Positions 1-64,000 of a stretch of 64,000 nucleotides of DNA are shown here, one piece after another; positions within the stretch are counted from its first letter, which is position 1; every line of letters starts with the position of its first letter. The notes beneath the pieces were generated by a model that worked only from the letters and a program-made list of their open reading frames with translations, was not told the DNA's origin and made no database searches. The stretch is from contig JAGTQC010000003.1 of the NCBI GenBank assembly GCA_018396535.1, forward strand, positions 64,988-128,987. Reading direction: 5' to 3'. This stretch comes from Candidatus Bathyarchaeota archaeon (GTDB lineage Archaea; Thermoproteota; CALKCG01; B24; DRYS01). The translations under genes and the position numbers were made by a program.

Positions 1-1
1 C

Positions 2-925
<924 letters not shown>

Positions 926-1013
926 CCTAACATAACCTATATAGCTAGTATACCAGCCTTCACAGTCTATGGGGAAATATTTAAAAGATCTACATCGATC
1001 TATCTATAGACTG

Positions 1014-1087
1014 GGGCCCGTAGCTCAGCCAGGCAGAGCGGCAGGCTCATAACCTGTTGGTCGCCGGTTCGAATCCGGCCGGGCCCA
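1014..1087 (+). tRNA. tRNA-Met (CAT anticodon; elongator-like, Ile2 not excluded)
   Basis: Acceptor GGGCCCG/CGGGCCC, anticodon arm GCAGG-CTCATAA-CCTGT, T arm GCCGG-TTCGAAT-CCGGC. Confidence 0.93.
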
Positions 1088-1276
1088 TACAGGTTTAGGC
1101 TTCTCCGATACCCCGGGGGGTTTAGCCATTATTTCTCTACCATAATTCTTCCATACCTATTTCATAGATCTGCTGTTTATACATGTATTTTCTATGATCG
1201 AAGTCTATGGTTTATTAGAGGGTAGAGTTAATTAGCTGTGGTGTTCTAGGATATTCTGTTTCATGTAGGGGTTGGT

Positions 1277-2455
1277 GTGTTATCTATGTCTAGGATCGTA
1301 TCTATGGGTTTAATCGGTTGTGGAGGTATTTCTTCAGCGCATGTAGCTGGGTTGAGGGAGCTCTATACTCGTGGGCTTAGGGTTGTACGTGTGGATGCTG
1401 TATGCGATATAGTCTTGGAGAATGCTGAGAGGAGGGCTGGGGAGGTAGAGTTGATTCAGGGGTTTAAGCCTAGGGTATACTCTAGCTTAGATGATATGCT
1501 ATCTAACGAATCTCTGGATGCTGTAGATATATGTCTACCACATGATATGCATCATAGCGTTGCTATACGCTGCTTAGATGAGGATCTGCATGTGATTATC
1601 GAGAAGCCTCTAGCTATAACTATGAGAGCTGCTAAGCTTATAATAGATAAAGCTTCATCTAGAGGTAGGATTCTAGCTGTAGCAGAGAATTATCGTAGAA
1701 CACCTGATAATCGTACGGTTAAATGGATAATGGATAATCGTATGATAGGAGAGCCTAGAATGGTATTCTGGCTAGGTTTAAACTGGAGCCCTAAGCCATG
1801 GGGTTGGAGAGAGGATAAGCTTAAAGCTGGTGGAAGCTGGGTATTCGATGGAGGAGTACATATAGCAGATATCGATAGATACCATCTAGGAAGGGAGGCT
1901 TTAGAAGTATACGCTAAGAATAGGATATTCGAACCTGTAAAGGATGGTGTTAGATCAACCGTAGACGATGCTACCCTAGCTATAATAGAGTATGAAGGTG
2001 GGGTATACGTCCAATGGTCATGGTCCCGTCTAGCCCCAGGCTACCCGTTAAATCTCAGAGTAATATACGGATCTAGAGGAGCAGTATACATGCCAGGCTT
2101 AGCAAGCTTCCCATCAGGATACGTTAGGATACAGATGGATGGATACATAGAGGAGAGGAGTATAAGCTATATCAGAAGCGAGATAATGAAAGCTATGAAG
2201 CCTGAAGATATAGAGGAGCTATTCCCGAAGGGTATAACAGACCCGTTCGCTATAGAGATATACGATTTCTACAAAGCTATAGTAGATAAGCGTAGACCAG
2301 AAGTCGATGGGATAGAAGCATACAGAGATATGGCTATACCTATAGCATTCTACGAATCAGCTATACTAGATAAACCAGTTAAAGTTAGGGATGTAGAAGA
2401 GCTAAGGATAGAGGAGTATCAAGCTGAGATAAACGAGTATCTAGGCTTAAAGTAG
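1277..2455 (+). CDS. Gfo/Idh/MocA family oxidoreductase
   Basis: N-terminal Rossmann GLIGCGGISSAHVAG and HVIIEKPLA motif. Confidence 0.88.
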   Translation: MLSMSRIVSMGLIGCGGISSAHVAGLRELYTRGLRVVRVDAVCDIVLENAERRAGEVELIQGFKPRVYSSLDDMLSNESLDAVDICLPHDMHHSVAIRCLDEDLHVIIEKPLAITMRAAKLIIDKASSRGRILAVAENYRRTPDNRTVKWIMDNRMIGEPRMVFWLGLNWSPKPWGWREDKLKAGGSWVFDGGVHIADIDRYHLGREALEVYAKNRIFEPVKDGVRSTVDDATLAIIEYEGGVYVQWSWSRLAPGYPLNLRVIYGSRGAVYMPGLASFPSGYVRIQMDGYIEERSISYIRSEIMKAMKPEDIEELFPKGITDPFAIEIYDFYKAIVDKRRPEVDGIEAYRDMAIPIAFYESAILDKPVKVRDVEELRIEEYQAEINEYLGLK

Positions 2456-2465
2456 ATACAAAGAT

Positions 2466-3626
2466 TCAACGATAGACTACCTCAACCCTCCTACCAATCC
2501 TCGCAGATTCTAGTATAGCATCACAAACCTCCGCGCAGCGATACCCATCCTCGAAGCTAGCACCGTAAGGTTCTATAGGATTATCCTCAACCAAGCATCT
2601 TAGGAAGTGGTGAAGCTCGTTAACGAATGTATGCTCCCAACCGATTATATGACCTGAAGGCCAGTAAGCCTTGATAAACGGATGCACATCAGACTCCGTA
2701 ACAAGTATCTCCCTCCAACCCTCAGTAGCTCTATCACCAACCATATAGATCCTCAACTCGTTCAACCTTTCAAGATTAAACTCTATAGAACCCCTCTCAC
2801 CATTCACTTCGAAACAATTATAGTTCTTCCTACCAGTAGCAAACCTACTAGCCTCCAGAGTACCTATAGCCCCATTCTCGAATTCGACAGTAGCTACAAA
2901 CGCATCATCAACAGTAACCCTACCCCTCCTAGACGGATCACCCTCTAAAGGCCTCTCCTCTACGAAAGTCCTAGCTACACCAGTAACAGCCTTAACCTCA
3001 CCTACAAGAAACCTAGCTAGATCGATTATATGACTCCCAAGATCACCTAGAGCACCAGACCCAGCCTCCTCAACCCTAAGCCTCCACACCAAGGGGAAGC
3101 TTGGATCCACTAGCCAATCCTGAAGATAACGCGCCCTGAAATGATATATACGCCCTAAAACACCATCCTCTATAAGCCTACGAGCAAGCATAACAGCAGG
3201 TACAAATCTATAATTAAACGCACACATAGCTTTAACACCAGCTCTACGAGCTACATCCCTCATCTCCCTAGCTTCAGAAGCATTACGAGCTAGAGGCTTC
3301 TCACATACAACATGCTTCCCAGCCTCCATAGCCTCTACACACGGATCCCTATGCATATAATTAGGCAAACCATTATCCACAACCTCAACCTCAGGATCCC
3401 TAACAGCCTCCCTCCAATCAGTCGTATACCTCCTATATCCATATCTCAGAGCAGCCTCCCTAACACGCTCCAAGCTCCTACCATATATCGTAACCAATCT
3501 AGGTATAGCTGGTGGAGGCCAGAAGAATAGAGGTATATCCCTCCAAGCATGGCTATGAGCCTTACCCATAAACGCATACCCAAGCATAGCTACACCAACT
3601 TCTCTAAGACTAGACAATACGATCAC
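2466..3626 (-). CDS. Gfo/Idh/MocA family oxidoreductase
   Basis: AMLGYAFMGKAHSHAW, HVVCEKPLARN, GSHIIDLARFLVGE. Confidence 0.88.
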   Translation of the reverse strand: MIVLSSLREVGVAMLGYAFMGKAHSHAWRDIPLFFWPPPAIPRLVTIYGRSLERVREAALRYGYRRYTTDWREAVRDPEVEVVDNGLPNYMHRDPCVEAMEAGKHVVCEKPLARNASEAREMRDVARRAGVKAMCAFNYRFVPAVMLARRLIEDGVLGRIYHFRARYLQDWLVDPSFPLVWRLRVEEAGSGALGDLGSHIIDLARFLVGEVKAVTGVARTFVEERPLEGDPSRRGRVTVDDAFVATVEFENGAIGTLEASRFATGRKNYNCFEVNGERGSIEFNLERLNELRIYMVGDRATEGWREILVTESDVHPFIKAYWPSGHIIGWEHTFVNELHHFLRCLVEDNPIEPYGASFEDGYRCAEVCDAILESARIGRRVEVVYR

Positions 3627-3721
3627 CAGAATAATCTATAGACTCTACAACCCATTTAAAATTGTCGTAGATTCTCAAACCGTAAAATCTTAATAATCCA
3701 ACTATAAGAGAGTATGGTGTA

Positions 3722-4696
3722 GTGGTAGCTATGGTTATGAAGATAGGATTCCTAACCGTAGCATTCAACGATTGGCCTCTAGAAAAGGTTCTAGACCATA
3801 TATCTAGGCTCGGATACGAAGCTGTAGAACTCGCAGCATGGAAAGCTAGCAACCATCTAAACCTGGAAAGAATACTCTCCGGGGGTGCAGGCGAGCTTAG
3901 AAGAATAATAGAATCTAGAGGCATGATCATCTCAGCTCTAAGTAATCATCTAGAATCCCAGCTTGTATTAGGGCCTCACGATACCTCTACAGATGAATGG
4001 TTTAAAGGTACACCTGAGGAGAAGGCAGCCTATGGCGTAAAGCGTACGAAGATGACGATAGAAGCTGCATGCCTACTAGAAGTACCGGTCGTATGCGGCT
4101 TCGTAGGCCATCCAAACTGGGGTTCATGGTATATATTCCCACCAGCATACGAGAAGATGTGGGATAGATACTGGAAGATATTCGAAGAGAGATGGGGTGA
4201 GATAATCGATTACGCATCAGAGCATAGGGTTAAATTCGCTCATGAAGTACATCCGCAGGAGATGGCCTACAACCTATACACAGCTAAGAAGGCTATAGAA
4301 GTTATTAAAAGAGAGAATTTTGGCTTCAACTTCGATCCAAGCCATCTAGTATGGCAGGGTATAGATCCGGTGGTATTCATACACGAGATAGGGGATAGGA
4401 TATACCATGTACACGCTAAGGATGTGGAAATAGTTAAGGAAGCTGTAGCCTACGATGGCATACTATCAACCGGACCATGGAGGAGGAGGGGTAGAGGTAT
4501 GAGGTTCAGAGTACCAGGCTGGGGTGATGTAGATTGGCGTCGCGTAATCACAGCGCTGATCGAAGTAGGCTACGACTACGTCCTCTCCTTCGAGCATGAA
4601 GACCCGATTATGTCACCAGAGGATGGCGTCGAGAAGGCTATATCCTATCTAAAACCACTCATAATAAGGAAGCCTCTAGAACGTGTATGGTGGTAG
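3722..4696 (+). CDS. Sugar phosphate isomerase/epimerase (xylose isomerase-like TIM barrel)
   Basis: GYEAVELAAW, NFDPSHLVWQGIDP, HVHAKDVE motifs. Confidence 0.85.
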   Translation: MVAMVMKIGFLTVAFNDWPLEKVLDHISRLGYEAVELAAWKASNHLNLERILSGGAGELRRIIESRGMIISALSNHLESQLVLGPHDTSTDEWFKGTPEEKAAYGVKRTKMTIEAACLLEVPVVCGFVGHPNWGSWYIFPPAYEKMWDRYWKIFEERWGEIIDYASEHRVKFAHEVHPQEMAYNLYTAKKAIEVIKRENFGFNFDPSHLVWQGIDPVVFIHEIGDRIYHVHAKDVEIVKEAVAYDGILSTGPWRRRGRGMRFRVPGWGDVDWRRVITALIEVGYDYVLSFEHEDPIMSPEDGVEKAISYLKPLIIRKPLERVWW

Positions 4697-4765
4697 AAGC
4701 AGCTTAGAAAAACCTATCCGATACCAATCATAGATCATAGAGGTAGATAAGGGTGTCTTACACCT

Positions 4766-6427
4766 GTGAAGATAGTAGAAGCTATAGTTAAAACCTTAGA
4801 GAAGCTAGGCGTAGAGTACATCTTCGGTATACCTGGATCCCAGACATGCCCGTTCTACGATGCACTATACTCATCCAGTATAAAGCATATACTAGTTAGA
4901 CATGAACAATCAGCCGCATACATGGCTGACGCTTATGCTAAAATCACTGGTAGACCAGGCGTCTGCGATGGTACAGGCGGACCTGGAGCAACCAATCTGA
5001 TAACAGGTGTAGCTACATCATGGACAGATCGTACACCTGTAATCGTATTCACAGGTCAACAACCGTTAAGCGAGCTAGGTAGAGGAGCATTCCAAGAGCT
5101 CGATCATAACGCTATATTCGCCCCCATAACCAAGATATCTATAAGAATATCAAACTCTATGAGTATCACATACATAATCAGAGAAGCCTACAGGATATCG
5201 GTAGAGGGGAGACCTGGACCCGTACATATAGATATGCCGCTAGACGTTCAGGTAGCCGATCTACTGGTAGAAGATATAGATCTCCAACCCCCACCACAAA
5301 TCTCAGAATCTAAGATAGATATAGAAGCTGTGAGAAAAGCTACCTCCCTCCTAGCATCATCCAATAGACCTTTAATAATCGCTGGTGGAGGCGTCCACTA
5401 TTCAGGTATAGGCGCATGGATAGAGGTTAAAGCTCTAGCAGAGTATATGGCTATACCCGTAGCTACAACATTCAACGGTAGAGGATCGTTCCCAGAGGAT
5501 CACCCCCTATCAGCTGGTAGGATGGGTGTAAACTCCGCATCTTATACAGATGAGGTAGCATCATCAGCTGATACCATACTAGCAGTAGGATGCAGATTCG
5601 CAGCCCTCAGCACACGCCGTTGGAGTATACCAAACCCTAAAGCTACGTTGATACATGTAGATGTAGATCCATCAGTGATAGGTTTAAACTACAAGGCTAC
5701 CATAGCTATAATCGGAGATGCTAAGACAATCCTAAGATATATGCTAGAAGAAGCTTCTAAGCTAAGCGATACCGGTATATCTAGACGTAGAGATTGGCTT
5801 AGATTCCTAGAGGAAGCTAAGGAGAGATGGAGGAGATCAGAGTATTTCTCCAAGATATACTCAGATAACACCCCTCTAAAACCTCAAAGAGTATGCTACG
5901 AGATAAGAAGGATATTCGATAGATCGACGATATTCACCCTAGATGCTGGTAATAATAAGCTATGGGCTTCGACGTTTATAGAGATATACGAACCTAGAAC
6001 ATGGATACAATCAGGATGCTTCGGCCCTATGGGCTACGCGTTACCAGCAGCTATATCATGCAAACTTGTAAAGCCTGATAGGATAGTAGTAGCTATATGT
6101 GGTGATGGAGGCTTCTATATGAGTCTACACGAGCTAGCTACATCGATCCAGGAGGATATACCGGTTATAGTATGCGTATTCAACGATGGCGCCTTAGGCA
6201 CTATAAAACATCGTCAAACACTAGCCTATAGCGGTAGATACATCTCGGTAGATCTATCAAACCCAAGCTTCGCTAAGATAGCGGATGCATTCGGATGCTA
6301 CGGTCTAGAAGCTGAGACACCTATACAACTTAGATCAGCTCTAGATGAAGCTCTAAAAGCTAATAGAACTAGTGAAACAGTCGTGGTAGATATACGTATA
6401 GATGGATCAGAGCTTCTACCACCCTAA
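4766..6427 (+). CDS. Thiamine-pyrophosphate-dependent enzyme, acetolactate synthase large-subunit-like
   Basis: EYIFGIPGSQTCPFYDAL, RHEQSAAYMADAYAKITGRPGVC, GDGGFYMSLHEL TPP-binding region. Confidence 0.85.
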   Translation: MKIVEAIVKTLEKLGVEYIFGIPGSQTCPFYDALYSSSIKHILVRHEQSAAYMADAYAKITGRPGVCDGTGGPGATNLITGVATSWTDRTPVIVFTGQQPLSELGRGAFQELDHNAIFAPITKISIRISNSMSITYIIREAYRISVEGRPGPVHIDMPLDVQVADLLVEDIDLQPPPQISESKIDIEAVRKATSLLASSNRPLIIAGGGVHYSGIGAWIEVKALAEYMAIPVATTFNGRGSFPEDHPLSAGRMGVNSASYTDEVASSADTILAVGCRFAALSTRRWSIPNPKATLIHVDVDPSVIGLNYKATIAIIGDAKTILRYMLEEASKLSDTGISRRRDWLRFLEEAKERWRRSEYFSKIYSDNTPLKPQRVCYEIRRIFDRSTIFTLDAGNNKLWASTFIEIYEPRTWIQSGCFGPMGYALPAAISCKLVKPDRIVVAICGDGGFYMSLHELATSIQEDIPVIVCVFNDGALGTIKHRQTLAYSGRYISVDLSNPSFAKIADAFGCYGLEAETPIQLRSALDEALKANRTSETVVVDIRIDGSELLPP

Positions 6428-6482
6428 CTATAGATAGATTATTAATCTTCAAAGATGCATCTGTATACGGTGTTCACAATCC

Positions 6483-7661
6483 ATGTACAATCTAGCATAT
6501 GGAAGCCTCAGATCGTATGAGATTAAGCTTCCTAAGAAGATAGTATTCGGTATAGGCTCCCTAGATAAGCTAGGTTTAGAAGCTAAAACCCTAACCGAAG
6601 GTAGGAGTACGCTCATAGTCACAGATGAGAATATAGCTAGGATAGGTATAGCTAGTAGAGTTGAAAGGATACTCCTAGACGAAGGCTTCAAAATAGAAAT
6701 CTTCGATAAGGTGGAATCAGAGCCATCCATAGATACTGCTGAAGCTATATCGAGATACGCTAGATCTGCTAGATTCGATCTAGTCATCGGGGTTGGAGGT
6801 GGAAGCGTCATGGATATGGCTAAGATAGCTTCGATAGCATCAACCAATCCTAAACCAGTTAGAAACTATATAGGCATCAACCTAGTAGAGAAGCCAGGCC
6901 TACCCCATATACTCATACCAACCACAGCTGGTACAGGCTCAGAAGCTACAGATATAGCGGTGGTAACGCTACCAGAGGATGAGGTTAAATCCTCCGTGAT
7001 AAGCCCTTACCTACTCCCAGATACAGCCTTAATCGATCCAAGCCTAACATACACGCTTCCACCTAGAATAACAGCCTCGACCGGTCTAGATGCTATAAGC
7101 CATGCACTCGAAGCATTAATGTCGGTAAACTCAAACCTTATAACAGATATACTAGCATTAGAAGCTTTAAAGCTAGCATATATATACCTACCAGAAGCAT
7201 ACAGCTCACCAAACCCTGAGAATAGATACTATATGAGTCTAGCAGCCCTACTCGCAGGTATAGCGTTATGTAACGCAGGCGTATGCCTAGGACATGCATT
7301 AGCATACACATTCGCTGTAAAATATAGAGTACCGCATGGAGTATCATGCGGCTTAACCCTACCATACGCGTTCGAATACAACTCTATAAGCATCGATCGG
7401 AAGATACCATGTATAGCGAAATCAATGGGTGTAGAGGTGGAAGGTAGAAGCATAAAGGAGTTATCCAAAACAATAAAAGATAATCTACTCAAACTACTAG
7501 AAAAGCTAGGTATACCTACAAAGCTAAGACAGCTAGGCATAGAAAGAAACGATATACCAACCCTAGCTTCAAAACTCCTATCCCTAGAAAGACTACTAAA
7601 ACGCAATCCTAGAACAGTAACTATATATGAAGCATTAGAAATCATAGAGGAAATGTGGTAA
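6483..7661 (+). CDS. Iron-containing alcohol dehydrogenase
   Basis: GVGGGSVMDMAK, IPTTAGTGSEAT, GLDAISHALEA, CLGHALAYTFAVKYRVPHG. Confidence 0.9.
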   Translation: MYNLAYGSLRSYEIKLPKKIVFGIGSLDKLGLEAKTLTEGRSTLIVTDENIARIGIASRVERILLDEGFKIEIFDKVESEPSIDTAEAISRYARSARFDLVIGVGGGSVMDMAKIASIASTNPKPVRNYIGINLVEKPGLPHILIPTTAGTGSEATDIAVVTLPEDEVKSSVISPYLLPDTALIDPSLTYTLPPRITASTGLDAISHALEALMSVNSNLITDILALEALKLAYIYLPEAYSSPNPENRYYMSLAALLAGIALCNAGVCLGHALAYTFAVKYRVPHGVSCGLTLPYAFEYNSISIDRKIPCIAKSMGVEVEGRSIKELSKTIKDNLLKLLEKLGIPTKLRQLGIERNDIPTLASKLLSLERLLKRNPRTVTIYEALEIIEEMW

Positions 7662-7833
7662 ACCCAAGGCATCCAGGTAAAAACCTAGCATATCATAGAA
7701 GCATGCGACCCCATCTCGAACAACACTCATGTAGTATGTATAGTTAGAACGAGGTTAGCTAAGATTTAGTTATAAACAATCATGTTAGCATAATTATATC
7801 TAGTCGTAGTGTAGCAGTTTTATACAACCCGCT

Positions 7834-9735
7834 ATGAATAGCGGTAGCGTTAAAGATATACTTCTAATAGGTCTCGACGGTGCTATGTATCACTTCATAG
7901 AGGAGCTTGTAAAAGAGGATCTACTACCCAATATATGTAGGCTTATGGATGAAGGTGTGTATGGTGAAGCACTCCCCTGCCCCCCAACCGATACCCCTAC
8001 CAACTGGACGACGATAGCTACAGGCTCATCTACAGCTACGCATGGTGTTACAAGCTTCTACATACATATACCTGGCGAACCCTATGAATTAGGGCAGAGA
8101 AATAGGTCTAGGGGGCAGCTTAGAAGGTACTGTAAAGCTGAGTATATATGGGATATCGCAGATAGATATGGTATAAGATCGCTAGTTCTAAACTATCCAG
8201 CCGGATGGCCTGGAGGAATGAGGAACGGCTACGTATGCCTATATACCTGGCCTATGCCTGAATCCGTTCCTCGGATCCTAGCTGGAGCTAGGGATTATAC
8301 TCTAGAGAAGGGTGTAGCTGTAGAACCGTTTAGAAAGGATATAGAATCAGCTTATAGATTTAGGCTTAAGGTTGAAGGAGGCTTTATAGATGAATCTGAA
8401 GCCTTCGATCTATACCTAACTAGATTGAAGGATAGCAGCGAATATAGGCTTGCTATACCTAGAGCTGAAGATTACGAGTTAATCAAACCTGGAAGATGGA
8501 GTGATTGGATAGAAGCAACGTTTAAGATAGTTGGTAGCAGGTCGGATGTTCAGATGTTTAGCGGGTTTATCAAAGGTATTTTTAAGCTTAAGTTTTTAGA
8601 AGCTTCTGAGAACCGTTTGAAAATTCAAGTTAGCGAAATCTACTCTACCAGAGGCTGGATGGATCCTGGAGGCTTGGAGCGGGATACCATCGCATATACG
8701 CATTACCTAGCTGATGAGGAGTCTATATTAGAGTATGGTAGAAGCAGGTTTATATACGATATTTCGGGTATGGAGGCTGAGTTTTTAGCTAGACAGAGGA
8801 TCGAAGCTTACAGGCTTGCCAGAATTACGAAGTATCTCAGGGAGCGTATAGGTTGGCATCTATGCTTCCTCCACTACCATATCATGGATAGCGTGAATCA
8901 TAGATTCCTAGGTTTGCTGGATCCGAAATTCCCATTCTATGATGAGGAGAAGGCTAGGTATGCGTGGAGATACTTCATAGAATCTTATAAGATCATCGAT
9001 GAGTTTATAGGCCTACTATTAGAATCATGCGCTACACCAGATACGCTTATCATAGTTGTCTCAGATCATGCAGCAATACCTGCATGGAGGGTCGTCAACA
9101 TAAGAAGGATCTTCATCAACGAAGGCTTACTATCCTATAAGGCTAGTCCAGACGGTTATCTCGTAGATTGGAGTAGAACAAAAGCCTTCCCATGGATTGA
9201 ACCCCTCATGGTTTGGATAAACCTTGTAGGTAGAGATCCAAACGGTATAGTAGAAGCGAAGGATTATGAAGATCTAAGAGAGCAGGTCGTAGATATACTT
9301 CAAAACCTAAGGGATCCTGATACAGGTAGGAAGATAACTGCCATGGTTTTGAGAAGAGAGGAATCTGTCAACATAGGGCTTGGAGATGAGAGGACAGGTG
9401 ATATAGTCTACTTCCTAAAACCACCGTATACCATATGGCATGGCCCTACAGAAGATCTACTAACCTATAAAGCAACCGAGGATCATCTGAAAGATTGGCT
9501 TGTAAGAGATCAATCTAGGATTACAGGTATACATGGATACTATCTACCAAACGAAAGGATGGATAGATTCTCAAACACCGCTATATTCATAATGAATGGG
9601 CCTCACGTAAAGAAAGGTGAAAAGCTAAAGAAGCCTATAAGATTAACAGATATAGCTCCGACAATATCATACCTACTCGGGATCCCAGTACCGAGAGACT
9701 GTGAGGGTAGAGTTATCTATGAAGCTCTAATCTAA
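7834..9735 (+). CDS. Alkaline phosphatase superfamily / type I phosphodiesterase-nucleotide pyrophosphatase-like protein
   Basis: LLIGLDGAMYHFIEEL with PPTDTPTNWTTIATG, VVSDHAA, ITGIHGYYLPNE. Confidence 0.8.
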   Translation: MNSGSVKDILLIGLDGAMYHFIEELVKEDLLPNICRLMDEGVYGEALPCPPTDTPTNWTTIATGSSTATHGVTSFYIHIPGEPYELGQRNRSRGQLRRYCKAEYIWDIADRYGIRSLVLNYPAGWPGGMRNGYVCLYTWPMPESVPRILAGARDYTLEKGVAVEPFRKDIESAYRFRLKVEGGFIDESEAFDLYLTRLKDSSEYRLAIPRAEDYELIKPGRWSDWIEATFKIVGSRSDVQMFSGFIKGIFKLKFLEASENRLKIQVSEIYSTRGWMDPGGLERDTIAYTHYLADEESILEYGRSRFIYDISGMEAEFLARQRIEAYRLARITKYLRERIGWHLCFLHYHIMDSVNHRFLGLLDPKFPFYDEEKARYAWRYFIESYKIIDEFIGLLLESCATPDTLIIVVSDHAAIPAWRVVNIRRIFINEGLLSYKASPDGYLVDWSRTKAFPWIEPLMVWINLVGRDPNGIVEAKDYEDLREQVVDILQNLRDPDTGRKITAMVLRREESVNIGLGDERTGDIVYFLKPPYTIWHGPTEDLLTYKATEDHLKDWLVRDQSRITGIHGYYLPNERMDRFSNTAIFIMNGPHVKKGEKLKKPIRLTDIAPTISYLLGIPVPRDCEGRVIYEALI

Positions 9736-9814
9736 CATGCTGCACAACTATCGTATGATAATAGAAGCCAAATCTATGATTAGGAGGATTATACAAGAAA
9801 TATTAGCCTATGTC

Positions 9815-9847
9815 GGTTTCAATAAAACCAGTCGAGCATCTGAAACC
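9815..9847. terminator. Candidate hairpin between convergent genes
   Basis: 7-bp perfect inverted repeat GGTTTCA...TGAAACC with 19-nt loop, between the 3' ends of the 9735 (+) and 9908 (-) ORFs. Confidence 0.4.
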
Positions 9848-9907
9848 CTTATATCTAATAATGTTAGTCTAATTATCGACATATCCATCATGTTAGTAAG
9901 CCGTGGT

Positions 9908-11893
9908 TTAACTTTCTGTTTCATGTTCGAGAGCTCCTATATCAGGTGCTTTTCCATAGTAGTTATCGTTGAAATTCGGTATGTATACTCCTGCATCTAT
10001 GCACGGGCTATTTGAGGATAGTCTAAAATCCATTATATCAGGTGAGATGAAAAGGCTATCTGCAGAGATACCATTCTTTTCTAGGTTTAGTAAAGTTCTT
10101 AGTGTATATAGGGTTGTATATTCTTTTCCCTGTATAATCACGAACTTTGAATGAAGCCCGCTTATGTACATGTTATCATAATCGTAGCTACTCTCATCGT
10201 ATACGGTATCTGCTAATATGTAATTGTCTGATGATAAATGTAGTATATTGTTACGTGTAATTAGACGTGAGAATTTAGCGCTTGTATCTCCTATACCTAT
10301 AGGGGGTTGTCTCCATTCTGGTGAAGGCTGTGTTATCGATGAATAGAAGGTGTTATGGTATAGGTATTTCCATCCGCTGGATGCGTATCCGCTATTCAGT
10401 TTCACACCCATTAAACGGAAGTCTATACAGATGTTTCTGAAGACGTATATAGGTCCGTATGTTATCGGAGCTAGGGATATAGCACATAAGGAGTTTACTA
10501 TGAAGTTATTCCACATCCTAAAATTTATCCCAGATCCTTCCGGTTCTAATCCATCATCTCCTACGTTCGCTATATAGTTATCGTGTATATCTGTATCCCT
10601 TATTATCGTCGTATTATAGAGATCTCCCCATGAGGATGCTGCTATACCGTTGAATAATCCCTCAATCCTGTTAAACCTTACGACATTCCCAGATCCTGCA
10701 TGACTGAGAGATACGCCAGAACCCTCTGCTTCTGTACCTTTAACCATATCCCATGGCCATTTGATTATACCTGTATCCCAGATAACATTATTCTGGATTA
10801 TACAATCTGCTACACGTTGGGAGAGTAGGATACCGGTATTAACGTTATGTATATGGCATCCTTCGATTATACATCCTCTATAACCTCTCCTCACAGCTAC
10901 CCCGCATGATGCATAGGCTACTTCTATATCAGCTATCCTTACATAATTACCGGATATCCGTATCAGATAATCTACGAACGATACATGTAGCTCCACCCTA
11001 GATGGATGAGCACCATCGAGTGTAGCTATGTATAATCGGCCTGTCGAAGAATCGTAGAACCAGCCACCCCTATATCCTACCCTCGCTGCTAGGAGATCTT
11101 CAAGAGATGTATAATGGTAGAGCCTCTCTACTCCTTGAGCGATATAGGTTGGCTCTCTACGAACATCTAAGAAGTATACCCCTTCCCTATATTCTATCCA
11201 CTCCACTCTGCCATCCAGTATACTCCTATCCGAACCATATAGTGTAGCTATCTCGTCAGGGTATCCTTTAATCGTTATATATCTATCTGGGAGACCTGAT
11301 ATAGCTACATCTACAGTTCCATTTACATAATATACTCCCCCCCTCAAGTATAGTGTATCGCCTGGCTGAAGCTCTGATACAGCTCTAGATATAGTTCTCC
11401 AAGGCTGCTCGAAGCTTCCAGGATTCCTATCATCACCATCCGGCGATACGTAGAACACCCTCCCTATGGCACCATATACATCACTAGGTTCAGATCTAGT
11501 TTTGAAGACTGTATGTAATTCAGATCGATCCACACCATCTGGATCTTCGATAGTGATTATAATCTCGTACTCTGTACCAGGATTAAGGTACACTAGGCTT
11601 CCGGCTAGTTGCTTCAATTCTCTTAGAGGTGAAAGAGGATGCCCCTCCCTCCACACCCTATCTACCGTAGATCTAAACCTAACAGAGGCTTTATTATTAA
11701 AATTCTCATCGCCTTGATAAGTAACTATTATCCCGGCAGAGTTTATAGTTGGGTAGACAGCTACATCTAAGATTCTAGTAGCTTTCTCAGATCCTAAGAC
11801 GAAGTAGAAGATAGAGATGGTAGCAGAAGATATTGAAATAGCTATGATTAAAAGAATAGCAATCAGCTTCCTTCTATTCATCAGAATCCCCAT
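9908..11893 (-). CDS. Secreted right-handed parallel beta-helix protein
   Basis: N-terminal hydrophobic signal/anchor; VSPDGDDRNPGSFEQPWRTISRAVSELQPGDTLYLRGGVYY start of a beta-helix; repeated N.I..N turns. Confidence 0.75.
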   Translation of the reverse strand: MGILMNRRKLIAILLIIAISISSATISIFYFVLGSEKATRILDVAVYPTINSAGIIVTYQGDENFNNKASVRFRSTVDRVWREGHPLSPLRELKQLAGSLVYLNPGTEYEIIITIEDPDGVDRSELHTVFKTRSEPSDVYGAIGRVFYVSPDGDDRNPGSFEQPWRTISRAVSELQPGDTLYLRGGVYYVNGTVDVAISGLPDRYITIKGYPDEIATLYGSDRSILDGRVEWIEYREGVYFLDVRREPTYIAQGVERLYHYTSLEDLLAARVGYRGGWFYDSSTGRLYIATLDGAHPSRVELHVSFVDYLIRISGNYVRIADIEVAYASCGVAVRRGYRGCIIEGCHIHNVNTGILLSQRVADCIIQNNVIWDTGIIKWPWDMVKGTEAEGSGVSLSHAGSGNVVRFNRIEGLFNGIAASSWGDLYNTTIIRDTDIHDNYIANVGDDGLEPEGSGINFRMWNNFIVNSLCAISLAPITYGPIYVFRNICIDFRLMGVKLNSGYASSGWKYLYHNTFYSSITQPSPEWRQPPIGIGDTSAKFSRLITRNNILHLSSDNYILADTVYDESSYDYDNMYISGLHSKFVIIQGKEYTTLYTLRTLLNLEKNGISADSLFISPDIMDFRLSSNSPCIDAGVYIPNFNDNYYGKAPDIGALEHETES

Positions 11894-11944
11894 TCTAGAA
11901 AATCTATCTTTATCATAATAAGTTTTAGCCTATCGTTTAAGAAA

Positions 11945-12018
11945 GGCCGCCGCCGGGATTTGAACCCGGCCTCCAGGCTCCACAGGCCTGTGCGCTGCCA
12001 GGCTACGCTACGGCGGCC
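11945..12018 (-). tRNA. tRNA-His (GTG)
   Basis: Cloverleaf on minus strand; anticodon GTG in CAGGCCTGTGGAGCCTG region; encoded G-1 opposite C73, the His identity pair. Confidence 0.95.
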
Positions 12019-12102
12019 GTTATTCATCAGGGTTTAATGTATAATCCCCTCTATATAGGTTTGAATACTTAACTATAAGGGTTTAGGCTCTTCACGATAT
12101 AG

Positions 12103-13719
12103 TTGTGGTTGGTGATAACCGTGGGGTTTAATAGGTGGGATGCTGAATCTTGGATCGACAGAGTTGAGCCTAGCTGGTTTACTCCTAGACTAGGTCGTAG
12201 AGTTTATAGGTTTATAAAGCCTATTAGAGAGTTTAAGTTATGGTCTGGTAGTGGAGAGATATTCTGTTCTCGTATACCGCCAGATGCATCTATAGATTCT
12301 ATCCCATCCTACAATTATTCTACAGCATATCTTCTAACGTCTGGTATACTTTCGTCTATAAGATCCGTTAGTAAGGTTCTAGTAAAACCCAATAATACAG
12401 GCTTTATAGGAGCTTTTATAAGCGATCCCAGGCTTCGTAAGATTATGCGTATCCATGGTATCAGCTTGGATCCAGATCTACAGCCTATAGCCTCTCAACC
12501 CTCTATGATCGCAGGTATAGTAGATGCTCTCATAGATCATGGAGTAGATGTAATCGATATAGGTGAGAATATGCTTTGGCGTGGTGGCACTCCTAGAGCC
12601 TTCTGGGAGACTGGATACCTAAAGATATTCAGGGGTGAAAGGTATCGTGGTAGAGTATTCTTCGTAGATTTCTATGAAGGTGAATCTATAGAGTTAGAGA
12701 CTATAAAGTTGGATAGTGTTGACGGGTATGATCTAGGATTCTATACCGAAGCTAAGCCTCCTAGAGCGTTATTCGATGAAAACTATGATCTAGTAATAAT
12801 AGCATCGTTAGCTAAAACCCATAATTGCTCATACTACTCGCTTATAGCTAAAAATTTTAGTGTAACATGGAATCCTAGAAGGATTAGATGGCGCATACAC
12901 GGTATACCTTTAAGGATATTCAATGATAGAGGTTATATCGAAGATATACTCGGATTAGAAGCTGCGGAAGGTATAGAGTATAGGGTGTATACGATTTCAT
13001 CAAACGATAAACGTTACGTGATAATATCTAATGGCTTACTCTCCTCATCCCCCCTATCAGTATACGAAGTTGGAGGAGAACTGCTAGCTCAAGTCGATCC
13101 GCACCATCTAGAAGGTCTCAGCCTCTCTACATTGATGATAGGTATAGGATACCTGATAGCGAGATTTTCGGTAATATACTCCGCGATCGTTAAAAAACTT
13201 AAAGCTAAAGGTGCTAAGATCGCTGGGTTGATATCGGGTATAGTCGGTCAAGAAGGTGAGGGTCCACTTATATACGGTTACAGGAGGTTCGGAGGGTTTG
13301 CTTTAGCTGGTTTCGATACACCAGCTCTAGAAAGCTTAGCTCTAGATATAATGTTCGGTTATAGCAATCTAAATTTCATAGATCAGATGCGTATATTGAA
13401 TCGTAGATTAGCTAGAAGATATAGGGTAGAGAAAGCCATACCAGATATATCATACCCATGGACTATAGATCTACTAGCTAAACTTACAGGAGAACATCTA
13501 GATCCGAGAGATTTAACAGTTACATTGATAGATTTCGTAGGGAGGGAGATAAGAAACCCGTGGGATATAAGATCTGGAAGACCGTTCAAACCTTCTAAAG
13601 CATTATACATCCCTCAACTAGAGTGGATTAAGCTATTGTACACGGATAGACGTATCTTCAAAAGATCTATGGACTACGTAGATAAGGGTATAGAGATACC
13701 GTTAATACCACCATCATGA
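12103..13719 (+). CDS. DUF362-like protein
   Basis: VLVKPNNTG and YDLVIIASLAKTHNCSYYSLIAKN. Confidence 0.55.
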   Translation: MWLVITVGFNRWDAESWIDRVEPSWFTPRLGRRVYRFIKPIREFKLWSGSGEIFCSRIPPDASIDSIPSYNYSTAYLLTSGILSSIRSVSKVLVKPNNTGFIGAFISDPRLRKIMRIHGISLDPDLQPIASQPSMIAGIVDALIDHGVDVIDIGENMLWRGGTPRAFWETGYLKIFRGERYRGRVFFVDFYEGESIELETIKLDSVDGYDLGFYTEAKPPRALFDENYDLVIIASLAKTHNCSYYSLIAKNFSVTWNPRRIRWRIHGIPLRIFNDRGYIEDILGLEAAEGIEYRVYTISSNDKRYVIISNGLLSSSPLSVYEVGGELLAQVDPHHLEGLSLSTLMIGIGYLIARFSVIYSAIVKKLKAKGAKIAGLISGIVGQEGEGPLIYGYRRFGGFALAGFDTPALESLALDIMFGYSNLNFIDQMRILNRRLARRYRVEKAIPDISYPWTIDLLAKLTGEHLDPRDLTVTLIDFVGREIRNPWDIRSGRPFKPSKALYIPQLEWIKLLYTDRRIFKRSMDYVDKGIEIPLIPPS

Positions 13720-13726
13720 TATACTA

Positions 13727-14941
13727 ATGTTGTATCGTATACTAACCCTGGGGGTGGCTGCTATACCATCAGATACAAGTAGAATATATATCGTTAAACA
13801 AGCTATGGAAGATTACGGTATAGATCTACTAGTATGTAGAAATCCTGAGAACGTACTTTTCCTCTCAGGTTACTGGCCTCTAACAGGCTGGTCGCTGATC
13901 CTAATACCGCTAGATGGCGATCCAGTACTCATCATACCTAGATCTGAGATAGATTATGTCGAGGATTCTTGGGTTAAGAATGTATATACATATGAAGCTG
14001 AAAGATTAGAGTATACATGGAATCCATACAGATTCATAATGGAGATACTCGAAGAAATAGGTTTACCTAGAGGTATTAGAGTTGGATGCGAACTCGGCAT
14101 GGAAACTATAGCTACAGGTACGATCGCAGGGGAGGCGAGCTATGCATGCACACCTACCTTCGACCTATTGAGAAAAGTATTTAAAGCTATACTAGTCGAT
14201 GCTACACCTCTACTTTCTAAGCTTAGGATGGTTAAATCCAATTTAGAAGTGGAGAAGGTTAGGTTAGCTTCAAAAATAGCATCTATAGCTATCGAAAAGC
14301 TAATAGAAGCGGTAAAAGAAGGTTTAAGAGAATCTGAGCTTGCAGCTTTAGCTGAATACATAGTTTATTCTGAAGGTATAGGATTCGAGGGTAGGGTTAA
14401 GAGAGCTAGAGGCTTCGCATTCATTATGTCTGGTATAAATACTTCTAGAGCATGGTATCCATTCAATATATCGACGAATCGTAGAATCTTGAGAGGTGAT
14501 CCAATACTAATAGAGTTTAACGTATGCGTGGATGGATACTGGATAGATATAACTAGAACATGGATTCTAGGTAGGCCTACAGATGAACAAGAAGATATAT
14601 TTAATACTCTAGTAGAAGCTCAGGAATCCGTATACAGATCTGAGAATCCAGGTCTTAGAGCCTGCGATGTAGATGATATAGCTAGAAGTATCGTAAGGGC
14701 TAGGGGTTACGATCGATTCTTCCCACATAGGCTCGGTCATGGTGTTGGATTAAGGCTGCATGAGGAACCTATAATCCATCCATTATCGACTACGCTTATC
14801 GAGAAGAATATGATTCATACTGTAGAACCTGGTATATACACAGATAGATATGGGTTGAGATTAGAAGATGTAGTTTTAATCTTAGAGAAAGGTGTAGAAA
14901 ACCTTTTCCCAAGATATAAATTCTTAAGTCTTAGTGAATAA
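13727..14941 (+). CDS. M24 family metallopeptidase (Xaa-Pro peptidase-like)
   Basis: GLRESELAALAEYI, FPHRLGHGVGLRLHEEP, MIHTVEPGIY. Confidence 0.88.
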   Translation: MLYRILTLGVAAIPSDTSRIYIVKQAMEDYGIDLLVCRNPENVLFLSGYWPLTGWSLILIPLDGDPVLIIPRSEIDYVEDSWVKNVYTYEAERLEYTWNPYRFIMEILEEIGLPRGIRVGCELGMETIATGTIAGEASYACTPTFDLLRKVFKAILVDATPLLSKLRMVKSNLEVEKVRLASKIASIAIEKLIEAVKEGLRESELAALAEYIVYSEGIGFEGRVKRARGFAFIMSGINTSRAWYPFNISTNRRILRGDPILIEFNVCVDGYWIDITRTWILGRPTDEQEDIFNTLVEAQESVYRSENPGLRACDVDDIARSIVRARGYDRFFPHRLGHGVGLRLHEEPIIHPLSTTLIEKNMIHTVEPGIYTDRYGLRLEDVVLILEKGVENLFPRYKFLSLSE

Positions 14942-15189
14942 CAGATAACTTCTCTCCCACATCCCCTCTTCTATCTTATAGTTTTCCTTATCACTTAGAT
15001 CCATGTATATTTAGCTCATTTCGTCTAATCTTGACTTCGATTACTTCTAGATTTTCAAGTAGATGGATATATTAGTATAGCATTAAATGGATATGCTTAT
15101 TTCAACCTATGTATATTTAGCTTTTGCTGATACTATCTTCTGCAAAATATTTAAATATATGCTACCTACATCTATTTTTGTGAGAAGCT

Positions 15190-15552
15190 ATGAGTAGAGG
15201 TGTACGTAGAAAAACTGTCCTTTCAGAAACTGCTGAGGTATTTTATAAGGGAAGATGGGTTAAAGCATCTGAGATAGTACCTGAAAGAGTACCTAAAACT
15301 AAGATAGAGGAAGCAAGAAGTGAGATTGTACGAAGAGTTATAAGCGAGATACAATCTTCAACTGAATCATCACTTACAAGACCAGAACTGATAAAGATAT
15401 GTGAAGAAGTATCTAAAGAGAGAGGATTAAAGAGGAAAGTAAACTATCGATTCCTACTAGAAAGAGGAATCCTAGGTAGACTTAAAGGTACTAGAAGATA
15501 CTTCCTAACAGAGAAAGCTAAGGAACTTTACCCAGAACTCTTCCCAAGCTAA
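15190..15552 (+). CDS. Small basic hypothetical protein, possibly winged-helix
   Basis: ORF with TATA-like AT-rich upstream region (AAATATTTAAATATAT); C-terminal LLERGILGRLKGTRRYFLTEKAKELYPELF. Confidence 0.55.
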   Translation: MSRGVRRKTVLSETAEVFYKGRWVKASEIVPERVPKTKIEEARSEIVRRVISEIQSSTESSLTRPELIKICEEVSKERGLKRKVNYRFLLERGILGRLKGTRRYFLTEKAKELYPELFPS

Positions 15553-15678
15553 ACCATAGCGGAATAATAGCTTAGCATAAAGTATCCTCCTTCAACCTAT
15601 TTTGAACACCATTCTACACCACATATTTATCCCAGCTACAACCTTTAATAGCGAAGTATATCTACTAGATGCTATCGT

Positions 15679-15756
15679 GGGCCGGTAGCTCAGCCTGGTA
15701 TGAGCACCCGGTTCGCACCCGGGAGGTCGCGGGTTCAAATCCCGCCCGGTCCACCA
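15679..15756 (+). tRNA. tRNA-Ala (CGC), CCA encoded
   Basis: GGGCCGG/CCGGTCC acceptor with G3:U70 Ala identity pair, CCCGG-TTCGCAC-CCGGG anticodon arm, GCGGG-TTCAAAT-CCCGC T arm, ACCA end. Confidence 0.95.
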
Positions 15757-16079
15757 TCCTTTAAGTTTAGCTCTCTTAAATATGACATCTTCATCACCAT
15801 GTTTTAGTAGTTGTTGATTTAGCAGGCTAAAATATTGTTATCGTTAAACGACGTTGATATTAGATATCTCAGTATAATAATGTTGCTAGAGGTTAGGGTT
15901 GCTTCCACCGTTTATCTCTGTTCCTTCCATAAGCGTTTCAAAAACTTCTTCAAGATTCATGTAGCGGTAATACCGCCTCACCTATACCGAAATAATTCTC
16001 ATAGTAAAAATGAATCTCATCTCTTCTACCACAGGTCTCAACCGCTTATGGAACACTATCTCAGAGTTTAGGTAGCAGA

Positions 16080-16390
16080 AGAGTAGATCAGTCTTCTCGG
16101 TTATCGTCTTCGATACACTAGAACATAACTGTAGTAAAGATAAGTTGCTAAAGGCTTTGGGCGAAGACTTAGCGAGGATAAGGAACTTTGAGGATGTAAG
16201 GCTTAATATTATTAGGCCTGAGTGCGCTATAGCTAACCACCTGAGCTCCATAGCCGATATGCAGGTAATCGTCAGGGAGATATGTGGTGCTACATTCCCT
16301 GTAGGGGTAAAGCCGAAAACACCGCTACTAAACATCGAGTTACATGAAGATGAGGTGGTATCGGAAATTAGGTTAACGCCAATACTATAG
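16080..16390 (+). pseudogene. Probable remnant of a protein-coding gene (family not identified)
   Basis: Continuous frame ...SRSVFSVIVFDTLEHNCSKDKLLKALGEDLARIRNFEDVRLNIIRPECAIANHLSSIADMQVIVREICGATFPVGVKPKTPLLNIELHEDEVVSEIRLTPIL with TAG just upstream and no plausible start. Confidence 0.35.
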
Positions 16391-16611
16391 CCATTCTTAG
16401 AGATGGTGTTACTCTGTAACTAGGAGCTAAAATACATTCATTAAAAGTTTAATCCCATCTTCTATACGTTTAATAGAGTGAAACTTAAATCTAAACTCTA
16501 ACTTCTATTTCAAATCTAAGTTGGTTGTTAAGATATTACTTATAATTTCAGACATTATAGATATTATTCCAGCAACTTCTTCATATTTTTGAATTATGTT
16601 ATTATAATGTT

Positions 16612-18627
16612 TTAAACCTTCTTCCAAAGTACGATAGCGATCACTACTATAGCTATGAGGAATGCGGCTGCTAGAATCCATGAATTCTCATACCATGCTC
16701 TCTCAGGCTCCATTATCGTGATTGATAACGGGGCTTCCTTCACAACTTCGCTATAGATTGCCTTAACGATCAGGATATGTGTTCCAGTAGGCGCATCTCT
16801 TGATGCTGTTATCGTTAGTATAGCGCTGAATGGCGGGTAATCAGGCTCCCCATAAAACCTATACGAAACCCCTCTTGGAATACCTGAAAGCGAAAGCCTA
16901 ATCTCCCAGCGGGCTTCTCCAGCAGTACGCTCTACCTGAATACTTACGTTCACAGACTTCCCCTTGTACACGGATATGCTACTTGGGATCAAGTTTATAT
17001 GATAATCGAATTTCTCGATGAACTCAGCAACTATATCTATTGAGCCTCCCAGCCAGATAATCGTCGGATTGCTATATCGATCATACGTTACGTCAGCCGT
17101 CGCAACCGCCTTCCACATTTTAAATTCATACTTCGGCTCAGGGATTGCTGTTACATTCAAGTATGTTTCAGCATCAAACCAGTATATCCCCGGAGGCGGG
17201 TTGGTTGTACCTTTACCAGTCTCAGCTCCTATCCCAACCCTATACTGAGTCCTATAGATAGCTTCGATAAAGCCCCCTTCAGGTGGAACCGTTATGTAGC
17301 CCAAAGGTTCGTTTGAAAGTCCTGTTACAGAGTCTAGCCTAAACCTTGTATCCTCAACTATTGATTCAGCTATCTCAGCCCATGCATATACGTGGGTCGA
17401 GCCAACCTCCCAAGTGAAGGTTACAGGTAGCTGATCGGCTCCATAGAACTGGTTATCCACAACTAGGATAGACCTAGCAGGTGAAGGGTTTGTAAGACCG
17501 CTTACTGCAAACGTAACGGTCGCCGTCTGCCGTCCACCGTTGGGGAGGGCTCCGCTTGGAGTGGGCTGCATATATGCTGCTATCGTCATGTTCGAAGTGA
17601 CGACTATGCTTCTCGGGTTTGATGTTGAGTAATCGCTCCAACCGATGAAGATGTAGCTGATATCTGGACTCGGAGAGTAGGGCGAAGTAACTTCAACCGT
17701 ATGGTTTCCTGGAGATACCTTTACACTAACCTTACCCTCCATATCTGTTGTATAATCGATACTGTCGACTCTAACAGTTACGCCATGAATCCCAGTATTA
17801 GCATAGTAAACATAGATTGTTAATGTGAAAGCTTCTGAGGATGTTTGGGTGGTGTACACCGTATAGAGCGTATATAAGACATCTGTGATATAGTTTACAG
17901 CAAGGTTGAGCGATTCAAGAACCCTCCCGACGAAGATAGGATTGCTCCAATCGTAATTCCTATCCATCCAGACGCATGTTAAACCTCTCCCAGATCTATC
18001 GAATGTTGTATCATAAGCTAGTTCAATAGCTGCATCATATGCTGTGATGAATCTAAGCTCCCCGTCAAAGGATAGATATATACTCCACTCCGAATTGTAG
18101 CTTGAAGTTTTCTTACCTACGTAATCTTCGTAGTCGCTGTGGTGTACTTCAGCACCCCACTCTGTACTAGAGCCCATTACATGAGCGAAAACAGCCATAT
18201 CCGCTATGTAATGGGTCATAGCTCCAGCATACTTTGCAGCTGAAGCAAAGTCTCCGAGAAGCATGAATGTCAATGCTTGATTAAACGTTGCGTTAGCCCT
18301 ACGGGCGGCTACATCGTCTATCAGAACTCTATCCATGCTGAAATATATATGGTGGAGGCCTGTATCACCTATACCATCCGGAGCCCGCCCATTATCAGGA
18401 AGCTCTGTTCCATATAGGTAGAGGTTCAGGTTTGTGATTATCCACTGCTTAGCATCGTTTGGAAGCCAGTCTAATGCATGTTCAGCAAGCCAGTCGTGTG
18501 TCCCATATTTCAGAGTGTTCGGGCTGGAGCTATATCCGCCATTACCCCATGCATAACACTCTACGATCAAATAAAACTGCATAAACAGGATTAAAAGCAA
18601 AGCAAGGGTACAGGTTTTTCTCTTCAC
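16612..18627 (-). CDS. Secreted, C-terminally anchored zinc-dependent phospholipase C / S1-P1 nuclease-like protein
   Basis: Signal peptide then AWGNGG, GTHDW, GLHHIYFS, YAGAMTHYIADMAVFAHVMGS, HHSDYEDYV; C-terminal TM WILAAAFLIAIVVIAIVLWKKV. Confidence 0.7.
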   Translation of the reverse strand: MKRKTCTLALLLILFMQFYLIVECYAWGNGGYSSSPNTLKYGTHDWLAEHALDWLPNDAKQWIITNLNLYLYGTELPDNGRAPDGIGDTGLHHIYFSMDRVLIDDVAARRANATFNQALTFMLLGDFASAAKYAGAMTHYIADMAVFAHVMGSSTEWGAEVHHSDYEDYVGKKTSSYNSEWSIYLSFDGELRFITAYDAAIELAYDTTFDRSGRGLTCVWMDRNYDWSNPIFVGRVLESLNLAVNYITDVLYTLYTVYTTQTSSEAFTLTIYVYYANTGIHGVTVRVDSIDYTTDMEGKVSVKVSPGNHTVEVTSPYSPSPDISYIFIGWSDYSTSNPRSIVVTSNMTIAAYMQPTPSGALPNGGRQTATVTFAVSGLTNPSPARSILVVDNQFYGADQLPVTFTWEVGSTHVYAWAEIAESIVEDTRFRLDSVTGLSNEPLGYITVPPEGGFIEAIYRTQYRVGIGAETGKGTTNPPPGIYWFDAETYLNVTAIPEPKYEFKMWKAVATADVTYDRYSNPTIIWLGGSIDIVAEFIEKFDYHINLIPSSISVYKGKSVNVSIQVERTAGEARWEIRLSLSGIPRGVSYRFYGEPDYPPFSAILTITASRDAPTGTHILIVKAIYSEVVKEAPLSITIMEPERAWYENSWILAAAFLIAIVVIAIVLWKKV

Positions 18628-18874
18628 GTTAACCCCCTCCTCTAAAGATATTAGGCTAGTAATCGTTAAATCTTTATTATAACAAGCATTTATCGAGCAC
18701 CGTTACGGTGAAAATCATACAGGCTGAGTCGAAGAAATATGAGGATTGTAAGAACGATGATAAGCTTGGAAAATAGCGTCTACTAGATATATCATTCATC
18801 TAATATTTTATATCCATGTAGGTATGAATATGCTTATATCTCTCATAATACATACGTTACTATTCTGATAATCG

Positions 18875-19849
18875 TTACACTACTCTGTATCCTCCAAAAA
18901 TTTCGATTAGGAATAGTATGTAAAGGGAGAATAGGAGTATACCCTCCCTCCATCCTATCCTCCTATTCGAGAGGAGGTACCATAGTATTAGGCATACCAT
19001 TATCGTGAACGTAGCCATACTCGTATAGGATGCCATGTTAACTACAAACTCCCTCCCTATCAAAGCTACTCCTAATATAAGCGTTATATTCGTAAAGCAG
19101 CTTCCGACTATATTTCCTATAACTAGCTCTAGATAACCCTTTAAAGAGGATTTTAATCCAATCGTAAATTCTGGTAAACTAGTTCCAAAGGCTATTATAG
19201 TAGCACCTATCACTGTGGTAGGAATACCTATATACTCTGCGATGTATGAAGCTGTATCTACTATCAGGTATGCGCTTGTAATAACAGCGGTTAATCCAAG
19301 GATTGTTAGAGCTAAATATCTCTTCAAGTTATTAGATACCCTCTCAGCTCCCCCTACCTCTTCAACCCTCCTTCTCTTCGATATATTGTATATCTCGTAT
19401 ACGAAGATTGATACGAGAATTATACCTACAACTCTACTAGCGTATCCTATGTAGATTAGAACTACAGGAATAAGCGAAGTTATGAAAAGTCCGAAATGCA
19501 GGGTTCTAACCTCTTCTTTGACCGTGATATATAGCTGGGGGCTCCTTAGAGAAGTTATCAGAAATATTAAACCAAGTATGAAACATACATTCACGATATT
19601 TGAACCTAGAACGTTCCCGATAGCTATACCTATATCCCCGACTCCCATAGCGATGAGGATAGATACGCTAAGCTCGGGTAGAGTAGTGATTAACGCTATT
19701 AATGCGTAACCTATAGTAGTTTTTCCTAAACCTGTTATCTCAGAAACTTTAACAGCGTTATCGATAGCTATATCGCAAGCTTTATCGAGAACGTAGAGTG
19801 AGATTAAGAGAATCAATACATTACCAAGTAAGCCTAATTGTTCAAACAT
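18875..19849 (-). CDS. Na+/Ca2+ (CaCA family) exchanger
   Basis: Duplicated alpha repeats ALITTLPELSVSI...GNVLGSNIVNVCFILG and AFGTSLPEFTIGL...GNIVGSCFTNITLILG. Confidence 0.88.
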   Translation of the reverse strand: MFEQLGLLGNVLILLISLYVLDKACDIAIDNAVKVSEITGLGKTTIGYALIALITTLPELSVSILIAMGVGDIGIAIGNVLGSNIVNVCFILGLIFLITSLRSPQLYITVKEEVRTLHFGLFITSLIPVVLIYIGYASRVVGIILVSIFVYEIYNISKRRRVEEVGGAERVSNNLKRYLALTILGLTAVITSAYLIVDTASYIAEYIGIPTTVIGATIIAFGTSLPEFTIGLKSSLKGYLELVIGNIVGSCFTNITLILGVALIGREFVVNMASYTSMATFTIMVCLILWYLLSNRRIGWREGILLFSLYILFLIEIFGGYRVV

Positions 19850-19992
19850 GATGGATTACCCCTCTACCCCTTCCTCTCCACCCATCCCTAGCTCTTCATA
19901 ACGGTTAAGATTAGCAGTAGCGGGGTATGCTATATTCTACTTAATAAATATTTTGTTTAATACGATCCCATATATCGGTGACAGAATATCTA

Positions 19993-20016
19993 CTTGTAAT
20001 TTATCTTGTAATTTAT
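19993..20016. repeat. 12-bp tandem duplication CTTGTAATTTAT x2
   Basis: Direct reading; lies just downstream of the cdvC stop. Confidence 0.8.
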
Positions 20017-20074
20017 TAAGTAAAAATTACGGCTGTATAATATAAAAATAAGAGTAATAATGTAGAAATTACGA

Positions 20075-21202
20075 TTATACTGCTCTATATTCTTCGAACC
20101 ATTTCTGATACCTGGTTATAGTAACATTGCTTACACTAGGTTTCCTCCTACTTAAGGCATCTGTGAAATCCCTCATATTTACTGGTCTAGGATAGCTTTT
20201 CGGATCATCCACCCTTCCTGTTTCGAAGAATTCTCTAACCACTATAGCATATGCCTCCCTTACAAGCTCTGTAAGATCATGGAACGTATACCCTTCAGTA
20301 ACTCTAGCTATCTTCTCTAGATCTACATCATCATCTAGCATCAGATTCTTCGTAGCTTTCTTCAGCAGAGCTAATCTACCATTATAGTCTGGTGGAGGTA
20401 TATAGATACGTTTCTGGAATCTCCGGATGAAGGGTTCATCTAGATCCCAAGGCTTATTAGTTGCTCCTATAACGTATACATAGCTATACCTTCCCTTCTC
20501 TAGTATTCCATCCATCTCCTTTAGAAGCTGATTTCTAACCCTAACCTCTCCTCCAACCTCCTGGCTCCTTATCCCCGCTATCGAATCTATCTCATCTATG
20601 AATATTATAGCAGGCTTACCTTGTTCAGCATAACCCCTTGCTTCAGAGAATAAGGCTGCTACATTCTTCTCACTCTCCCCCAGCCATTTACTCATAATCG
20701 TAGCCGCATCGACATCGAAGAAGACAGCATCTATCTCGTTAGCTACAGCTGCAGCTAGCATAGTCTTACCGCATCCTGGTGGACCGAAGAATAATATACC
20801 TCGAGGCCATCCTAACGGGAATAGATCAGGCCTCTTTAAAGGGTATACTATAGCTTCGGTTATAGCCTTCTTTGCCTCTTCCAGATCGACTATATCATCC
20901 CATCTTATCGATGGTTTAGAAGCTAGGATAGCCGTGGAAGCTTGTCTAGAAAAATCGCCGCTACCTAGAATCTGAGGTTGAAGTTTAGATCGGAGTTCTT
21001 CAACCCTACGTTGATAGGCTTTAATCCTCTCCTTATATACATGTATATATGGCAGCTCTGGGTAGTACATGCAGATTCTACTAAGGATTTCTATAGCTCT
21101 ACTATACTTCTCGATAGCTCTATCATACTGTCCACTCCGATCGTAGTCTACTGCTTCTGAAGCACTCTTAACGGCAAGCTCTTCGAGTTCACGCATATCC
21201 AT
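20075..21202 (-). CDS. cdvC: CdvC (Vps4-type AAA ATPase with N-terminal MIT domain)
   Basis: N-terminal MIT-like YDRSGQYDRAIEKYSRAIEIL; GPPGCGKTMLAAAVA; IIFIDEIDSIAG; adjacent to cdvA and cdvB. Confidence 0.92.
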   Translation of the reverse strand: MDMRELEELAVKSASEAVDYDRSGQYDRAIEKYSRAIEILSRICMYYPELPYIHVYKERIKAYQRRVEELRSKLQPQILGSGDFSRQASTAILASKPSIRWDDIVDLEEAKKAITEAIVYPLKRPDLFPLGWPRGILFFGPPGCGKTMLAAAVANEIDAVFFDVDAATIMSKWLGESEKNVAALFSEARGYAEQGKPAIIFIDEIDSIAGIRSQEVGGEVRVRNQLLKEMDGILEKGRYSYVYVIGATNKPWDLDEPFIRRFQKRIYIPPPDYNGRLALLKKATKNLMLDDDVDLEKIARVTEGYTFHDLTELVREAYAIVVREFFETGRVDDPKSYPRPVNMRDFTDALSRRKPSVSNVTITRYQKWFEEYRAV

Positions 21203-21249
21203 TAACTACACCCCGTTAACCTTCATTCCTCATATCTATATCGGTATGG

Positions 21250-22074
21250 TTAACGGCTCAAGACTATCTTTCCTTCCTCTTCGAGTGCTTTTAACGCACG
21301 AACAACATCCTCTGGAGATACCTGTAGCTCTTTAGCGCACACCGATATCTTTAAAGCACCTCTATTACTCTGTAAATATTCTAGTATCTTCGTTTTCAAT
21401 TCGTCGAAACTCGGTATCGGAGGGCTAACGGACGGCGCCCCCCCGGTTTGGGTCGGTGTAGTTTTTGGAAGTACGGCTTCAGCTTCTGCTACAGGGATTC
21501 TCTGATTCTCCAACCCCTCCACCGGTAGTTCTGGGAAGCTTTCCCTAATCTTCTGTTCAGCTATGAATGCAGCCTCCTCTATAATCCTCTTAGCTTCATC
21601 GTTTAACTCTATCTCCTCGAGTTTATGCCCGTTTACAACCTTCATCTCGCTAACGGTAGTTATCAATAATCGACTAACCTCCTCTAACCCGTTAGCAACA
21701 TCTGGTACAATATTCGCTATCTGTTTCCTCATCTCTTTTACAAGTCCGAGTACTGGTGCAAGCTGGATCATTAGATCGCTGAACTCCTGTATAGTCTCCA
21801 ACCTTAGGATTACACGTTCTAAAGCTAGCTGTATGCTTAAGAGTAGTTTAGCTATATTCCTAACTTCAGAGCATTCGTTTGCATACATTTTACTCCTCGC
21901 ATAATCCTTAGATAGATATGCTCCAACGCATCTCTCAAAGATCTCCCTATCTCTACGCTGGAGTTTAGCCATTATGTGTTCTAACCTCTCCTTCTGAGAT
22001 TCAAGCTTATATATTGCTATATTTATACGCTCCTTTAAGGATCTTCTAGGAGATGAGAAGAATTTACGTATCAA
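21250..22074 (-). CDS. cdvB: CdvB (ESCRT-III-like, with C-terminal winged helix)
   Basis: ESCRT-III core (MYANECSEVRNIAKLLLSIQLALERVILRLETIQEF); C-terminal winged helix LKISVCAKELQVSPEDVVRALKALEEEGKIVLSR. Confidence 0.9.
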   Translation of the reverse strand: MIRKFFSSPRRSLKERINIAIYKLESQKERLEHIMAKLQRRDREIFERCVGAYLSKDYARSKMYANECSEVRNIAKLLLSIQLALERVILRLETIQEFSDLMIQLAPVLGLVKEMRKQIANIVPDVANGLEEVSRLLITTVSEMKVVNGHKLEEIELNDEAKRIIEEAAFIAEQKIRESFPELPVEGLENQRIPVAEAEAVLPKTTPTQTGGAPSVSPPIPSFDELKTKILEYLQSNRGALKISVCAKELQVSPEDVVRALKALEEEGKIVLSR

Positions 22075-22119
22075 CCTTCATCCCCCGCCGTCCGTTAGCC
22101 CTCGCCTATCTTTACCTAT

Positions 22120-22833
22120 CTACTCTTCTAGCTTCACTACCAACGGCTCTACATGTTTAGCTGATGTAACTTCTATCTTAGATTCTACAACACCACCTGT
22201 CCTAGCCTCGCTTTTAACACTACTCTCCACTATAGGTATGAACCCCTTCTCGGCTACATCTATGAACTTCTCTATATCCTCCTTCTCGCTTCTATAGTAG
22301 TTTATACCCTTCTCTATCGTCGATCTAGCTTCGTTGAACGTTTCAGGTAGTATCTCACCTAGAGTGTACTGTAGCTTTAGTACTGCTAAAACGTATTCTA
22401 GATCCTTAATCCTACCTTCAAGGATCTCCACTCTCTTCTTAAGAGATTCTATAAACGATACCTTCTTGGATTCCAGCTCCTCTATAGCTGAATCATACAT
22501 AGTCTTAAGCTTACTATATGCTTCCTCGGTTATCTCGCCATTCTTGTAAAGTATATCTAGAGCTCTAAGTCTAGCTAGACTTACAGTATATACTCTCTCT
22601 AGTATGTTTGCTTCAACTCTCCATCCATACGTGTATACTAGCCTCCCATTCCTTATCCTTACCCTATCTCCTCTAAGTTTACGATACTCCCCATCGCATG
22701 TTTCGACATCGAACGTTTCGACTTCATTCTTCGCATTAACAGTGAAACCTACTACCCTACCTAGGTTTCTACCATAGTTATCTACTATAGGTTTGCCAAG
22801 AAAATTCTTAACATGTTCAAATCTAAGTGGCAA
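22120..22833 (-). CDS. cdvA: CdvA
   Basis: PRC-barrel-like N-terminus (LGKPIVDNYGRNLGRVVGFTVN), central coiled coil, conserved C-terminal tail VEPLVVKLEE; probable TTG start after GGGGGG. Confidence 0.9.
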   Translation of the reverse strand: MPLRFEHVKNFLGKPIVDNYGRNLGRVVGFTVNAKNEVETFDVETCDGEYRKLRGDRVRIRNGRLVYTYGWRVEANILERVYTVSLARLRALDILYKNGEITEEAYSKLKTMYDSAIEELESKKVSFIESLKKRVEILEGRIKDLEYVLAVLKLQYTLGEILPETFNEARSTIEKGINYYRSEKEDIEKFIDVAEKGFIPIVESSVKSEARTGGVVESKIEVTSAKHVEPLVVKLEE

Positions 22834-22845
22834 GATATAACCCCC

Positions 22846-23472
22846 CTATATCTTCCTATTAGCAGACTCCTTCGATGGCACTTCTGTAGATGGTATCTCT
22901 GGTAGAGCCTCCTTCATCTTCTGTTCAGCTACGAAAGCAGCCTTCTCCAGTATCTGTCTAGCCTCTTCACTTGCAGCTTCTATCTCCCAGCTTCTACCAG
23001 TAGCTTCTCCTACCTCTGCTACTATACCATTAAGCTCCTCTCCTATAGCTCCAAGCTCATAGCTTACCTCAGGTATGATACCTGAGAGCTGCGTCTTAAG
23101 TACGTTAACTACGCTAGCTACAGGAGCCATAACGGCTACTACATCTCCAAACTCCTGCACTGTCTCCAACCTTAGTATAGCTTGCTCTATAGCTAATTGT
23201 GCTCTAAGCATTATATTCAGCATCTTCCTTATCTCAGCACATTCGTTAGCATACATAGCCGCTCTTATAGGATCCTTCGCTAGCTGTGCTTCTACACACT
23301 TCTCGAAGAGGTTCCTATCTTGCTTCTGCATACGTGTAGCAGCCATCTCAAGCTTATCCTTCTGTATCTTAAGCCTATAGATAGTCTTCCCTATCCTCTC
23401 TTTAAGCGGAGGCTGCTTCTTAAGTAGCCCCGTCCCTTTCTCCCATGCTTTGAATAGATCTCTCGTGCTCAT
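22846..23472 (-). CDS. ESCRT-III-like CdvB paralog lacking the winged helix
   Basis: Close internal similarity to the 21250-22074 CdvB core (MYANECAEIRKMLNIMLRAQLAIEQAILRLETVQEFGDV); SD GGAGGTG before ATG. Confidence 0.9.
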   Translation of the reverse strand: MSTRDLFKAWEKGTGLLKKQPPLKERIGKTIYRLKIQKDKLEMAATRMQKQDRNLFEKCVEAQLAKDPIRAAMYANECAEIRKMLNIMLRAQLAIEQAILRLETVQEFGDVVAVMAPVASVVNVLKTQLSGIIPEVSYELGAIGEELNGIVAEVGEATGRSWEIEAASEEARQILEKAAFVAEQKMKEALPEIPSTEVPSKESANRKI

Positions 23473-23522
23473 CTTAAGCCCACCTCCTAGGCTAAGCCCG
23501 AGGGGAGAGAGGTCGGCGAAAC

Positions 23523-23530
23523 TATAAATA
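23523..23530 (-). promoter_or_regulatory. Candidate TATA box of the cdv cluster
   Basis: TATTTATA on minus strand about 50 nt upstream of the first cdv ATG. Confidence 0.45.
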
Positions 23531-23702
23531 CCATTTTAACAGTATCTATCAAAATATGCACATTACATAGGTAAATGTTGATTTTACCGCTAAGATACTT
23601 GGATCATTACATACATACTACAGTAATACTCAAATTATATCTAGAGTATTCGGAGTTGTAAATTTATGAACAAGTTTCGTTAAAATAAATGATTGACCCG
23701 AC

Positions 23703-24392
23703 TTGAATAGGATAGTAGCTATACTAGGTGGAACTGGTAGTCAGGGTTTCGGTTTAGCTTTAAGATGGCTTAAGGCTGGTGAATATGTAATCATAGGATC
23801 CAGATCTAGGGAGAAAGCTCAAGCTAAAGCTGATGAAGCTAGGAGGATACTAGGTAATGGAGTAAGGGTTGAAGGTTGTACTAATAGTGAAGCAGCTGAT
23901 AAAGCTGATATTATCGTATTAACTGTACCATTCGATGCTCAACTTAGTATAATTAGAAGGATAGCGCCATACCTATCCCAAGGGAAGATCCTCGTAGATG
24001 TTACAGTCCCATTAGCATCGATTATAGGAGGAGATCCGTGGAGGATCCTATACCCATGGGATGGCTCTGCAGCTGAACAGGCTGCACGCTATATTCCTAA
24101 AGGTGTAAGGATCGTATCAGCTTTCCATACTATAGGCTCTAGCATACTGTACGATCTAGATAGAGAGGTAGATTGCGACGTATTGATATGTGGTGATGAT
24201 GTAGCAGCTAAACGTATAGTCGCAGAGCTTGCTGAAGAGATACCTGGTGTTAGAGCGATAGATTGTGGTCCACTAGAGAACTCTAGGCTAACAGAATCTC
24301 TAGCCTCCCTGATGATATACCTCTGTAGACTGTACAATGTTAAAGCTGTAGGTGTAAGGATTACAGGTATACGTAACCTTAGATCTATCTAG
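23703..24392 (+). CDS. F420H2:NADP+ oxidoreductase-like (Fno/NpdG family)
   Basis: IVAILGGTGSQGFGLALRWLKAGEYVIIGSRSREKA, VLTVPFDAQ, VSAFHTIGS. Confidence 0.8.
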   Translation: MNRIVAILGGTGSQGFGLALRWLKAGEYVIIGSRSREKAQAKADEARRILGNGVRVEGCTNSEAADKADIIVLTVPFDAQLSIIRRIAPYLSQGKILVDVTVPLASIIGGDPWRILYPWDGSAAEQAARYIPKGVRIVSAFHTIGSSILYDLDREVDCDVLICGDDVAAKRIVAELAEEIPGVRAIDCGPLENSRLTESLASLMIYLCRLYNVKAVGVRITGIRNLRSI

Positions 24393-24973
24393 CCTGCTTT
24401 CTTAGCTCTCTCGTACATACGCTCAAGGGTCCATCTAACAGCGCTCTGTATATCCCTGATCCTAGCTGTATCGTATAGGTTATTGAGTATAAGTTCTCTA
24501 AGCACGCCTTCTTCAACCTTCAATTCATAGTTAAAAGCTCTATCAGGCGGTATCCTACCTCTACTCACAGCCTCCAGATCCTGAGATGTTATCGGTTCTA
24601 AAACCTTCCTTATAAGGAAGGCTCTGAAAGGCTGTATATCCTCTCTTAGAGCTAGTTCTCTAGAGAATACTATCCTCATACGCGTATCTTCACGATATAT
24701 CATGGCTAGTAGAGTACCATCAGATGATCGTATAGGTATACCCCTAGCCTGCTCGACTTGTACCGGCTTAGGTTTAGGTTGTTCAGGAGTAGCTTGTTCT
24801 CGAGCAAGCGTCGATGCTGGCTGAAAGCTCTTCTCAGCTATAACCATACTCAACATAGAGGATAGAGCCGAGAGTATCTCTATCTCACCCTTTAGCTCTC
24901 CCACCCTCTTATCTATCCATTCTTTTAACTCTACCAACTTCTTTACGTCTAGCTCCTCTTTCTCAGATGTCAT
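24389..24973 (-). CDS. Hypothetical protein (N-terminal coiled coil, P/Q-rich linker, C-terminal globular domain)
   Basis: ORF with normal codon usage; 4-nt stop overlap with the convergent gene. Confidence 0.6.
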   Translation of the reverse strand: MTSEKEELDVKKLVELKEWIDKRVGELKGEIEILSALSSMLSMVIAEKSFQPASTLAREQATPEQPKPKPVQVEQARGIPIRSSDGTLLAMIYREDTRMRIVFSRELALREDIQPFRAFLIRKVLEPITSQDLEAVSRGRIPPDRAFNYELKVEEGVLRELILNNLYDTARIRDIQSAVRWTLERMYERAKKAG

Positions 24974-25277
24974 CTAGACGCTCTCGTAGTATACTTCACT
25001 ACTTTTTCAGATTAATCTTTCCCTTCTAAACATGTATAGCTCTGTTTAACCTGTAGCATACTCTTATGCTCTGATCGGTTATGGTGATCCATGTTTAAGG
25101 ATATTAGTCAGCTTATTGAGCCTATATCAAAGCCTAGCTAGGGCTCATTCGAAAACTCCTTCATCATCCCGATTATAAAACCTAGCAATACTGTAGTTTA
25201 AATATTGCTTTTCACAGCTATTAAACCAGAATTACCTGGGAAACAGTTTAGCATATCTTCGGTACGGTGTATCCGGC

Positions 25278-28142
25278 GTGGAGGCTGAGATCAGAGAGCT
25301 GCCATACCCGTTTAATCTATTAGCTAAACCTATAAGAGATGCTTTACTCGAACGTAGGTTTCTAAAACCTACCGAACCACAGGTAGAGGTTATACCTAGG
25401 ATACTTAGAGGTGAGAATATACTACTCTCAGCTCCAACAGGTACTGGTAAAACTGAAGCAGCTGTACTTCCGGTACTAGATATGCTTCTAAAACTACCTG
25501 AACGCAGATCTGGAATATATGCACTCTACATAACACCTCTAAGGGCTTTAAATAGGGATCTATTAGATAGGATTGGATGGTGGTGTGGGAAGGTTGGTGT
25601 AACAGTAGCTGTTAGACATGGCGATACCGATAATAGGGAACGTGTACTACAAGCTAGGAATCCGCCAGAGATGCTTATAACAACACCTGAAACCCTACAA
25701 GCAATCCTTACAGGTAGGATTATGCGTAAGCATCTATCTAGTGTTAGATGGGTTATAGTAGATGAGATACACGAGTTTGCAGAGGATAAGAGAGGTAGTC
25801 AGTTATCTCTAGCTTTAGAGAGACTTACTCTATTAACTTCTAGGGATTTTCAGCGTATAGGATTATCAGCTACTATAGGTAGTCTCGAGGAGGTTGGTAG
25901 ATTCCTAGTAGGTGTAGGTAGAAGGGTATCTGTGGTTAAAGTCCCGGTTGCTAAACATATGAAGCTAGATGTTCTATATCCTCAACCCCAACCTGAAGAT
26001 TACGATTTAGCTGATAAACTGTATACTAGGCCTGAGGTAGCTGCGAGACTTAGACTTCTTAGGAAGCTTATCGAAGAATATGAATCCGTCCTCCTCTTCA
26101 CGAATACACGTTCGATAGCAGAAGTTCTAGCTAGTAGATTCAGGGTTTGGGATGATAGTATACCTATAAGTATCCATCATAGTAGCCTCTCTAAACCTGC
26201 ACGTATAATGGCTGAGGTAGGCTTAAAGAAAGGCGATCTTAAGGGTCTCGTATGCACTTCTAGCCTAGAGTTAGGTATAGATATCGGTAGAGTAGATCTT
26301 ACTGTTCAATACATGAGTCCTAGACAGGTTACGAGGCTTGTACAGAGAGTTGGACGTAGCGGGCATAGCTTAGGTAGGACTTCGAAGGGTATAATAGTCA
26401 CTATGGATGGCGATGATACCCTTGAAGCTATAGTCATAGCTAGGAGAGCATTAAAGGAGGAACTCGAACCAGCTAAGATACCCTACAAGCCTTACGATGT
26501 ATTAGCTCATCAGATAGCAGGACTGCTTATGTATAGGAGGCGGTGGAGGTTCGATGAGATTCTAGAAGCATTTAGGAGAGCCTACCCCTATAGGGATCTC
26601 TCAGAGGAGGATATGGTTAAGGTTCTATCATATATGCATGATAGATATCCTAGATTAGCATGGGTTTCATTCGAGGATAGGATAGTGGTTAAACCTGTAA
26701 GGGGTAAAGCTCTGTATGAATACTATTTCGAGAATCTATCGATGATACCTGATGAGAAGCAGTACCTCGTATACGATGAAGTCAACGATATGCCTGTAGG
26801 TATACTCGACGAAGCCTTCGTAGCCGAGTACGGTGAGCCAGGTATCAAATTCATATGTCAAGGTAGACCTTGGATGCTTATGAGTATAGTAGGCGATAGG
26901 ATATACGTAAAGCCTGTAGATGATCCTACAGGAGCTATACCAAGCTGGGTTGGTGAAGAGATACCTGTTCCATTCGAAGTTGCATCGGAAGTTGGACGTA
27001 TAAGGGGTAAGCTTGAGGAATACTTCAATAAGGGTTTAAGTCTCGAATCATCTGCTAGAAGAATAGCTAGACTATACCCGGCCGATTCATCGACTATCCT
27101 AGAAGCTTTAAAGGAGAGTTGGAGCCATCTAGCTCAGGGATACCCCCTACCTACTGATAGAAGGATGGTTATAGAGGGTTGGGGTGATTATATAATATTA
27201 CATGTACATGGAGGTAGCTTAATCAATAGGAGTTTAGGTAGGATTTTAGGTGATATAATCACAGATAGGTATGGTGTAAGCGTAGCTGTACAACAGGATC
27301 CATATAGAATTATAATACATGTACCCGGTGGATCTATAGCTCCCTCTGAGATCGCTTCGATAATCAAATCCCTTTCTTCCGATGAGGTTCGGGTTAGGGG
27401 TCTAGAAGCTGCTAGGAAGACCGGGTTATTCAAACGTAGACTGGTTCACGTCGCTAGAAGATTCTCAGCTATAAGTGAGGATGTCGATTTCACTGATGTA
27501 TCGCTTAATCAAATAGCTGAAAGTTTGAAGGGAACGGTAGTGTATGAAGAAGCTTTGAAGGAAACCTTGGAGAAGGATATGGATATAGATGGCTTGATAA
27601 AGGATATAATAGAGCCTCTACATAACGGCTCGATGGAGATTATCGTTGTAGAGTCTAGTGAGTTATCTCCACTAGCTAAGATGGGTATAGAGAGGATAGG
27701 TAGGAAGACGGATATAATACCTGCAGATAAGATGAGGAGGATTATCCTTGAATCAGTTAAAGCTAGACTTATGAATGAATCTAGAACCCTAGTATGTACA
27801 GAATGTTTCAAGTATATAGAAACCGTAGTCTTAAAGCTGCTGTCAGATGTTAGATGTCCTTTATGCGGATCGAATCGTTTAGTTCCTTTAAACATGGATG
27901 AGAACGATGCGTATAAACTAGTTTTCAAGGTTAAACGTGATGATAGACTATACGATGAGCTTATCAGAGCTGGTTCGATCGTATCGAGGTATGGGCTACC
28001 AGCTATCTACGCTCTCTCAGCTAGAGGTGTAAACCTAGATGATGTAGAAGCTATACTGGAAGATGAACCTAGGCTCACGGATAGATTCTTCGAGCTTATA
28101 ATGGATGCTGAAAGAAAGGCTTTAGCTAGAAGATACTGGTAG
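25278..28142 (+). CDS. Lhr-type large DEAD/DEAH helicase with C-terminal Zn-binding segment
   Basis: LLSAPTGTGKTEAA, WVIVDEIHEF, GLSATIGSLEEVGRFL, LVQRVGRSGHSLG; CTECFKYIETVVLKLLSDVRCPLCG. Confidence 0.9.
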   Translation: MEAEIRELPYPFNLLAKPIRDALLERRFLKPTEPQVEVIPRILRGENILLSAPTGTGKTEAAVLPVLDMLLKLPERRSGIYALYITPLRALNRDLLDRIGWWCGKVGVTVAVRHGDTDNRERVLQARNPPEMLITTPETLQAILTGRIMRKHLSSVRWVIVDEIHEFAEDKRGSQLSLALERLTLLTSRDFQRIGLSATIGSLEEVGRFLVGVGRRVSVVKVPVAKHMKLDVLYPQPQPEDYDLADKLYTRPEVAARLRLLRKLIEEYESVLLFTNTRSIAEVLASRFRVWDDSIPISIHHSSLSKPARIMAEVGLKKGDLKGLVCTSSLELGIDIGRVDLTVQYMSPRQVTRLVQRVGRSGHSLGRTSKGIIVTMDGDDTLEAIVIARRALKEELEPAKIPYKPYDVLAHQIAGLLMYRRRWRFDEILEAFRRAYPYRDLSEEDMVKVLSYMHDRYPRLAWVSFEDRIVVKPVRGKALYEYYFENLSMIPDEKQYLVYDEVNDMPVGILDEAFVAEYGEPGIKFICQGRPWMLMSIVGDRIYVKPVDDPTGAIPSWVGEEIPVPFEVASEVGRIRGKLEEYFNKGLSLESSARRIARLYPADSSTILEALKESWSHLAQGYPLPTDRRMVIEGWGDYIILHVHGGSLINRSLGRILGDIITDRYGVSVAVQQDPYRIIIHVPGGSIAPSEIASIIKSLSSDEVRVRGLEAARKTGLFKRRLVHVARRFSAISEDVDFTDVSLNQIAESLKGTVVYEEALKETLEKDMDIDGLIKDIIEPLHNGSMEIIVVESSELSPLAKMGIERIGRKTDIIPADKMRRIILESVKARLMNESRTLVCTECFKYIETVVLKLLSDVRCPLCGSNRLVPLNMDENDAYKLVFKVKRDDRLYDELIRAGSIVSRYGLPAIYALSARGVNLDDVEAILEDEPRLTDRFFELIMDAERKALARRYW

Positions 28143-28145
28143 TAT

Positions 28146-28628
28146 TTAGCTAGCGAGTTTAGCTTTCATAAGGTATGCATCCTCTCCATCCAGATAATAG
28201 AAGGGTATTTGTGAAACTATTTCAAACCCAAACTTTCTATACAGATTTATAGCGATAGAGTTTGATACTCTAACCTCTAGTATACATTCCTCCAGCCTCC
28301 TCTCCCTCATGGAATCTAAAGCTTTAGCTAGCAGGGATTTACCTATACCCCTATTCCTATATTCTGGTAGAACAGCTATAGATATTATATGTCCTCTACG
28401 TTTAGCTTTAAGTCTAGGTAGATCGAAGCCTGCTGTCTCCTCCCTACACATGATGTATCCTACGATCTTTCCATCTACTTCGGCTACGTAGAATAGATCT
28501 GGATACTTCTCTCTAATCTCTTCGAAGAATATCGGTGCGTAATTCTCAGGTAGACACCTTCTATTGATCGCTATAACTTCCCTTATATCTTCCCTCCTAC
28601 ATTCCCTTATCCTATACTCATTACTCAA
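28146..28628 (-). CDS. GNAT N-acetyltransferase (RimI/Ard1-like)
   Basis: IREVIAINRRCLPENY, ISIAVLPEYRNRGIGKSLL, LEVRVSNSIAINLYRKFGFE. Confidence 0.88.
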   Translation of the reverse strand: MSNEYRIRECRREDIREVIAINRRCLPENYAPIFFEEIREKYPDLFYVAEVDGKIVGYIMCREETAGFDLPRLKAKRRGHIISIAVLPEYRNRGIGKSLLAKALDSMRERRLEECILEVRVSNSIAINLYRKFGFEIVSQIPFYYLDGEDAYLMKAKLAS

Positions 28629-28734
28629 CTCCTAGATAGGAGTAAACCCTCGCTGACAGGTATATAACGGTTACTAAGGTTTACACAACCTTTTTCTATA
28701 GGTGATAGCATCTCACTTCGATTTGTGATCTATC

Positions 28735-29370
28735 TTGAGTTGGAAGAGTGAAGCTACCCTCTACCTATGCAATATACTTGTGCGTCTCGGCGCTCTGCAA
28801 TTCGGTATGTTTAAGCTTACGAGTGGTAAGATAAGCCCATACTATATAGATCTGAGGATAGTCCCAAGCTTTCCATCAGTATTTAAGAAGGTATGTGAAT
28901 TCTATGTTAAACTACTAGAGGAGGAGGTAGGTATCGATAGATTCGATAGAATAGCGGGTATACCTACAGCTGGGATACCGTTCGCATCGATAACAGCATA
29001 CCTTCTAGACAAGCCTTTAATCTATGTTAGGAAGGAGGAGAGGGCTCATGGACGTGAACGTATGATAGAGGGTGTAGTTAAACCTGGTGATAGAGCTGTA
29101 GTTCTCGATGATCTTATAACAACGGGTAAGAGTATACTTAACGCTGTTAAAGCTTTGAGAGGAGAGGGTGTAATCGTAGAGGATGCTGTAGTCCTTATAG
29201 ATAGGATGGAGGGTGGTAGGGAGAAGCTGGAGGAGGATGGTGTGAAACTCCACTCGGTAGCATCTATACTCGATATAGCTGAGATACTAAGCAATTCTGG
29301 TGTAATAGCTGATGAACAGTATAAGGCTATAGCTAAACAGGTGAGAGGTACAATACATTCATGTAGTTAA
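28735..29370 (+). CDS. pyrE: Orotate phosphoribosyltransferase
   Basis: FKLTSGKISPYYIDLR, VVLDDLITTGKSI PRPP motif. Confidence 0.92.
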   Translation: MSWKSEATLYLCNILVRLGALQFGMFKLTSGKISPYYIDLRIVPSFPSVFKKVCEFYVKLLEEEVGIDRFDRIAGIPTAGIPFASITAYLLDKPLIYVRKEERAHGRERMIEGVVKPGDRAVVLDDLITTGKSILNAVKALRGEGVIVEDAVVLIDRMEGGREKLEEDGVKLHSVASILDIAEILSNSGVIADEQYKAIAKQVRGTIHSCS

Positions 29371-29469
29371 CCCGTCTAGGCTTAGATAACATTTTTCTCT
29401 CCCTACTATTAGTGAAGAATATATCTGCGTGATTCTACATGGTTATATCATCGATAGAAAGCTGGCAGC

Positions 29470-30810
29470 GTGATAGGTATGGTTAGTAAGATAGATCTAA
29501 GGAAGAGGGTAAGGATAGCAGATGCACAGTATGGTGAGGTTGTACTAGCAGGGTTTGTACAGGATGTTAGAGTTTTAAAGAATGTAGTCTTCATGATCTT
29601 AAGGGATGTATCTGGTATAACCCAGATAGTATTCAAGAAGGGTTCTGTACCAGATGATGTATTCGAAGAAGTTTGCTCTATACCTAGGGAGAGTATCGTA
29701 GCAGTAAGGGGTATTATGATCGAGAGCTCTATAGCTAAACTAGGTAGAGAGGTTATTCCTATAGAGTTTGAAGTTTTAAGTGAAGCCTCACAGCCTCTTC
29801 CGATAGAATTCCTCAACCCATCGGTTGAAACAGGGCTTAGCAGGAGGCTAGATTATAGGTTTATCGATCTAAGGAATCCTAGGGTTTTAGCTATATTCAA
29901 GATTCAGAGTGCTATCACAGGTCTACTACACGAATTCTTCAGGAGTAGAGGTTTCATAGAGGTTCATACACCTAAGATAGTAGCTGAGGCTACCGAATCT
30001 GGTGCATCAGTTTTTCCAGTAGACTACTTCGGTAGGAAGGTCTTCCTAGCTCAAAGCCCACAGTTCTATAAGCAGATGCTTATGGCTTCAGGCTTCGAGA
30101 AGGTTTATGAGATAGGTCCTGTATTTAGAGCTGAACCACATCATACACCAAGACATTTATGCGAATATACGAGTATAGATTTCGAAGTTAGCTACATAGA
30201 GAGCTACCATGACGTTATGGATATAGTAGAGGATATGGTGGTGTACATAGTGAATCGTATAGGAGACATATGTAGTAGAGAATTCGAGATACTCAATGTT
30301 AAACCACCTAGGATGGATAAAGGATTACCGAGGATAACGGTTAGAGAAGCGTATAGACTCGTAGAATCTAGAGGCTATAAGCCGACATATATGGAGGATC
30401 TAGATACTCGTGGAGAGAGGGTATTCTCTAAAGCTGTAGAAGAGGAGTATGGGTATAAAGCTGCTTTCCTCATAGAGTTTCCGTGGAGATCTGGGTCTAG
30501 GCCCTTCTACGTTATGCGTAAGCTTGATGAGCCTGACTGGGCTTATAGTTTCGATCTAATATGGGATGGTTTAGAAATAACAACTGGAGGTCAGAGGGAG
30601 CATAGGTATGATATACTTAGAAATCAATGTATCGAGAAAGGGTATAACCCAGATAACTTTGGTTTCTATCTAGAATTCTTTAAGTATGGTGTACCTCCGC
30701 ATGGGGGTTCGGGTACGGGTTTAGAACGTCTAACTATGAAGATAGTGGATCTAGAGAATATAAGGGAGGCTGTATTACTCCCTAGGGATCCTGAGAGAGT
30801 TAAACCTTAA
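29470..30810 (+). CDS. aspS: Aspartyl-tRNA synthetase (archaeal type)
   Basis: GFVQDVRVLKNVVFMILRDVSGI anticodon-binding domain; FRAEPHHTPRHLCEYTSIDFE; GGSGTGLERLTM class II motif 3. Confidence 0.95.
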   Translation: MIGMVSKIDLRKRVRIADAQYGEVVLAGFVQDVRVLKNVVFMILRDVSGITQIVFKKGSVPDDVFEEVCSIPRESIVAVRGIMIESSIAKLGREVIPIEFEVLSEASQPLPIEFLNPSVETGLSRRLDYRFIDLRNPRVLAIFKIQSAITGLLHEFFRSRGFIEVHTPKIVAEATESGASVFPVDYFGRKVFLAQSPQFYKQMLMASGFEKVYEIGPVFRAEPHHTPRHLCEYTSIDFEVSYIESYHDVMDIVEDMVVYIVNRIGDICSREFEILNVKPPRMDKGLPRITVREAYRLVESRGYKPTYMEDLDTRGERVFSKAVEEEYGYKAAFLIEFPWRSGSRPFYVMRKLDEPDWAYSFDLIWDGLEITTGGQREHRYDILRNQCIEKGYNPDNFGFYLEFFKYGVPPHGGSGTGLERLTMKIVDLENIREAVLLPRDPERVKP

Positions 30811-30855
30811 GCTTTTTAAAGAATTAATAAATCATTTTGATGCGAGGAGATAGAT

Positions 30856-31083
30856 ATGAGTCGATGCCGTATATCTAAGAGATATATCGATGAAGCTTTA
30901 TCAATAGTACTTCAAGGTAAGGGTGCAGGTAAGGTTCCGCCAGATAAAGCTTTAGCCATGTTGAGATATGCATCTGAAGGTAAATTATCCTCCTCATCTG
31001 GGTTTCAATCTCTCCTAGAAGTACTGGAGTATATGGATCCAGAGAAGGCTAAGGATATAAGATCTAAGTGTGGTCTCCAATAG
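30856..31083 (+). CDS. Small hypothetical protein
   Basis: 75-aa ORF preceded by GAGGAGATAG purine-rich leader; no family recognised. Confidence 0.55.
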   Translation: MSRCRISKRYIDEALSIVLQGKGAGKVPPDKALAMLRYASEGKLSSSSGFQSLLEVLEYMDPEKAKDIRSKCGLQ

Positions 31084-31096
31084 GGGGTTATCCTAT

Positions 31097-32092
31097 ATGA
31101 AGTTTGGTGTAGAGTTTGTTCCTAGAGAACCCTTCTGGAGGACGACTCTATATACTATAGAAGCTGAGAGGCTTGGATTCGATTACGTATGGATTACAGA
31201 TCATTATAATAATAGGAACGTCTTCACTACGCTCACTACCGCAGCGATATATACTAGAAGTATAAAGCTAGGTGTAGGTGTAACGAACCCGTATATAAGG
31301 CATCCGGCTGCTACGGCATCAGCTGTAGCATCCCTAGCTGAGATGGCTCCTGATAGGGTGGTCTTAGGTATTGGAGCAGGGGATAGAGCTACACTTGAAG
31401 GTATCGGTATCGAGATAATTAAGCCTTTATCAGCTGTAAAGGAGTCTGTACATATAATTAAGGAATTACTAGCTGGAAACCAGGTCTCCATCGATGGGAG
31501 TGTATTCAAAGTTAAATCTGCTTCGTTAAACTTCAAATGTAGATCTCATGTACCCATCTATATAGGTGCTCAAGGCCCGCTGATGCTATCCCTAGCCGGT
31601 GAGATCGGTGATGGTGTGCTCATAAATGCAAGTCATCCCAAGGATTTCAGGTATGCTATAGAATATGTTAAGAAGGGGGTTGAGAAAGCTTCGAGAGATG
31701 TTAAGAGCGTGGATATAGTAGCTTATACATCCTTCTCGGTAGCGGATGATGAAGCTAAAGCTGTGGAAGCATCTAAACAGGTGGTAGCTTTCATAGTAGC
31801 TGGAAGTCCTGAAGCTGTACTAGAGAGGCATGGTATAAATCTCGAGACTGCTTCTCGTATAAGAGAGCTTATAGTATCTGGGCGTTTCGGTGAAGCATTT
31901 AAATCCGTAACTACCGATATGATCGATGCATTCAGTGTTTCAGGTAGCCCATCATCTGTAGCTAAGCGTATAGATGAATGCTTAAAGGTGGGTGTGACGC
32001 AATTCGTAGTAGGTTCACCTATAGGTCCACAGCCTTATGAAGCTATGAGGATTATCAGCTCTAAGATAATACCTATGTTTAAAGCTGAATAG
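31097..32092 (+). CDS. LLM-class F420-dependent oxidoreductase (Mer-like)
   Basis: RLGFDYVWITDHYNNRNVFTTLT, VVLGIGAGDRATLE, YIGAQGPLMLSLAGEIGDGVLIN; likely ATG at 31097. Confidence 0.85.
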   Translation: MKFGVEFVPREPFWRTTLYTIEAERLGFDYVWITDHYNNRNVFTTLTTAAIYTRSIKLGVGVTNPYIRHPAATASAVASLAEMAPDRVVLGIGAGDRATLEGIGIEIIKPLSAVKESVHIIKELLAGNQVSIDGSVFKVKSASLNFKCRSHVPIYIGAQGPLMLSLAGEIGDGVLINASHPKDFRYAIEYVKKGVEKASRDVKSVDIVAYTSFSVADDEAKAVEASKQVVAFIVAGSPEAVLERHGINLETASRIRELIVSGRFGEAFKSVTTDMIDAFSVSGSPSSVAKRIDECLKVGVTQFVVGSPIGPQPYEAMRIISSKIIPMFKAE

Positions 32093-32171
32093 CACTTCTA
32101 ACACATTATTTTAGTCTCTATAAATAATTCTTAAGCCACGTATCTATACCGACATCCTATCGGTGTAGTCT

Positions 32172-33179
32172 TTGAAGAGTGTAAGATACGCTGTTATCGG
32201 TCTAGGTAGGATAGGTAGATTGCATTGTGAAACGCTTAGATCGAGAGTCGATAAAGCCGAGCTTGTAGCTGTATGCGATCTATCAGAGGATCTAGCTAGA
32301 TCTATAGGTGAAAAGCTTGGTGTAGAATGGTGTTCAGATTATTCGAAGATTCTTGTAAACCAGTATATAGATGCTGTAGTCGTAGCTACACCTACCTTTA
32401 CCCATAAATCTATAGTCTTAGAAGCTTTAGAGGAGGGGAAGCATGTATTCGTAGAGAAGCCTCTAGCTCCATCATCAAGCGAAGCTAAGGAGATAGTTTC
32501 TATAGCTAATAGGAAACGTCTTAAGGTTATGGTAGGTTATCAACGTAGATTCGATTACGCGTATAGGGAGGCTAAGCTTAGGATAGAGGAGGAGGGTATA
32601 GGTAGGCCTATATGCTTCATCGATATAGCTAGGGATCCGCAACCCCCTTCAGGCTGGGCTGCTGATCCGAAGCTGAGTGGAGGTATATTCGCAGATATGC
32701 TTACACACGACTTTGATATAGCGAGATGGCTCCTAGGCTTGGAAGTATTGAAGGTATACGTATTAGGTGGAAACTTCTTCTATAACGATTTGAAGATGCT
32801 TGGAGACTTAGACTTCGCTAATATTATGCTTGAATTTGAAAACGGTGTTCAAGGTTTAATACAGGGTTGTAGGAGATCTGTATACGGTTATGATTTGAGG
32901 ACAGAGATTCTAGGGACAGATGGCACGATCTCTATCGGTTGCAGCTTCGATTACTCATTCTATCATGGTACTCCTGAAGGTGTAAGGTTTCGCGGGGCTC
33001 CGTGGTTTGAGAGAAGGTTTTATGAAGCTTACGTCGATGAGTTGAGGAGCTTCACAGAAGCTATACTAAACGACTCACCTCCTCAGGTTACCGTGGAGGA
33101 TGGGTATAAAGCTCTATGTATAGCGGATGCATGTTGGAAGTCCTTTAGAGAGGGGCGAGTTGTATCTGTAGTCTATTAG
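32172..33179 (+). CDS. iolG: Inositol 2-dehydrogenase-like Gfo/Idh/MocA oxidoreductase
   Basis: GLGRIGRLHCE, HVFVEKPLAPS, GYQRRFDYAY, RDPQPP, SGGIFADMLTHDFDIARWLLG, RRSVYGYDLRTEILG; followed by iolM- and iolN-like genes. Confidence 0.75.
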   Translation: MKSVRYAVIGLGRIGRLHCETLRSRVDKAELVAVCDLSEDLARSIGEKLGVEWCSDYSKILVNQYIDAVVVATPTFTHKSIVLEALEEGKHVFVEKPLAPSSSEAKEIVSIANRKRLKVMVGYQRRFDYAYREAKLRIEEEGIGRPICFIDIARDPQPPSGWAADPKLSGGIFADMLTHDFDIARWLLGLEVLKVYVLGGNFFYNDLKMLGDLDFANIMLEFENGVQGLIQGCRRSVYGYDLRTEILGTDGTISIGCSFDYSFYHGTPEGVRFRGAPWFERRFYEAYVDELRSFTEAILNDSPPQVTVEDGYKALCIADACWKSFREGRVVSVVY

Positions 33180-33239
33180 AGTATTTGAGCTTTAAATCCC
33201 TAATACTCATTAGTCTACTCGTAGTGGGGGATAGGTGGG

Positions 33240-34430
33240 ATGCTAGCTGCAGTTCTCTATGCAGATTTCGATCCACGTAGAGGTTATGCTATATCTAGGG
33301 ATGAAGTTGCTTCTCGTAAAGTTCGTGAAGGTAGTAGTGTATGGAGGAATCCTAGGCTTAGGCTAGAGGAGAGAGATATTCCAAAACCTAGGGGTAGGGA
33401 GGTGTTGATTAGGGTTAAAGCTGTAGGGATATGCGGTAGCGATATCCATATGGTGGAATCCGATAGCGAGGGCTATATGCTATACCCGGGTTTAACCAGG
33501 CTACCTGTAGTATTAGGGCATGAATTTAGTGGTATCGTAGAGGAGGTTGGTGGAGGGGTTAGAAGCGTTAAACCTGGCGATATGGTTACTAGTGAGGAGA
33601 TGCTTTGGTGTGGTGAGTGTTTGATATGTAGATCGATAGATGTGAATCATTGTACTAGGCTTAACGATCCCGGAGACCTTGAGTTTGGGGAGTTAGGTTT
33701 CACACATGATGGCGCTATGGCTGAATACGTCGTAGTTCATGAAAAGTATCTATGGAGTATAAACTCGCTTCTAGATAGGTATAGAAGTGAGGATAGGGTT
33801 TTCGAAGCAGGTAGCCTAGTGGAGCCTGCATCTGTAGCGTATAGAGCGATATTCAATAGAGCTGGAGGATTCGATCCAGGTAGTTATGTAGCTGTATGGG
33901 GTGCAGGACCTATAGGCTTATCGGCTATAGCTTTAGCTAAAACTGCAGGTGCTAGTAGAGTTATAGCTTTCGAAGTAAGTTCTATCAGGATTGAGCTAGC
34001 TAGATCTATGGGTGCGGACTACGTATTCAATCCTATAGAGCTTGAGAGGATGGGTGTACAGCCTTGGGAGAAGATAATCGAGGTTACAGATGGATGGGGT
34101 GTAGATCTACACGTAGAAGCTTCGGGTGTACCTGAGCTACTTACTCAGATGGAGCGAAGTCTAGCTATAGGAGGTAAGATTGCATGGATAGGTAGAGCTC
34201 CTAGATCTGTATCGATGTATCCTGAGATATTCCAGGTTAGAAGGGGGCAGATATATGGTAGCCAAGGCCATTCTGGATGGGGTATATTCAGAAATGTTAT
34301 AAGGTTAATGTCCTCTGGATCTATAGATACTACGAAGATGATAACTAGCAGGTTTAGGTTGAGTGAGATATTCAAAGCATTCGAGAGAGCTAGGCAGAGG
34401 GTGGATGGTAAGATAACGTTGAAGCCTTAG
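33240..34430 (+). CDS. iolM: Zn-dependent MDR dehydrogenase resembling scyllo-inosose 3-dehydrogenase
   Basis: GICGSDIHM, YMLYPGLTRLPVVLGHEFSGIVEEV, EEMLWCGEC, FQVRRGQIYGSQGHSGWGIFRNVIRLMSSG. Confidence 0.75.
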   Translation: MLAAVLYADFDPRRGYAISRDEVASRKVREGSSVWRNPRLRLEERDIPKPRGREVLIRVKAVGICGSDIHMVESDSEGYMLYPGLTRLPVVLGHEFSGIVEEVGGGVRSVKPGDMVTSEEMLWCGECLICRSIDVNHCTRLNDPGDLEFGELGFTHDGAMAEYVVVHEKYLWSINSLLDRYRSEDRVFEAGSLVEPASVAYRAIFNRAGGFDPGSYVAVWGAGPIGLSAIALAKTAGASRVIAFEVSSIRIELARSMGADYVFNPIELERMGVQPWEKIIEVTDGWGVDLHVEASGVPELLTQMERSLAIGGKIAWIGRAPRSVSMYPEIFQVRRGQIYGSQGHSGWGIFRNVIRLMSSGSIDTTKMITSRFRLSEIFKAFERARQRVDGKITLKP

Positions 34431-34488
34431 GATATAAGGATAGAGTTATTTCCTCAGATTATACCTGCATATATTCTGGTGTCTAGGC

Positions 34489-35448
34489 ATGACCTGTATA
34501 GTTAGTAGCCGTTGGTCTCAGCCAGTACTAGATCGCTTTAATCGTAAGATATACCTAGATCAGATGAGTACTAGTGAACTTGAAGGGAAGGTGAAGGAGA
34601 ATGATATAGTCTTCCTTCCAGTCGGATCCTTAGAGGCTCACGGTCCTTTTGCACCGTTAGGTGAGGATACTATAATAGGCGTCTCCATAGCTGAGAGGGT
34701 AGCCTACGAGACAGGTGTTACGGTAGCACCACCTATACCTTACGGTAGTCATCCTAGTCATCACTACGGTATACCCGGTACTATCCCTGTTAAAGCTACG
34801 CTGCTAGCTGAGTATGTAGCAGAGGTTATTAGATGGCTTTCTAACGCTGGGTTTAAGAAAATATTCATATGGAATAGTCATGGGCAGGAGTATGTTCTTC
34901 CGATAGCTAAGGATTTAGCTATAGTAGAGAAGAGGGTACATGCGCTTATACTCGTTACTAGCTGGTGGGCTTGGGTTCAAGATATATTGAGGAAAGCTGG
35001 TAGTGGTGAAGAAGTAGCTCCGGGTGTAAGGATAGAAACACCGTTTATACATGCAGATGAGGTCGAGACAAGCATCATATGGTATCTAGCTCCGGATCTA
35101 ATCGATGAAGAAAAGTTGAGGAAGGAGGGTGAATGGGGTGTATATAGGCCGCTACCACCTAGGTGGGTTAATACAGCTGGTAACGTGTTTACGGATAGAC
35201 CGTTTAACTGGTATGATGTAAGCGCTCTACCCGAGTTCTACTATTATCGTAAGGGTTTCGTAGGCTACGCTAATCTCGCAGATCCGGCTAAGGGTAGGAT
35301 TATAGTCGAGAAGGTTATCGAGAGGGTTGTAGAATTTGTCGAATGGCTTAAGAGGAGTTATCCAGCTGGTAGGATACCTAGGACTTGGATAGAGTTTGAG
35401 GAGCTGTATTTCGATAAGCCTAGATCGTGGTGTGAACCTAAAGGTTAG
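34489..35448 (+). CDS. iolN: Creatininase-family hydrolase resembling 3-dehydro-scyllo-inosose hydrolase
   Basis: LPVGSLEAHGPFAPLGEDT, HHYGIPGTIPVKATL, WNSHGQEYVLPIAK, ETPFIHADEVETS. Confidence 0.75.
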   Translation: MTCIVSSRWSQPVLDRFNRKIYLDQMSTSELEGKVKENDIVFLPVGSLEAHGPFAPLGEDTIIGVSIAERVAYETGVTVAPPIPYGSHPSHHYGIPGTIPVKATLLAEYVAEVIRWLSNAGFKKIFIWNSHGQEYVLPIAKDLAIVEKRVHALILVTSWWAWVQDILRKAGSGEEVAPGVRIETPFIHADEVETSIIWYLAPDLIDEEKLRKEGEWGVYRPLPPRWVNTAGNVFTDRPFNWYDVSALPEFYYYRKGFVGYANLADPAKGRIIVEKVIERVVEFVEWLKRSYPAGRIPRTWIEFEELYFDKPRSWCEPKG

Positions 35449-35466
35449 AAGTTTACGGTTGATGAT

Positions 35467-36276
35467 TTGTTGAAGCTATCCGTAGTATATCTATTAACAT
35501 CGGATCCCAGGTTTAGTCTAGGTGTAAGAGGCCCCCTAGATAGTCTACTACCGAAGATTAGATCTTTGGGTATAGATGGCGTAGAGTATAATATACCTAA
35601 TCCTTTCGATATCGACGGCGTTAGGTTACGTAGGATTACCCACGATTACGGGTTAGATATACCTGTGCTATCGACAGGCTTATCGCATATCCTATATGGG
35701 ATTAGTCTATCTAGTATAGATGAATATTCTAGATTGAAAGCTGTGGGGTGGATACGTCGATATATAGACTTGTCTTGCGTACTTGAATCGTATAGAATCG
35801 TCCTAGGATTGGTTAGGGGTAGGTGTGACGATCGTGATCTAGGTATGCGGTTTCTGATATCCTCCTTAATAGAGCTTGATCGTTATGCACATGATAGGGG
35901 TGTGGATATATTGTTAGAACCGTTAAGTAGTAGTGAAACAAATCTTGTGAATAATGTGGGGGAAGCTTTAAGACTTGTAGATATGTTTAGATCTGTACGT
36001 ATCCTATTCGATGTTTATCATGTGTTAAACGAAGAGGGTGATATAGCTAGATCTCTAGAGTATGCTGGAAGATATATAAGGCATGTACATATAGCTGATA
36101 GGTGTAGAGGGGTATCTGAGTTAGGGAAGCTTCCTGTAGATCAGCTTCTAAAGACTTTAAGTTTGATAGGGTATAGAGGATATATAAGCTTGGAAGCTAG
36201 GATCGAGTATAGTATCGAAGAATCTATCAAGAAATTTGTAGATATTGTTAAAGGCTTCTCTCAGATTATAGGTTAG
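35467..36276 (+). CDS. iolO: TIM-barrel epimerase resembling 5-keto-L-gluconate epimerase
   Basis: LGLVRGR, ILLEPLSSSETNLVNNVGEALRLVD, ILFDVYHVLNEEGDI, HVHIAD; follows iolN-like gene. Confidence 0.65.
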   Translation: MLKLSVVYLLTSDPRFSLGVRGPLDSLLPKIRSLGIDGVEYNIPNPFDIDGVRLRRITHDYGLDIPVLSTGLSHILYGISLSSIDEYSRLKAVGWIRRYIDLSCVLESYRIVLGLVRGRCDDRDLGMRFLISSLIELDRYAHDRGVDILLEPLSSSETNLVNNVGEALRLVDMFRSVRILFDVYHVLNEEGDIARSLEYAGRYIRHVHIADRCRGVSELGKLPVDQLLKTLSLIGYRGYISLEARIEYSIEESIKKFVDIVKGFSQIIG

Positions 36277-36363
36277 CTCTAGGATTACTCTAAGGTTATT
36301 ATTATGGATAGGTAAGGGTAGAGGTAAAGTTATTAGTATAGATTAAACTCGTATAGATATAGC

Positions 36364-37425
36364 TTGTGGAGCTTTACTAGATCAGCATACCTAATCCATA
36401 TACTACTCATCTACACAGTTATAGGATCGTCTACGTATCTTAACCCTGGGTTAAGATACGTTGAGTATAGAGTTTACGATGTTAAGGATATAGCTGTCCT
36501 AACCTATCTAGGTTCTAACAAGACTGTTTATGTAGATTGGCTTGTACCTATGAATAATAGCCATCAAGTATCCTATATACTAGATTTGAATCCTAGCGTG
36601 TACGAAAGGTTTACCGATAGATGGGGTAATACTATTTATAGGTTTAGGATCGATATAGATTTATATGGATCAACCTTCAGGATGGAGGGAAGATATCGCG
36701 TCGTATGCTATACTTCTATACCTGCTATAGCAGCTGGAGGGTATGGTAGGGTTGAGGATATTCGCTTAGATGATCTAGATCCGATATACCTAGCTCCGAG
36801 TTTCTGGTGGAATTTCACAGATCCAATGATATCCAGACTCATCGACAGGGTTAGATCAGCTCTACCAGGAGAATCTCGTATAGATGTATTGATCTTAGAG
36901 GCTAAGAGGATCGTCAATTCTAGACTATCATATAGGAGGGTGGATGAGAGGCTCGGTGCTTCTGAAGCTTTAAGGAAAGGTTATGGGGATTGCTCCGAGT
37001 TTTCAGATCTGCTAATATCTATAGCTAGGGGTTTGGGTATACCTGCTCGAAGGGTTTTAGGCGTGTACGTAGAGGATTCCGAAGTTAAAGGATGGCATGC
37101 ATGGGTTGAGGTGTGGAGCCCATACTTAGGATGGATACCTATAGAAGCTACCGAACCCGTATTCCAAGCTAAAACTCTAGGCTATATCACATCGAATTAT
37201 CTAGCTCTATATGTAGAAGGGTATCCTGAAGAGGTATCTAGTGATGATTTCAGGGATGAGGAGATAGTATTCGATGTTAAATTAATCGAGTATAGGAAGC
37301 TTATAGATGATCCTATTCTAGTTATAGCTAGGGATCTCGCTATATCATTATCGATAGCTGTGGTAGCTATAATATCCATCCATACAGTTGTTAAGAGGGT
37401 TTATAGGATTAGAAGACTCTGTTAG
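36364..37425 (+). CDS. Membrane-anchored transglutaminase-like protein
   Basis: ALRKGYGDCSEFSDLLISIARGLGIPARRVLGVY, GWHAWVEVWSPYLGWIPIEAT; C-terminal TM. Confidence 0.85.
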   Translation: MWSFTRSAYLIHILLIYTVIGSSTYLNPGLRYVEYRVYDVKDIAVLTYLGSNKTVYVDWLVPMNNSHQVSYILDLNPSVYERFTDRWGNTIYRFRIDIDLYGSTFRMEGRYRVVCYTSIPAIAAGGYGRVEDIRLDDLDPIYLAPSFWWNFTDPMISRLIDRVRSALPGESRIDVLILEAKRIVNSRLSYRRVDERLGASEALRKGYGDCSEFSDLLISIARGLGIPARRVLGVYVEDSEVKGWHAWVEVWSPYLGWIPIEATEPVFQAKTLGYITSNYLALYVEGYPEEVSSDDFRDEEIVFDVKLIEYRKLIDDPILVIARDLAISLSIAVVAIISIHTVVKRVYRIRRLC

Positions 37426-38834
37426 GCTTCGTAGAGTCTGAATTCATCATGTATCGCTCTCACAGCTTCCTCTCCATCCTCCTCTTTAACTACGAATGAT
37501 ATATTGTATTCTGAGGAACCTTGCGCTATCATACGTACGTTTATCCCTTTCGAAGCTACAGCTTTAAATACCCTAGCTGCTACACCCGGTGTCCCCCTCA
37601 TGCCAGCTCCTATCACGGATACTATGCATACATCCGGCTCATAGTATATACTGCTAACTAGCGAGCCTGTAACAGTCGATTCTAAAGCTGAAACCCCTTT
37701 ATCTAGTGAGCTTCTATCTACGACCATAGTTATATTTGCTTCAGAACTACTTTGTGAAATCATGAGTATATTCACGCCAGCTCTACCTAATGCTTCGAAA
37801 ACCTTAGCAGCTACTCCTGGTAGGCCAACCATACCCGTGCCTTCGACGGCTAGTAAGGCTACATCTCTTATCAATACCACAGTCTTAACTATACGTCTAT
37901 CGATCTCAGGTTTACCAGGTCCTATAAGTGTCCCTTGCCTACTCTTATCGAATAGATTCCTGATTCTAACAGGTATACCTTTAGAGATCACAGGGTCGAA
38001 TACCCTTGGATGTAAGCCTTTAACACTGAATCTAGCTAGTTCTACAGCCTCCTCGTAGCTTAACCTATCTATAGTCCTAGCCTTCCCTTCGATCTTAGGA
38101 TCGGCTGTCATTATACCATCTACATGAGTCCATAGGCAGACTTCATCTGCATCTAAACATGCAGCTAAGATTGTAGCAGTGTAATCAGCTCCCCCACGTC
38201 CAAGGGTTGTTATACTACCATCAACCGTCGCACCGGAGAAGCCTGCTATTACAGGTATCGTACCGCGATCTACTAGAGGCTTTAATCTTCTAGAAACTTC
38301 TACTCTACTATTCTCTATCAGTGGGGTAGCATCTCCGAATCTACTATCTGTAACTATCCCAGACTCCCACCCTGCTAGATCTACAGCTTCGACCCCCTCC
38401 TCCCTTAACCTACTAGCTACTATTATAGATGATAGAACCTCGCCGGTGGAGGCTATGTAATCCCTAGCTCTAGGAGTAACTTCTCTAAGCTTCAGACAGG
38501 TGTATAGAGTCGATTTGATATCCTCTAGGACTTTATCTATCCTCTTAGAGACCGATTCCCTAGACTCGACTCTACGTAGAGCCTTCTCTACTAGACTTGA
38601 ATGGGTTCTCCTAATCAAATCTAAGTATTCTTCGATCTTCCCTTCGATACCTAGTTCGCTATACCTGCAGAGTGTTAAGAGACTATCTGTTACACCTTCG
38701 ATAGCTGCTACGACTACTACAAGCTTCCATCCGCTACCCACAGTGTCTCTTACTACATCGACTATCCTATCTATACCGTCAGCTGTAGCTACACATTTCT
38801 CACCAAACTTATAGACCAATATATCACTACCCAT
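37422..38834 (-). CDS. lysC: Aspartate kinase
   Basis: VYKFGEKCV, GFSGATVDGSITTLGRGGADYTATILAACLDADEVCLWTHVDGIMTADP; two ACT domains; likely ATG start near 38834. Confidence 0.9.
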   Translation of the reverse strand: MGSDILVYKFGEKCVATADGIDRIVDVVRDTVGSGWKLVVVVAAIEGVTDSLLTLCRYSELGIEGKIEEYLDLIRRTHSSLVEKALRRVESRESVSKRIDKVLEDIKSTLYTCLKLREVTPRARDYIASTGEVLSSIIVASRLREEGVEAVDLAGWESGIVTDSRFGDATPLIENSRVEVSRRLKPLVDRGTIPVIAGFSGATVDGSITTLGRGGADYTATILAACLDADEVCLWTHVDGIMTADPKIEGKARTIDRLSYEEAVELARFSVKGLHPRVFDPVISKGIPVRIRNLFDKSRQGTLIGPGKPEIDRRIVKTVVLIRDVALLAVEGTGMVGLPGVAAKVFEALGRAGVNILMISQSSSEANITMVVDRSSLDKGVSALESTVTGSLVSSIYYEPDVCIVSVIGAGMRGTPGVAARVFKAVASKGINVRMIAQGSSEYNISFVVKEEDGEEAVRAIHDEFRLYEA

Positions 38835-40119
38835 GACGAGCCTCCCATCTTCTAGGTAATCCGTGTAGAGCTTTAAGTTTAGCCAGCTCGTCTGCGAGCA
38901 TTGGTAGAAATACACCTACATCCGATATTACGCCTATAGATTGAGCTGTCCCTCTATCGAGGAGTTTAATCGGTACAGCCGGGTTTATATCTACGCATAC
39001 GACCTTAACCGTGGAGGGTATCATATTCCCTACAGCTATAGAGTGTAGCATAGATGCTAGCATCAAAACTAGGTTAGCATCCCTAAGATGCTCTCTATAC
39101 GCCTTCTGTGCTTCAACCATATCCGTTATAACATCTGGTATTGGACCATCATCTCTTATCGAGCCTGCTAGTACGTATGGTACACCGTTAACTATACACT
39201 CGTAAAATATCCCGCTTCTCAATACACCTTTCTCCACTATCCCACGTAGACCACCATACTTTATCACTTCGTTTATAGCTACTAGATGATTCCTATTCCC
39301 ACCGGGTACTCTATATCCTTCATCAACCTTTAATCCGAGTGATGTACCGAATAGAGCGTATTCTACATCATGGACTGCTAACGCATTACCAGATAGTAGA
39401 GCATCGACGTATCCCATACGTATGATTCGAGCTAGGTGTTCAGCACCTCCTGTATGTACTACTGCAGGTCCAGCTACGACTACGATCTTACCTCCAGAAG
39501 CCTTCACTTTATGCATCTCCTCAGCTACCCTTCTAACTATGGTAGGTGTAGGCTTCTCTGATGATGCTCTACTACTCATAAACTCGAAGATACCGGCACC
39601 AGTTCTAGGATACTCTGGAAGTTTAACTCTTACCCCTTCATCACCTACTACTATGAGATCTCCTCTACGTACATCCCTAATACCTTTACAATAAGCTTTA
39701 CAATTCACTGGGTCTACGACTATAATTTTATCCATACATATATCCTCGACCGGTATCCATCTACCCTTATACCTTACCCATGTAGGATGATTCGTAGTAA
39801 CATAGAATCCATCTGGTAGAACCATATCGTTCGGCGCCTCCTCTAACCTAACATCCTCTATACATGCTGGTACAGCTCCTAAGCTTCTAAGCTCTTTAAG
39901 CATGTATTCAAGATGTTCACGACTCCTACCTCTAACCATTATCCTAGCATAGCTTACCTCATCCTTCCTTCTCCCTATACGAAATTCTAATACCTCGAAT
40001 TCTCCACCTAGATCCATAATCCTATCGAAAACCTTCGGGAGTATATACGAATCTATAAGATGACCTTCAAGTTCGACTATCTCTGAATATTCATCGCTAG
40101 GTTTTTGGAAGGTAGTCAC
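38827..40119 (-). CDS. Archaeal LOR/SDH-domain protein (TIGR00300-like, ornithine cyclodeaminase type)
   Basis: LEGHLIDSYILPKVFDRIMDLGGEFEVLEF; GPAVVHTGGAEHLARIIRMGYVDALLSGNALAVHDVE. Confidence 0.8.
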   Translation of the reverse strand: MTTFQKPSDEYSEIVELEGHLIDSYILPKVFDRIMDLGGEFEVLEFRIGRRKDEVSYARIMVRGRSREHLEYMLKELRSLGAVPACIEDVRLEEAPNDMVLPDGFYVTTNHPTWVRYKGRWIPVEDICMDKIIVVDPVNCKAYCKGIRDVRRGDLIVVGDEGVRVKLPEYPRTGAGIFEFMSSRASSEKPTPTIVRRVAEEMHKVKASGGKIVVVAGPAVVHTGGAEHLARIIRMGYVDALLSGNALAVHDVEYALFGTSLGLKVDEGYRVPGGNRNHLVAINEVIKYGGLRGIVEKGVLRSGIFYECIVNGVPYVLAGSIRDDGPIPDVITDMVEAQKAYREHLRDANLVLMLASMLHSIAVGNMIPSTVKVVCVDINPAVPIKLLDRGTAQSIGVISDVGVFLPMLADELAKLKALHGLPRRWEARHG

Positions 40120-40258
40120 CTGTCATATATACCACCTTAGTATGCCGGTTATACAGGGATGATCATAAGATCTATCTACACAGGTATTTAACGTTTCCTC
40201 CTATAGAAGTTAGCTTAATAAGATGTAGAGTTGCTAGTCTGTTATCGGTGATACATAG

Positions 40259-41416
40259 TTGAATCTGAGAGAAAGATTTCTTGAAGTAGCTAGATTCGGT
40301 AGACCCGATAGGATACCGCTATCGCTTTGGGGTATTAGACCAGCTACGCTTAAGAGATGGTGGAGGGAGGGTCTACCACCCGGTATGGATGCAGCTACAT
40401 ACTTTAGGTTCGATATATATGATATGAAATCTTTCAATTTGACATCCTGGCCTTCAGAGGGTTTCCTATGGGAGCCTAGTGATAGGCTTGTAAACCTAGG
40501 TCCTATACCCCCATTCGAGTATAGGATTCTGAGGGAGGATGAGAGGTATAGGGTTTGGGTTGATAGTTTAGGTATAACTCAGTTAGGTTTTCAGGATGAT
40601 TGGAAGGATGGGTGGAGCGGGTTTGCTACGAGGACATTCATAGATTTTCCAGTTAAGGATAGGGGTGATTTCGAACGTATAAAAACTAGGTATGATCCCC
40701 ATCATCCGGATAGATACCCGTCCAGATGGAGTGAAACCGTGGATTTCCTTAGGAAGAATAACGATGGAAGCTTCCTTACACATATGTCGTTGAGAGGAGC
40801 GTTCTGGTGGGCTAGGGATATGATGGGATTGGAGGCTACTCTTAAAAGCTTCTTTAAGGATAGAGCGTTGATCAATGATATACTCGATCTATACCTAGAC
40901 TTCCATATAGAGGTTTTGAGAAGAGCTGTAGAAGAGGTTGAAGTAGATTATGTTACGCTTAACGAGGATATGGCGTACAAGCATGGACCTATGATCTCCC
41001 CACGTATGTTTAGAGAATATATATCGCCCATCTATCGGGAGCTTATAAAATTTCTCAGAGATAATGGTGTTAAAGTTGTTATAGTCGATAGTGATGGATA
41101 TGTAGAACCGTTGATACCTGAACTTATGTCTGTAGGTGTTGATGGTGTATCTCCGTGTGAAGTAGCAGCTGGTATGGATATAGTTGAGCTTAGAAGGAGG
41201 TATCCTAGGCTAGTTATGATGGGTGGTATAGATAAGAGGATGCTAGCATCATCTAAATCTGATATAGAGAGGGAGGTGTATAGGAAGGTTCCGCCACTAG
41301 TCGAGAGTAGAGGATACTTTCCAGGTGTGGATCATGCAGTCCCGCCAGATGTATCCTTCGATAACTTCAGCTATTTCGTAGAGCTTCTGAAGAAGCTGTG
41401 CGGCTGGGTCGATTAG
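40259..41416 (+). CDS. Uroporphyrinogen decarboxylase-family (MtaA/CmuA-like) protein
   Basis: EDMAYKHGPMISPRMFREYISPIYRELI, DGVSPCEVAAGMDIVELRRRYPRLVMMGGIDKR. Confidence 0.85.
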   Translation: MNLRERFLEVARFGRPDRIPLSLWGIRPATLKRWWREGLPPGMDAATYFRFDIYDMKSFNLTSWPSEGFLWEPSDRLVNLGPIPPFEYRILREDERYRVWVDSLGITQLGFQDDWKDGWSGFATRTFIDFPVKDRGDFERIKTRYDPHHPDRYPSRWSETVDFLRKNNDGSFLTHMSLRGAFWWARDMMGLEATLKSFFKDRALINDILDLYLDFHIEVLRRAVEEVEVDYVTLNEDMAYKHGPMISPRMFREYISPIYRELIKFLRDNGVKVVIVDSDGYVEPLIPELMSVGVDGVSPCEVAAGMDIVELRRRYPRLVMMGGIDKRMLASSKSDIEREVYRKVPPLVESRGYFPGVDHAVPPDVSFDNFSYFVELLKKLCGWVD

Positions 41417-41504
41417 GATGGGTGGGTTTTATCCTCGAGTGATGTATTTTACTCCATATCGTTGAAGGACACTATGTAATCTAGTTATTAAGCTATGTGC
41501 TAGG

Positions 41505-41942
41505 ATGGCTAAGATTAGGAGATCTGCGGATGTCGTAGTCGCGGATTTGGTTAGGCTTAAATGTATGGATGTGGTGGCTATGGGGAGAGGCTTGCATGCC
41601 CCTCATACTCTCCGACATCTGATGAGACTAGAAGGAATACTGAGATTGTAATACTGGTAGAATTTCTAATTGAAGCTGATATCCATAGGGTTATGGCTAG
41701 ATTTGAGAAGTAGGTTTTTCCTAGCTGAGTAATACTCTGCTTTCGCTGTGACTGTAGGTTCGTGTGAATTATATGAGGAGTGTACACTTAAGGATTGTAG
41801 ATATCCGGAGATAGCTAGGCCATCGATGGAGGTGTGTGGTATATATTTCTACTTTACGGTTAGGAAGACTGGCTTCGATATAAGACTTCTCAAATCTCGC
41901 ATGGATATCTCAAAATACTTCGGGTTACTAATAGCTAGATAG
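41505..41942 (+). pseudogene. Degraded DUF2284-type predicted metal-binding protein
   Basis: Three collinear fragments in shifting frames: VVVADLVRLKC..GRGLHAP; RRNTEIVILVEFLIEADIHRVMARFEK*; AFAVTVGSCELYEECTLKDCRYPEIARPSMEVCGIYFYFTV. Confidence 0.6.
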
Positions 41943-41955
41943 GTATGGATGATAT

Positions 41956-42981
41956 CTAGCTGATCCACTTTACCTCTACATCCTCTATCCTCCATCTAGG
42001 TTTAACCACACTCTCCTCTATGCTTATCGTATCTCCTACGCTATAGTGTAGAAGCCCTGTCCAAGCTATCATAGCACCGTTATCTGTCGCATACTCATCC
42101 CGAACTACGTATACCCTAGCTCCATGAGCTTTAGCCATCTCTGATAGCATCTCCTGTAGTCTCCGATTACGTGCAAACCCTCCTATAACTAGTATCTCTG
42201 ATTTACCTGTATGTGCTAGAGCTCTCTCCGTAACTTCAACCAGCATGGATAGAGCAACCTCTCTTAGACTGTAGGCTACATCTTCAAGCCTATACCTCCC
42301 ACTCCTATAGGCTTTTAGAGCAGCTGTTAGGAGTCCTGAGAACTGTAGATCCATCCCCTTCACAGTGTATGGTAGAGGTATATACGTAGATCCTTTATCA
42401 GCTACCTCATCGAATACTGGTCCAGGCCAGGGATTCGATGGATCGTATAACCCGACCTCTCTAGCGAATACATCGAAACAGTTAGCTATCGTTATATCTA
42501 GGGTTTCACCAAATACTCTATACCTTCCATCCTCGTATCCAAGGATCTGGGTATTCCCCCCAGTAACCAGTAGTGTAAGAGGATTCCGTGCATTCGTAGT
42601 AACCCTACCTATCTCTATATGTGCTAGTAGATGGTTTACCCCGACTAACGGTTTACTTATAGCTAGAGCTATAGCTCTAGCTACAGTCGCAGCTACTCTT
42701 AGGCATGGGCCTAACCCAGGCCCCTGGGAGAAGGCTACTACATCTACATCCCTAACCTTTAGATTAGCTGAATCTAATGCTGTACGTATAGCTTCTCCTG
42801 CAACTATACTATGGTGTTGAGCTGCATCCCTAGGATGTATACCCATACCGGGTGGGGGTTTATACGATCTCCTAACGTTAGCTAGTATTCTTCCATCGCT
42901 AGTAGCTAATCCTACACCGAAGGTATGAGCTGTCCCTTCTATTCCTAAGCAAACCTTAATATCTCTATCCACCTCTGTCAC
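41956..42981 (-). CDS. kae1: KEOPS subunit Kae1 (tRNA t6A synthase)
   Basis: LGIEGTAHTFGVG, IHPRDAAQHH, FSQGPGLGPCLRVAATVARAIA, VNHLLAHIEIGR, VTGGNTQIL. Confidence 0.95.
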   Translation of the reverse strand: MTEVDRDIKVCLGIEGTAHTFGVGLATSDGRILANVRRSYKPPPGMGIHPRDAAQHHSIVAGEAIRTALDSANLKVRDVDVVAFSQGPGLGPCLRVAATVARAIALAISKPLVGVNHLLAHIEIGRVTTNARNPLTLLVTGGNTQILGYEDGRYRVFGETLDITIANCFDVFAREVGLYDPSNPWPGPVFDEVADKGSTYIPLPYTVKGMDLQFSGLLTAALKAYRSGRYRLEDVAYSLREVALSMLVEVTERALAHTGKSEILVIGGFARNRRLQEMLSEMAKAHGARVYVVRDEYATDNGAMIAWTGLLHYSVGDTISIEESVVKPRWRIEDVEVKWIS

Positions 42982-43141
42982 CTACCCCTAGGTTATGTAT
43001 GGTAGAATAGAGGGTTAGCTATGCTATATCTAAACCTTCTAGATTATCCTCCGTATTATAAATTTAGCGGGGGTAGCGGATCTATATTCGTCGATCAGAT
43101 TTATCTTTAATACTATTCCTCAAATAATCTGTAGATAGACT

Positions 43142-43567
43142 TTGCCGTCTAATATCGATGTGGAAAGCGAGGTTAGAGGTACTACACTCAAAGTATACCT
43201 GTATATAATGGTTAACGGGCCTACTAGGATTAGGGATATACAGAGGGGTCTCGGTTTTTCTACGCCTAGTCTAGCATACTATCATGTAGAGAAGCTTGTT
43301 AAGCTAGGTCTAGTAGAGGAGGATGAGGATGGATTTTATAGAGTTTCGAAGAAGATAGAGCTATCGATACTAAAACCATACATAGTATTCAGTGGTAGGC
43401 TTATCCCTAGATTGATGTTCTATGCTGTATTCTTCATAAGCTTCCTCGTATCCTATATAATACTTTCATGGAGCGATCTAAACCTCTATACGATCATAGT
43501 TACGGCTATAGCTACGGTTATCTTCTGGTATGAGACTATAAAGGCTTGGAGGAATAAACCCTTCTGA
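43142..43567 (+). CDS. Winged-helix regulator with C-terminal transmembrane helices
   Basis: NGPTRIRDIQRGLGFSTPSLAYYHVEKLVKLGLVEEDEDGFYRV, two C-terminal hydrophobic helices. Confidence 0.75.
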   Translation: MPSNIDVESEVRGTTLKVYLYIMVNGPTRIRDIQRGLGFSTPSLAYYHVEKLVKLGLVEEDEDGFYRVSKKIELSILKPYIVFSGRLIPRLMFYAVFFISFLVSYIILSWSDLNLYTIIVTAIATVIFWYETIKAWRNKPF

Positions 43568-43623
43568 TCTTCTTTTCAAATAATTAGAGTTATAGCCTAC
43601 CTAGTACTTAATCTATAATCGAA

Positions 43624-43947
43624 TTGAAGATCCTAGTAGCATACATGCTTCTAGCTTCTATACTAGGTTTAGCTACCGTATACGCTTTGAATCTAGTATT
43701 AGAGGGGTATGGAAATGCTGAACTGAAGCCTGTTGAATATACGCCTAGTAGGGCTAGCGATCTAGAGGAGCGGAAGAGCTTAACTATAGGTGGGGTTAGG
43801 GTTGTAGGTTTCGAATTCTATAGTCTTGTCATAGCTTTAATCTCAGCATCCATAACCTTCTATATCATTAAGCGTAGATCTCCTAGAATCTATGGATCTC
43901 TTAAAGCTTCTAGGATCTCCTCTAACCTATATGCTCCGTATGGGTAG
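43624..43947 (+). CDS. Small two-TM membrane protein
   Basis: N- and C-terminal hydrophobic helices; overlaps the convergent gene end. Confidence 0.5.
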   Translation: MKILVAYMLLASILGLATVYALNLVLEGYGNAELKPVEYTPSRASDLEERKSLTIGGVRVVGFEFYSLVIALISASITFYIIKRRSPRIYGSLKASRISSNLYAPYG

Positions 43948-44522
43948 ACTCTCTCTATCTTAGGTGGATCATAGGTTAAATCTACTATAGTGGATACGGG
44001 TCTTATAGGTAGTGATCCCTGATCGATTATCAAATCTACGCTACTACCTATCTGTCTCAATACATCCTCTATACTATATGGGTTTGCTTCTCCATGAATA
44101 TTTGCGCTCGTAGCCGTTATAGGTTTTCCAAGCTTCTCAGCTATCATAGTAGCGATTCTATGACTCGATATTCTAGCAGCGAAAGCTCTAGGGTTAACTA
44201 TATCTGGGAGTCTAGGCTTCTTCCATGTAGCTATGGTTAGTGGTCCTGGGTTGAATCGATCTATGAGTTTAAAAGCTCTCTCATCTAGGTATGCATACTC
44301 AATCCACATATCTATACTAGATACTATCGCTGTAAGCGATCTATCTAACGGCCTCCTTTTCACCATATAGATTCTAGCTATAGCTTCTTCATTCGTTACA
44401 TCCGCTGCAAGTCCGTAACATGTTTCTGTAGGGTATACTATTAATCCTCCCTGCTCTAGTATAGCTGCAGCCTCCTCTACTATCCTCTCTAAACCCTTCC
44501 CTACCCTTACTATTCTAACCAT
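43890..44522 (-). CDS. sua5: Sua5/YrdC/YwlC threonylcarbamoyl-AMP synthase
   Basis: GGLIVYPTETCYGLAADVTNEEAIARIYMVKRRP; KPITATSANIHGE. Confidence 0.92.
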   Translation of the reverse strand: MVRIVRVGKGLERIVEEAAAILEQGGLIVYPTETCYGLAADVTNEEAIARIYMVKRRPLDRSLTAIVSSIDMWIEYAYLDERAFKLIDRFNPGPLTIATWKKPRLPDIVNPRAFAARISSHRIATMIAEKLGKPITATSANIHGEANPYSIEDVLRQIGSSVDLIIDQGSLPIRPVSTIVDLTYDPPKIERVYPYGAYRLEEILEALRDP

Positions 44523-44604
44523 TAGAATCTGGTGGGAATATGTGGAGAGTAAATATTAAAGTTTAAAGGGAGGGTGAATACATTTTCTTTCTTCTGGTGT
44601 CTCT

Positions 44605-45135
44605 ATGGCTGATAGCTTAGCCCCCTTCGTACCATCACCTATAGAAGTGGTTAGACGTATGCTCTCTCTAGCAGAGGTCGATTCCAAGGATGTTGTCTAC
44701 GATCTAGGATGTGGTGATGGACGTATACTTACGACCGCTATCACAGAGTTTAACGCTAGGAAGGCAATCGGATACGAGATAAGGACTGATCTATACCTTA
44801 AGATATTATCGACTATACAGGAGCTTAAGCCAGTTATACCGGATATAGATAGTAGGATTAGGGTGTATAATAGCGATGCTATGAAGGCTGATCTATCAGA
44901 GGCTACTGTAGTAACGCTATACCTTACGACTCTAGGTAATGAGAAGCTTAAGCCTAAATTTGAATCCGAGCTTAAACCTGGAGCTAGGATTGTAAGCCAC
45001 GATTTCACGATACCCGGATGGACTCCTGTGAAGATAGATAGATTCCAGGGTCACGTTATATACCTCTATATCGTACCTGATAGTTTTAAAGATCAATCGC
45101 TTAAAGCTAGAGAGAGGGTTTGGCGTCTATTCTAG
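44605..45135 (+). CDS. SAM-dependent methyltransferase resembling archaeal protein lysine methyltransferase (aKMT)
   Basis: FVPSPIEVVRRMLSLAEVDSKDVVYDLGCGDGRILTTA; EATVVTLYLTTLGNEKLKPKFESELKPGARIVSHDF. Confidence 0.75.
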   Translation: MADSLAPFVPSPIEVVRRMLSLAEVDSKDVVYDLGCGDGRILTTAITEFNARKAIGYEIRTDLYLKILSTIQELKPVIPDIDSRIRVYNSDAMKADLSEATVVTLYLTTLGNEKLKPKFESELKPGARIVSHDFTIPGWTPVKIDRFQGHVIYLYIVPDSFKDQSLKARERVWRLF

Positions 45136-45788
45136 GAGGTAGCGATCTAAAACTCATATATAGGGGTGCTGAAGCCGAGGTTTATGTAGGCTTATGGTAT
45201 GGGAGGAAAGCTGTATTCAAGTATCGTAAACCTAAAAGCTATAGGATAAGGGAGATCGATGAGTATATAAGGAGTAGGAGAACGATACTTGAAGCTAGGA
45301 TTCTGAGAGATGCTAAGAATGCTGGTGTACCATCACCAACGGTATACTATATAGATCCATCTGAAGCTCTACTAGTTATGAGCTATATAGATGGGCTTAG
45401 ACTTAGAGAATACATAAACTCTACGAGTGTAGATGAAGCAGTATCAGTATGTAGAAAGGTAGGCTACTATATAGCTAAACTACATAAAGCAGGTATACAG
45501 CATGGGGATCCGACAACATCTAACATGATACTGGTAGGTGATGGTAGAATATTCCTAATAGACTACGGATTATCACAGTATACATCTAAAGCTGAGGATA
45601 GAGCTGTGGATTTGATACTATTCGAGAGAGCGTTACTGAGCGTGCACTACAAGGTTTACGAATACTGTATGAAGGCTTTCATCGAAGAGTATGAGAGAAT
45701 CCTAGGAGAAGAATTTAGCGAGGTTAAGCAGCGTATAGGTGAGATAAAGGCTAGGGGTAGATATATATCTAGACGCTTAATGAGATAG
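45120..45788 (+). CDS. bud32: Bud32 (KEOPS kinase)
   Basis: GAEAEVYVGLWYGRKAVFKYRKPKSYRIREID; LHKAGIQHGDPTTSNMILVGDGRIFLIDYGL. Confidence 0.95.
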   Translation: MASILGGSDLKLIYRGAEAEVYVGLWYGRKAVFKYRKPKSYRIREIDEYIRSRRTILEARILRDAKNAGVPSPTVYYIDPSEALLVMSYIDGLRLREYINSTSVDEAVSVCRKVGYYIAKLHKAGIQHGDPTTSNMILVGDGRIFLIDYGLSQYTSKAEDRAVDLILFERALLSVHYKVYEYCMKAFIEEYERILGEEFSEVKQRIGEIKARGRYISRRLMR

Positions 45789-45862
45789 GTTGCCTACTTG
45801 GTATCCATAGATTTAGGATAGAAAGATTTTTTAGATAGATGCAGCCATAGCTTTAGCCAGAT

Positions 45863-48445
45863 ATGAACATCAGGAAAAACCTTCAGACGTTATTATATGT
45901 GGTGCTCATCATCCTACCTACGATCCTAGTATGCGTTACATCATTATCAGCTGAGCAAGTACCATACGGGCCGTTCCCAGATAGAATCATAATATTTAGG
46001 CATACAGATGAATCCACCGTCGTACCGATGATGGAGAAGGGTGAGATGGATGCATGGCTATACTATCTACGTCTCCCAGAGAATATAAAGAAAGCTGAGG
46101 AATCCCCCTATGTGAAGATAGTTGGTACATATGGAGGAGGCATCCAGCTGCTTGTAAACCCGCTAGAAACGACTGAAGGCTTTAACCCATTCTCTATAAG
46201 AGAAGTTAGAGAAGCTTTAAACTGGCTTATCGATCGTAGCTATATTGTTAGCGAGATATATCATGGTAGGGGTGTTCCTCGATGGACTATGTTCAGAGCT
46301 GTATCACCAGATTATTCTAGGATAGTAGATTTCGCTAAGATACTCGAATCCAGGTATAGCTACGACTTCGAGAAAGCTAAGGTACAGATATTCGAGGCTT
46401 TATCGAAAGCTGGAGCAGAGTACAGAGAAGGGAAATGGTATTATGAAGGTAAGCCTATCACGATAAACTTCCTGATAAGACCTGAAGATGAGAGGAAGGA
46501 TCTAGGAGACTATGTAGCTTCACAGCTTGAGAAGCTAGGATTAACCGTAAACAGGTTGTATAAACCTAGTAGAGATGCATTCCTACTCTGGGGTGCTTTC
46601 GCACCTACTAAGCGTGGCGACTGGCATATATACACCGCTGGATGGGCTTTCACAGCTATAACAGCATACGATGATAGCGATCCATGGTTCTGGTACTCAC
46701 CAGATAACGCACCGCTCTTCGAAGAATATAGCGGCCCACCGCTTCTCAGAGAAGCTATAAACAAGCTTAATAATGCTGAGTATAAGTCTATGGAGGAGAG
46801 ATTAGAGCTCATTAAGAGGATTTGCGAACTAGCTTTAGAAGATGGGGTTCACGTATGGGTTCTAGATCAGCTTCAAATATATCCCTTGAACGCTAGGCTT
46901 GGAAGCTTCGTGACGGATCTCTACGGCGGTACCCAGAGCTTCTGGTTCCTACGCACTCTTAGGCTAGCTGGAGCTACTGGAGGGGATATTAAGCTTGGTA
47001 ATAGAGCGATGTTTATAGAGGGGTTCAACCCTATAGCTGGCTTCTCATGGCTTTACGATGTATACGCATACTATCTCGTAGCTGATCCAGGTGTATTCCC
47101 GCATCCGCATACAGGTATATACATACCTATTAGGGCTGAGTATACGGTTACTACAGCAGGACCTGATGGGAAGCTTGGTGTTCCAGCGGATGCCTTAAAA
47201 TATGATCTATCATCTGAGAGGTTTATCCCTGTCGGTGAGGGTGTTAAAGCTACGAGTAAGGTTACCTTTAAGTTTACACTTGGTAAATGGCATCATGGCC
47301 AGCCTATAACTAAAGCTGATATACTTTACGGTATAGCAGAGACTTTCAAGGTTACGTTGGAAGAATCTCCTCTCTACGATCCGGTTGCAGCATCTCCAGG
47401 TAGAGTGTTATTTACGAGTTTACTTAGAGGTGTTAAGTTTATAGCTGATGATACGGTTGAAGTCTATGTAGATTACTGGCATGTTGATAGTAGCTATATA
47501 GCTAGTATGGCTAGTGTATGGGTTGATACACCGTGGGAGCTGCTAGTATTGATGAATGAAGCTGTCCTCGAGAGGAAGCTTGCATGGTCAGTCGATATGG
47601 CTGATGAATGGGGTGTGGATCAGCTGGACTTAACTAAGGGTCCTTCGATAGAGATCCTTAAAGACATACTGTATAGGCTTGTCGAGGAGAATCGTATACC
47701 ATCCGAGCTTGAAGGGCTAGTATCTTTGGATGAAGCTAGAGTTAGATGGAATGCTCTTAGAAGCTTCTACGAGGCTAGAAAACACTTCTGGGTTAGTAAC
47801 GGTCCATACATATTCGGCTCGGCTGATACTGTAGCTCTACAGATGACTTTCGAAGCTTTTAGAGACTACCCGTTCAGAGCTGATAGATGGGATGGTATGA
47901 TAACTATGAAGGTTCCAGGTGTACGTGTAGTTAAAGCTCCAGAGGATGTTATCCCAGGGTTGGAGGCTACTTTCAACTTAGCAGTCGAAGTAGAGGGTAA
48001 ACCATACGATAGAGCGGTAGTGAAATATCTGCTATTAGATAGCTTAGGTAACCTAGTCGCTTCAGGAATAGCTAAACCTAAAGGTGGAGGAGCCTTCGAT
48101 ATAACCCTTACAGGTATAGAGACTGGTAGACTTGCTTTAGGAACGTATACACTGAAACTTATAGCTGTAGGAGAGGAGGCGGCTCTCCCATCGACATCAT
48201 CCTATACGTTCACCGTTACATCTCCGATCGCATACTTCGAACGTCTAGTTAAAGCTACTAGAGCCGATCTAGAAGCTAGAATTTCGACTATGGAAAGCCG
48301 TGTAAACACTATATCTAGCGATATAGACCGTCTATCCACTACTTTAACAGGTATTCAGAGTACGGTTAACACCGTATTAGCGTTATCGGTGGTAGCTATA
48401 GTCGTAGCTGTAGTAGCTATAGTATTATCGCTACGTAGAAGGTAA
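45863..48445 (+). CDS. Family 5-type ABC substrate-binding protein with C-terminal coiled coil and TM anchor
   Basis: Signal peptide; NPFSIREVREALNWLIDRSYIVSEIYHGRG; C-terminal LEARISTMESRVNTISSDIDRLSTTLTGIQSTVNTVLALSVVAIVVAVVAIVLSLRRR. Confidence 0.85.
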   Translation: MNIRKNLQTLLYVVLIILPTILVCVTSLSAEQVPYGPFPDRIIIFRHTDESTVVPMMEKGEMDAWLYYLRLPENIKKAEESPYVKIVGTYGGGIQLLVNPLETTEGFNPFSIREVREALNWLIDRSYIVSEIYHGRGVPRWTMFRAVSPDYSRIVDFAKILESRYSYDFEKAKVQIFEALSKAGAEYREGKWYYEGKPITINFLIRPEDERKDLGDYVASQLEKLGLTVNRLYKPSRDAFLLWGAFAPTKRGDWHIYTAGWAFTAITAYDDSDPWFWYSPDNAPLFEEYSGPPLLREAINKLNNAEYKSMEERLELIKRICELALEDGVHVWVLDQLQIYPLNARLGSFVTDLYGGTQSFWFLRTLRLAGATGGDIKLGNRAMFIEGFNPIAGFSWLYDVYAYYLVADPGVFPHPHTGIYIPIRAEYTVTTAGPDGKLGVPADALKYDLSSERFIPVGEGVKATSKVTFKFTLGKWHHGQPITKADILYGIAETFKVTLEESPLYDPVAASPGRVLFTSLLRGVKFIADDTVEVYVDYWHVDSSYIASMASVWVDTPWELLVLMNEAVLERKLAWSVDMADEWGVDQLDLTKGPSIEILKDILYRLVEENRIPSELEGLVSLDEARVRWNALRSFYEARKHFWVSNGPYIFGSADTVALQMTFEAFRDYPFRADRWDGMITMKVPGVRVVKAPEDVIPGLEATFNLAVEVEGKPYDRAVVKYLLLDSLGNLVASGIAKPKGGGAFDITLTGIETGRLALGTYTLKLIAVGEEAALPSTSSYTFTVTSPIAYFERLVKATRADLEARISTMESRVNTISSDIDRLSTTLTGIQSTVNTVLALSVVAIVVAVVAIVLSLRRR

Positions 48446-48565
48446 ATCCACCCTGATCATCCTCTACTACATTTTTTCTCCTCGACATATTTGTTGCCTA
48501 CTCGATAGCTAGTGTGGAGAAAAGTTTATAGGTTAATGTATTAGCTTATGCTATGGTAAATCGGT

Positions 48566-49636
48566 ATGCGGCTGCCGCTAGCGATGTTAAAGTATCTAGC
48601 TAAGCGTATGATACTGTTATTTGCTACGCTCGTAGTAGCTATATATCTAACCATAATCATAGCTAACGCTGGCGGTCTTATAGATGATATATTGAAGGCT
48701 CAGCTTAGATACGAGATAGCGAGTAATCTAGCTAGATCTCCAGGCTGGTCTCAGCTCACTGAGGAGGAACAGAGGAGGATTATAGATGAGAGATTTCAAT
48801 CTGCTATAGAAGCTAAGGGGTTGGATAGACCGTTCCTAGAGCGTACGTTTAAATATCTCATAGATGCCTTAACGTTAAGTCTCGGTAGAGCTCTCTTCAT
48901 AACGAGTGCTAGCGGATCTAAAGCGGTAGGCGATATAATACTGGAGAGGTTGCCGCAAACAGTGCTATTATTCACTACAGGTACCATACTTTACTCCATT
49001 ATAGGTCTCCTCCTAGGATTGTATATGGCTAAACGTCCAGGCGGGTTTTTCGATAGGATATTCTCAGTCTTTGCTGTGGTAACTCAAGTTATACCTCCAT
49101 GGTTCTTCGGTATCCTCTTCATAATGGTGTTCGCATACTATCTCGGATTAGTACCGTTCGGGGGCATGGTGAGTGTACCTCCACCTAGGGATCCTCTGAA
49201 CTATGTACTAGATGTAGCTTACCATATGGCTCTACCGTTATTCACATGGATATTCTCGCTATTCGGTGCTTGGGCGTATATAGCTAGGAACCTTATAGTT
49301 CAGATAGCTGAGGAGGATTTCGTAAACACGGCTAAAGCTAAAGGTCTACCTGAGAATATTGTTATGCGTAGACATGTATTGAGACCTAGCCTCCCGCCTA
49401 TCGTAACGGTTATCTCGTTATCGCTTATAGCTTCATGGCAAGGAGCTATAATAACCGAGACTGTGTTCAACTGGCCTGGTTTAGGTACGTTATTCTATCA
49501 AGCGATAAACTCGTTGGATGCACCTGTAGTTATAGGGTTAACAGTTATATACGCTTACCTACTCGTAGCTACTGTACTCGTACTAGATCTAGTCTATAGT
49601 ATACTAGATCCGAGGATAAGAGCTGGGAGGATTTAG
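48566..49636 (+). CDS. ABC transporter permease (DppB/OppB family)
   Basis: Start of an operon of two permeases and two ATPases; ARNLIVQIAEEDFVNTAKAKGLPENIVMRRHVLRPSLPP EAA loop. Confidence 0.9.
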   Translation: MRLPLAMLKYLAKRMILLFATLVVAIYLTIIIANAGGLIDDILKAQLRYEIASNLARSPGWSQLTEEEQRRIIDERFQSAIEAKGLDRPFLERTFKYLIDALTLSLGRALFITSASGSKAVGDIILERLPQTVLLFTTGTILYSIIGLLLGLYMAKRPGGFFDRIFSVFAVVTQVIPPWFFGILFIMVFAYYLGLVPFGGMVSVPPPRDPLNYVLDVAYHMALPLFTWIFSLFGAWAYIARNLIVQIAEEDFVNTAKAKGLPENIVMRRHVLRPSLPPIVTVISLSLIASWQGAIITETVFNWPGLGTLFYQAINSLDAPVVIGLTVIYAYLLVATVLVLDLVYSILDPRIRAGRI

Positions 49637-49639
49637 ACT

Positions 49640-51022
49640 ATGAGTGCATCTAGGGGGTTACAAGATGTAGCGGATGCCGTACTAAGATCTAAAACCGGTT
49701 TGGTAGGATTATCCATCCTGGTAGCTATGGTGATCTTATCTATCCTAGCTCTAGCATATGTACCTTTCGACGTAGCTAGGGAGTGGAATAACCCATCATT
49801 CTGGCAGCGTAATCCTAGACTTGCCCTACCGAGTTGGATAAATATATTCCTAGGTGGGAGACTCCCGGAGACTATAACACTCTCTAACGATAGCTTCCGT
49901 AAATACTCGTATTATCTTGAAACAGTAGGATTGAAGTATTGTATACTCGAAGCGGATTTATCGTATTCGTATGGAGATTTCCCATCCGAACTGCGTCTCC
50001 TACTCTATATAAAAGGTGAGGAAGCTTTAACAACGGTGAGATGGATTCAACCTAACGGTGTGGATCTAACGGTATGGAAGGGTTCGTTTAAACGTGGTTC
50101 TAATACCATCTACATATCACGTCAGATAGATGTGCGTGAATTTATCAGGGATTCTTTGAAAAAGCTTAATCTTACAATACCATCAACAGTGAATCCTGAG
50201 GTAATCCTATTCGTAGATAATACTATGGTTCATAGCGAACTTACACCGGTTAACGGTAGGTATAGGATTAAGATAGAAGCTGTATCTTCAGATCCGTATA
50301 CGGATGTAGAAGCTGAATTTATAGTCTATGGTAGGGTCTATGGTTTAGCAGGTACTGATGATAAGAGGCGTGATCTATTCGTAGGTCTAGTTTGGGGTGC
50401 ACCTATAGCTTTAGCCTTCGGTTTAATCGCTGCTATAGCTACGAGCCTTCTACAGACGCTTATAGGTTCGTTGAGTGCGTGGTATGGAGGCTTTATCGAT
50501 GAAGCTATCCAGAGGGTTACGGATGTATATATGATAATCCCCTTCCTACCTATACTTATCACTATATCGGTTATATATAGGATAGATATATGGACTCTTC
50601 TACTGGTAGTCGTAGGTTTAAGCTTATTTGGAGGAGCTACTAAGACTGCTAGGAGTATGACATTCCAGATTATGGCTGAGCAGTATATAGAAGCAGCTAT
50701 ATCCTATGGTGCTAGTCGTAGACGTATCCTTCTCCTATACATACTACCTAGGTTGATGCCTTATACTATGGCTAACATAGTATTATCTGTACCAGGCTAT
50801 GTATTCCTCGAAGCAGCTCTAAGCGTATTGGGTCTGGGAGATCCTATGATGCCTACATGGGGTAAGATTATAAGCGATGCCTACTCTGGGGGAGCGGTTG
50901 TGCATGGGTTATGGTGGTGGATACTGCTACCATCAGCTCTTATAATACTTACAGCTATCTCGTTCGCATTCTTAGGGCTAGCTCTAGATAAGGTTGTTAA
51001 TCCTAGGTTGAGGGAGAGGTAG
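49640..51022 (+). CDS. ABC transporter permease (DppC/OppC family)
   Basis: GTDDKRRDLFVGLVWGAPIALAFG; AEQYIEAAISYGASRRRILLLYILPRLMP. Confidence 0.9.
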   Translation: MSASRGLQDVADAVLRSKTGLVGLSILVAMVILSILALAYVPFDVAREWNNPSFWQRNPRLALPSWINIFLGGRLPETITLSNDSFRKYSYYLETVGLKYCILEADLSYSYGDFPSELRLLLYIKGEEALTTVRWIQPNGVDLTVWKGSFKRGSNTIYISRQIDVREFIRDSLKKLNLTIPSTVNPEVILFVDNTMVHSELTPVNGRYRIKIEAVSSDPYTDVEAEFIVYGRVYGLAGTDDKRRDLFVGLVWGAPIALAFGLIAAIATSLLQTLIGSLSAWYGGFIDEAIQRVTDVYMIIPFLPILITISVIYRIDIWTLLLVVVGLSLFGGATKTARSMTFQIMAEQYIEAAISYGASRRRILLLYILPRLMPYTMANIVLSVPGYVFLEAALSVLGLGDPMMPTWGKIISDAYSGGAVVHGLWWWILLPSALIILTAISFAFLGLALDKVVNPRLRER

Positions 51023-51028
51023 AACTGT

Positions 51029-51988
51029 ATGGATAGCCTCTTAAAGGTTAGGGGTTTGAAGCTATACTATAGGACTAGGAGAGGTATCGTTAGAGCTGTT
51101 GATGGTGTTAGCTTCGATCTACGTAGGGGTGAAACTCTAGCTATAGTAGGGGAATCCGGATGTGGTAAATCCTCTATGGCTATAGCTATAATACGGATAC
51201 TCCCTAGAAATATCGATACGTATGATGGTGAGATAATACTGGATGGGGTTGATATTATGAAGATCGATGATGGTAGATTTAGAGAGGAGGTAGCTTGGAG
51301 GAGGATCTCTATGGTATTCCAGGGTGCTATGAATGCTTTAAACCCTGTTATGAAGGTTGGATTCCAGGTTGCGGAGCCTCTGATACTTCATGGTAAAATG
51401 GATAAGGGTGAAGCCTTAGGTAAAGCTAGGACATTACTAGGGTTGGTAGGTCTACCTCCGTTTATAGCTGATAGGTATCCTCATGAACTTAGTGGAGGTA
51501 TGAAGCAGAGGGTTGTTATAGCTATGGCTCTAGCTTTGAATCCAGAAATAGTTATACTAGATGAGCCTACATCTGCGTTAGATGTTATAACTCAAGCTAA
51601 CATAATGAACCTGCTTAAGAAGCTTAAGAAGGAGAGGGGTCTCTCATACATATTTATAACGCATGATCTAGCTCTCGCAAGCGAGCTTGCAGATACAGTC
51701 GCGGTTATGTATGGGGGTAAGATAATGGAATATGGGGCTGCAGAACAGTTATACCTAGATCCGAAGCATCCATACTCTCAGAAGCTACTAGCTAGTATAC
51801 CTACTTTGAGAACTGATAAGAAGCTTGAATTCATACCTGGTGCTCCTCCAGATCTAGTATCTCCTCCACCAGGATGCCGTTTCCATCCTAGATGCCCCTA
51901 CGCTATGCCTGTATGTAGGGAGAGGGAGCCTATACTCGGAGAGGTTGAGAAGGATAGATACGTAGCATGCTGGCTATACGGTGGGTGA
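51029..51988 (+). CDS. Oligopeptide/dipeptide-type ABC ATPase (DppD/OppD family)
   Basis: [46 protein letters not shown]-terminal [14 protein letters not shown]. Confidence 0.92.
51089..51168 (+). repeat. 80-bp perfect repeat, copy 1 (copy 2 at 52071-52150)
   Basis: Identical string gttagagctgttgatggtgttagcttcgatctacgtaggggtgaaactctagctatagtaggggaatccggatgtggtaa in both ATPase genes. Confidence 0.95.
51869..51980 (+). repeat. 112-bp perfect repeat, copy 1 (copy 2 at 52842-52953)
   Basis: Identical string ccaggatgccgtttccatcc...gtagcatgctggctatacg at the 3' ends of both ATPase genes. Confidence 0.95.
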
Positions 51989-52961
51989 TTTGAGCATAGC
52001 TAATCTACTCGAAGTTCGAAATCTAAGAGTCTGGTTTCCTATAAGAAGGTTGTTTAAAGAACCTTTATTTGTTAGAGCTGTTGATGGTGTTAGCTTCGAT
52101 CTACGTAGGGGTGAAACTCTAGCTATAGTAGGGGAATCCGGATGTGGTAAGACGACTCTAGGTAAGGCATGTCTTAGGCTAGTCGAACCGACATCCGGTT
52201 CGATATTATACGATGGGAGGGATATTACTAGTATACCGGATAAGGAATTGAAGTGGTATCGTAGAGAAGCTCAGATAATATACCAGGATCCATTCAGTAG
52301 TCTAAACCCATTCTTCACAGTATACAAGATTCTGGAGGAGCCTCTAATAGTAAACGAGGTTGGAGATGATAGATCTGAGCTTGTATATAAAGCTCTAGAA
52401 GATGTTAAGCTCACACCGATCGAGGAGTTTGTAGGTAAGTATCCGCATATGCTGAGCGGTGGGCAGAGGCAGAGGGTTGCTATAGCTAGAGCTTTAATCT
52501 TGAAACCGCGTTTCGTAGTAGCTGATGAACCAGTATCTATGCTCGATGTATCGGTTAGGGTAGAGATACTCTACCTTCTCAAAGAATTGCAGGAGAGGTA
52601 TGGTATAGCCTTCCTGTATATAACCCATGATATAGCTACGGTGAAATACTTCTCAGATCGTATAGGAGTTATGTATGCAGGTAACTTTGTCGAATCAGGT
52701 TTGATTAAAACCGTGGTATCGGATCCGCTACACCCGTATACGAAGGCGTTGATAGAAGCTATACCGGATCCGGATCCGAAGAATAGGTTTGTGGAGAGAA
52801 AGGTTGTAGCAGGTGAACCGCCTAACCCTATAGATATACCTCCAGGATGCCGTTTCCATCCTAGATGCCCCTACGCTATGCCTGTATGTAGGGAGAGGGA
52901 GCCTATACTCGGAGAGGTTGAGAAGGATAGATACGTAGCATGCTGGCTATACGATCGGTAG
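51981..52961 (+). CDS. Oligopeptide/dipeptide-type ABC ATPase (DppF/OppF family)
   Basis: [46 protein letters not shown]-terminal [14 protein letters not shown]. Confidence 0.92.
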
Positions 52962-53006
52962 GATAACTAAGAAATGGTATGGTTGGAGATTGTTTAAGCT
53001 ATCCTT

Positions 53007-54170
53007 CTAACCTGTAAGTATTATCTTCTTAACGACGTCTATAATCCTAGCTTGATCGCCAGTCTCCCTAGCCTCCTCCAGCTCATCTCTCCTAGCGTAT
53101 ATTAGTAGAGCTTTCTTCATCAAGTTTCCGAATATCTCTTTACTAAGCTTCATAGCCTTCACCGGATCCATCCTATACGTGAATTGATCCTCTCCAAACC
53201 ATCCATCGTAGCCTATATCTATAGCTGCGTATAGGTAGTCTACGAAACGCCATATATCTCCTGTACCGAATACCCTATCTTCATCGTTACTATGTAGTTT
53301 AGCAGTATTTATATGGAATCCCACTATGGGTACACCCATACCATGTAATGCGTATACTGTGAATGCTGGTTCGACTGCATACATCTGTTCATGCCCATAA
53401 TCTATGGTTACACCCATAACCTTAGACCCCACCTCCTCGTTCACCTTATAGGCTATCCATCCAGCTAGGTGTGTTGTAGGAACTATCATATTCCCCTCTT
53501 TAGGCTCCTTAAGCTTAGCTTCGACACCGAATTTTAGATCAAGCTCTCTACACCTCTTCGAAGCTTGTCTACAAGCATCGAGGAACCATTCGAATTTACG
53601 TAGATAGTTTGATTCGAAGTTGTAATCCCACCCATCCTGACCTGGCCATAGGCTTAGGCTAGGGCTTCCAACTTCTCTAGCTAGATCTGCAGCTTGTAGT
53701 AGTATTTCGAATGCCCTCTCCCTAACCTCTCTTATAGGGTTTGTTACAGATCCAAGCTTCCATCTGGGATCTGTGAACATATTTATATTCATATTCGATA
53801 CCTTGAGGCTAAGCTTTTCGAGGATCGATTTAACCTTCACAACCCTATCCTCATCTATCCTTAGATTCTCATCTAGGAATAGTACATCGTGGAACTCAAC
53901 CCCTTCTATACCTGCTTCAGCTATCCTCTTAAGCTGTGCTTCTATACTCGAATCCAACTCTGGGAAGTATCCTCTAGTAGCGAATCTATCTAGAAAATCT
54001 CCTGCAGACCAGTGTCCAGCTGCGAATTTTATATCGAAATCCTTGAAGAATCTATCCAGTACATCGCCTTCAAGATAACCCTTATACTCTGTTTCAAGCT
54101 TCGCAAGATTATTCTTAGATACCTTCAAGCCGCTATCACCCCGAATAGAAATTGTCGAATCTTTAACCAA
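53007..54170 (-). CDS. Xylose isomerase-like TIM-barrel protein
   Basis: IKFAAGHWSAGDFLDRFATRG, GIEGVEFHD, SLSLWPGQDGWDYNFE, IDYGHEQMYAVEP, GFHINTAKLHSNDED. Confidence 0.75.
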   Translation of the reverse strand: MVKDSTISIRGDSGLKVSKNNLAKLETEYKGYLEGDVLDRFFKDFDIKFAAGHWSAGDFLDRFATRGYFPELDSSIEAQLKRIAEAGIEGVEFHDVLFLDENLRIDEDRVVKVKSILEKLSLKVSNMNINMFTDPRWKLGSVTNPIREVRERAFEILLQAADLAREVGSPSLSLWPGQDGWDYNFESNYLRKFEWFLDACRQASKRCRELDLKFGVEAKLKEPKEGNMIVPTTHLAGWIAYKVNEEVGSKVMGVTIDYGHEQMYAVEPAFTVYALHGMGVPIVGFHINTAKLHSNDEDRVFGTGDIWRFVDYLYAAIDIGYDGWFGEDQFTYRMDPVKAMKLSKEIFGNLMKKALLIYARRDELEEARETGDQARIIDVVKKIILTG

Positions 54171-54178
54171 TATTAAAC

Positions 54179-55984
54179 TTACTCCTCCTCGATAGTAGCG
54201 GCTGTATAGTAGTATTCACCCATCTCCTTCTGTATCCTATCCAGTCTCGAACCCTCCTTATTAGCTCTAGGCCTATACGTTTGTCTATCCCTTCTAAACG
54301 TTACTCCAAGCTCCTTGAGGAACATATTCATACCACTCCTCATATCCATAGGCTGATGCCCGTAACCATCGACTCCAGGTATACCTGAGAATACCATAAG
54401 CCTATCAGCTATGAAATCTTGGACTAGTATATCATGCTCGACGACGAAGGCAACCCTACCGAGATTTTCTACGATCCTACGAACAGCTCTAGCCATAGCT
54501 AACCTCTCCTCTACATCTAGATATGCGCTAGGCTCATCGAGTAGGTATATATCAGCATCCATGGATAAACATATAGCTATAGCTAGCTTCTGAAGCTCAC
54601 CGCCGCTTAGATCTGATACCCTCCTATCTAAGATCTTATCCAATCTGAAGGGTCTATATATCTCCTCTCTGAAGAAGCTGGACTCCATCCTATCGCCTAG
54701 AGTCTTCCTCAATAATACTTCTACAACCCCATCGTAATCCCCGGATATATACTGAGGCTTATAACTAACCTTAACTCCACCTGGTAGGGCATCCCCCTCG
54801 TCAGGCTTCTCCAACCCGGCTAGAAGCTTAACGAACGTAGTCTTACCGATACCATTCGGTCCTAGTATACCTATAACCTCGCCTCTACGTATGAATCCAG
54901 GTTCAACTCTCAGAGTGAATCCTCCAAGCTTCTTAACCATGAAGCCCCAGCTATACTCTATATCGATAGACTCAGCTACCTGGGTAGGTGGTTTAACCTG
55001 GAATCTTATAGGTTGACTCCTAAACCTTACATTATCGCTTGGAATATATCCTTCGAGAAACATGTTTATCCCATCTCTAACAGCTCTAGGATAGGATACT
55101 ATACCGTATACACCTGGATCACCATATAGAACCGATATCATATCAGACATGTAATCCAATACTATCAGATCATGCTCAGCTACGACTACCATAACATCCT
55201 GTTTAGCTAGCCATCTGATAACCCTAGCTACCTTAATCCTCTGACGTACATCTAGATAGCTTGAAGGCTCGTCGAATATGTATACATCAGCATCTCTACA
55301 TACAACCGCTGCTATAGCAACCCTCTGTAGCTCTCCACCGCTAAGTACATCCACCCTTCTATCGATAACTTCTCTAAGCTCTAGGATCGATACGATATAA
55401 TCCATAACGCCCCGCTCATCTAGCTTAGATAGGAGTCTACTAGCTTCGCCCTTAAACACTCTAGGTATAGCATCTATATACTGAGGCTTATACGCTACTC
55501 TAAGATTACCCGAGGCGAGTTTAGCGAAGTAGTCTTTAAGAGATGTACCTCCGAAGTACTCTATTATACTATCCCAGTCTGGCGGATCACCCTCCACTAC
55601 TCCTAGGTTAGGTTTAAGCTTACCTGCAAGTATACGGAGGGATGTAGATTTACCTACACCATTCTTACCTACTAGACCTAGTACGGTAGATCTAGCTGGT
55701 ATAGGTAGTCTGAATAGTTTAAACCCGTTAACACCATATCTATGGATACATTCACCTTCAAGCTCTCCTGGAAGATTAACTATCGATATAGCTTTAAACG
55801 GGCATTTATTAACACAGATACCGCATCCTATGCATAGCTCCTCAGATATTATAGGCTTACCCTTATCATCCACCTTGATAACTTCGATCTTATTCCTAAC
55901 GAGTGGGCATAGACGTCTGCATAGTAGTCCACAATCTTCTACACGGCAGCTATCTCTATCTATTACAGCAATCCTGTTAGTCAT
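54179..55984 (-). CDS. ABCE1/RLI ribosome recycling ATPase
   Basis: N-terminal Fe-S (CRVEDCGLLCRRLCPL; CIGCGICVNKCPF), twin ABC domains with GKNGVGKST / GPNGIGKTT and LSGGELQ; likely ATG start near 55984 with AGGTG SD. Confidence 0.95.
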   Translation of the reverse strand: MTNRIAVIDRDSCRVEDCGLLCRRLCPLVRNKIEVIKVDDKGKPIISEELCIGCGICVNKCPFKAISIVNLPGELEGECIHRYGVNGFKLFRLPIPARSTVLGLVGKNGVGKSTSLRILAGKLKPNLGVVEGDPPDWDSIIEYFGGTSLKDYFAKLASGNLRVAYKPQYIDAIPRVFKGEASRLLSKLDERGVMDYIVSILELREVIDRRVDVLSGGELQRVAIAAVVCRDADVYIFDEPSSYLDVRQRIKVARVIRWLAKQDVMVVVAEHDLIVLDYMSDMISVLYGDPGVYGIVSYPRAVRDGINMFLEGYIPSDNVRFRSQPIRFQVKPPTQVAESIDIEYSWGFMVKKLGGFTLRVEPGFIRRGEVIGILGPNGIGKTTFVKLLAGLEKPDEGDALPGGVKVSYKPQYISGDYDGVVEVLLRKTLGDRMESSFFREEIYRPFRLDKILDRRVSDLSGGELQKLAIAICLSMDADIYLLDEPSAYLDVEERLAMARAVRRIVENLGRVAFVVEHDILVQDFIADRLMVFSGIPGVDGYGHQPMDMRSGMNMFLKELGVTFRRDRQTYRPRANKEGSRLDRIQKEMGEYYYTAATIEEE

Positions 55985-56034
55985 AGCCGACACCTAGAAT
56001 GATTCCGCTATAGGTGAATGATAGTGGAAAGGGG

Positions 56035-56087
56035 AAAAAAGGTAACGGAAGGAGTGGAAGGTTGGGGGGCTAAGCTACCACTCCTCC
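56035..56087 (-). promoter_or_regulatory. Candidate attenuator: hairpin overlapping the micro-ORF 3' end, followed by U6
   Basis: Minus-strand RNA GGAGGAGUGG (56087-56078) pairs with CCACUCCUUC (56057-56048), 10 bp with one G-U, 20-nt loop; U6 at 56040-56035; ABCE1 starts downstream. Confidence 0.45.
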
Positions 56088-56182
56088 TCTTCCTCTTCCT
56101 CCCACTCTTCCTCCTCCCACTCCTCTTCCTCCCATTCCTCCTCCCATTCTTCCTCCTCTTCCTCCTCTTCGAATCTGAACAT
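56075..56182 (-). CDS. 35-aa poly-Glu/Trp microprotein or leader peptide: MFRFEEEEEEEEWEEEWEEEEWEEEEWEEEEEEEW
   Basis: Manually translated: ATG to TAG, SD GGGGGAGGTG 7 nt before ATG, TATA-like box upstream, mixed GAG/GAA codons. Confidence 0.75.
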   Translation of the reverse strand: MFRFEEEEEEEEWEEEWEEEEWEEEEWEEEEEEEW

Positions 56183-56232
56183 GATCTAACACCTCCCCCT
56201 TAGCGGGGCTAAAGAAGCATCCCCACCGCTAG

Positions 56233-56240
56233 TTTAAAAA
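56233..56240 (-). promoter_or_regulatory. Candidate TATA box for the poly-Glu micro-ORF
   Basis: TTTTTAAA on minus strand about 50 nt upstream of the ATG. Confidence 0.45.
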
Positions 56241-56286
56241 CTTTTTGATCATGAACGATCGCCATACATTCCCTCTCAATCTAAAC

Positions 56287-56382
56287 TATACTAGTATGGG
56301 ATTGGGGTGCTTAGCACACTCAAGATCCCGCTCATCAGGATCGCAAGGGCCAGAGCTGCCATCGCACCCCGAGACTAGTATA
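56287..56382. ncRNA. Candidate structured RNA / composite hairpin, strand unresolved
   Basis: Nested perfect inverted repeats: outer TATACTAGT/ACTAGTATA (9 bp), middle GGGGTGC/GCACCCC (7 bp), inner GATCC/GGATC (5 bp) closing a TGATGAGCG loop on the minus strand. Confidence 0.4.
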
Positions 56383-56399
56383 TATTAGATTCTTCTAGA

Positions 56400-57374
56400 T
56401 TAGCGTTTCCTCGATACATCGTTCACAGGGTATCTGGGGGGCTCTCCATGTAGAACCCTTAGTATATCCTCCACAGCTGTCAGAGCCATCCTCCTCCTAC
56501 ATTCTGAAGTATTGGAAGCTATATGTGGTGTAAGTATTACGTTATCGAGATCTAGTAGAGGATCATCTAGGGGTAGAGGCTCCTCCCAGAATACATCTAA
56601 TCCAGCTCCAGCTATCCACCCCTCCTTTAAAGCCTTTACTAGAGAATCGTGATCCACTATAGGTCCTCTAGCTATATTAACTAGGATAGCTGTAGGCTTC
56701 ATAAGCTTAAGCTCCTCCTCCCCTATCATACCGCGTGTATACTCTGTTAACGGACATGATACTACTATGAAATCGGATTCTCTAAGTAGATCTTCTAGAG
56801 ATCTATACTCTACTCCAAACTCTGCTTCTAGCTGAGGCTTCCTAACGATATCGTAGTATAGTATCTTCATAGAGAATCCTCTAGCACGTTTAGCTATAGC
56901 CGATCCTATCCTTCCTAAGCCTATTATACCTATAACCTTACCCCATACATCCATCCCTACGAATAGGAATGGATCTCTAATCCTCCATAACCTAGATTTG
57001 ACATACTGAGATGATCTACAGATATTCCTAGCTAAGCAGAGTATGTGAGCGAAAGCCATATCCGCTACGGTTTCATGGAGGACTGGGGTTATGGTAACCC
57101 ATACCCCCCTCTCGGTAGCAGCATCTACATCAACATTATCGTATCCAACCCCATGCCTAGCTATTACTCTAAGCCTAGATGCCGATTCTATAACCCTCCT
57201 ACTCACTCTCTCTACATTAAGTGTTACGAGTATAGCGTCAGCATCTCTAACCGATTCTATAAGCTCATCCTCGGTAGGAGGTTTATCGAATACATATACA
57301 TCAGTATACTTCTTCAATAATTCTAAAGCCTCGCTATGTATGGGAGCTGTTATTACCACATGGTATCTACCCAT
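56400..57374 (-). CDS. D-isomer-specific 2-hydroxyacid dehydrogenase (phosphoglycerate dehydrogenase-like)
   Basis: VIGIIGLGRIGSAIAKRARGFSMKILYYD; VNIARGPIVDHDSLVKALKEGWIAGAGLDVFWEEPLP. Confidence 0.9.
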   Translation of the reverse strand: MGRYHVVITAPIHSEALELLKKYTDVYVFDKPPTEDELIESVRDADAILVTLNVERVSRRVIESASRLRVIARHGVGYDNVDVDAATERGVWVTITPVLHETVADMAFAHILCLARNICRSSQYVKSRLWRIRDPFLFVGMDVWGKVIGIIGLGRIGSAIAKRARGFSMKILYYDIVRKPQLEAEFGVEYRSLEDLLRESDFIVVSCPLTEYTRGMIGEEELKLMKPTAILVNIARGPIVDHDSLVKALKEGWIAGAGLDVFWEEPLPLDDPLLDLDNVILTPHIASNTSECRRRMALTAVEDILRVLHGEPPRYPVNDVSRKR

Positions 57375-57510
57375 TCATCCATCCCCCGAATAGTATCCTA
57401 CTACTTAACCCCATCTACATCATACGGCTAGTACTAGGATAAAGGATTTAACTATAATATCACACCGTTAACTTCGATCCAGAACTAGCTAAATCTACTA
57501 ATATGCATAT

Positions 57511-58800
57511 CTATGTGTAGAGCTTCCTATCGAGTATCTTATAGACGCAGTATTCTCCACACATGGTGCATGTACCGCTCCTAGATTTCACTCTCCCATG
57601 AATCTCCGAAGCTTTCTCAGGATCCATAGATAGCTTAAACTGTGTTACCCAATCTAGACGTGCTCTAGCCTCCCCCATAGCTTTATCGATATCTAAAACC
57701 CTACCTCCAACCCTGTATAAATCTACAGCGTGAGCTGCGATCTTAGAAGCTATAACACCATGCTTTATATCTTCAGGTAGGGGTAAGCCTAGATGCTCTG
57801 ATGGAGTAACTACGCATAGGAAATCTGCACCAGCAAGCCCAGCTATAGCGCTTCCGATAGCAGCTGCTATATGATCGTATGGGGTTGCTATATCGGTAAC
57901 TATAGGTCCTAGTAGATAGTATGGGGCTCCTTTACATACAGCCTTCTCTAAAGCTACGTTAGCAGCTATCTGGTGTATAGGCATGTGTCCAGGTCCCTCA
58001 ACCATACACTGAACATCCATCCCCCTACTCCTCTCTACGAGCTCCGCTACTGTTAGTAGCTCCATATTCTGAGCTATATCGTTCGCATCAGCTATACATC
58101 CAGGTCTAAGACCATCACCTAAACTTATACATACATCATATTCTCTAGCTAACTCTAGTATGTAATCATAGTTCTCGTATAACGGATTCTCCCTACCATG
58201 ATGTAGCATCCACGATGCTATGAATGCTCCTCCACGGCTAACTATACCAGCAACCCTTCTACCCTTCTTCAAAGATTCTAGAGCTTTATAGGTTATACCA
58301 CAGTGGAGTGTAACGAAGTCTACCCCATCCTTGAAATGCCTCTCTATAGTGTTTAACACATCATCCTCGCTCATATCTATGATGGAGCCATACTTTCTAA
58401 TAGATTCTATAGCAGCTTGGTATATCGGTACAGTACCTATAGGAGAGTCAAGTTCTCTAATAAGTAGTCTACGAGTATAGTCTAGATCTCCTCCAGTAGA
58501 TAGATCCATAACCGTATCTGCTCCATATCTCAAACCAATCCTAGCCTTCTCGAGCTCCAGATATGGGTCGGATAGATCGACCGAAGTACCGACGTTAACG
58601 TTAACCTTCACGGTTAACCCCTCTCCTATAGCTACCGGTTTACCCAGCTTCCTATCCCTAGATGAATTACACGGTATAACAGCTACACCCCTCGCTACCA
58701 TACTGGTAAGCTTTTCAGGATTAACCCCCTCTGATCTAGCTACCTCGACTACTATACCCGGTATAATACCCCTCCTAGCTTCACTCATGATAGTACCCAT
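57511..58800 (-). CDS. thiC: Phosphomethylpyrimidine synthase ThiC
   Basis: DTVMDLSTGGDL, DFVTLHCGI, LGDGLRPGCIADAND, EGPGHMPIHQI, C-terminal CTMCGEYC. Confidence 0.95.
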   Translation of the reverse strand: MGTIMSEARRGIIPGIVVEVARSEGVNPEKLTSMVARGVAVIPCNSSRDRKLGKPVAIGEGLTVKVNVNVGTSVDLSDPYLELEKARIGLRYGADTVMDLSTGGDLDYTRRLLIRELDSPIGTVPIYQAAIESIRKYGSIIDMSEDDVLNTIERHFKDGVDFVTLHCGITYKALESLKKGRRVAGIVSRGGAFIASWMLHHGRENPLYENYDYILELAREYDVCISLGDGLRPGCIADANDIAQNMELLTVAELVERSRGMDVQCMVEGPGHMPIHQIAANVALEKAVCKGAPYYLLGPIVTDIATPYDHIAAAIGSAIAGLAGADFLCVVTPSEHLGLPLPEDIKHGVIASKIAAHAVDLYRVGGRVLDIDKAMGEARARLDWVTQFKLSMDPEKASEIHGRVKSRSGTCTMCGEYCVYKILDRKLYT

Positions 58801-58872
58801 AACTAACCTAGATTAGATCAACCTACATCTCAAGATAAATCTTCCCATAGGCTAGGCGTTGGAGAATCGACC

Positions 58873-59397
58873 TCACTGTTTAAGCTTCTCTAACGTATAG
58901 TATCTAGCTATATATACGATCTCATCACCTCGATATAGGTCTCTTATAACGGCTTCCTCTCTAGCTCCTAGAACATTCTCATATAATCTACGAGCAGCTT
59001 CATTCGAAGAACTCGAGGATACTAGGATTAGTTTAAGCCTAGATCTAGGTTGACGTTCATCTAGATATATCTTAAGATAGCCTAACGAATCCTCTATAAG
59101 TCTACGACCTACACCTAGCCTTCTAAACTCCGGATCAACAGCTATCTGCTCCAGCTCCCAGACGGATTCCTCTCTAAACCCACCCTTCTCAACCCAGAGT
59201 ATATAACCGATAACCCTCCCCCTATACAATGCTACGAAATACTGCATCCTAGGATAAGCTTTCATATTACATTCAAACCAGCGTTTAACGAGATCTTCAC
59301 TACGCATCCCTTTGAAGGATGATAGGTATATCCTAACTACATCATCGATATCATTCTGCTCCATAGGTTTAACATAGATTTCAACTACTCCACTCAT
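58873..59397 (-). CDS. GNAT N-acetyltransferase
   Basis: QIAVDPEFRRLGVGRRLIEDSL acetyl-CoA loop. Confidence 0.85.
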   Translation of the reverse strand: MSGVVEIYVKPMEQNDIDDVVRIYLSSFKGMRSEDLVKRWFECNMKAYPRMQYFVALYRGRVIGYILWVEKGGFREESVWELEQIAVDPEFRRLGVGRRLIEDSLGYLKIYLDERQPRSRLKLILVSSSSSNEAARRLYENVLGAREEAVIRDLYRGDEIVYIARYYTLEKLKQ

Positions 59398-59552
59398 ATC
59401 GATTACTAAATTTTACTATATAAAATTTAAACTATTCTCAAAATCTAATTTTGATATATAACTATTCCTTTATAAAATGTATGGAGGTATACTGAAAATA
59501 CTCTTTAATAGTTAAAAAATATTTTAAGTATATGGTTAGCTCGGTAATATTC

Positions 59553-60644
59553 CTAGACTAGCTTCACATCCTCGTTACCAACCCTAACCTTTATAGAAAC
59601 CTCCCCCTCGTATACTCTACCGATAATCCATGCTTTAATCCCCATCTTCTCACAGAAGTCTACTATATCCTCAGCTTCACTCTTAGGTGCTATCGTACAG
59701 AAGCCTACACCCATATTGAAGGTACGGTACATCTCCCTATCGCTTACACCCCCCAACTCCTGTATTAGTTTAAAGATAGGTGGGGGTTTAGGCATAGAAT
59801 CTAGATAGAAGCCTACTCTAGCTATTCGTGCTAATCTTATAAGCTTACTGAAAGCTCCACCAGTTATATGAGCTAATCCGTGAACTTCATATCTCTTCAA
59901 TACATCGAGGATAGGTTTAACATAGATCCTTGTAGGTTTTAGCAACTCCTCACCTATACTACACCCGATTTCATCTAGATAATCATCGATTCTATACCTA
60001 GATAGGAGTATTCTCCTAGCTAGGGTTAACCCGTTGGAGTGTATACCACTACTAGCTAACCCTACGATACAATCTCCGATACCGATCCTATCCCCATAAA
60101 CGATTTTATCTCTATCCACAACTCCTATACACATAGCTGCTAGATCGAATCCGTAACCATCTCTAACACCTTTAACGATATCCTTCATCACAGCTGTCTC
60201 CCCACCTACTATAGCTACTCCAGCCTCCTCCGCTCCCTTAGCTAAGCCCTCCATTATAGGTACTACTAGATCCTCTCTAGGCTCCTCGACTACTAGATAA
60301 TCTACTAAAGCTACGGGTTCAGCTCCTATACATATAACATCGTTTACACACATAGCTACACAATCCACTCCTATAGTATCGTATCTACCCATCATCTGAG
60401 CTACGAGGATCTTAGTACCGACGCCGTCGACGTGCATCGCTAACGCTTTACCCCCACCGATATCTATGAGACCAGCATAATGCCCCACCTCTATCAATAC
60501 CTCACCCCACCTACCTCTCCTAGTTTTAAACGTCCTCTCCGCTATCCAAGCTATACGTCTATGAATCTCAGCTACCCTATCCACATCTACACCTGCTTCC
60601 CTATAACTTCTAGGTATACCCATATCCTCACCTAAACTTCTCAC
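59553..60644 (-). CDS. purM: Phosphoribosylformylglycinamidine cyclo-ligase
   Basis: YREAGVDVD, GVGTKILVAQMMGRYDTIGVDCVAMCVNDVICIGAEPVALVDYL, GLASSGIHSNGLTLAR. Confidence 0.95.
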   Translation of the reverse strand: MRSLGEDMGIPRSYREAGVDVDRVAEIHRRIAWIAERTFKTRRGRWGEVLIEVGHYAGLIDIGGGKALAMHVDGVGTKILVAQMMGRYDTIGVDCVAMCVNDVICIGAEPVALVDYLVVEEPREDLVVPIMEGLAKGAEEAGVAIVGGETAVMKDIVKGVRDGYGFDLAAMCIGVVDRDKIVYGDRIGIGDCIVGLASSGIHSNGLTLARRILLSRYRIDDYLDEIGCSIGEELLKPTRIYVKPILDVLKRYEVHGLAHITGGAFSKLIRLARIARVGFYLDSMPKPPPIFKLIQELGGVSDREMYRTFNMGVGFCTIAPKSEAEDIVDFCEKMGIKAWIIGRVYEGEVSIKVRVGNEDVKLV

Positions 60645-61488
60645 CTGTAAGCCTTTCGTAAGCTTCTATATACCTTCTACTAACCTCTTCTATAAGCTCT
60701 CTAGGTAGGCTTGGAGGTTCAGGTATCGGATCCCCCCTCCTCCTAGCTTCCTCTAACCTCCTTCTATACCCTACCCTATCAAGCCAATCTCTAACAGGCT
60801 GTTTATCAAAGCTATCCTGTAGGCGTCCCGGAGCGTAGCTAGATTTAACCCATAACCTAAACTCATCTGGACCTATAGAATCGCCTAGGATAATACTATC
60901 GCCATACCTACCAAACTCGATCTTCAAATCTGCGAGTATAAACCCAGCTTCCTCAGCCCTCCTATTCATAACTTCGTATATAGCTATAGATAGATCCTCT
61001 AACATATCATACTCAGAAGATGTAACCCATCCTCTAGCTATAGCCTCCCCCCTGGTTATAGGCCTATCCTTCTCTTCAAACTTAGTCGTAGGATCCAGTA
61101 TCGGTTCAGGAAGTCTAGCTGCTAGTACCGGCTCTACAGGTAGATTAACCTCCCCTCTCAGCATCCTCTCATATAGGCTTCCATAGATGTAGCCGCGGAC
61201 GATAAACTCTATAGGTATCATATCTAACCTCTTCACAACCATACAGTTAGGAGGCTCGATCCATAGCATATGATGCTTCACTCCAACCCTATCCTCTAGG
61301 TATCTAAACCAGAATGCAGCCATCCGACATAGTACCTCACCCTTAAACGGTACGATAGAAGGTAGTACTATATCGAAGGCTGAAATCCTATCGCTAAAAT
61401 AGAATAGTAGCCTATCGCTATCTACAAGATAGATATCCTTAACCTTCCCCTTCTTAACCAGCTTAAACATCGATAGATCGAAACTCAT
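60628..61488 (-). CDS. purC: SAICAR synthetase
   Basis: KKGKVKDIYLVDSDRLLFYFSDRISAFD, EFIVRGYIYGSLYERM, DSFDKQPVRDWL. Confidence 0.95.
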   Translation of the reverse strand: MSFDLSMFKLVKKGKVKDIYLVDSDRLLFYFSDRISAFDIVLPSIVPFKGEVLCRMAAFWFRYLEDRVGVKHHMLWIEPPNCMVVKRLDMIPIEFIVRGYIYGSLYERMLRGEVNLPVEPVLAARLPEPILDPTTKFEEKDRPITRGEAIARGWVTSSEYDMLEDLSIAIYEVMNRRAEEAGFILADLKIEFGRYGDSIILGDSIGPDEFRLWVKSSYAPGRLQDSFDKQPVRDWLDRVGYRRRLEEARRRGDPIPEPPSLPRELIEEVSRRYIEAYERLTGEKFR

Positions 61489-61499
61489 AGCAAAACCTC

Positions 61500-61988
61500 C
61501 TAGACAGCTTCTAAAGCTTTAGCATCCTCCTCAACCCTACGTTTAAGATTAACCCTATACTGTATAAGCCTCTCCCTAACATCAGATCTAGATAAAGCTA
61601 CTATCTCAGCTGCTAATACCGCTGCGTTAACAGAATTATCGACGCCTACACATGCTACAGGTATACCTGGAGGGGATTGGATAGAGGATAGGAGAGCATC
61701 CAAACCCATGAAGCTCCTATTCAACGGTAGCGAAATAACAGGTTTAATAGTATACGCGGCAATCAATCCGGGAAGCATAGCGGATAAACCAGCTATAGCG
61801 ATAAATACTTTAACACCGTTAGCATCAGCCTCCTCCACGATCTCCCTTACCCTATCTGGGTGACGATGAGCTGAGGCTACTGTCAACAAGTATTTCACAC
61901 CCAGCTCCCTTAATATTCTACATACCGCTTCCCCATACTCTCTATCAGATAGACTACCCAGTACTACTAGAACATCCACATCATCCAA
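61500..61988 (-). CDS. purE: 5-(carboxyamino)imidazole ribonucleotide mutase / AIR carboxylase
   Basis: VASAHRHPDRV, FIAIAGLSAMLPGLIAAYTIKPVISLP, IQSPPGIPVACVGVD. Confidence 0.92.
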   Translation of the reverse strand: MDDVDVLVVLGSLSDREYGEAVCRILRELGVKYLLTVASAHRHPDRVREIVEEADANGVKVFIAIAGLSAMLPGLIAAYTIKPVISLPLNRSFMGLDALLSSIQSPPGIPVACVGVDNSVNAAVLAAEIVALSRSDVRERLIQYRVNLKRRVEEDAKALEAV

Positions 61989-62062
61989 GCTATATACACC
62001 CGGGAGGCTAATAGTTGAATACCTAGTTTAAAAATATTCGTGAAACCAGTATACGTTAAGCT

Positions 62063-62887
62063 TCATAATATATGAAGGTATGTATACTCTACAAGCGTCT
62101 TAAAGAATCTAAGACAGTTATCCTCGAGTATGTTATCAAACCTGGTCCAGCTTGGATGTGTATATGGGTGGATATACTTCTCAGGATGAGGCATTAAACC
62201 TATTACATTACCATCCCTATTACATATACCTGCTACATTATTCATCGAACCGTTAGGATTCCACCCCCTAGATATGCATCCACTAGGATCTACATACCTG
62301 AATACTATGTATCCATCATCTTCGAGTATATCAAGTATATCAGGTGGAGCTATGAACCTTCCCTCAGCATGATTTATAGGTGCATGGAGTATAGCTCCAG
62401 CTAGATCCTTCAAAGGTTTACAACGTGTAACTTCCTCACACCTAATATATACCCACCTATCTATGAAGAATCCCCCCTCGTTTAAAGCTAGAGTCGCTTC
62501 CTGCCTACTAAATAACCCGCTCAAACCTGGTAGTAATCCTGCTTTAACTAAAGCTTGAAAACCATTACAAATCCCGAGTATAATCCTCCCCTCTGATACA
62601 ATCCTCTCTATAGGCTTCCTAAGCCTATACTTAAGCTGGCATGCAAGTATCTTCCCAGCTCCGAGATCGTCTCCATAGCTAAACCCGCCAGGTATGCAGA
62701 ATATATGATACTCATCCAGGATTGACGGATCTTTTAAGAGACTATTTATATGCTTCACTTCTACTCGAGATCCAGCTTCTTCGAATGCTTCGATAGTCTC
62801 CTGATCACAGTTAGTACCCGGAGCTCTGAGTATAAGAGTCTTCACCTTCATAGATGCTTCACCAGTTGAAAGTGGATTTCCAAGCAT
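62063..62887 (-). CDS. purQ: FGAM synthase glutaminase subunit
   Basis: RAPGTNCDQETIEAFEEAG, PGGFSYGDDLGAGKI, GICNGFQALVKAGLLPG, GLMPHPEKY; true start probably the internal MKVKT. Confidence 0.95.
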   Translation of the reverse strand: MLGNPLSTGEASMKVKTLILRAPGTNCDQETIEAFEEAGSRVEVKHINSLLKDPSILDEYHIFCIPGGFSYGDDLGAGKILACQLKYRLRKPIERIVSEGRIILGICNGFQALVKAGLLPGLSGLFSRQEATLALNEGGFFIDRWVYIRCEEVTRCKPLKDLAGAILHAPINHAEGRFIAPPDILDILEDDGYIVFRYVDPSGCISRGWNPNGSMNNVAGICNRDGNVIGLMPHPEKYIHPYTHPSWTRFDNILEDNCLRFFKTLVEYTYLHIL

Positions 62888-64000
62888 CCTTCAAACTCCA
62901 TATATCCTCCTCGTATACTCTACCGTTAACCCCATGAATTACAAGCCTCCCCTCTCTCGTAGTATACCCGATCCTCCTATATGGAAGATTATAGAATATC
63001 CTTTCGAAATAATCCTCCATACCCTTCCTAACCTCGACTATAAACCTAGTATTAGATTCCGAGAATAGAATCTTATCATCCCTTACTAAGCCTAGTCTAG
63101 GTACCTCTGATAGCCATACCTCCACTCCTAAGCCTCCTGAGAAACTTGATTCGGCTAACGCTACTGCTAACCCCCCCTCCGAGCAATCATGACAAGATCT
63201 GATACATCCAACATCTATAGCTTCTACGATCCTATCCATGATTAGTTTAGCATTATTCAAATCCACAGATGGTATCACACCGCTATCTATACCCATGATA
63301 GAGTAGTAGTATGATCCACCTAACTCACACCTAGTATATCCCACAACATATACAGGATTTCCAGGCTCCTTAAAATCCATAGTTATAGCCTTCCTTATAT
63401 CCGGTATTATACCTATAGCTGTTATGAGTAGAGTACCCGGTATAGATCTATAACTCCCATCTGGAAGCCTATACTCGTTGTATAGGCTATCCTTACCAGA
63501 TATGAATGGTGTATCGAATGCTTTAGCAGCATCATAGCATCCCTTAACAGCTTCGACTAAAGCTCCGAGTGTCTCCTCCCTCTCAGGATTACCCCAACTG
63601 AAGTTATCTAGGAGAGCTATCCTACGTCCACCTACTGCTACGTTATTCCTTATAGCTTCATCTACAACCGATAAAGCCATCTTATAAGGATACCTACTAT
63701 ACTTAGGGTTAACACCGCATGAAACAACAACACCTATCCAACTATCCTTTAAAGGCTTTAATACGCATGCATCGCTAGGTCCATCTCCATGAATACCAAC
63801 CATAGGTTTAATAACAACCCTAGCCTGTACTTCATGATCATATTGACGGATAACCCATTCCTTACTAGCTACATTTGGATCACTCAATATACGCCTGAGT
63901 ATATCCATAAGATCTGTAGGCATAGGGAAATCCGGATCCCACTCACGAAGCGGATTCCAATAAGCTCTCCTCCTAACCCTTGGTATACCCTTAAAGAGGA
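62859..64000 (-). CDS. purL: FGAM synthase II (PurL), N-terminal part beyond the window
   Basis: Frame is open through the tracked ATG to the window end (...LFKGIPRVRRRAYWNPLREWDPDFPMPTDLMDILRRIL); PFISGKDSLYNEY, CHDCSEGGLAVALAE. Confidence 0.95.
   Translation of the reverse strand, partial: LFKGIPRVRRRAYWNPLREWDPDFPMPTDLMDILRRILSDPNVASKEWVIRQYDHEVQARVVIKPMVGIHGDGPSDACVLKPLKDSWIGVVVSCGVNPKYSRYPYKMALSVVDEAIRNNVAVGGRRIALLDNFSWGNPEREETLGALVEAVKGCYDAAKAFDTPFISGKDSLYNEYRLPDGSYRSIPGTLLITAIGIIPDIRKAITMDFKEPGNPVYVVGYTRCELGGSYYYSIMGIDSGVIPSVDLNNAKLIMDRIVEAIDVGCIRSCHDCSEGGLAVALAESSFSGGLGVEVWLSEVPRLGLVRDDKILFSESNTRFIVEVRKGMEDYFERIFYNLPYRRIGYTTREGRLVIHGVNGRVYEEDIWSLKDAWKSTFNW

Follow-up and report, generated by a model that had tools for sequence, protein, structure and literature searches.

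The question raised by this locus is whether a 35-codon open reading frame directly upstream of the gene for ABCE1 is a gene and, if it is, whether its product works on ABCE1 or elsewhere, in cis or in trans. Genes of this kind, rich in glutamate and tryptophan codons (E/W genes), are easily missed by annotation because they are very short and of low complexity, and yet they are anchored to a highly conserved translation enzyme. They make concrete the question of what, if anything, assists archaeal ABCE1. The DNA analysed, called the window here, is a stretch of 64,000 nucleotides from a Candidatus Bathyarchaeota archaeon, in which the following features lie around the micro-ORF:

54179..55984, minus strand: ABCE1 (RNase L inhibitor / Rli1), Fe-S ribosome-splitting ATPase, matching 3BK7
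56035..56040, minus strand: T6 run downstream of the micro-ORF stop, a candidate terminator between the micro-ORF and ABCE1
56075..56182, minus strand: E/W microprotein gene, 35 aa, ending EEEEEEEW-TAG; open reading frame, with an identical peptide in genome G001
56190..56199, minus strand: Shine-Dalgarno (SD) sequence GGGGGAGGTG, ending 7 nt before the micro-ORF ATG
56233..56240, minus strand: TATA-like box TTTTTAAA, its 5' edge 58 nt upstream of the ATG, kept in G001

A micro-ORF under selection

The product of the micro-ORF is MFRFEEEEEEEEWEEEWEEEEWEEEEWEEEEEEEW followed by a stop codon (minus strand, 56182-56075), with 26 Glu and 5 Trp among its 35 residues and Glu codons that are GAG 17 times and GAA 9 times. 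From its stop there are 90 nt to the ABCE1 ATG at 55984, with an in-frame GTG at 55993, and the order on the minus strand is a thiC-like gene, a dehydrogenase-like gene, a hairpin RNA candidate, the micro-ORF and ABCE1, whose best solved relative is 3BK7 (E = 8e-209). The composition, the GAG/GAA counts, the SD, the upstream box and the spacing to ABCE1 given in the initial annotation were all reproduced from the window sequence. The peptide had no match in Pfam and none in NCBIfam.

Only one other genome of the same genus, G001, was available, with an ABCE1 87% identical to that of the window, and it encodes the identical 35 residues in the same place (L012, 1314-1419). Nine codons differ between the two micro-ORFs, all by synonymous GAA/GAG exchange and with no non-synonymous difference, and in other close pairs the synonymous and non-synonymous counts were 18/1, 14/1, 9/1 and 8/0. 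As synonymous changes dominate in close pairs, the peptide is under selection, and the micro-ORF is a real protein-coding gene under strong selection. The pattern of substitution rules out an artefact or a purine repeat and, together with the mixture of GAA and GAG, agrees with the earlier view that this is not a pure trinucleotide expansion. Loss of the ORF in relatives, or indels disrupting its frame, had been named as grounds for giving it up; it is kept in relatives and free of such indels, so that the overlooked micro-ORF tied to ABCE1 of the initial annotation proved conserved and translated-looking.

Copies of the gene usually carry expression signals of their own. Among copies starting with ATG, a strong SD no more than 16 nt from the start was present in 34 of 60 (1.8 in shuffles) and a TATA-like box in 42 of 60 (20 in shuffles). 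T-runs, such as the one between the micro-ORF and ABCE1 in the window, are enriched family-wide, 85 of 116 copies having at least 5 consecutive T in the 60 nt that follow the stop, compared with 30.9 after shuffling. The fold of the 5' UTR was no better than that of shuffles (z = -0.31). An RNA element was also considered and rejected, since the relaxed-threshold Rfam matches were low-complexity chance matches to microRNAs, far below gathering scores.

The hairpin candidate further upstream is 67 nt long (56304-56370, minus strand), with the stem GGGGTGC...GCACCCC and a consensus energy of -33 kcal/mol. It is near-identical in G001 (L012, about 1056-1123), absent from the other fetched loci and without an Rfam match at gathering level, and it is a probable lineage-specific small RNA.

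Composition and C-terminus of the peptide family

A scan of the ABCE1 loci and of the other loci fetched yielded 124 different peptides, the start codons being assigned automatically, so that N-termini and lengths (about 18-66 residues) are approximate. Detection used GAR/TGG-rich patterns, which divergent forms would escape. Glu makes up 58% of the residues, Trp 13% and Asp 4%, and basic residues are almost absent; examples are MIFEEEDEWEEGEDEEWEEEEW (family f4), MPIWYREEEEWEEEEELWEEFEEEWEEEEEW (f12), MKWLILDEEEEWWEEEEEEEEWWEEEEEEEEWEEEEW (f17) and MLSLIEEDWEDIEEEDWEDIEEEDWEEEEW (f20). Internally the peptides consist of repeated EEWEE units, with (E/D)3-8 followed by W. From one W to the next the distance is mostly 1 to 13, most often 5, and this irregularity suggests an array of motifs and not a single helical face. 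AlphaFold2 gave a single helix for a single peptide (pLDDT 90, pTM 0.48), a result judged uninformative for such a sequence.

The C-terminal end is nearly invariant. In an unbiased subset of 48 copies, found solely by looking upstream of ABCE1 with the C-terminus unused, the terminal residue was W in 47 and the residue before it E in all 48. Over the whole set, 122 of 124 peptides end in W or F, and at the antepenultimate position 121 carry E and the other 3 carry D. Two ABCE1-linked copies (L020, 1288-1359, and L136) end in EEEE-TGA where others read EEEE-TGG, so that a single base change appears to have cost them the terminal Trp.

No description of such peptides was found in open-access text, which does not fully exclude an earlier one, and the E/W peptides are apparently a protein family not described before.

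Linkage to ABCE1

Two whole-genome pattern searches of 400 genomes of Thermoproteota matched 164 and 187 genomes, chance matches included. For linkage, the listed matches with a known ABCE1 position that read as an acidic peptide to the stop were kept, giving 95 in 89 genomes. Among these listed matches, 69 of 95 lay within 3 kb of ABCE1, where 0.46 would be expected by chance; all 69 were on its 5' side, 65 of them on the same strand, and they came from 20 families. The same-strand gap had a median of 129 nt and was within 150 nt for 42 of the 65, again among the matches listed. These counts are descriptive, as the genomes are related and the matches are those listed. Several of the genomes are incomplete. 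A search for E/W-rich ORFs upstream of ABCE1 in related genomes, suggested in the initial annotation, has therefore found them, in 20 families.

When mapped on a tree of ABCE1, linkage turns up in most of the main branches of the phylum other than the f6 clade. It takes 8 changes, compared with 20.2 for shuffled labels, a pattern consistent with an ancient arrangement that was lost several times. Part of the linkage may be synteny, given that other neighbours of ABCE1, an FBP aldolase/phosphatase among them, are also conserved in part of the group. The ABCE1 of family f20 has 6TMF and 3OZX as its best structural matches, and for this reason the family is taken as Sulfolobaceae-like. Both entries are presumably S. 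solfataricus ABCE1. The bearing lineages therefore seem to include the laboratory-tractable Sulfolobaceae.

Six families (f6, f11, f14, f15, f29 and f32) have ABCE1 and no E/W copy detectable by the pattern search, so that any partner role is not essential to ABCE1. No fusion to ABCE1 or tail on it was seen in lineages without the gene, among the few full ABCE1 sequences inspected, and peptides with F, C or L at the end, as possible substitutes, stood at background level in 36 genomes of the lacking families. Viral contigs gave no match, and no E/W array was present among the matches listed for 147 Thermoplasmatota-side and 149 Methanosarcina-side genomes. In other phyla one array, MVEEEDWEWEEEEEEEEEW, was found, in the 28-genome phylum of G401.

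ABCE1 itself was compared between bearing and lacking lineages. Position 301 is K or H in the former and G, L or Q in the latter, a contrast confounded by ancestry, and it is Tyr in the window. The sites separating the two groups came to a few basic positions, likewise confounded by ancestry, and were set aside. In family f11 (L039, L040) the ABCE1 frames are about 924-939 aa long and the protein match breaks after residue ~60, which suggests that about 300 aa have been inserted, possibly as an intein.

Copies away from ABCE1

Of the 95 matches listed, 26 lie elsewhere in the genome or on other contigs. Copies away from ABCE1 occur in f10, f12 (genus g13), f13, f24, f27, f44, f56 and f65, while in genus g100 of f12 the E/W gene adjoins ABCE1 (L259, L260). 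Some genomes have 3-4 copies, and G007 and G029 have several. In f5, f23 and G073 the copy adjoins ABCE1 on the opposite strand (4 of the 69 near ABCE1 among the matches listed); in f5 and f23 it is therefore proximity that is kept, rather than co-transcription. In f7 the E/W gene and ABCE1 are separated by a zinc-ribbon gene, which we take to be transcription factor S. The peptide and its C-terminus are equally well kept in unlinked, opposite-strand and gene-separated copies. This cannot be explained by a leader acting in cis only, and the E/W peptide most likely acts in trans, as far as can be judged from sequence, with an additional role in cis possible in some lineages, including that of the window. 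The standalone acidic microprotein offered as an alternative in the initial annotation fits these observations; for the accompanying idea that it mimics a nucleic acid, nothing specific was found.

Other genes also recur beside E/W genes. An unannotated protein (...FWEVENRKVEEALKIIGENQPVLLKRTREIRRP...) adjoins them in f13 and G007 (L072, L082, L251, L252, L257, L258) and is a second recurrent neighbour besides ABCE1. In f12 (L075, L078, L230, L234) the unlinked E/W gene has a divergently encoded neighbour, a protein of about 190-200 aa (YVQGLVQRRVKYRID...) that is conserved and has no Pfam or NCBIfam match. Genome G029, also of f12, carries several further E/W micro-ORFs with a cysteine-bearing N-terminus (SCEEYCKKEEDEEEEELWEEFEEEW...; L231, L232, L233).

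Proposed role and alternatives

We tentatively propose that the E/W microprotein serves ABCE1 as a dedicated partner, either in the recycling of ribosomes or in Fe-S maturation (rough probability 0.42), with recycling somewhat the likelier of the two because the repeats suit multivalent binding. The hypothesis that it binds ABCE1 draws on analogy with eIF3j, with its one acid-flanked Trp, and with the acidic-hydrophobic tails of the ribosomal stalk. The product would be a free, trans-acting microprotein, an array of acidic-tryptophan linear motifs with a near-invariant C-terminal (E/D)EW cap. Its Trp side chains, and the C-terminal Trp above all, would enter a hydrophobic pocket, and the glutamates would neutralise the basic surface around it, whether this belongs to ABCE1 itself or to the ribosomal subunit that ABCE1 is bound to. 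Such binding would modulate the recruitment, release or maturation of ABCE1. Support for a partner comes from the synonymous-dominated substitutions, the (E/D)EW end, the same design in unlinked copies with their own SD, TATA and T-runs, and a linkage within 3 kb that is broad on the ABCE1 tree and covers 20 families (69 of the 95 matches listed). Against it, the gene stands apart from ABCE1 in f12, f13 and f27, some genomes have 3-4 copies, and the six families named above have ABCE1 with no detectable copy; the contrast at position 301 is confounded by ancestry, and the linkage is perhaps partly synteny. If the microprotein is a partner of ABCE1, it would be a missing component of archaeal ribosome recycling or ABCE1 maturation, and would illustrate that a functional protein can be little more than one repeated linear motif.

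The strongest rival, though we consider it unlikely, is an acidic-aromatic microprotein that acts in trans on a target other than ABCE1, the linkage being an old gene order. It could, for example, chaperone basic proteins of the ribosome, of chromatin or of RNA polymerase, or use its acidity to compete for nucleic-acid-binding sites. The copies away from ABCE1 in eight families and the several copies in G007 and G029 would be expected of such a protein, and genes that we read as a TFS-like zinc ribbon and S17e-like recur near ABCE1 in f5 and f7. However, ABCE1 is the sole neighbour kept over about 20 families while others change, and the linkage survives strand inversion.

More specific, and improbable, is a reading of the EEW end as a free-standing signal of the cytosolic iron-sulphur assembly (CIA) type, bringing a Cia2/DUF59-type factor to the two [4Fe-4S] clusters of ABCE1. 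The C-terminal Trp of yeast Lto1 is needed for the maturation of Rli1/ABCE1, bringing Rli1 to the Fe-S targeting complex (PMC4523923), and recognition is dominated by the terminal aromatic residue and the penultimate acid, with the aromatic pocket mainly on Cia2 (PMC13082141). The near-invariant penultimate E and terminal W of the family would suit such a pocket. DUF59 (PF01883) is present in 29 of 30 genomes tested, but equally in lineages with and without the microprotein, so that there is no correlation. The antepenultimate residue is E/D instead of the L/I/M of the eukaryotic signal, the deca-GX3 motif is absent from the peptide, the W repeats are left unexplained, and archaeal homologues are reported to lack the CIA signal (PMC10623007). 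As a separate observation, DUF59 lies in frames of about 350-400 aa (~360) in several families without the microprotein (L270-L281), possibly fusions with an ApbC/Mrp ATPase, and mostly alone in short frames in the bearing families.

For the idea raised in the initial annotation, that the ORF is a cis leader or nascent-chain sensor regulating ABCE1, the acidic nascent chain or the EEW-stop would stall or destabilise ribosomes and so couple ABCE1 level to synthesis. In bacteria as well as in eukaryotes, acidic nascent chains do make ribosomes unstable during translation (PMC9718836), such pausing is modulated in E. coli by the ABC-F protein EttA (PMC11282234), and the predominance of short same-strand gaps upstream of ABCE1 among the matches listed is what a leader would give. 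A leader would, however, always lie directly upstream on the same strand, and E/W genes do not. The conservation of the peptide, C-terminus included, in unlinked, opposite-strand and gene-separated copies, the own TATA and SD with the usual T-run after the stop, and the lack of any conserved attenuator seen or of a 5' UTR fold better than shuffles leave this quite improbable as the general explanation.

Finally, it is hardly credible that the micro-ORF is no gene but a purine-tract expansion or a DNA or RNA element whose acidic frame arose by chance, because, short and low in complexity as its GAR/TGG sequence is, the mixed Glu codons, the substitution ratios in the genus pair and elsewhere, the SD and TATA enrichment and the C-terminal rule across the family all speak against it.

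Comparison with known systems

Aromatic residues set among acidic ones are a recurring theme in ABCE1 and the proteins that work with it. The E/W peptide was nevertheless placed in no known system, because in each some of the defining features are present and others are absent. The acidic leaders of the MgtL type, including those with EttA-modulated pausing (PMC9718836, PMC11282234), are likewise short acidic ORFs upstream of a gene; they differ in that the E/W peptide is kept when unlinked or on the other strand and has its own expression signals.

In archaea, tails of the ribosomal stalk protein aP1 such as SEEEALAGLSALFG are binding partners of aEF1A and of further translation factors, aABCE1 among them (PMC6791870). 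In comparison with those tails (PMC6791870), the E/W sequences lack both the N-terminal stalk domain and the GL-x-L/M-F tail. What is shared is a flexible acidic stretch followed by a hydrophobic or aromatic C-terminus, with Trp replacing Leu/Phe and no GL-(S/A)-(L/M)-F end. We take 5YV5 to be the complex of the aP1 tail with aABCE1.

In eIF3j, Trp52, which lies in an acidic motif, occupies a pocket on eIF3b and requires its acidic neighbours (PMC2824034), and eIF3j helps Rli1/ABCE1 in subunit dissociation (PMC11188067). The N-terminal acidic motif (NTA) of eIF3j/Hcr1 resembles the E/W peptide in having a Trp flanked by acidic residues, whereas in the latter the motif is repeated, makes up the whole protein and is Trp-terminal. 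The eIF3j body and the KERR motif are absent from these peptides of about 18-66 aa. To our knowledge, eIF3b is not known in archaea.

The CIA signal [LIM]-[DES]-[WF]-COO-, and Lto1, which serves Rli1/ABCE1 (PMC10623007, PMC4523923), share with the family a C-terminal W after an acidic residue. By the signal's definition, the terminal W/F and the penultimate D/E/S are found in the peptide, and the antepenultimate L/I/M and the deca-GX3 motif are not; the E/W peptide is also archaeal and consists of a long acidic-W array.

Taken with the eIF3j (recycling) and Lto1/TCR (Fe-S loading) signals, these likenesses raise the possibility, on balance somewhat unlikely, that the Thermoproteota have an ancient dedicated ABCE1 cofactor consisting entirely of acidic-tryptophan motifs with an obligatory (E/D)EW end, which would be the archaeal counterpart, and possibly the forerunner, of the eukaryotic acidic-Trp signals servicing Rli1/ABCE1.
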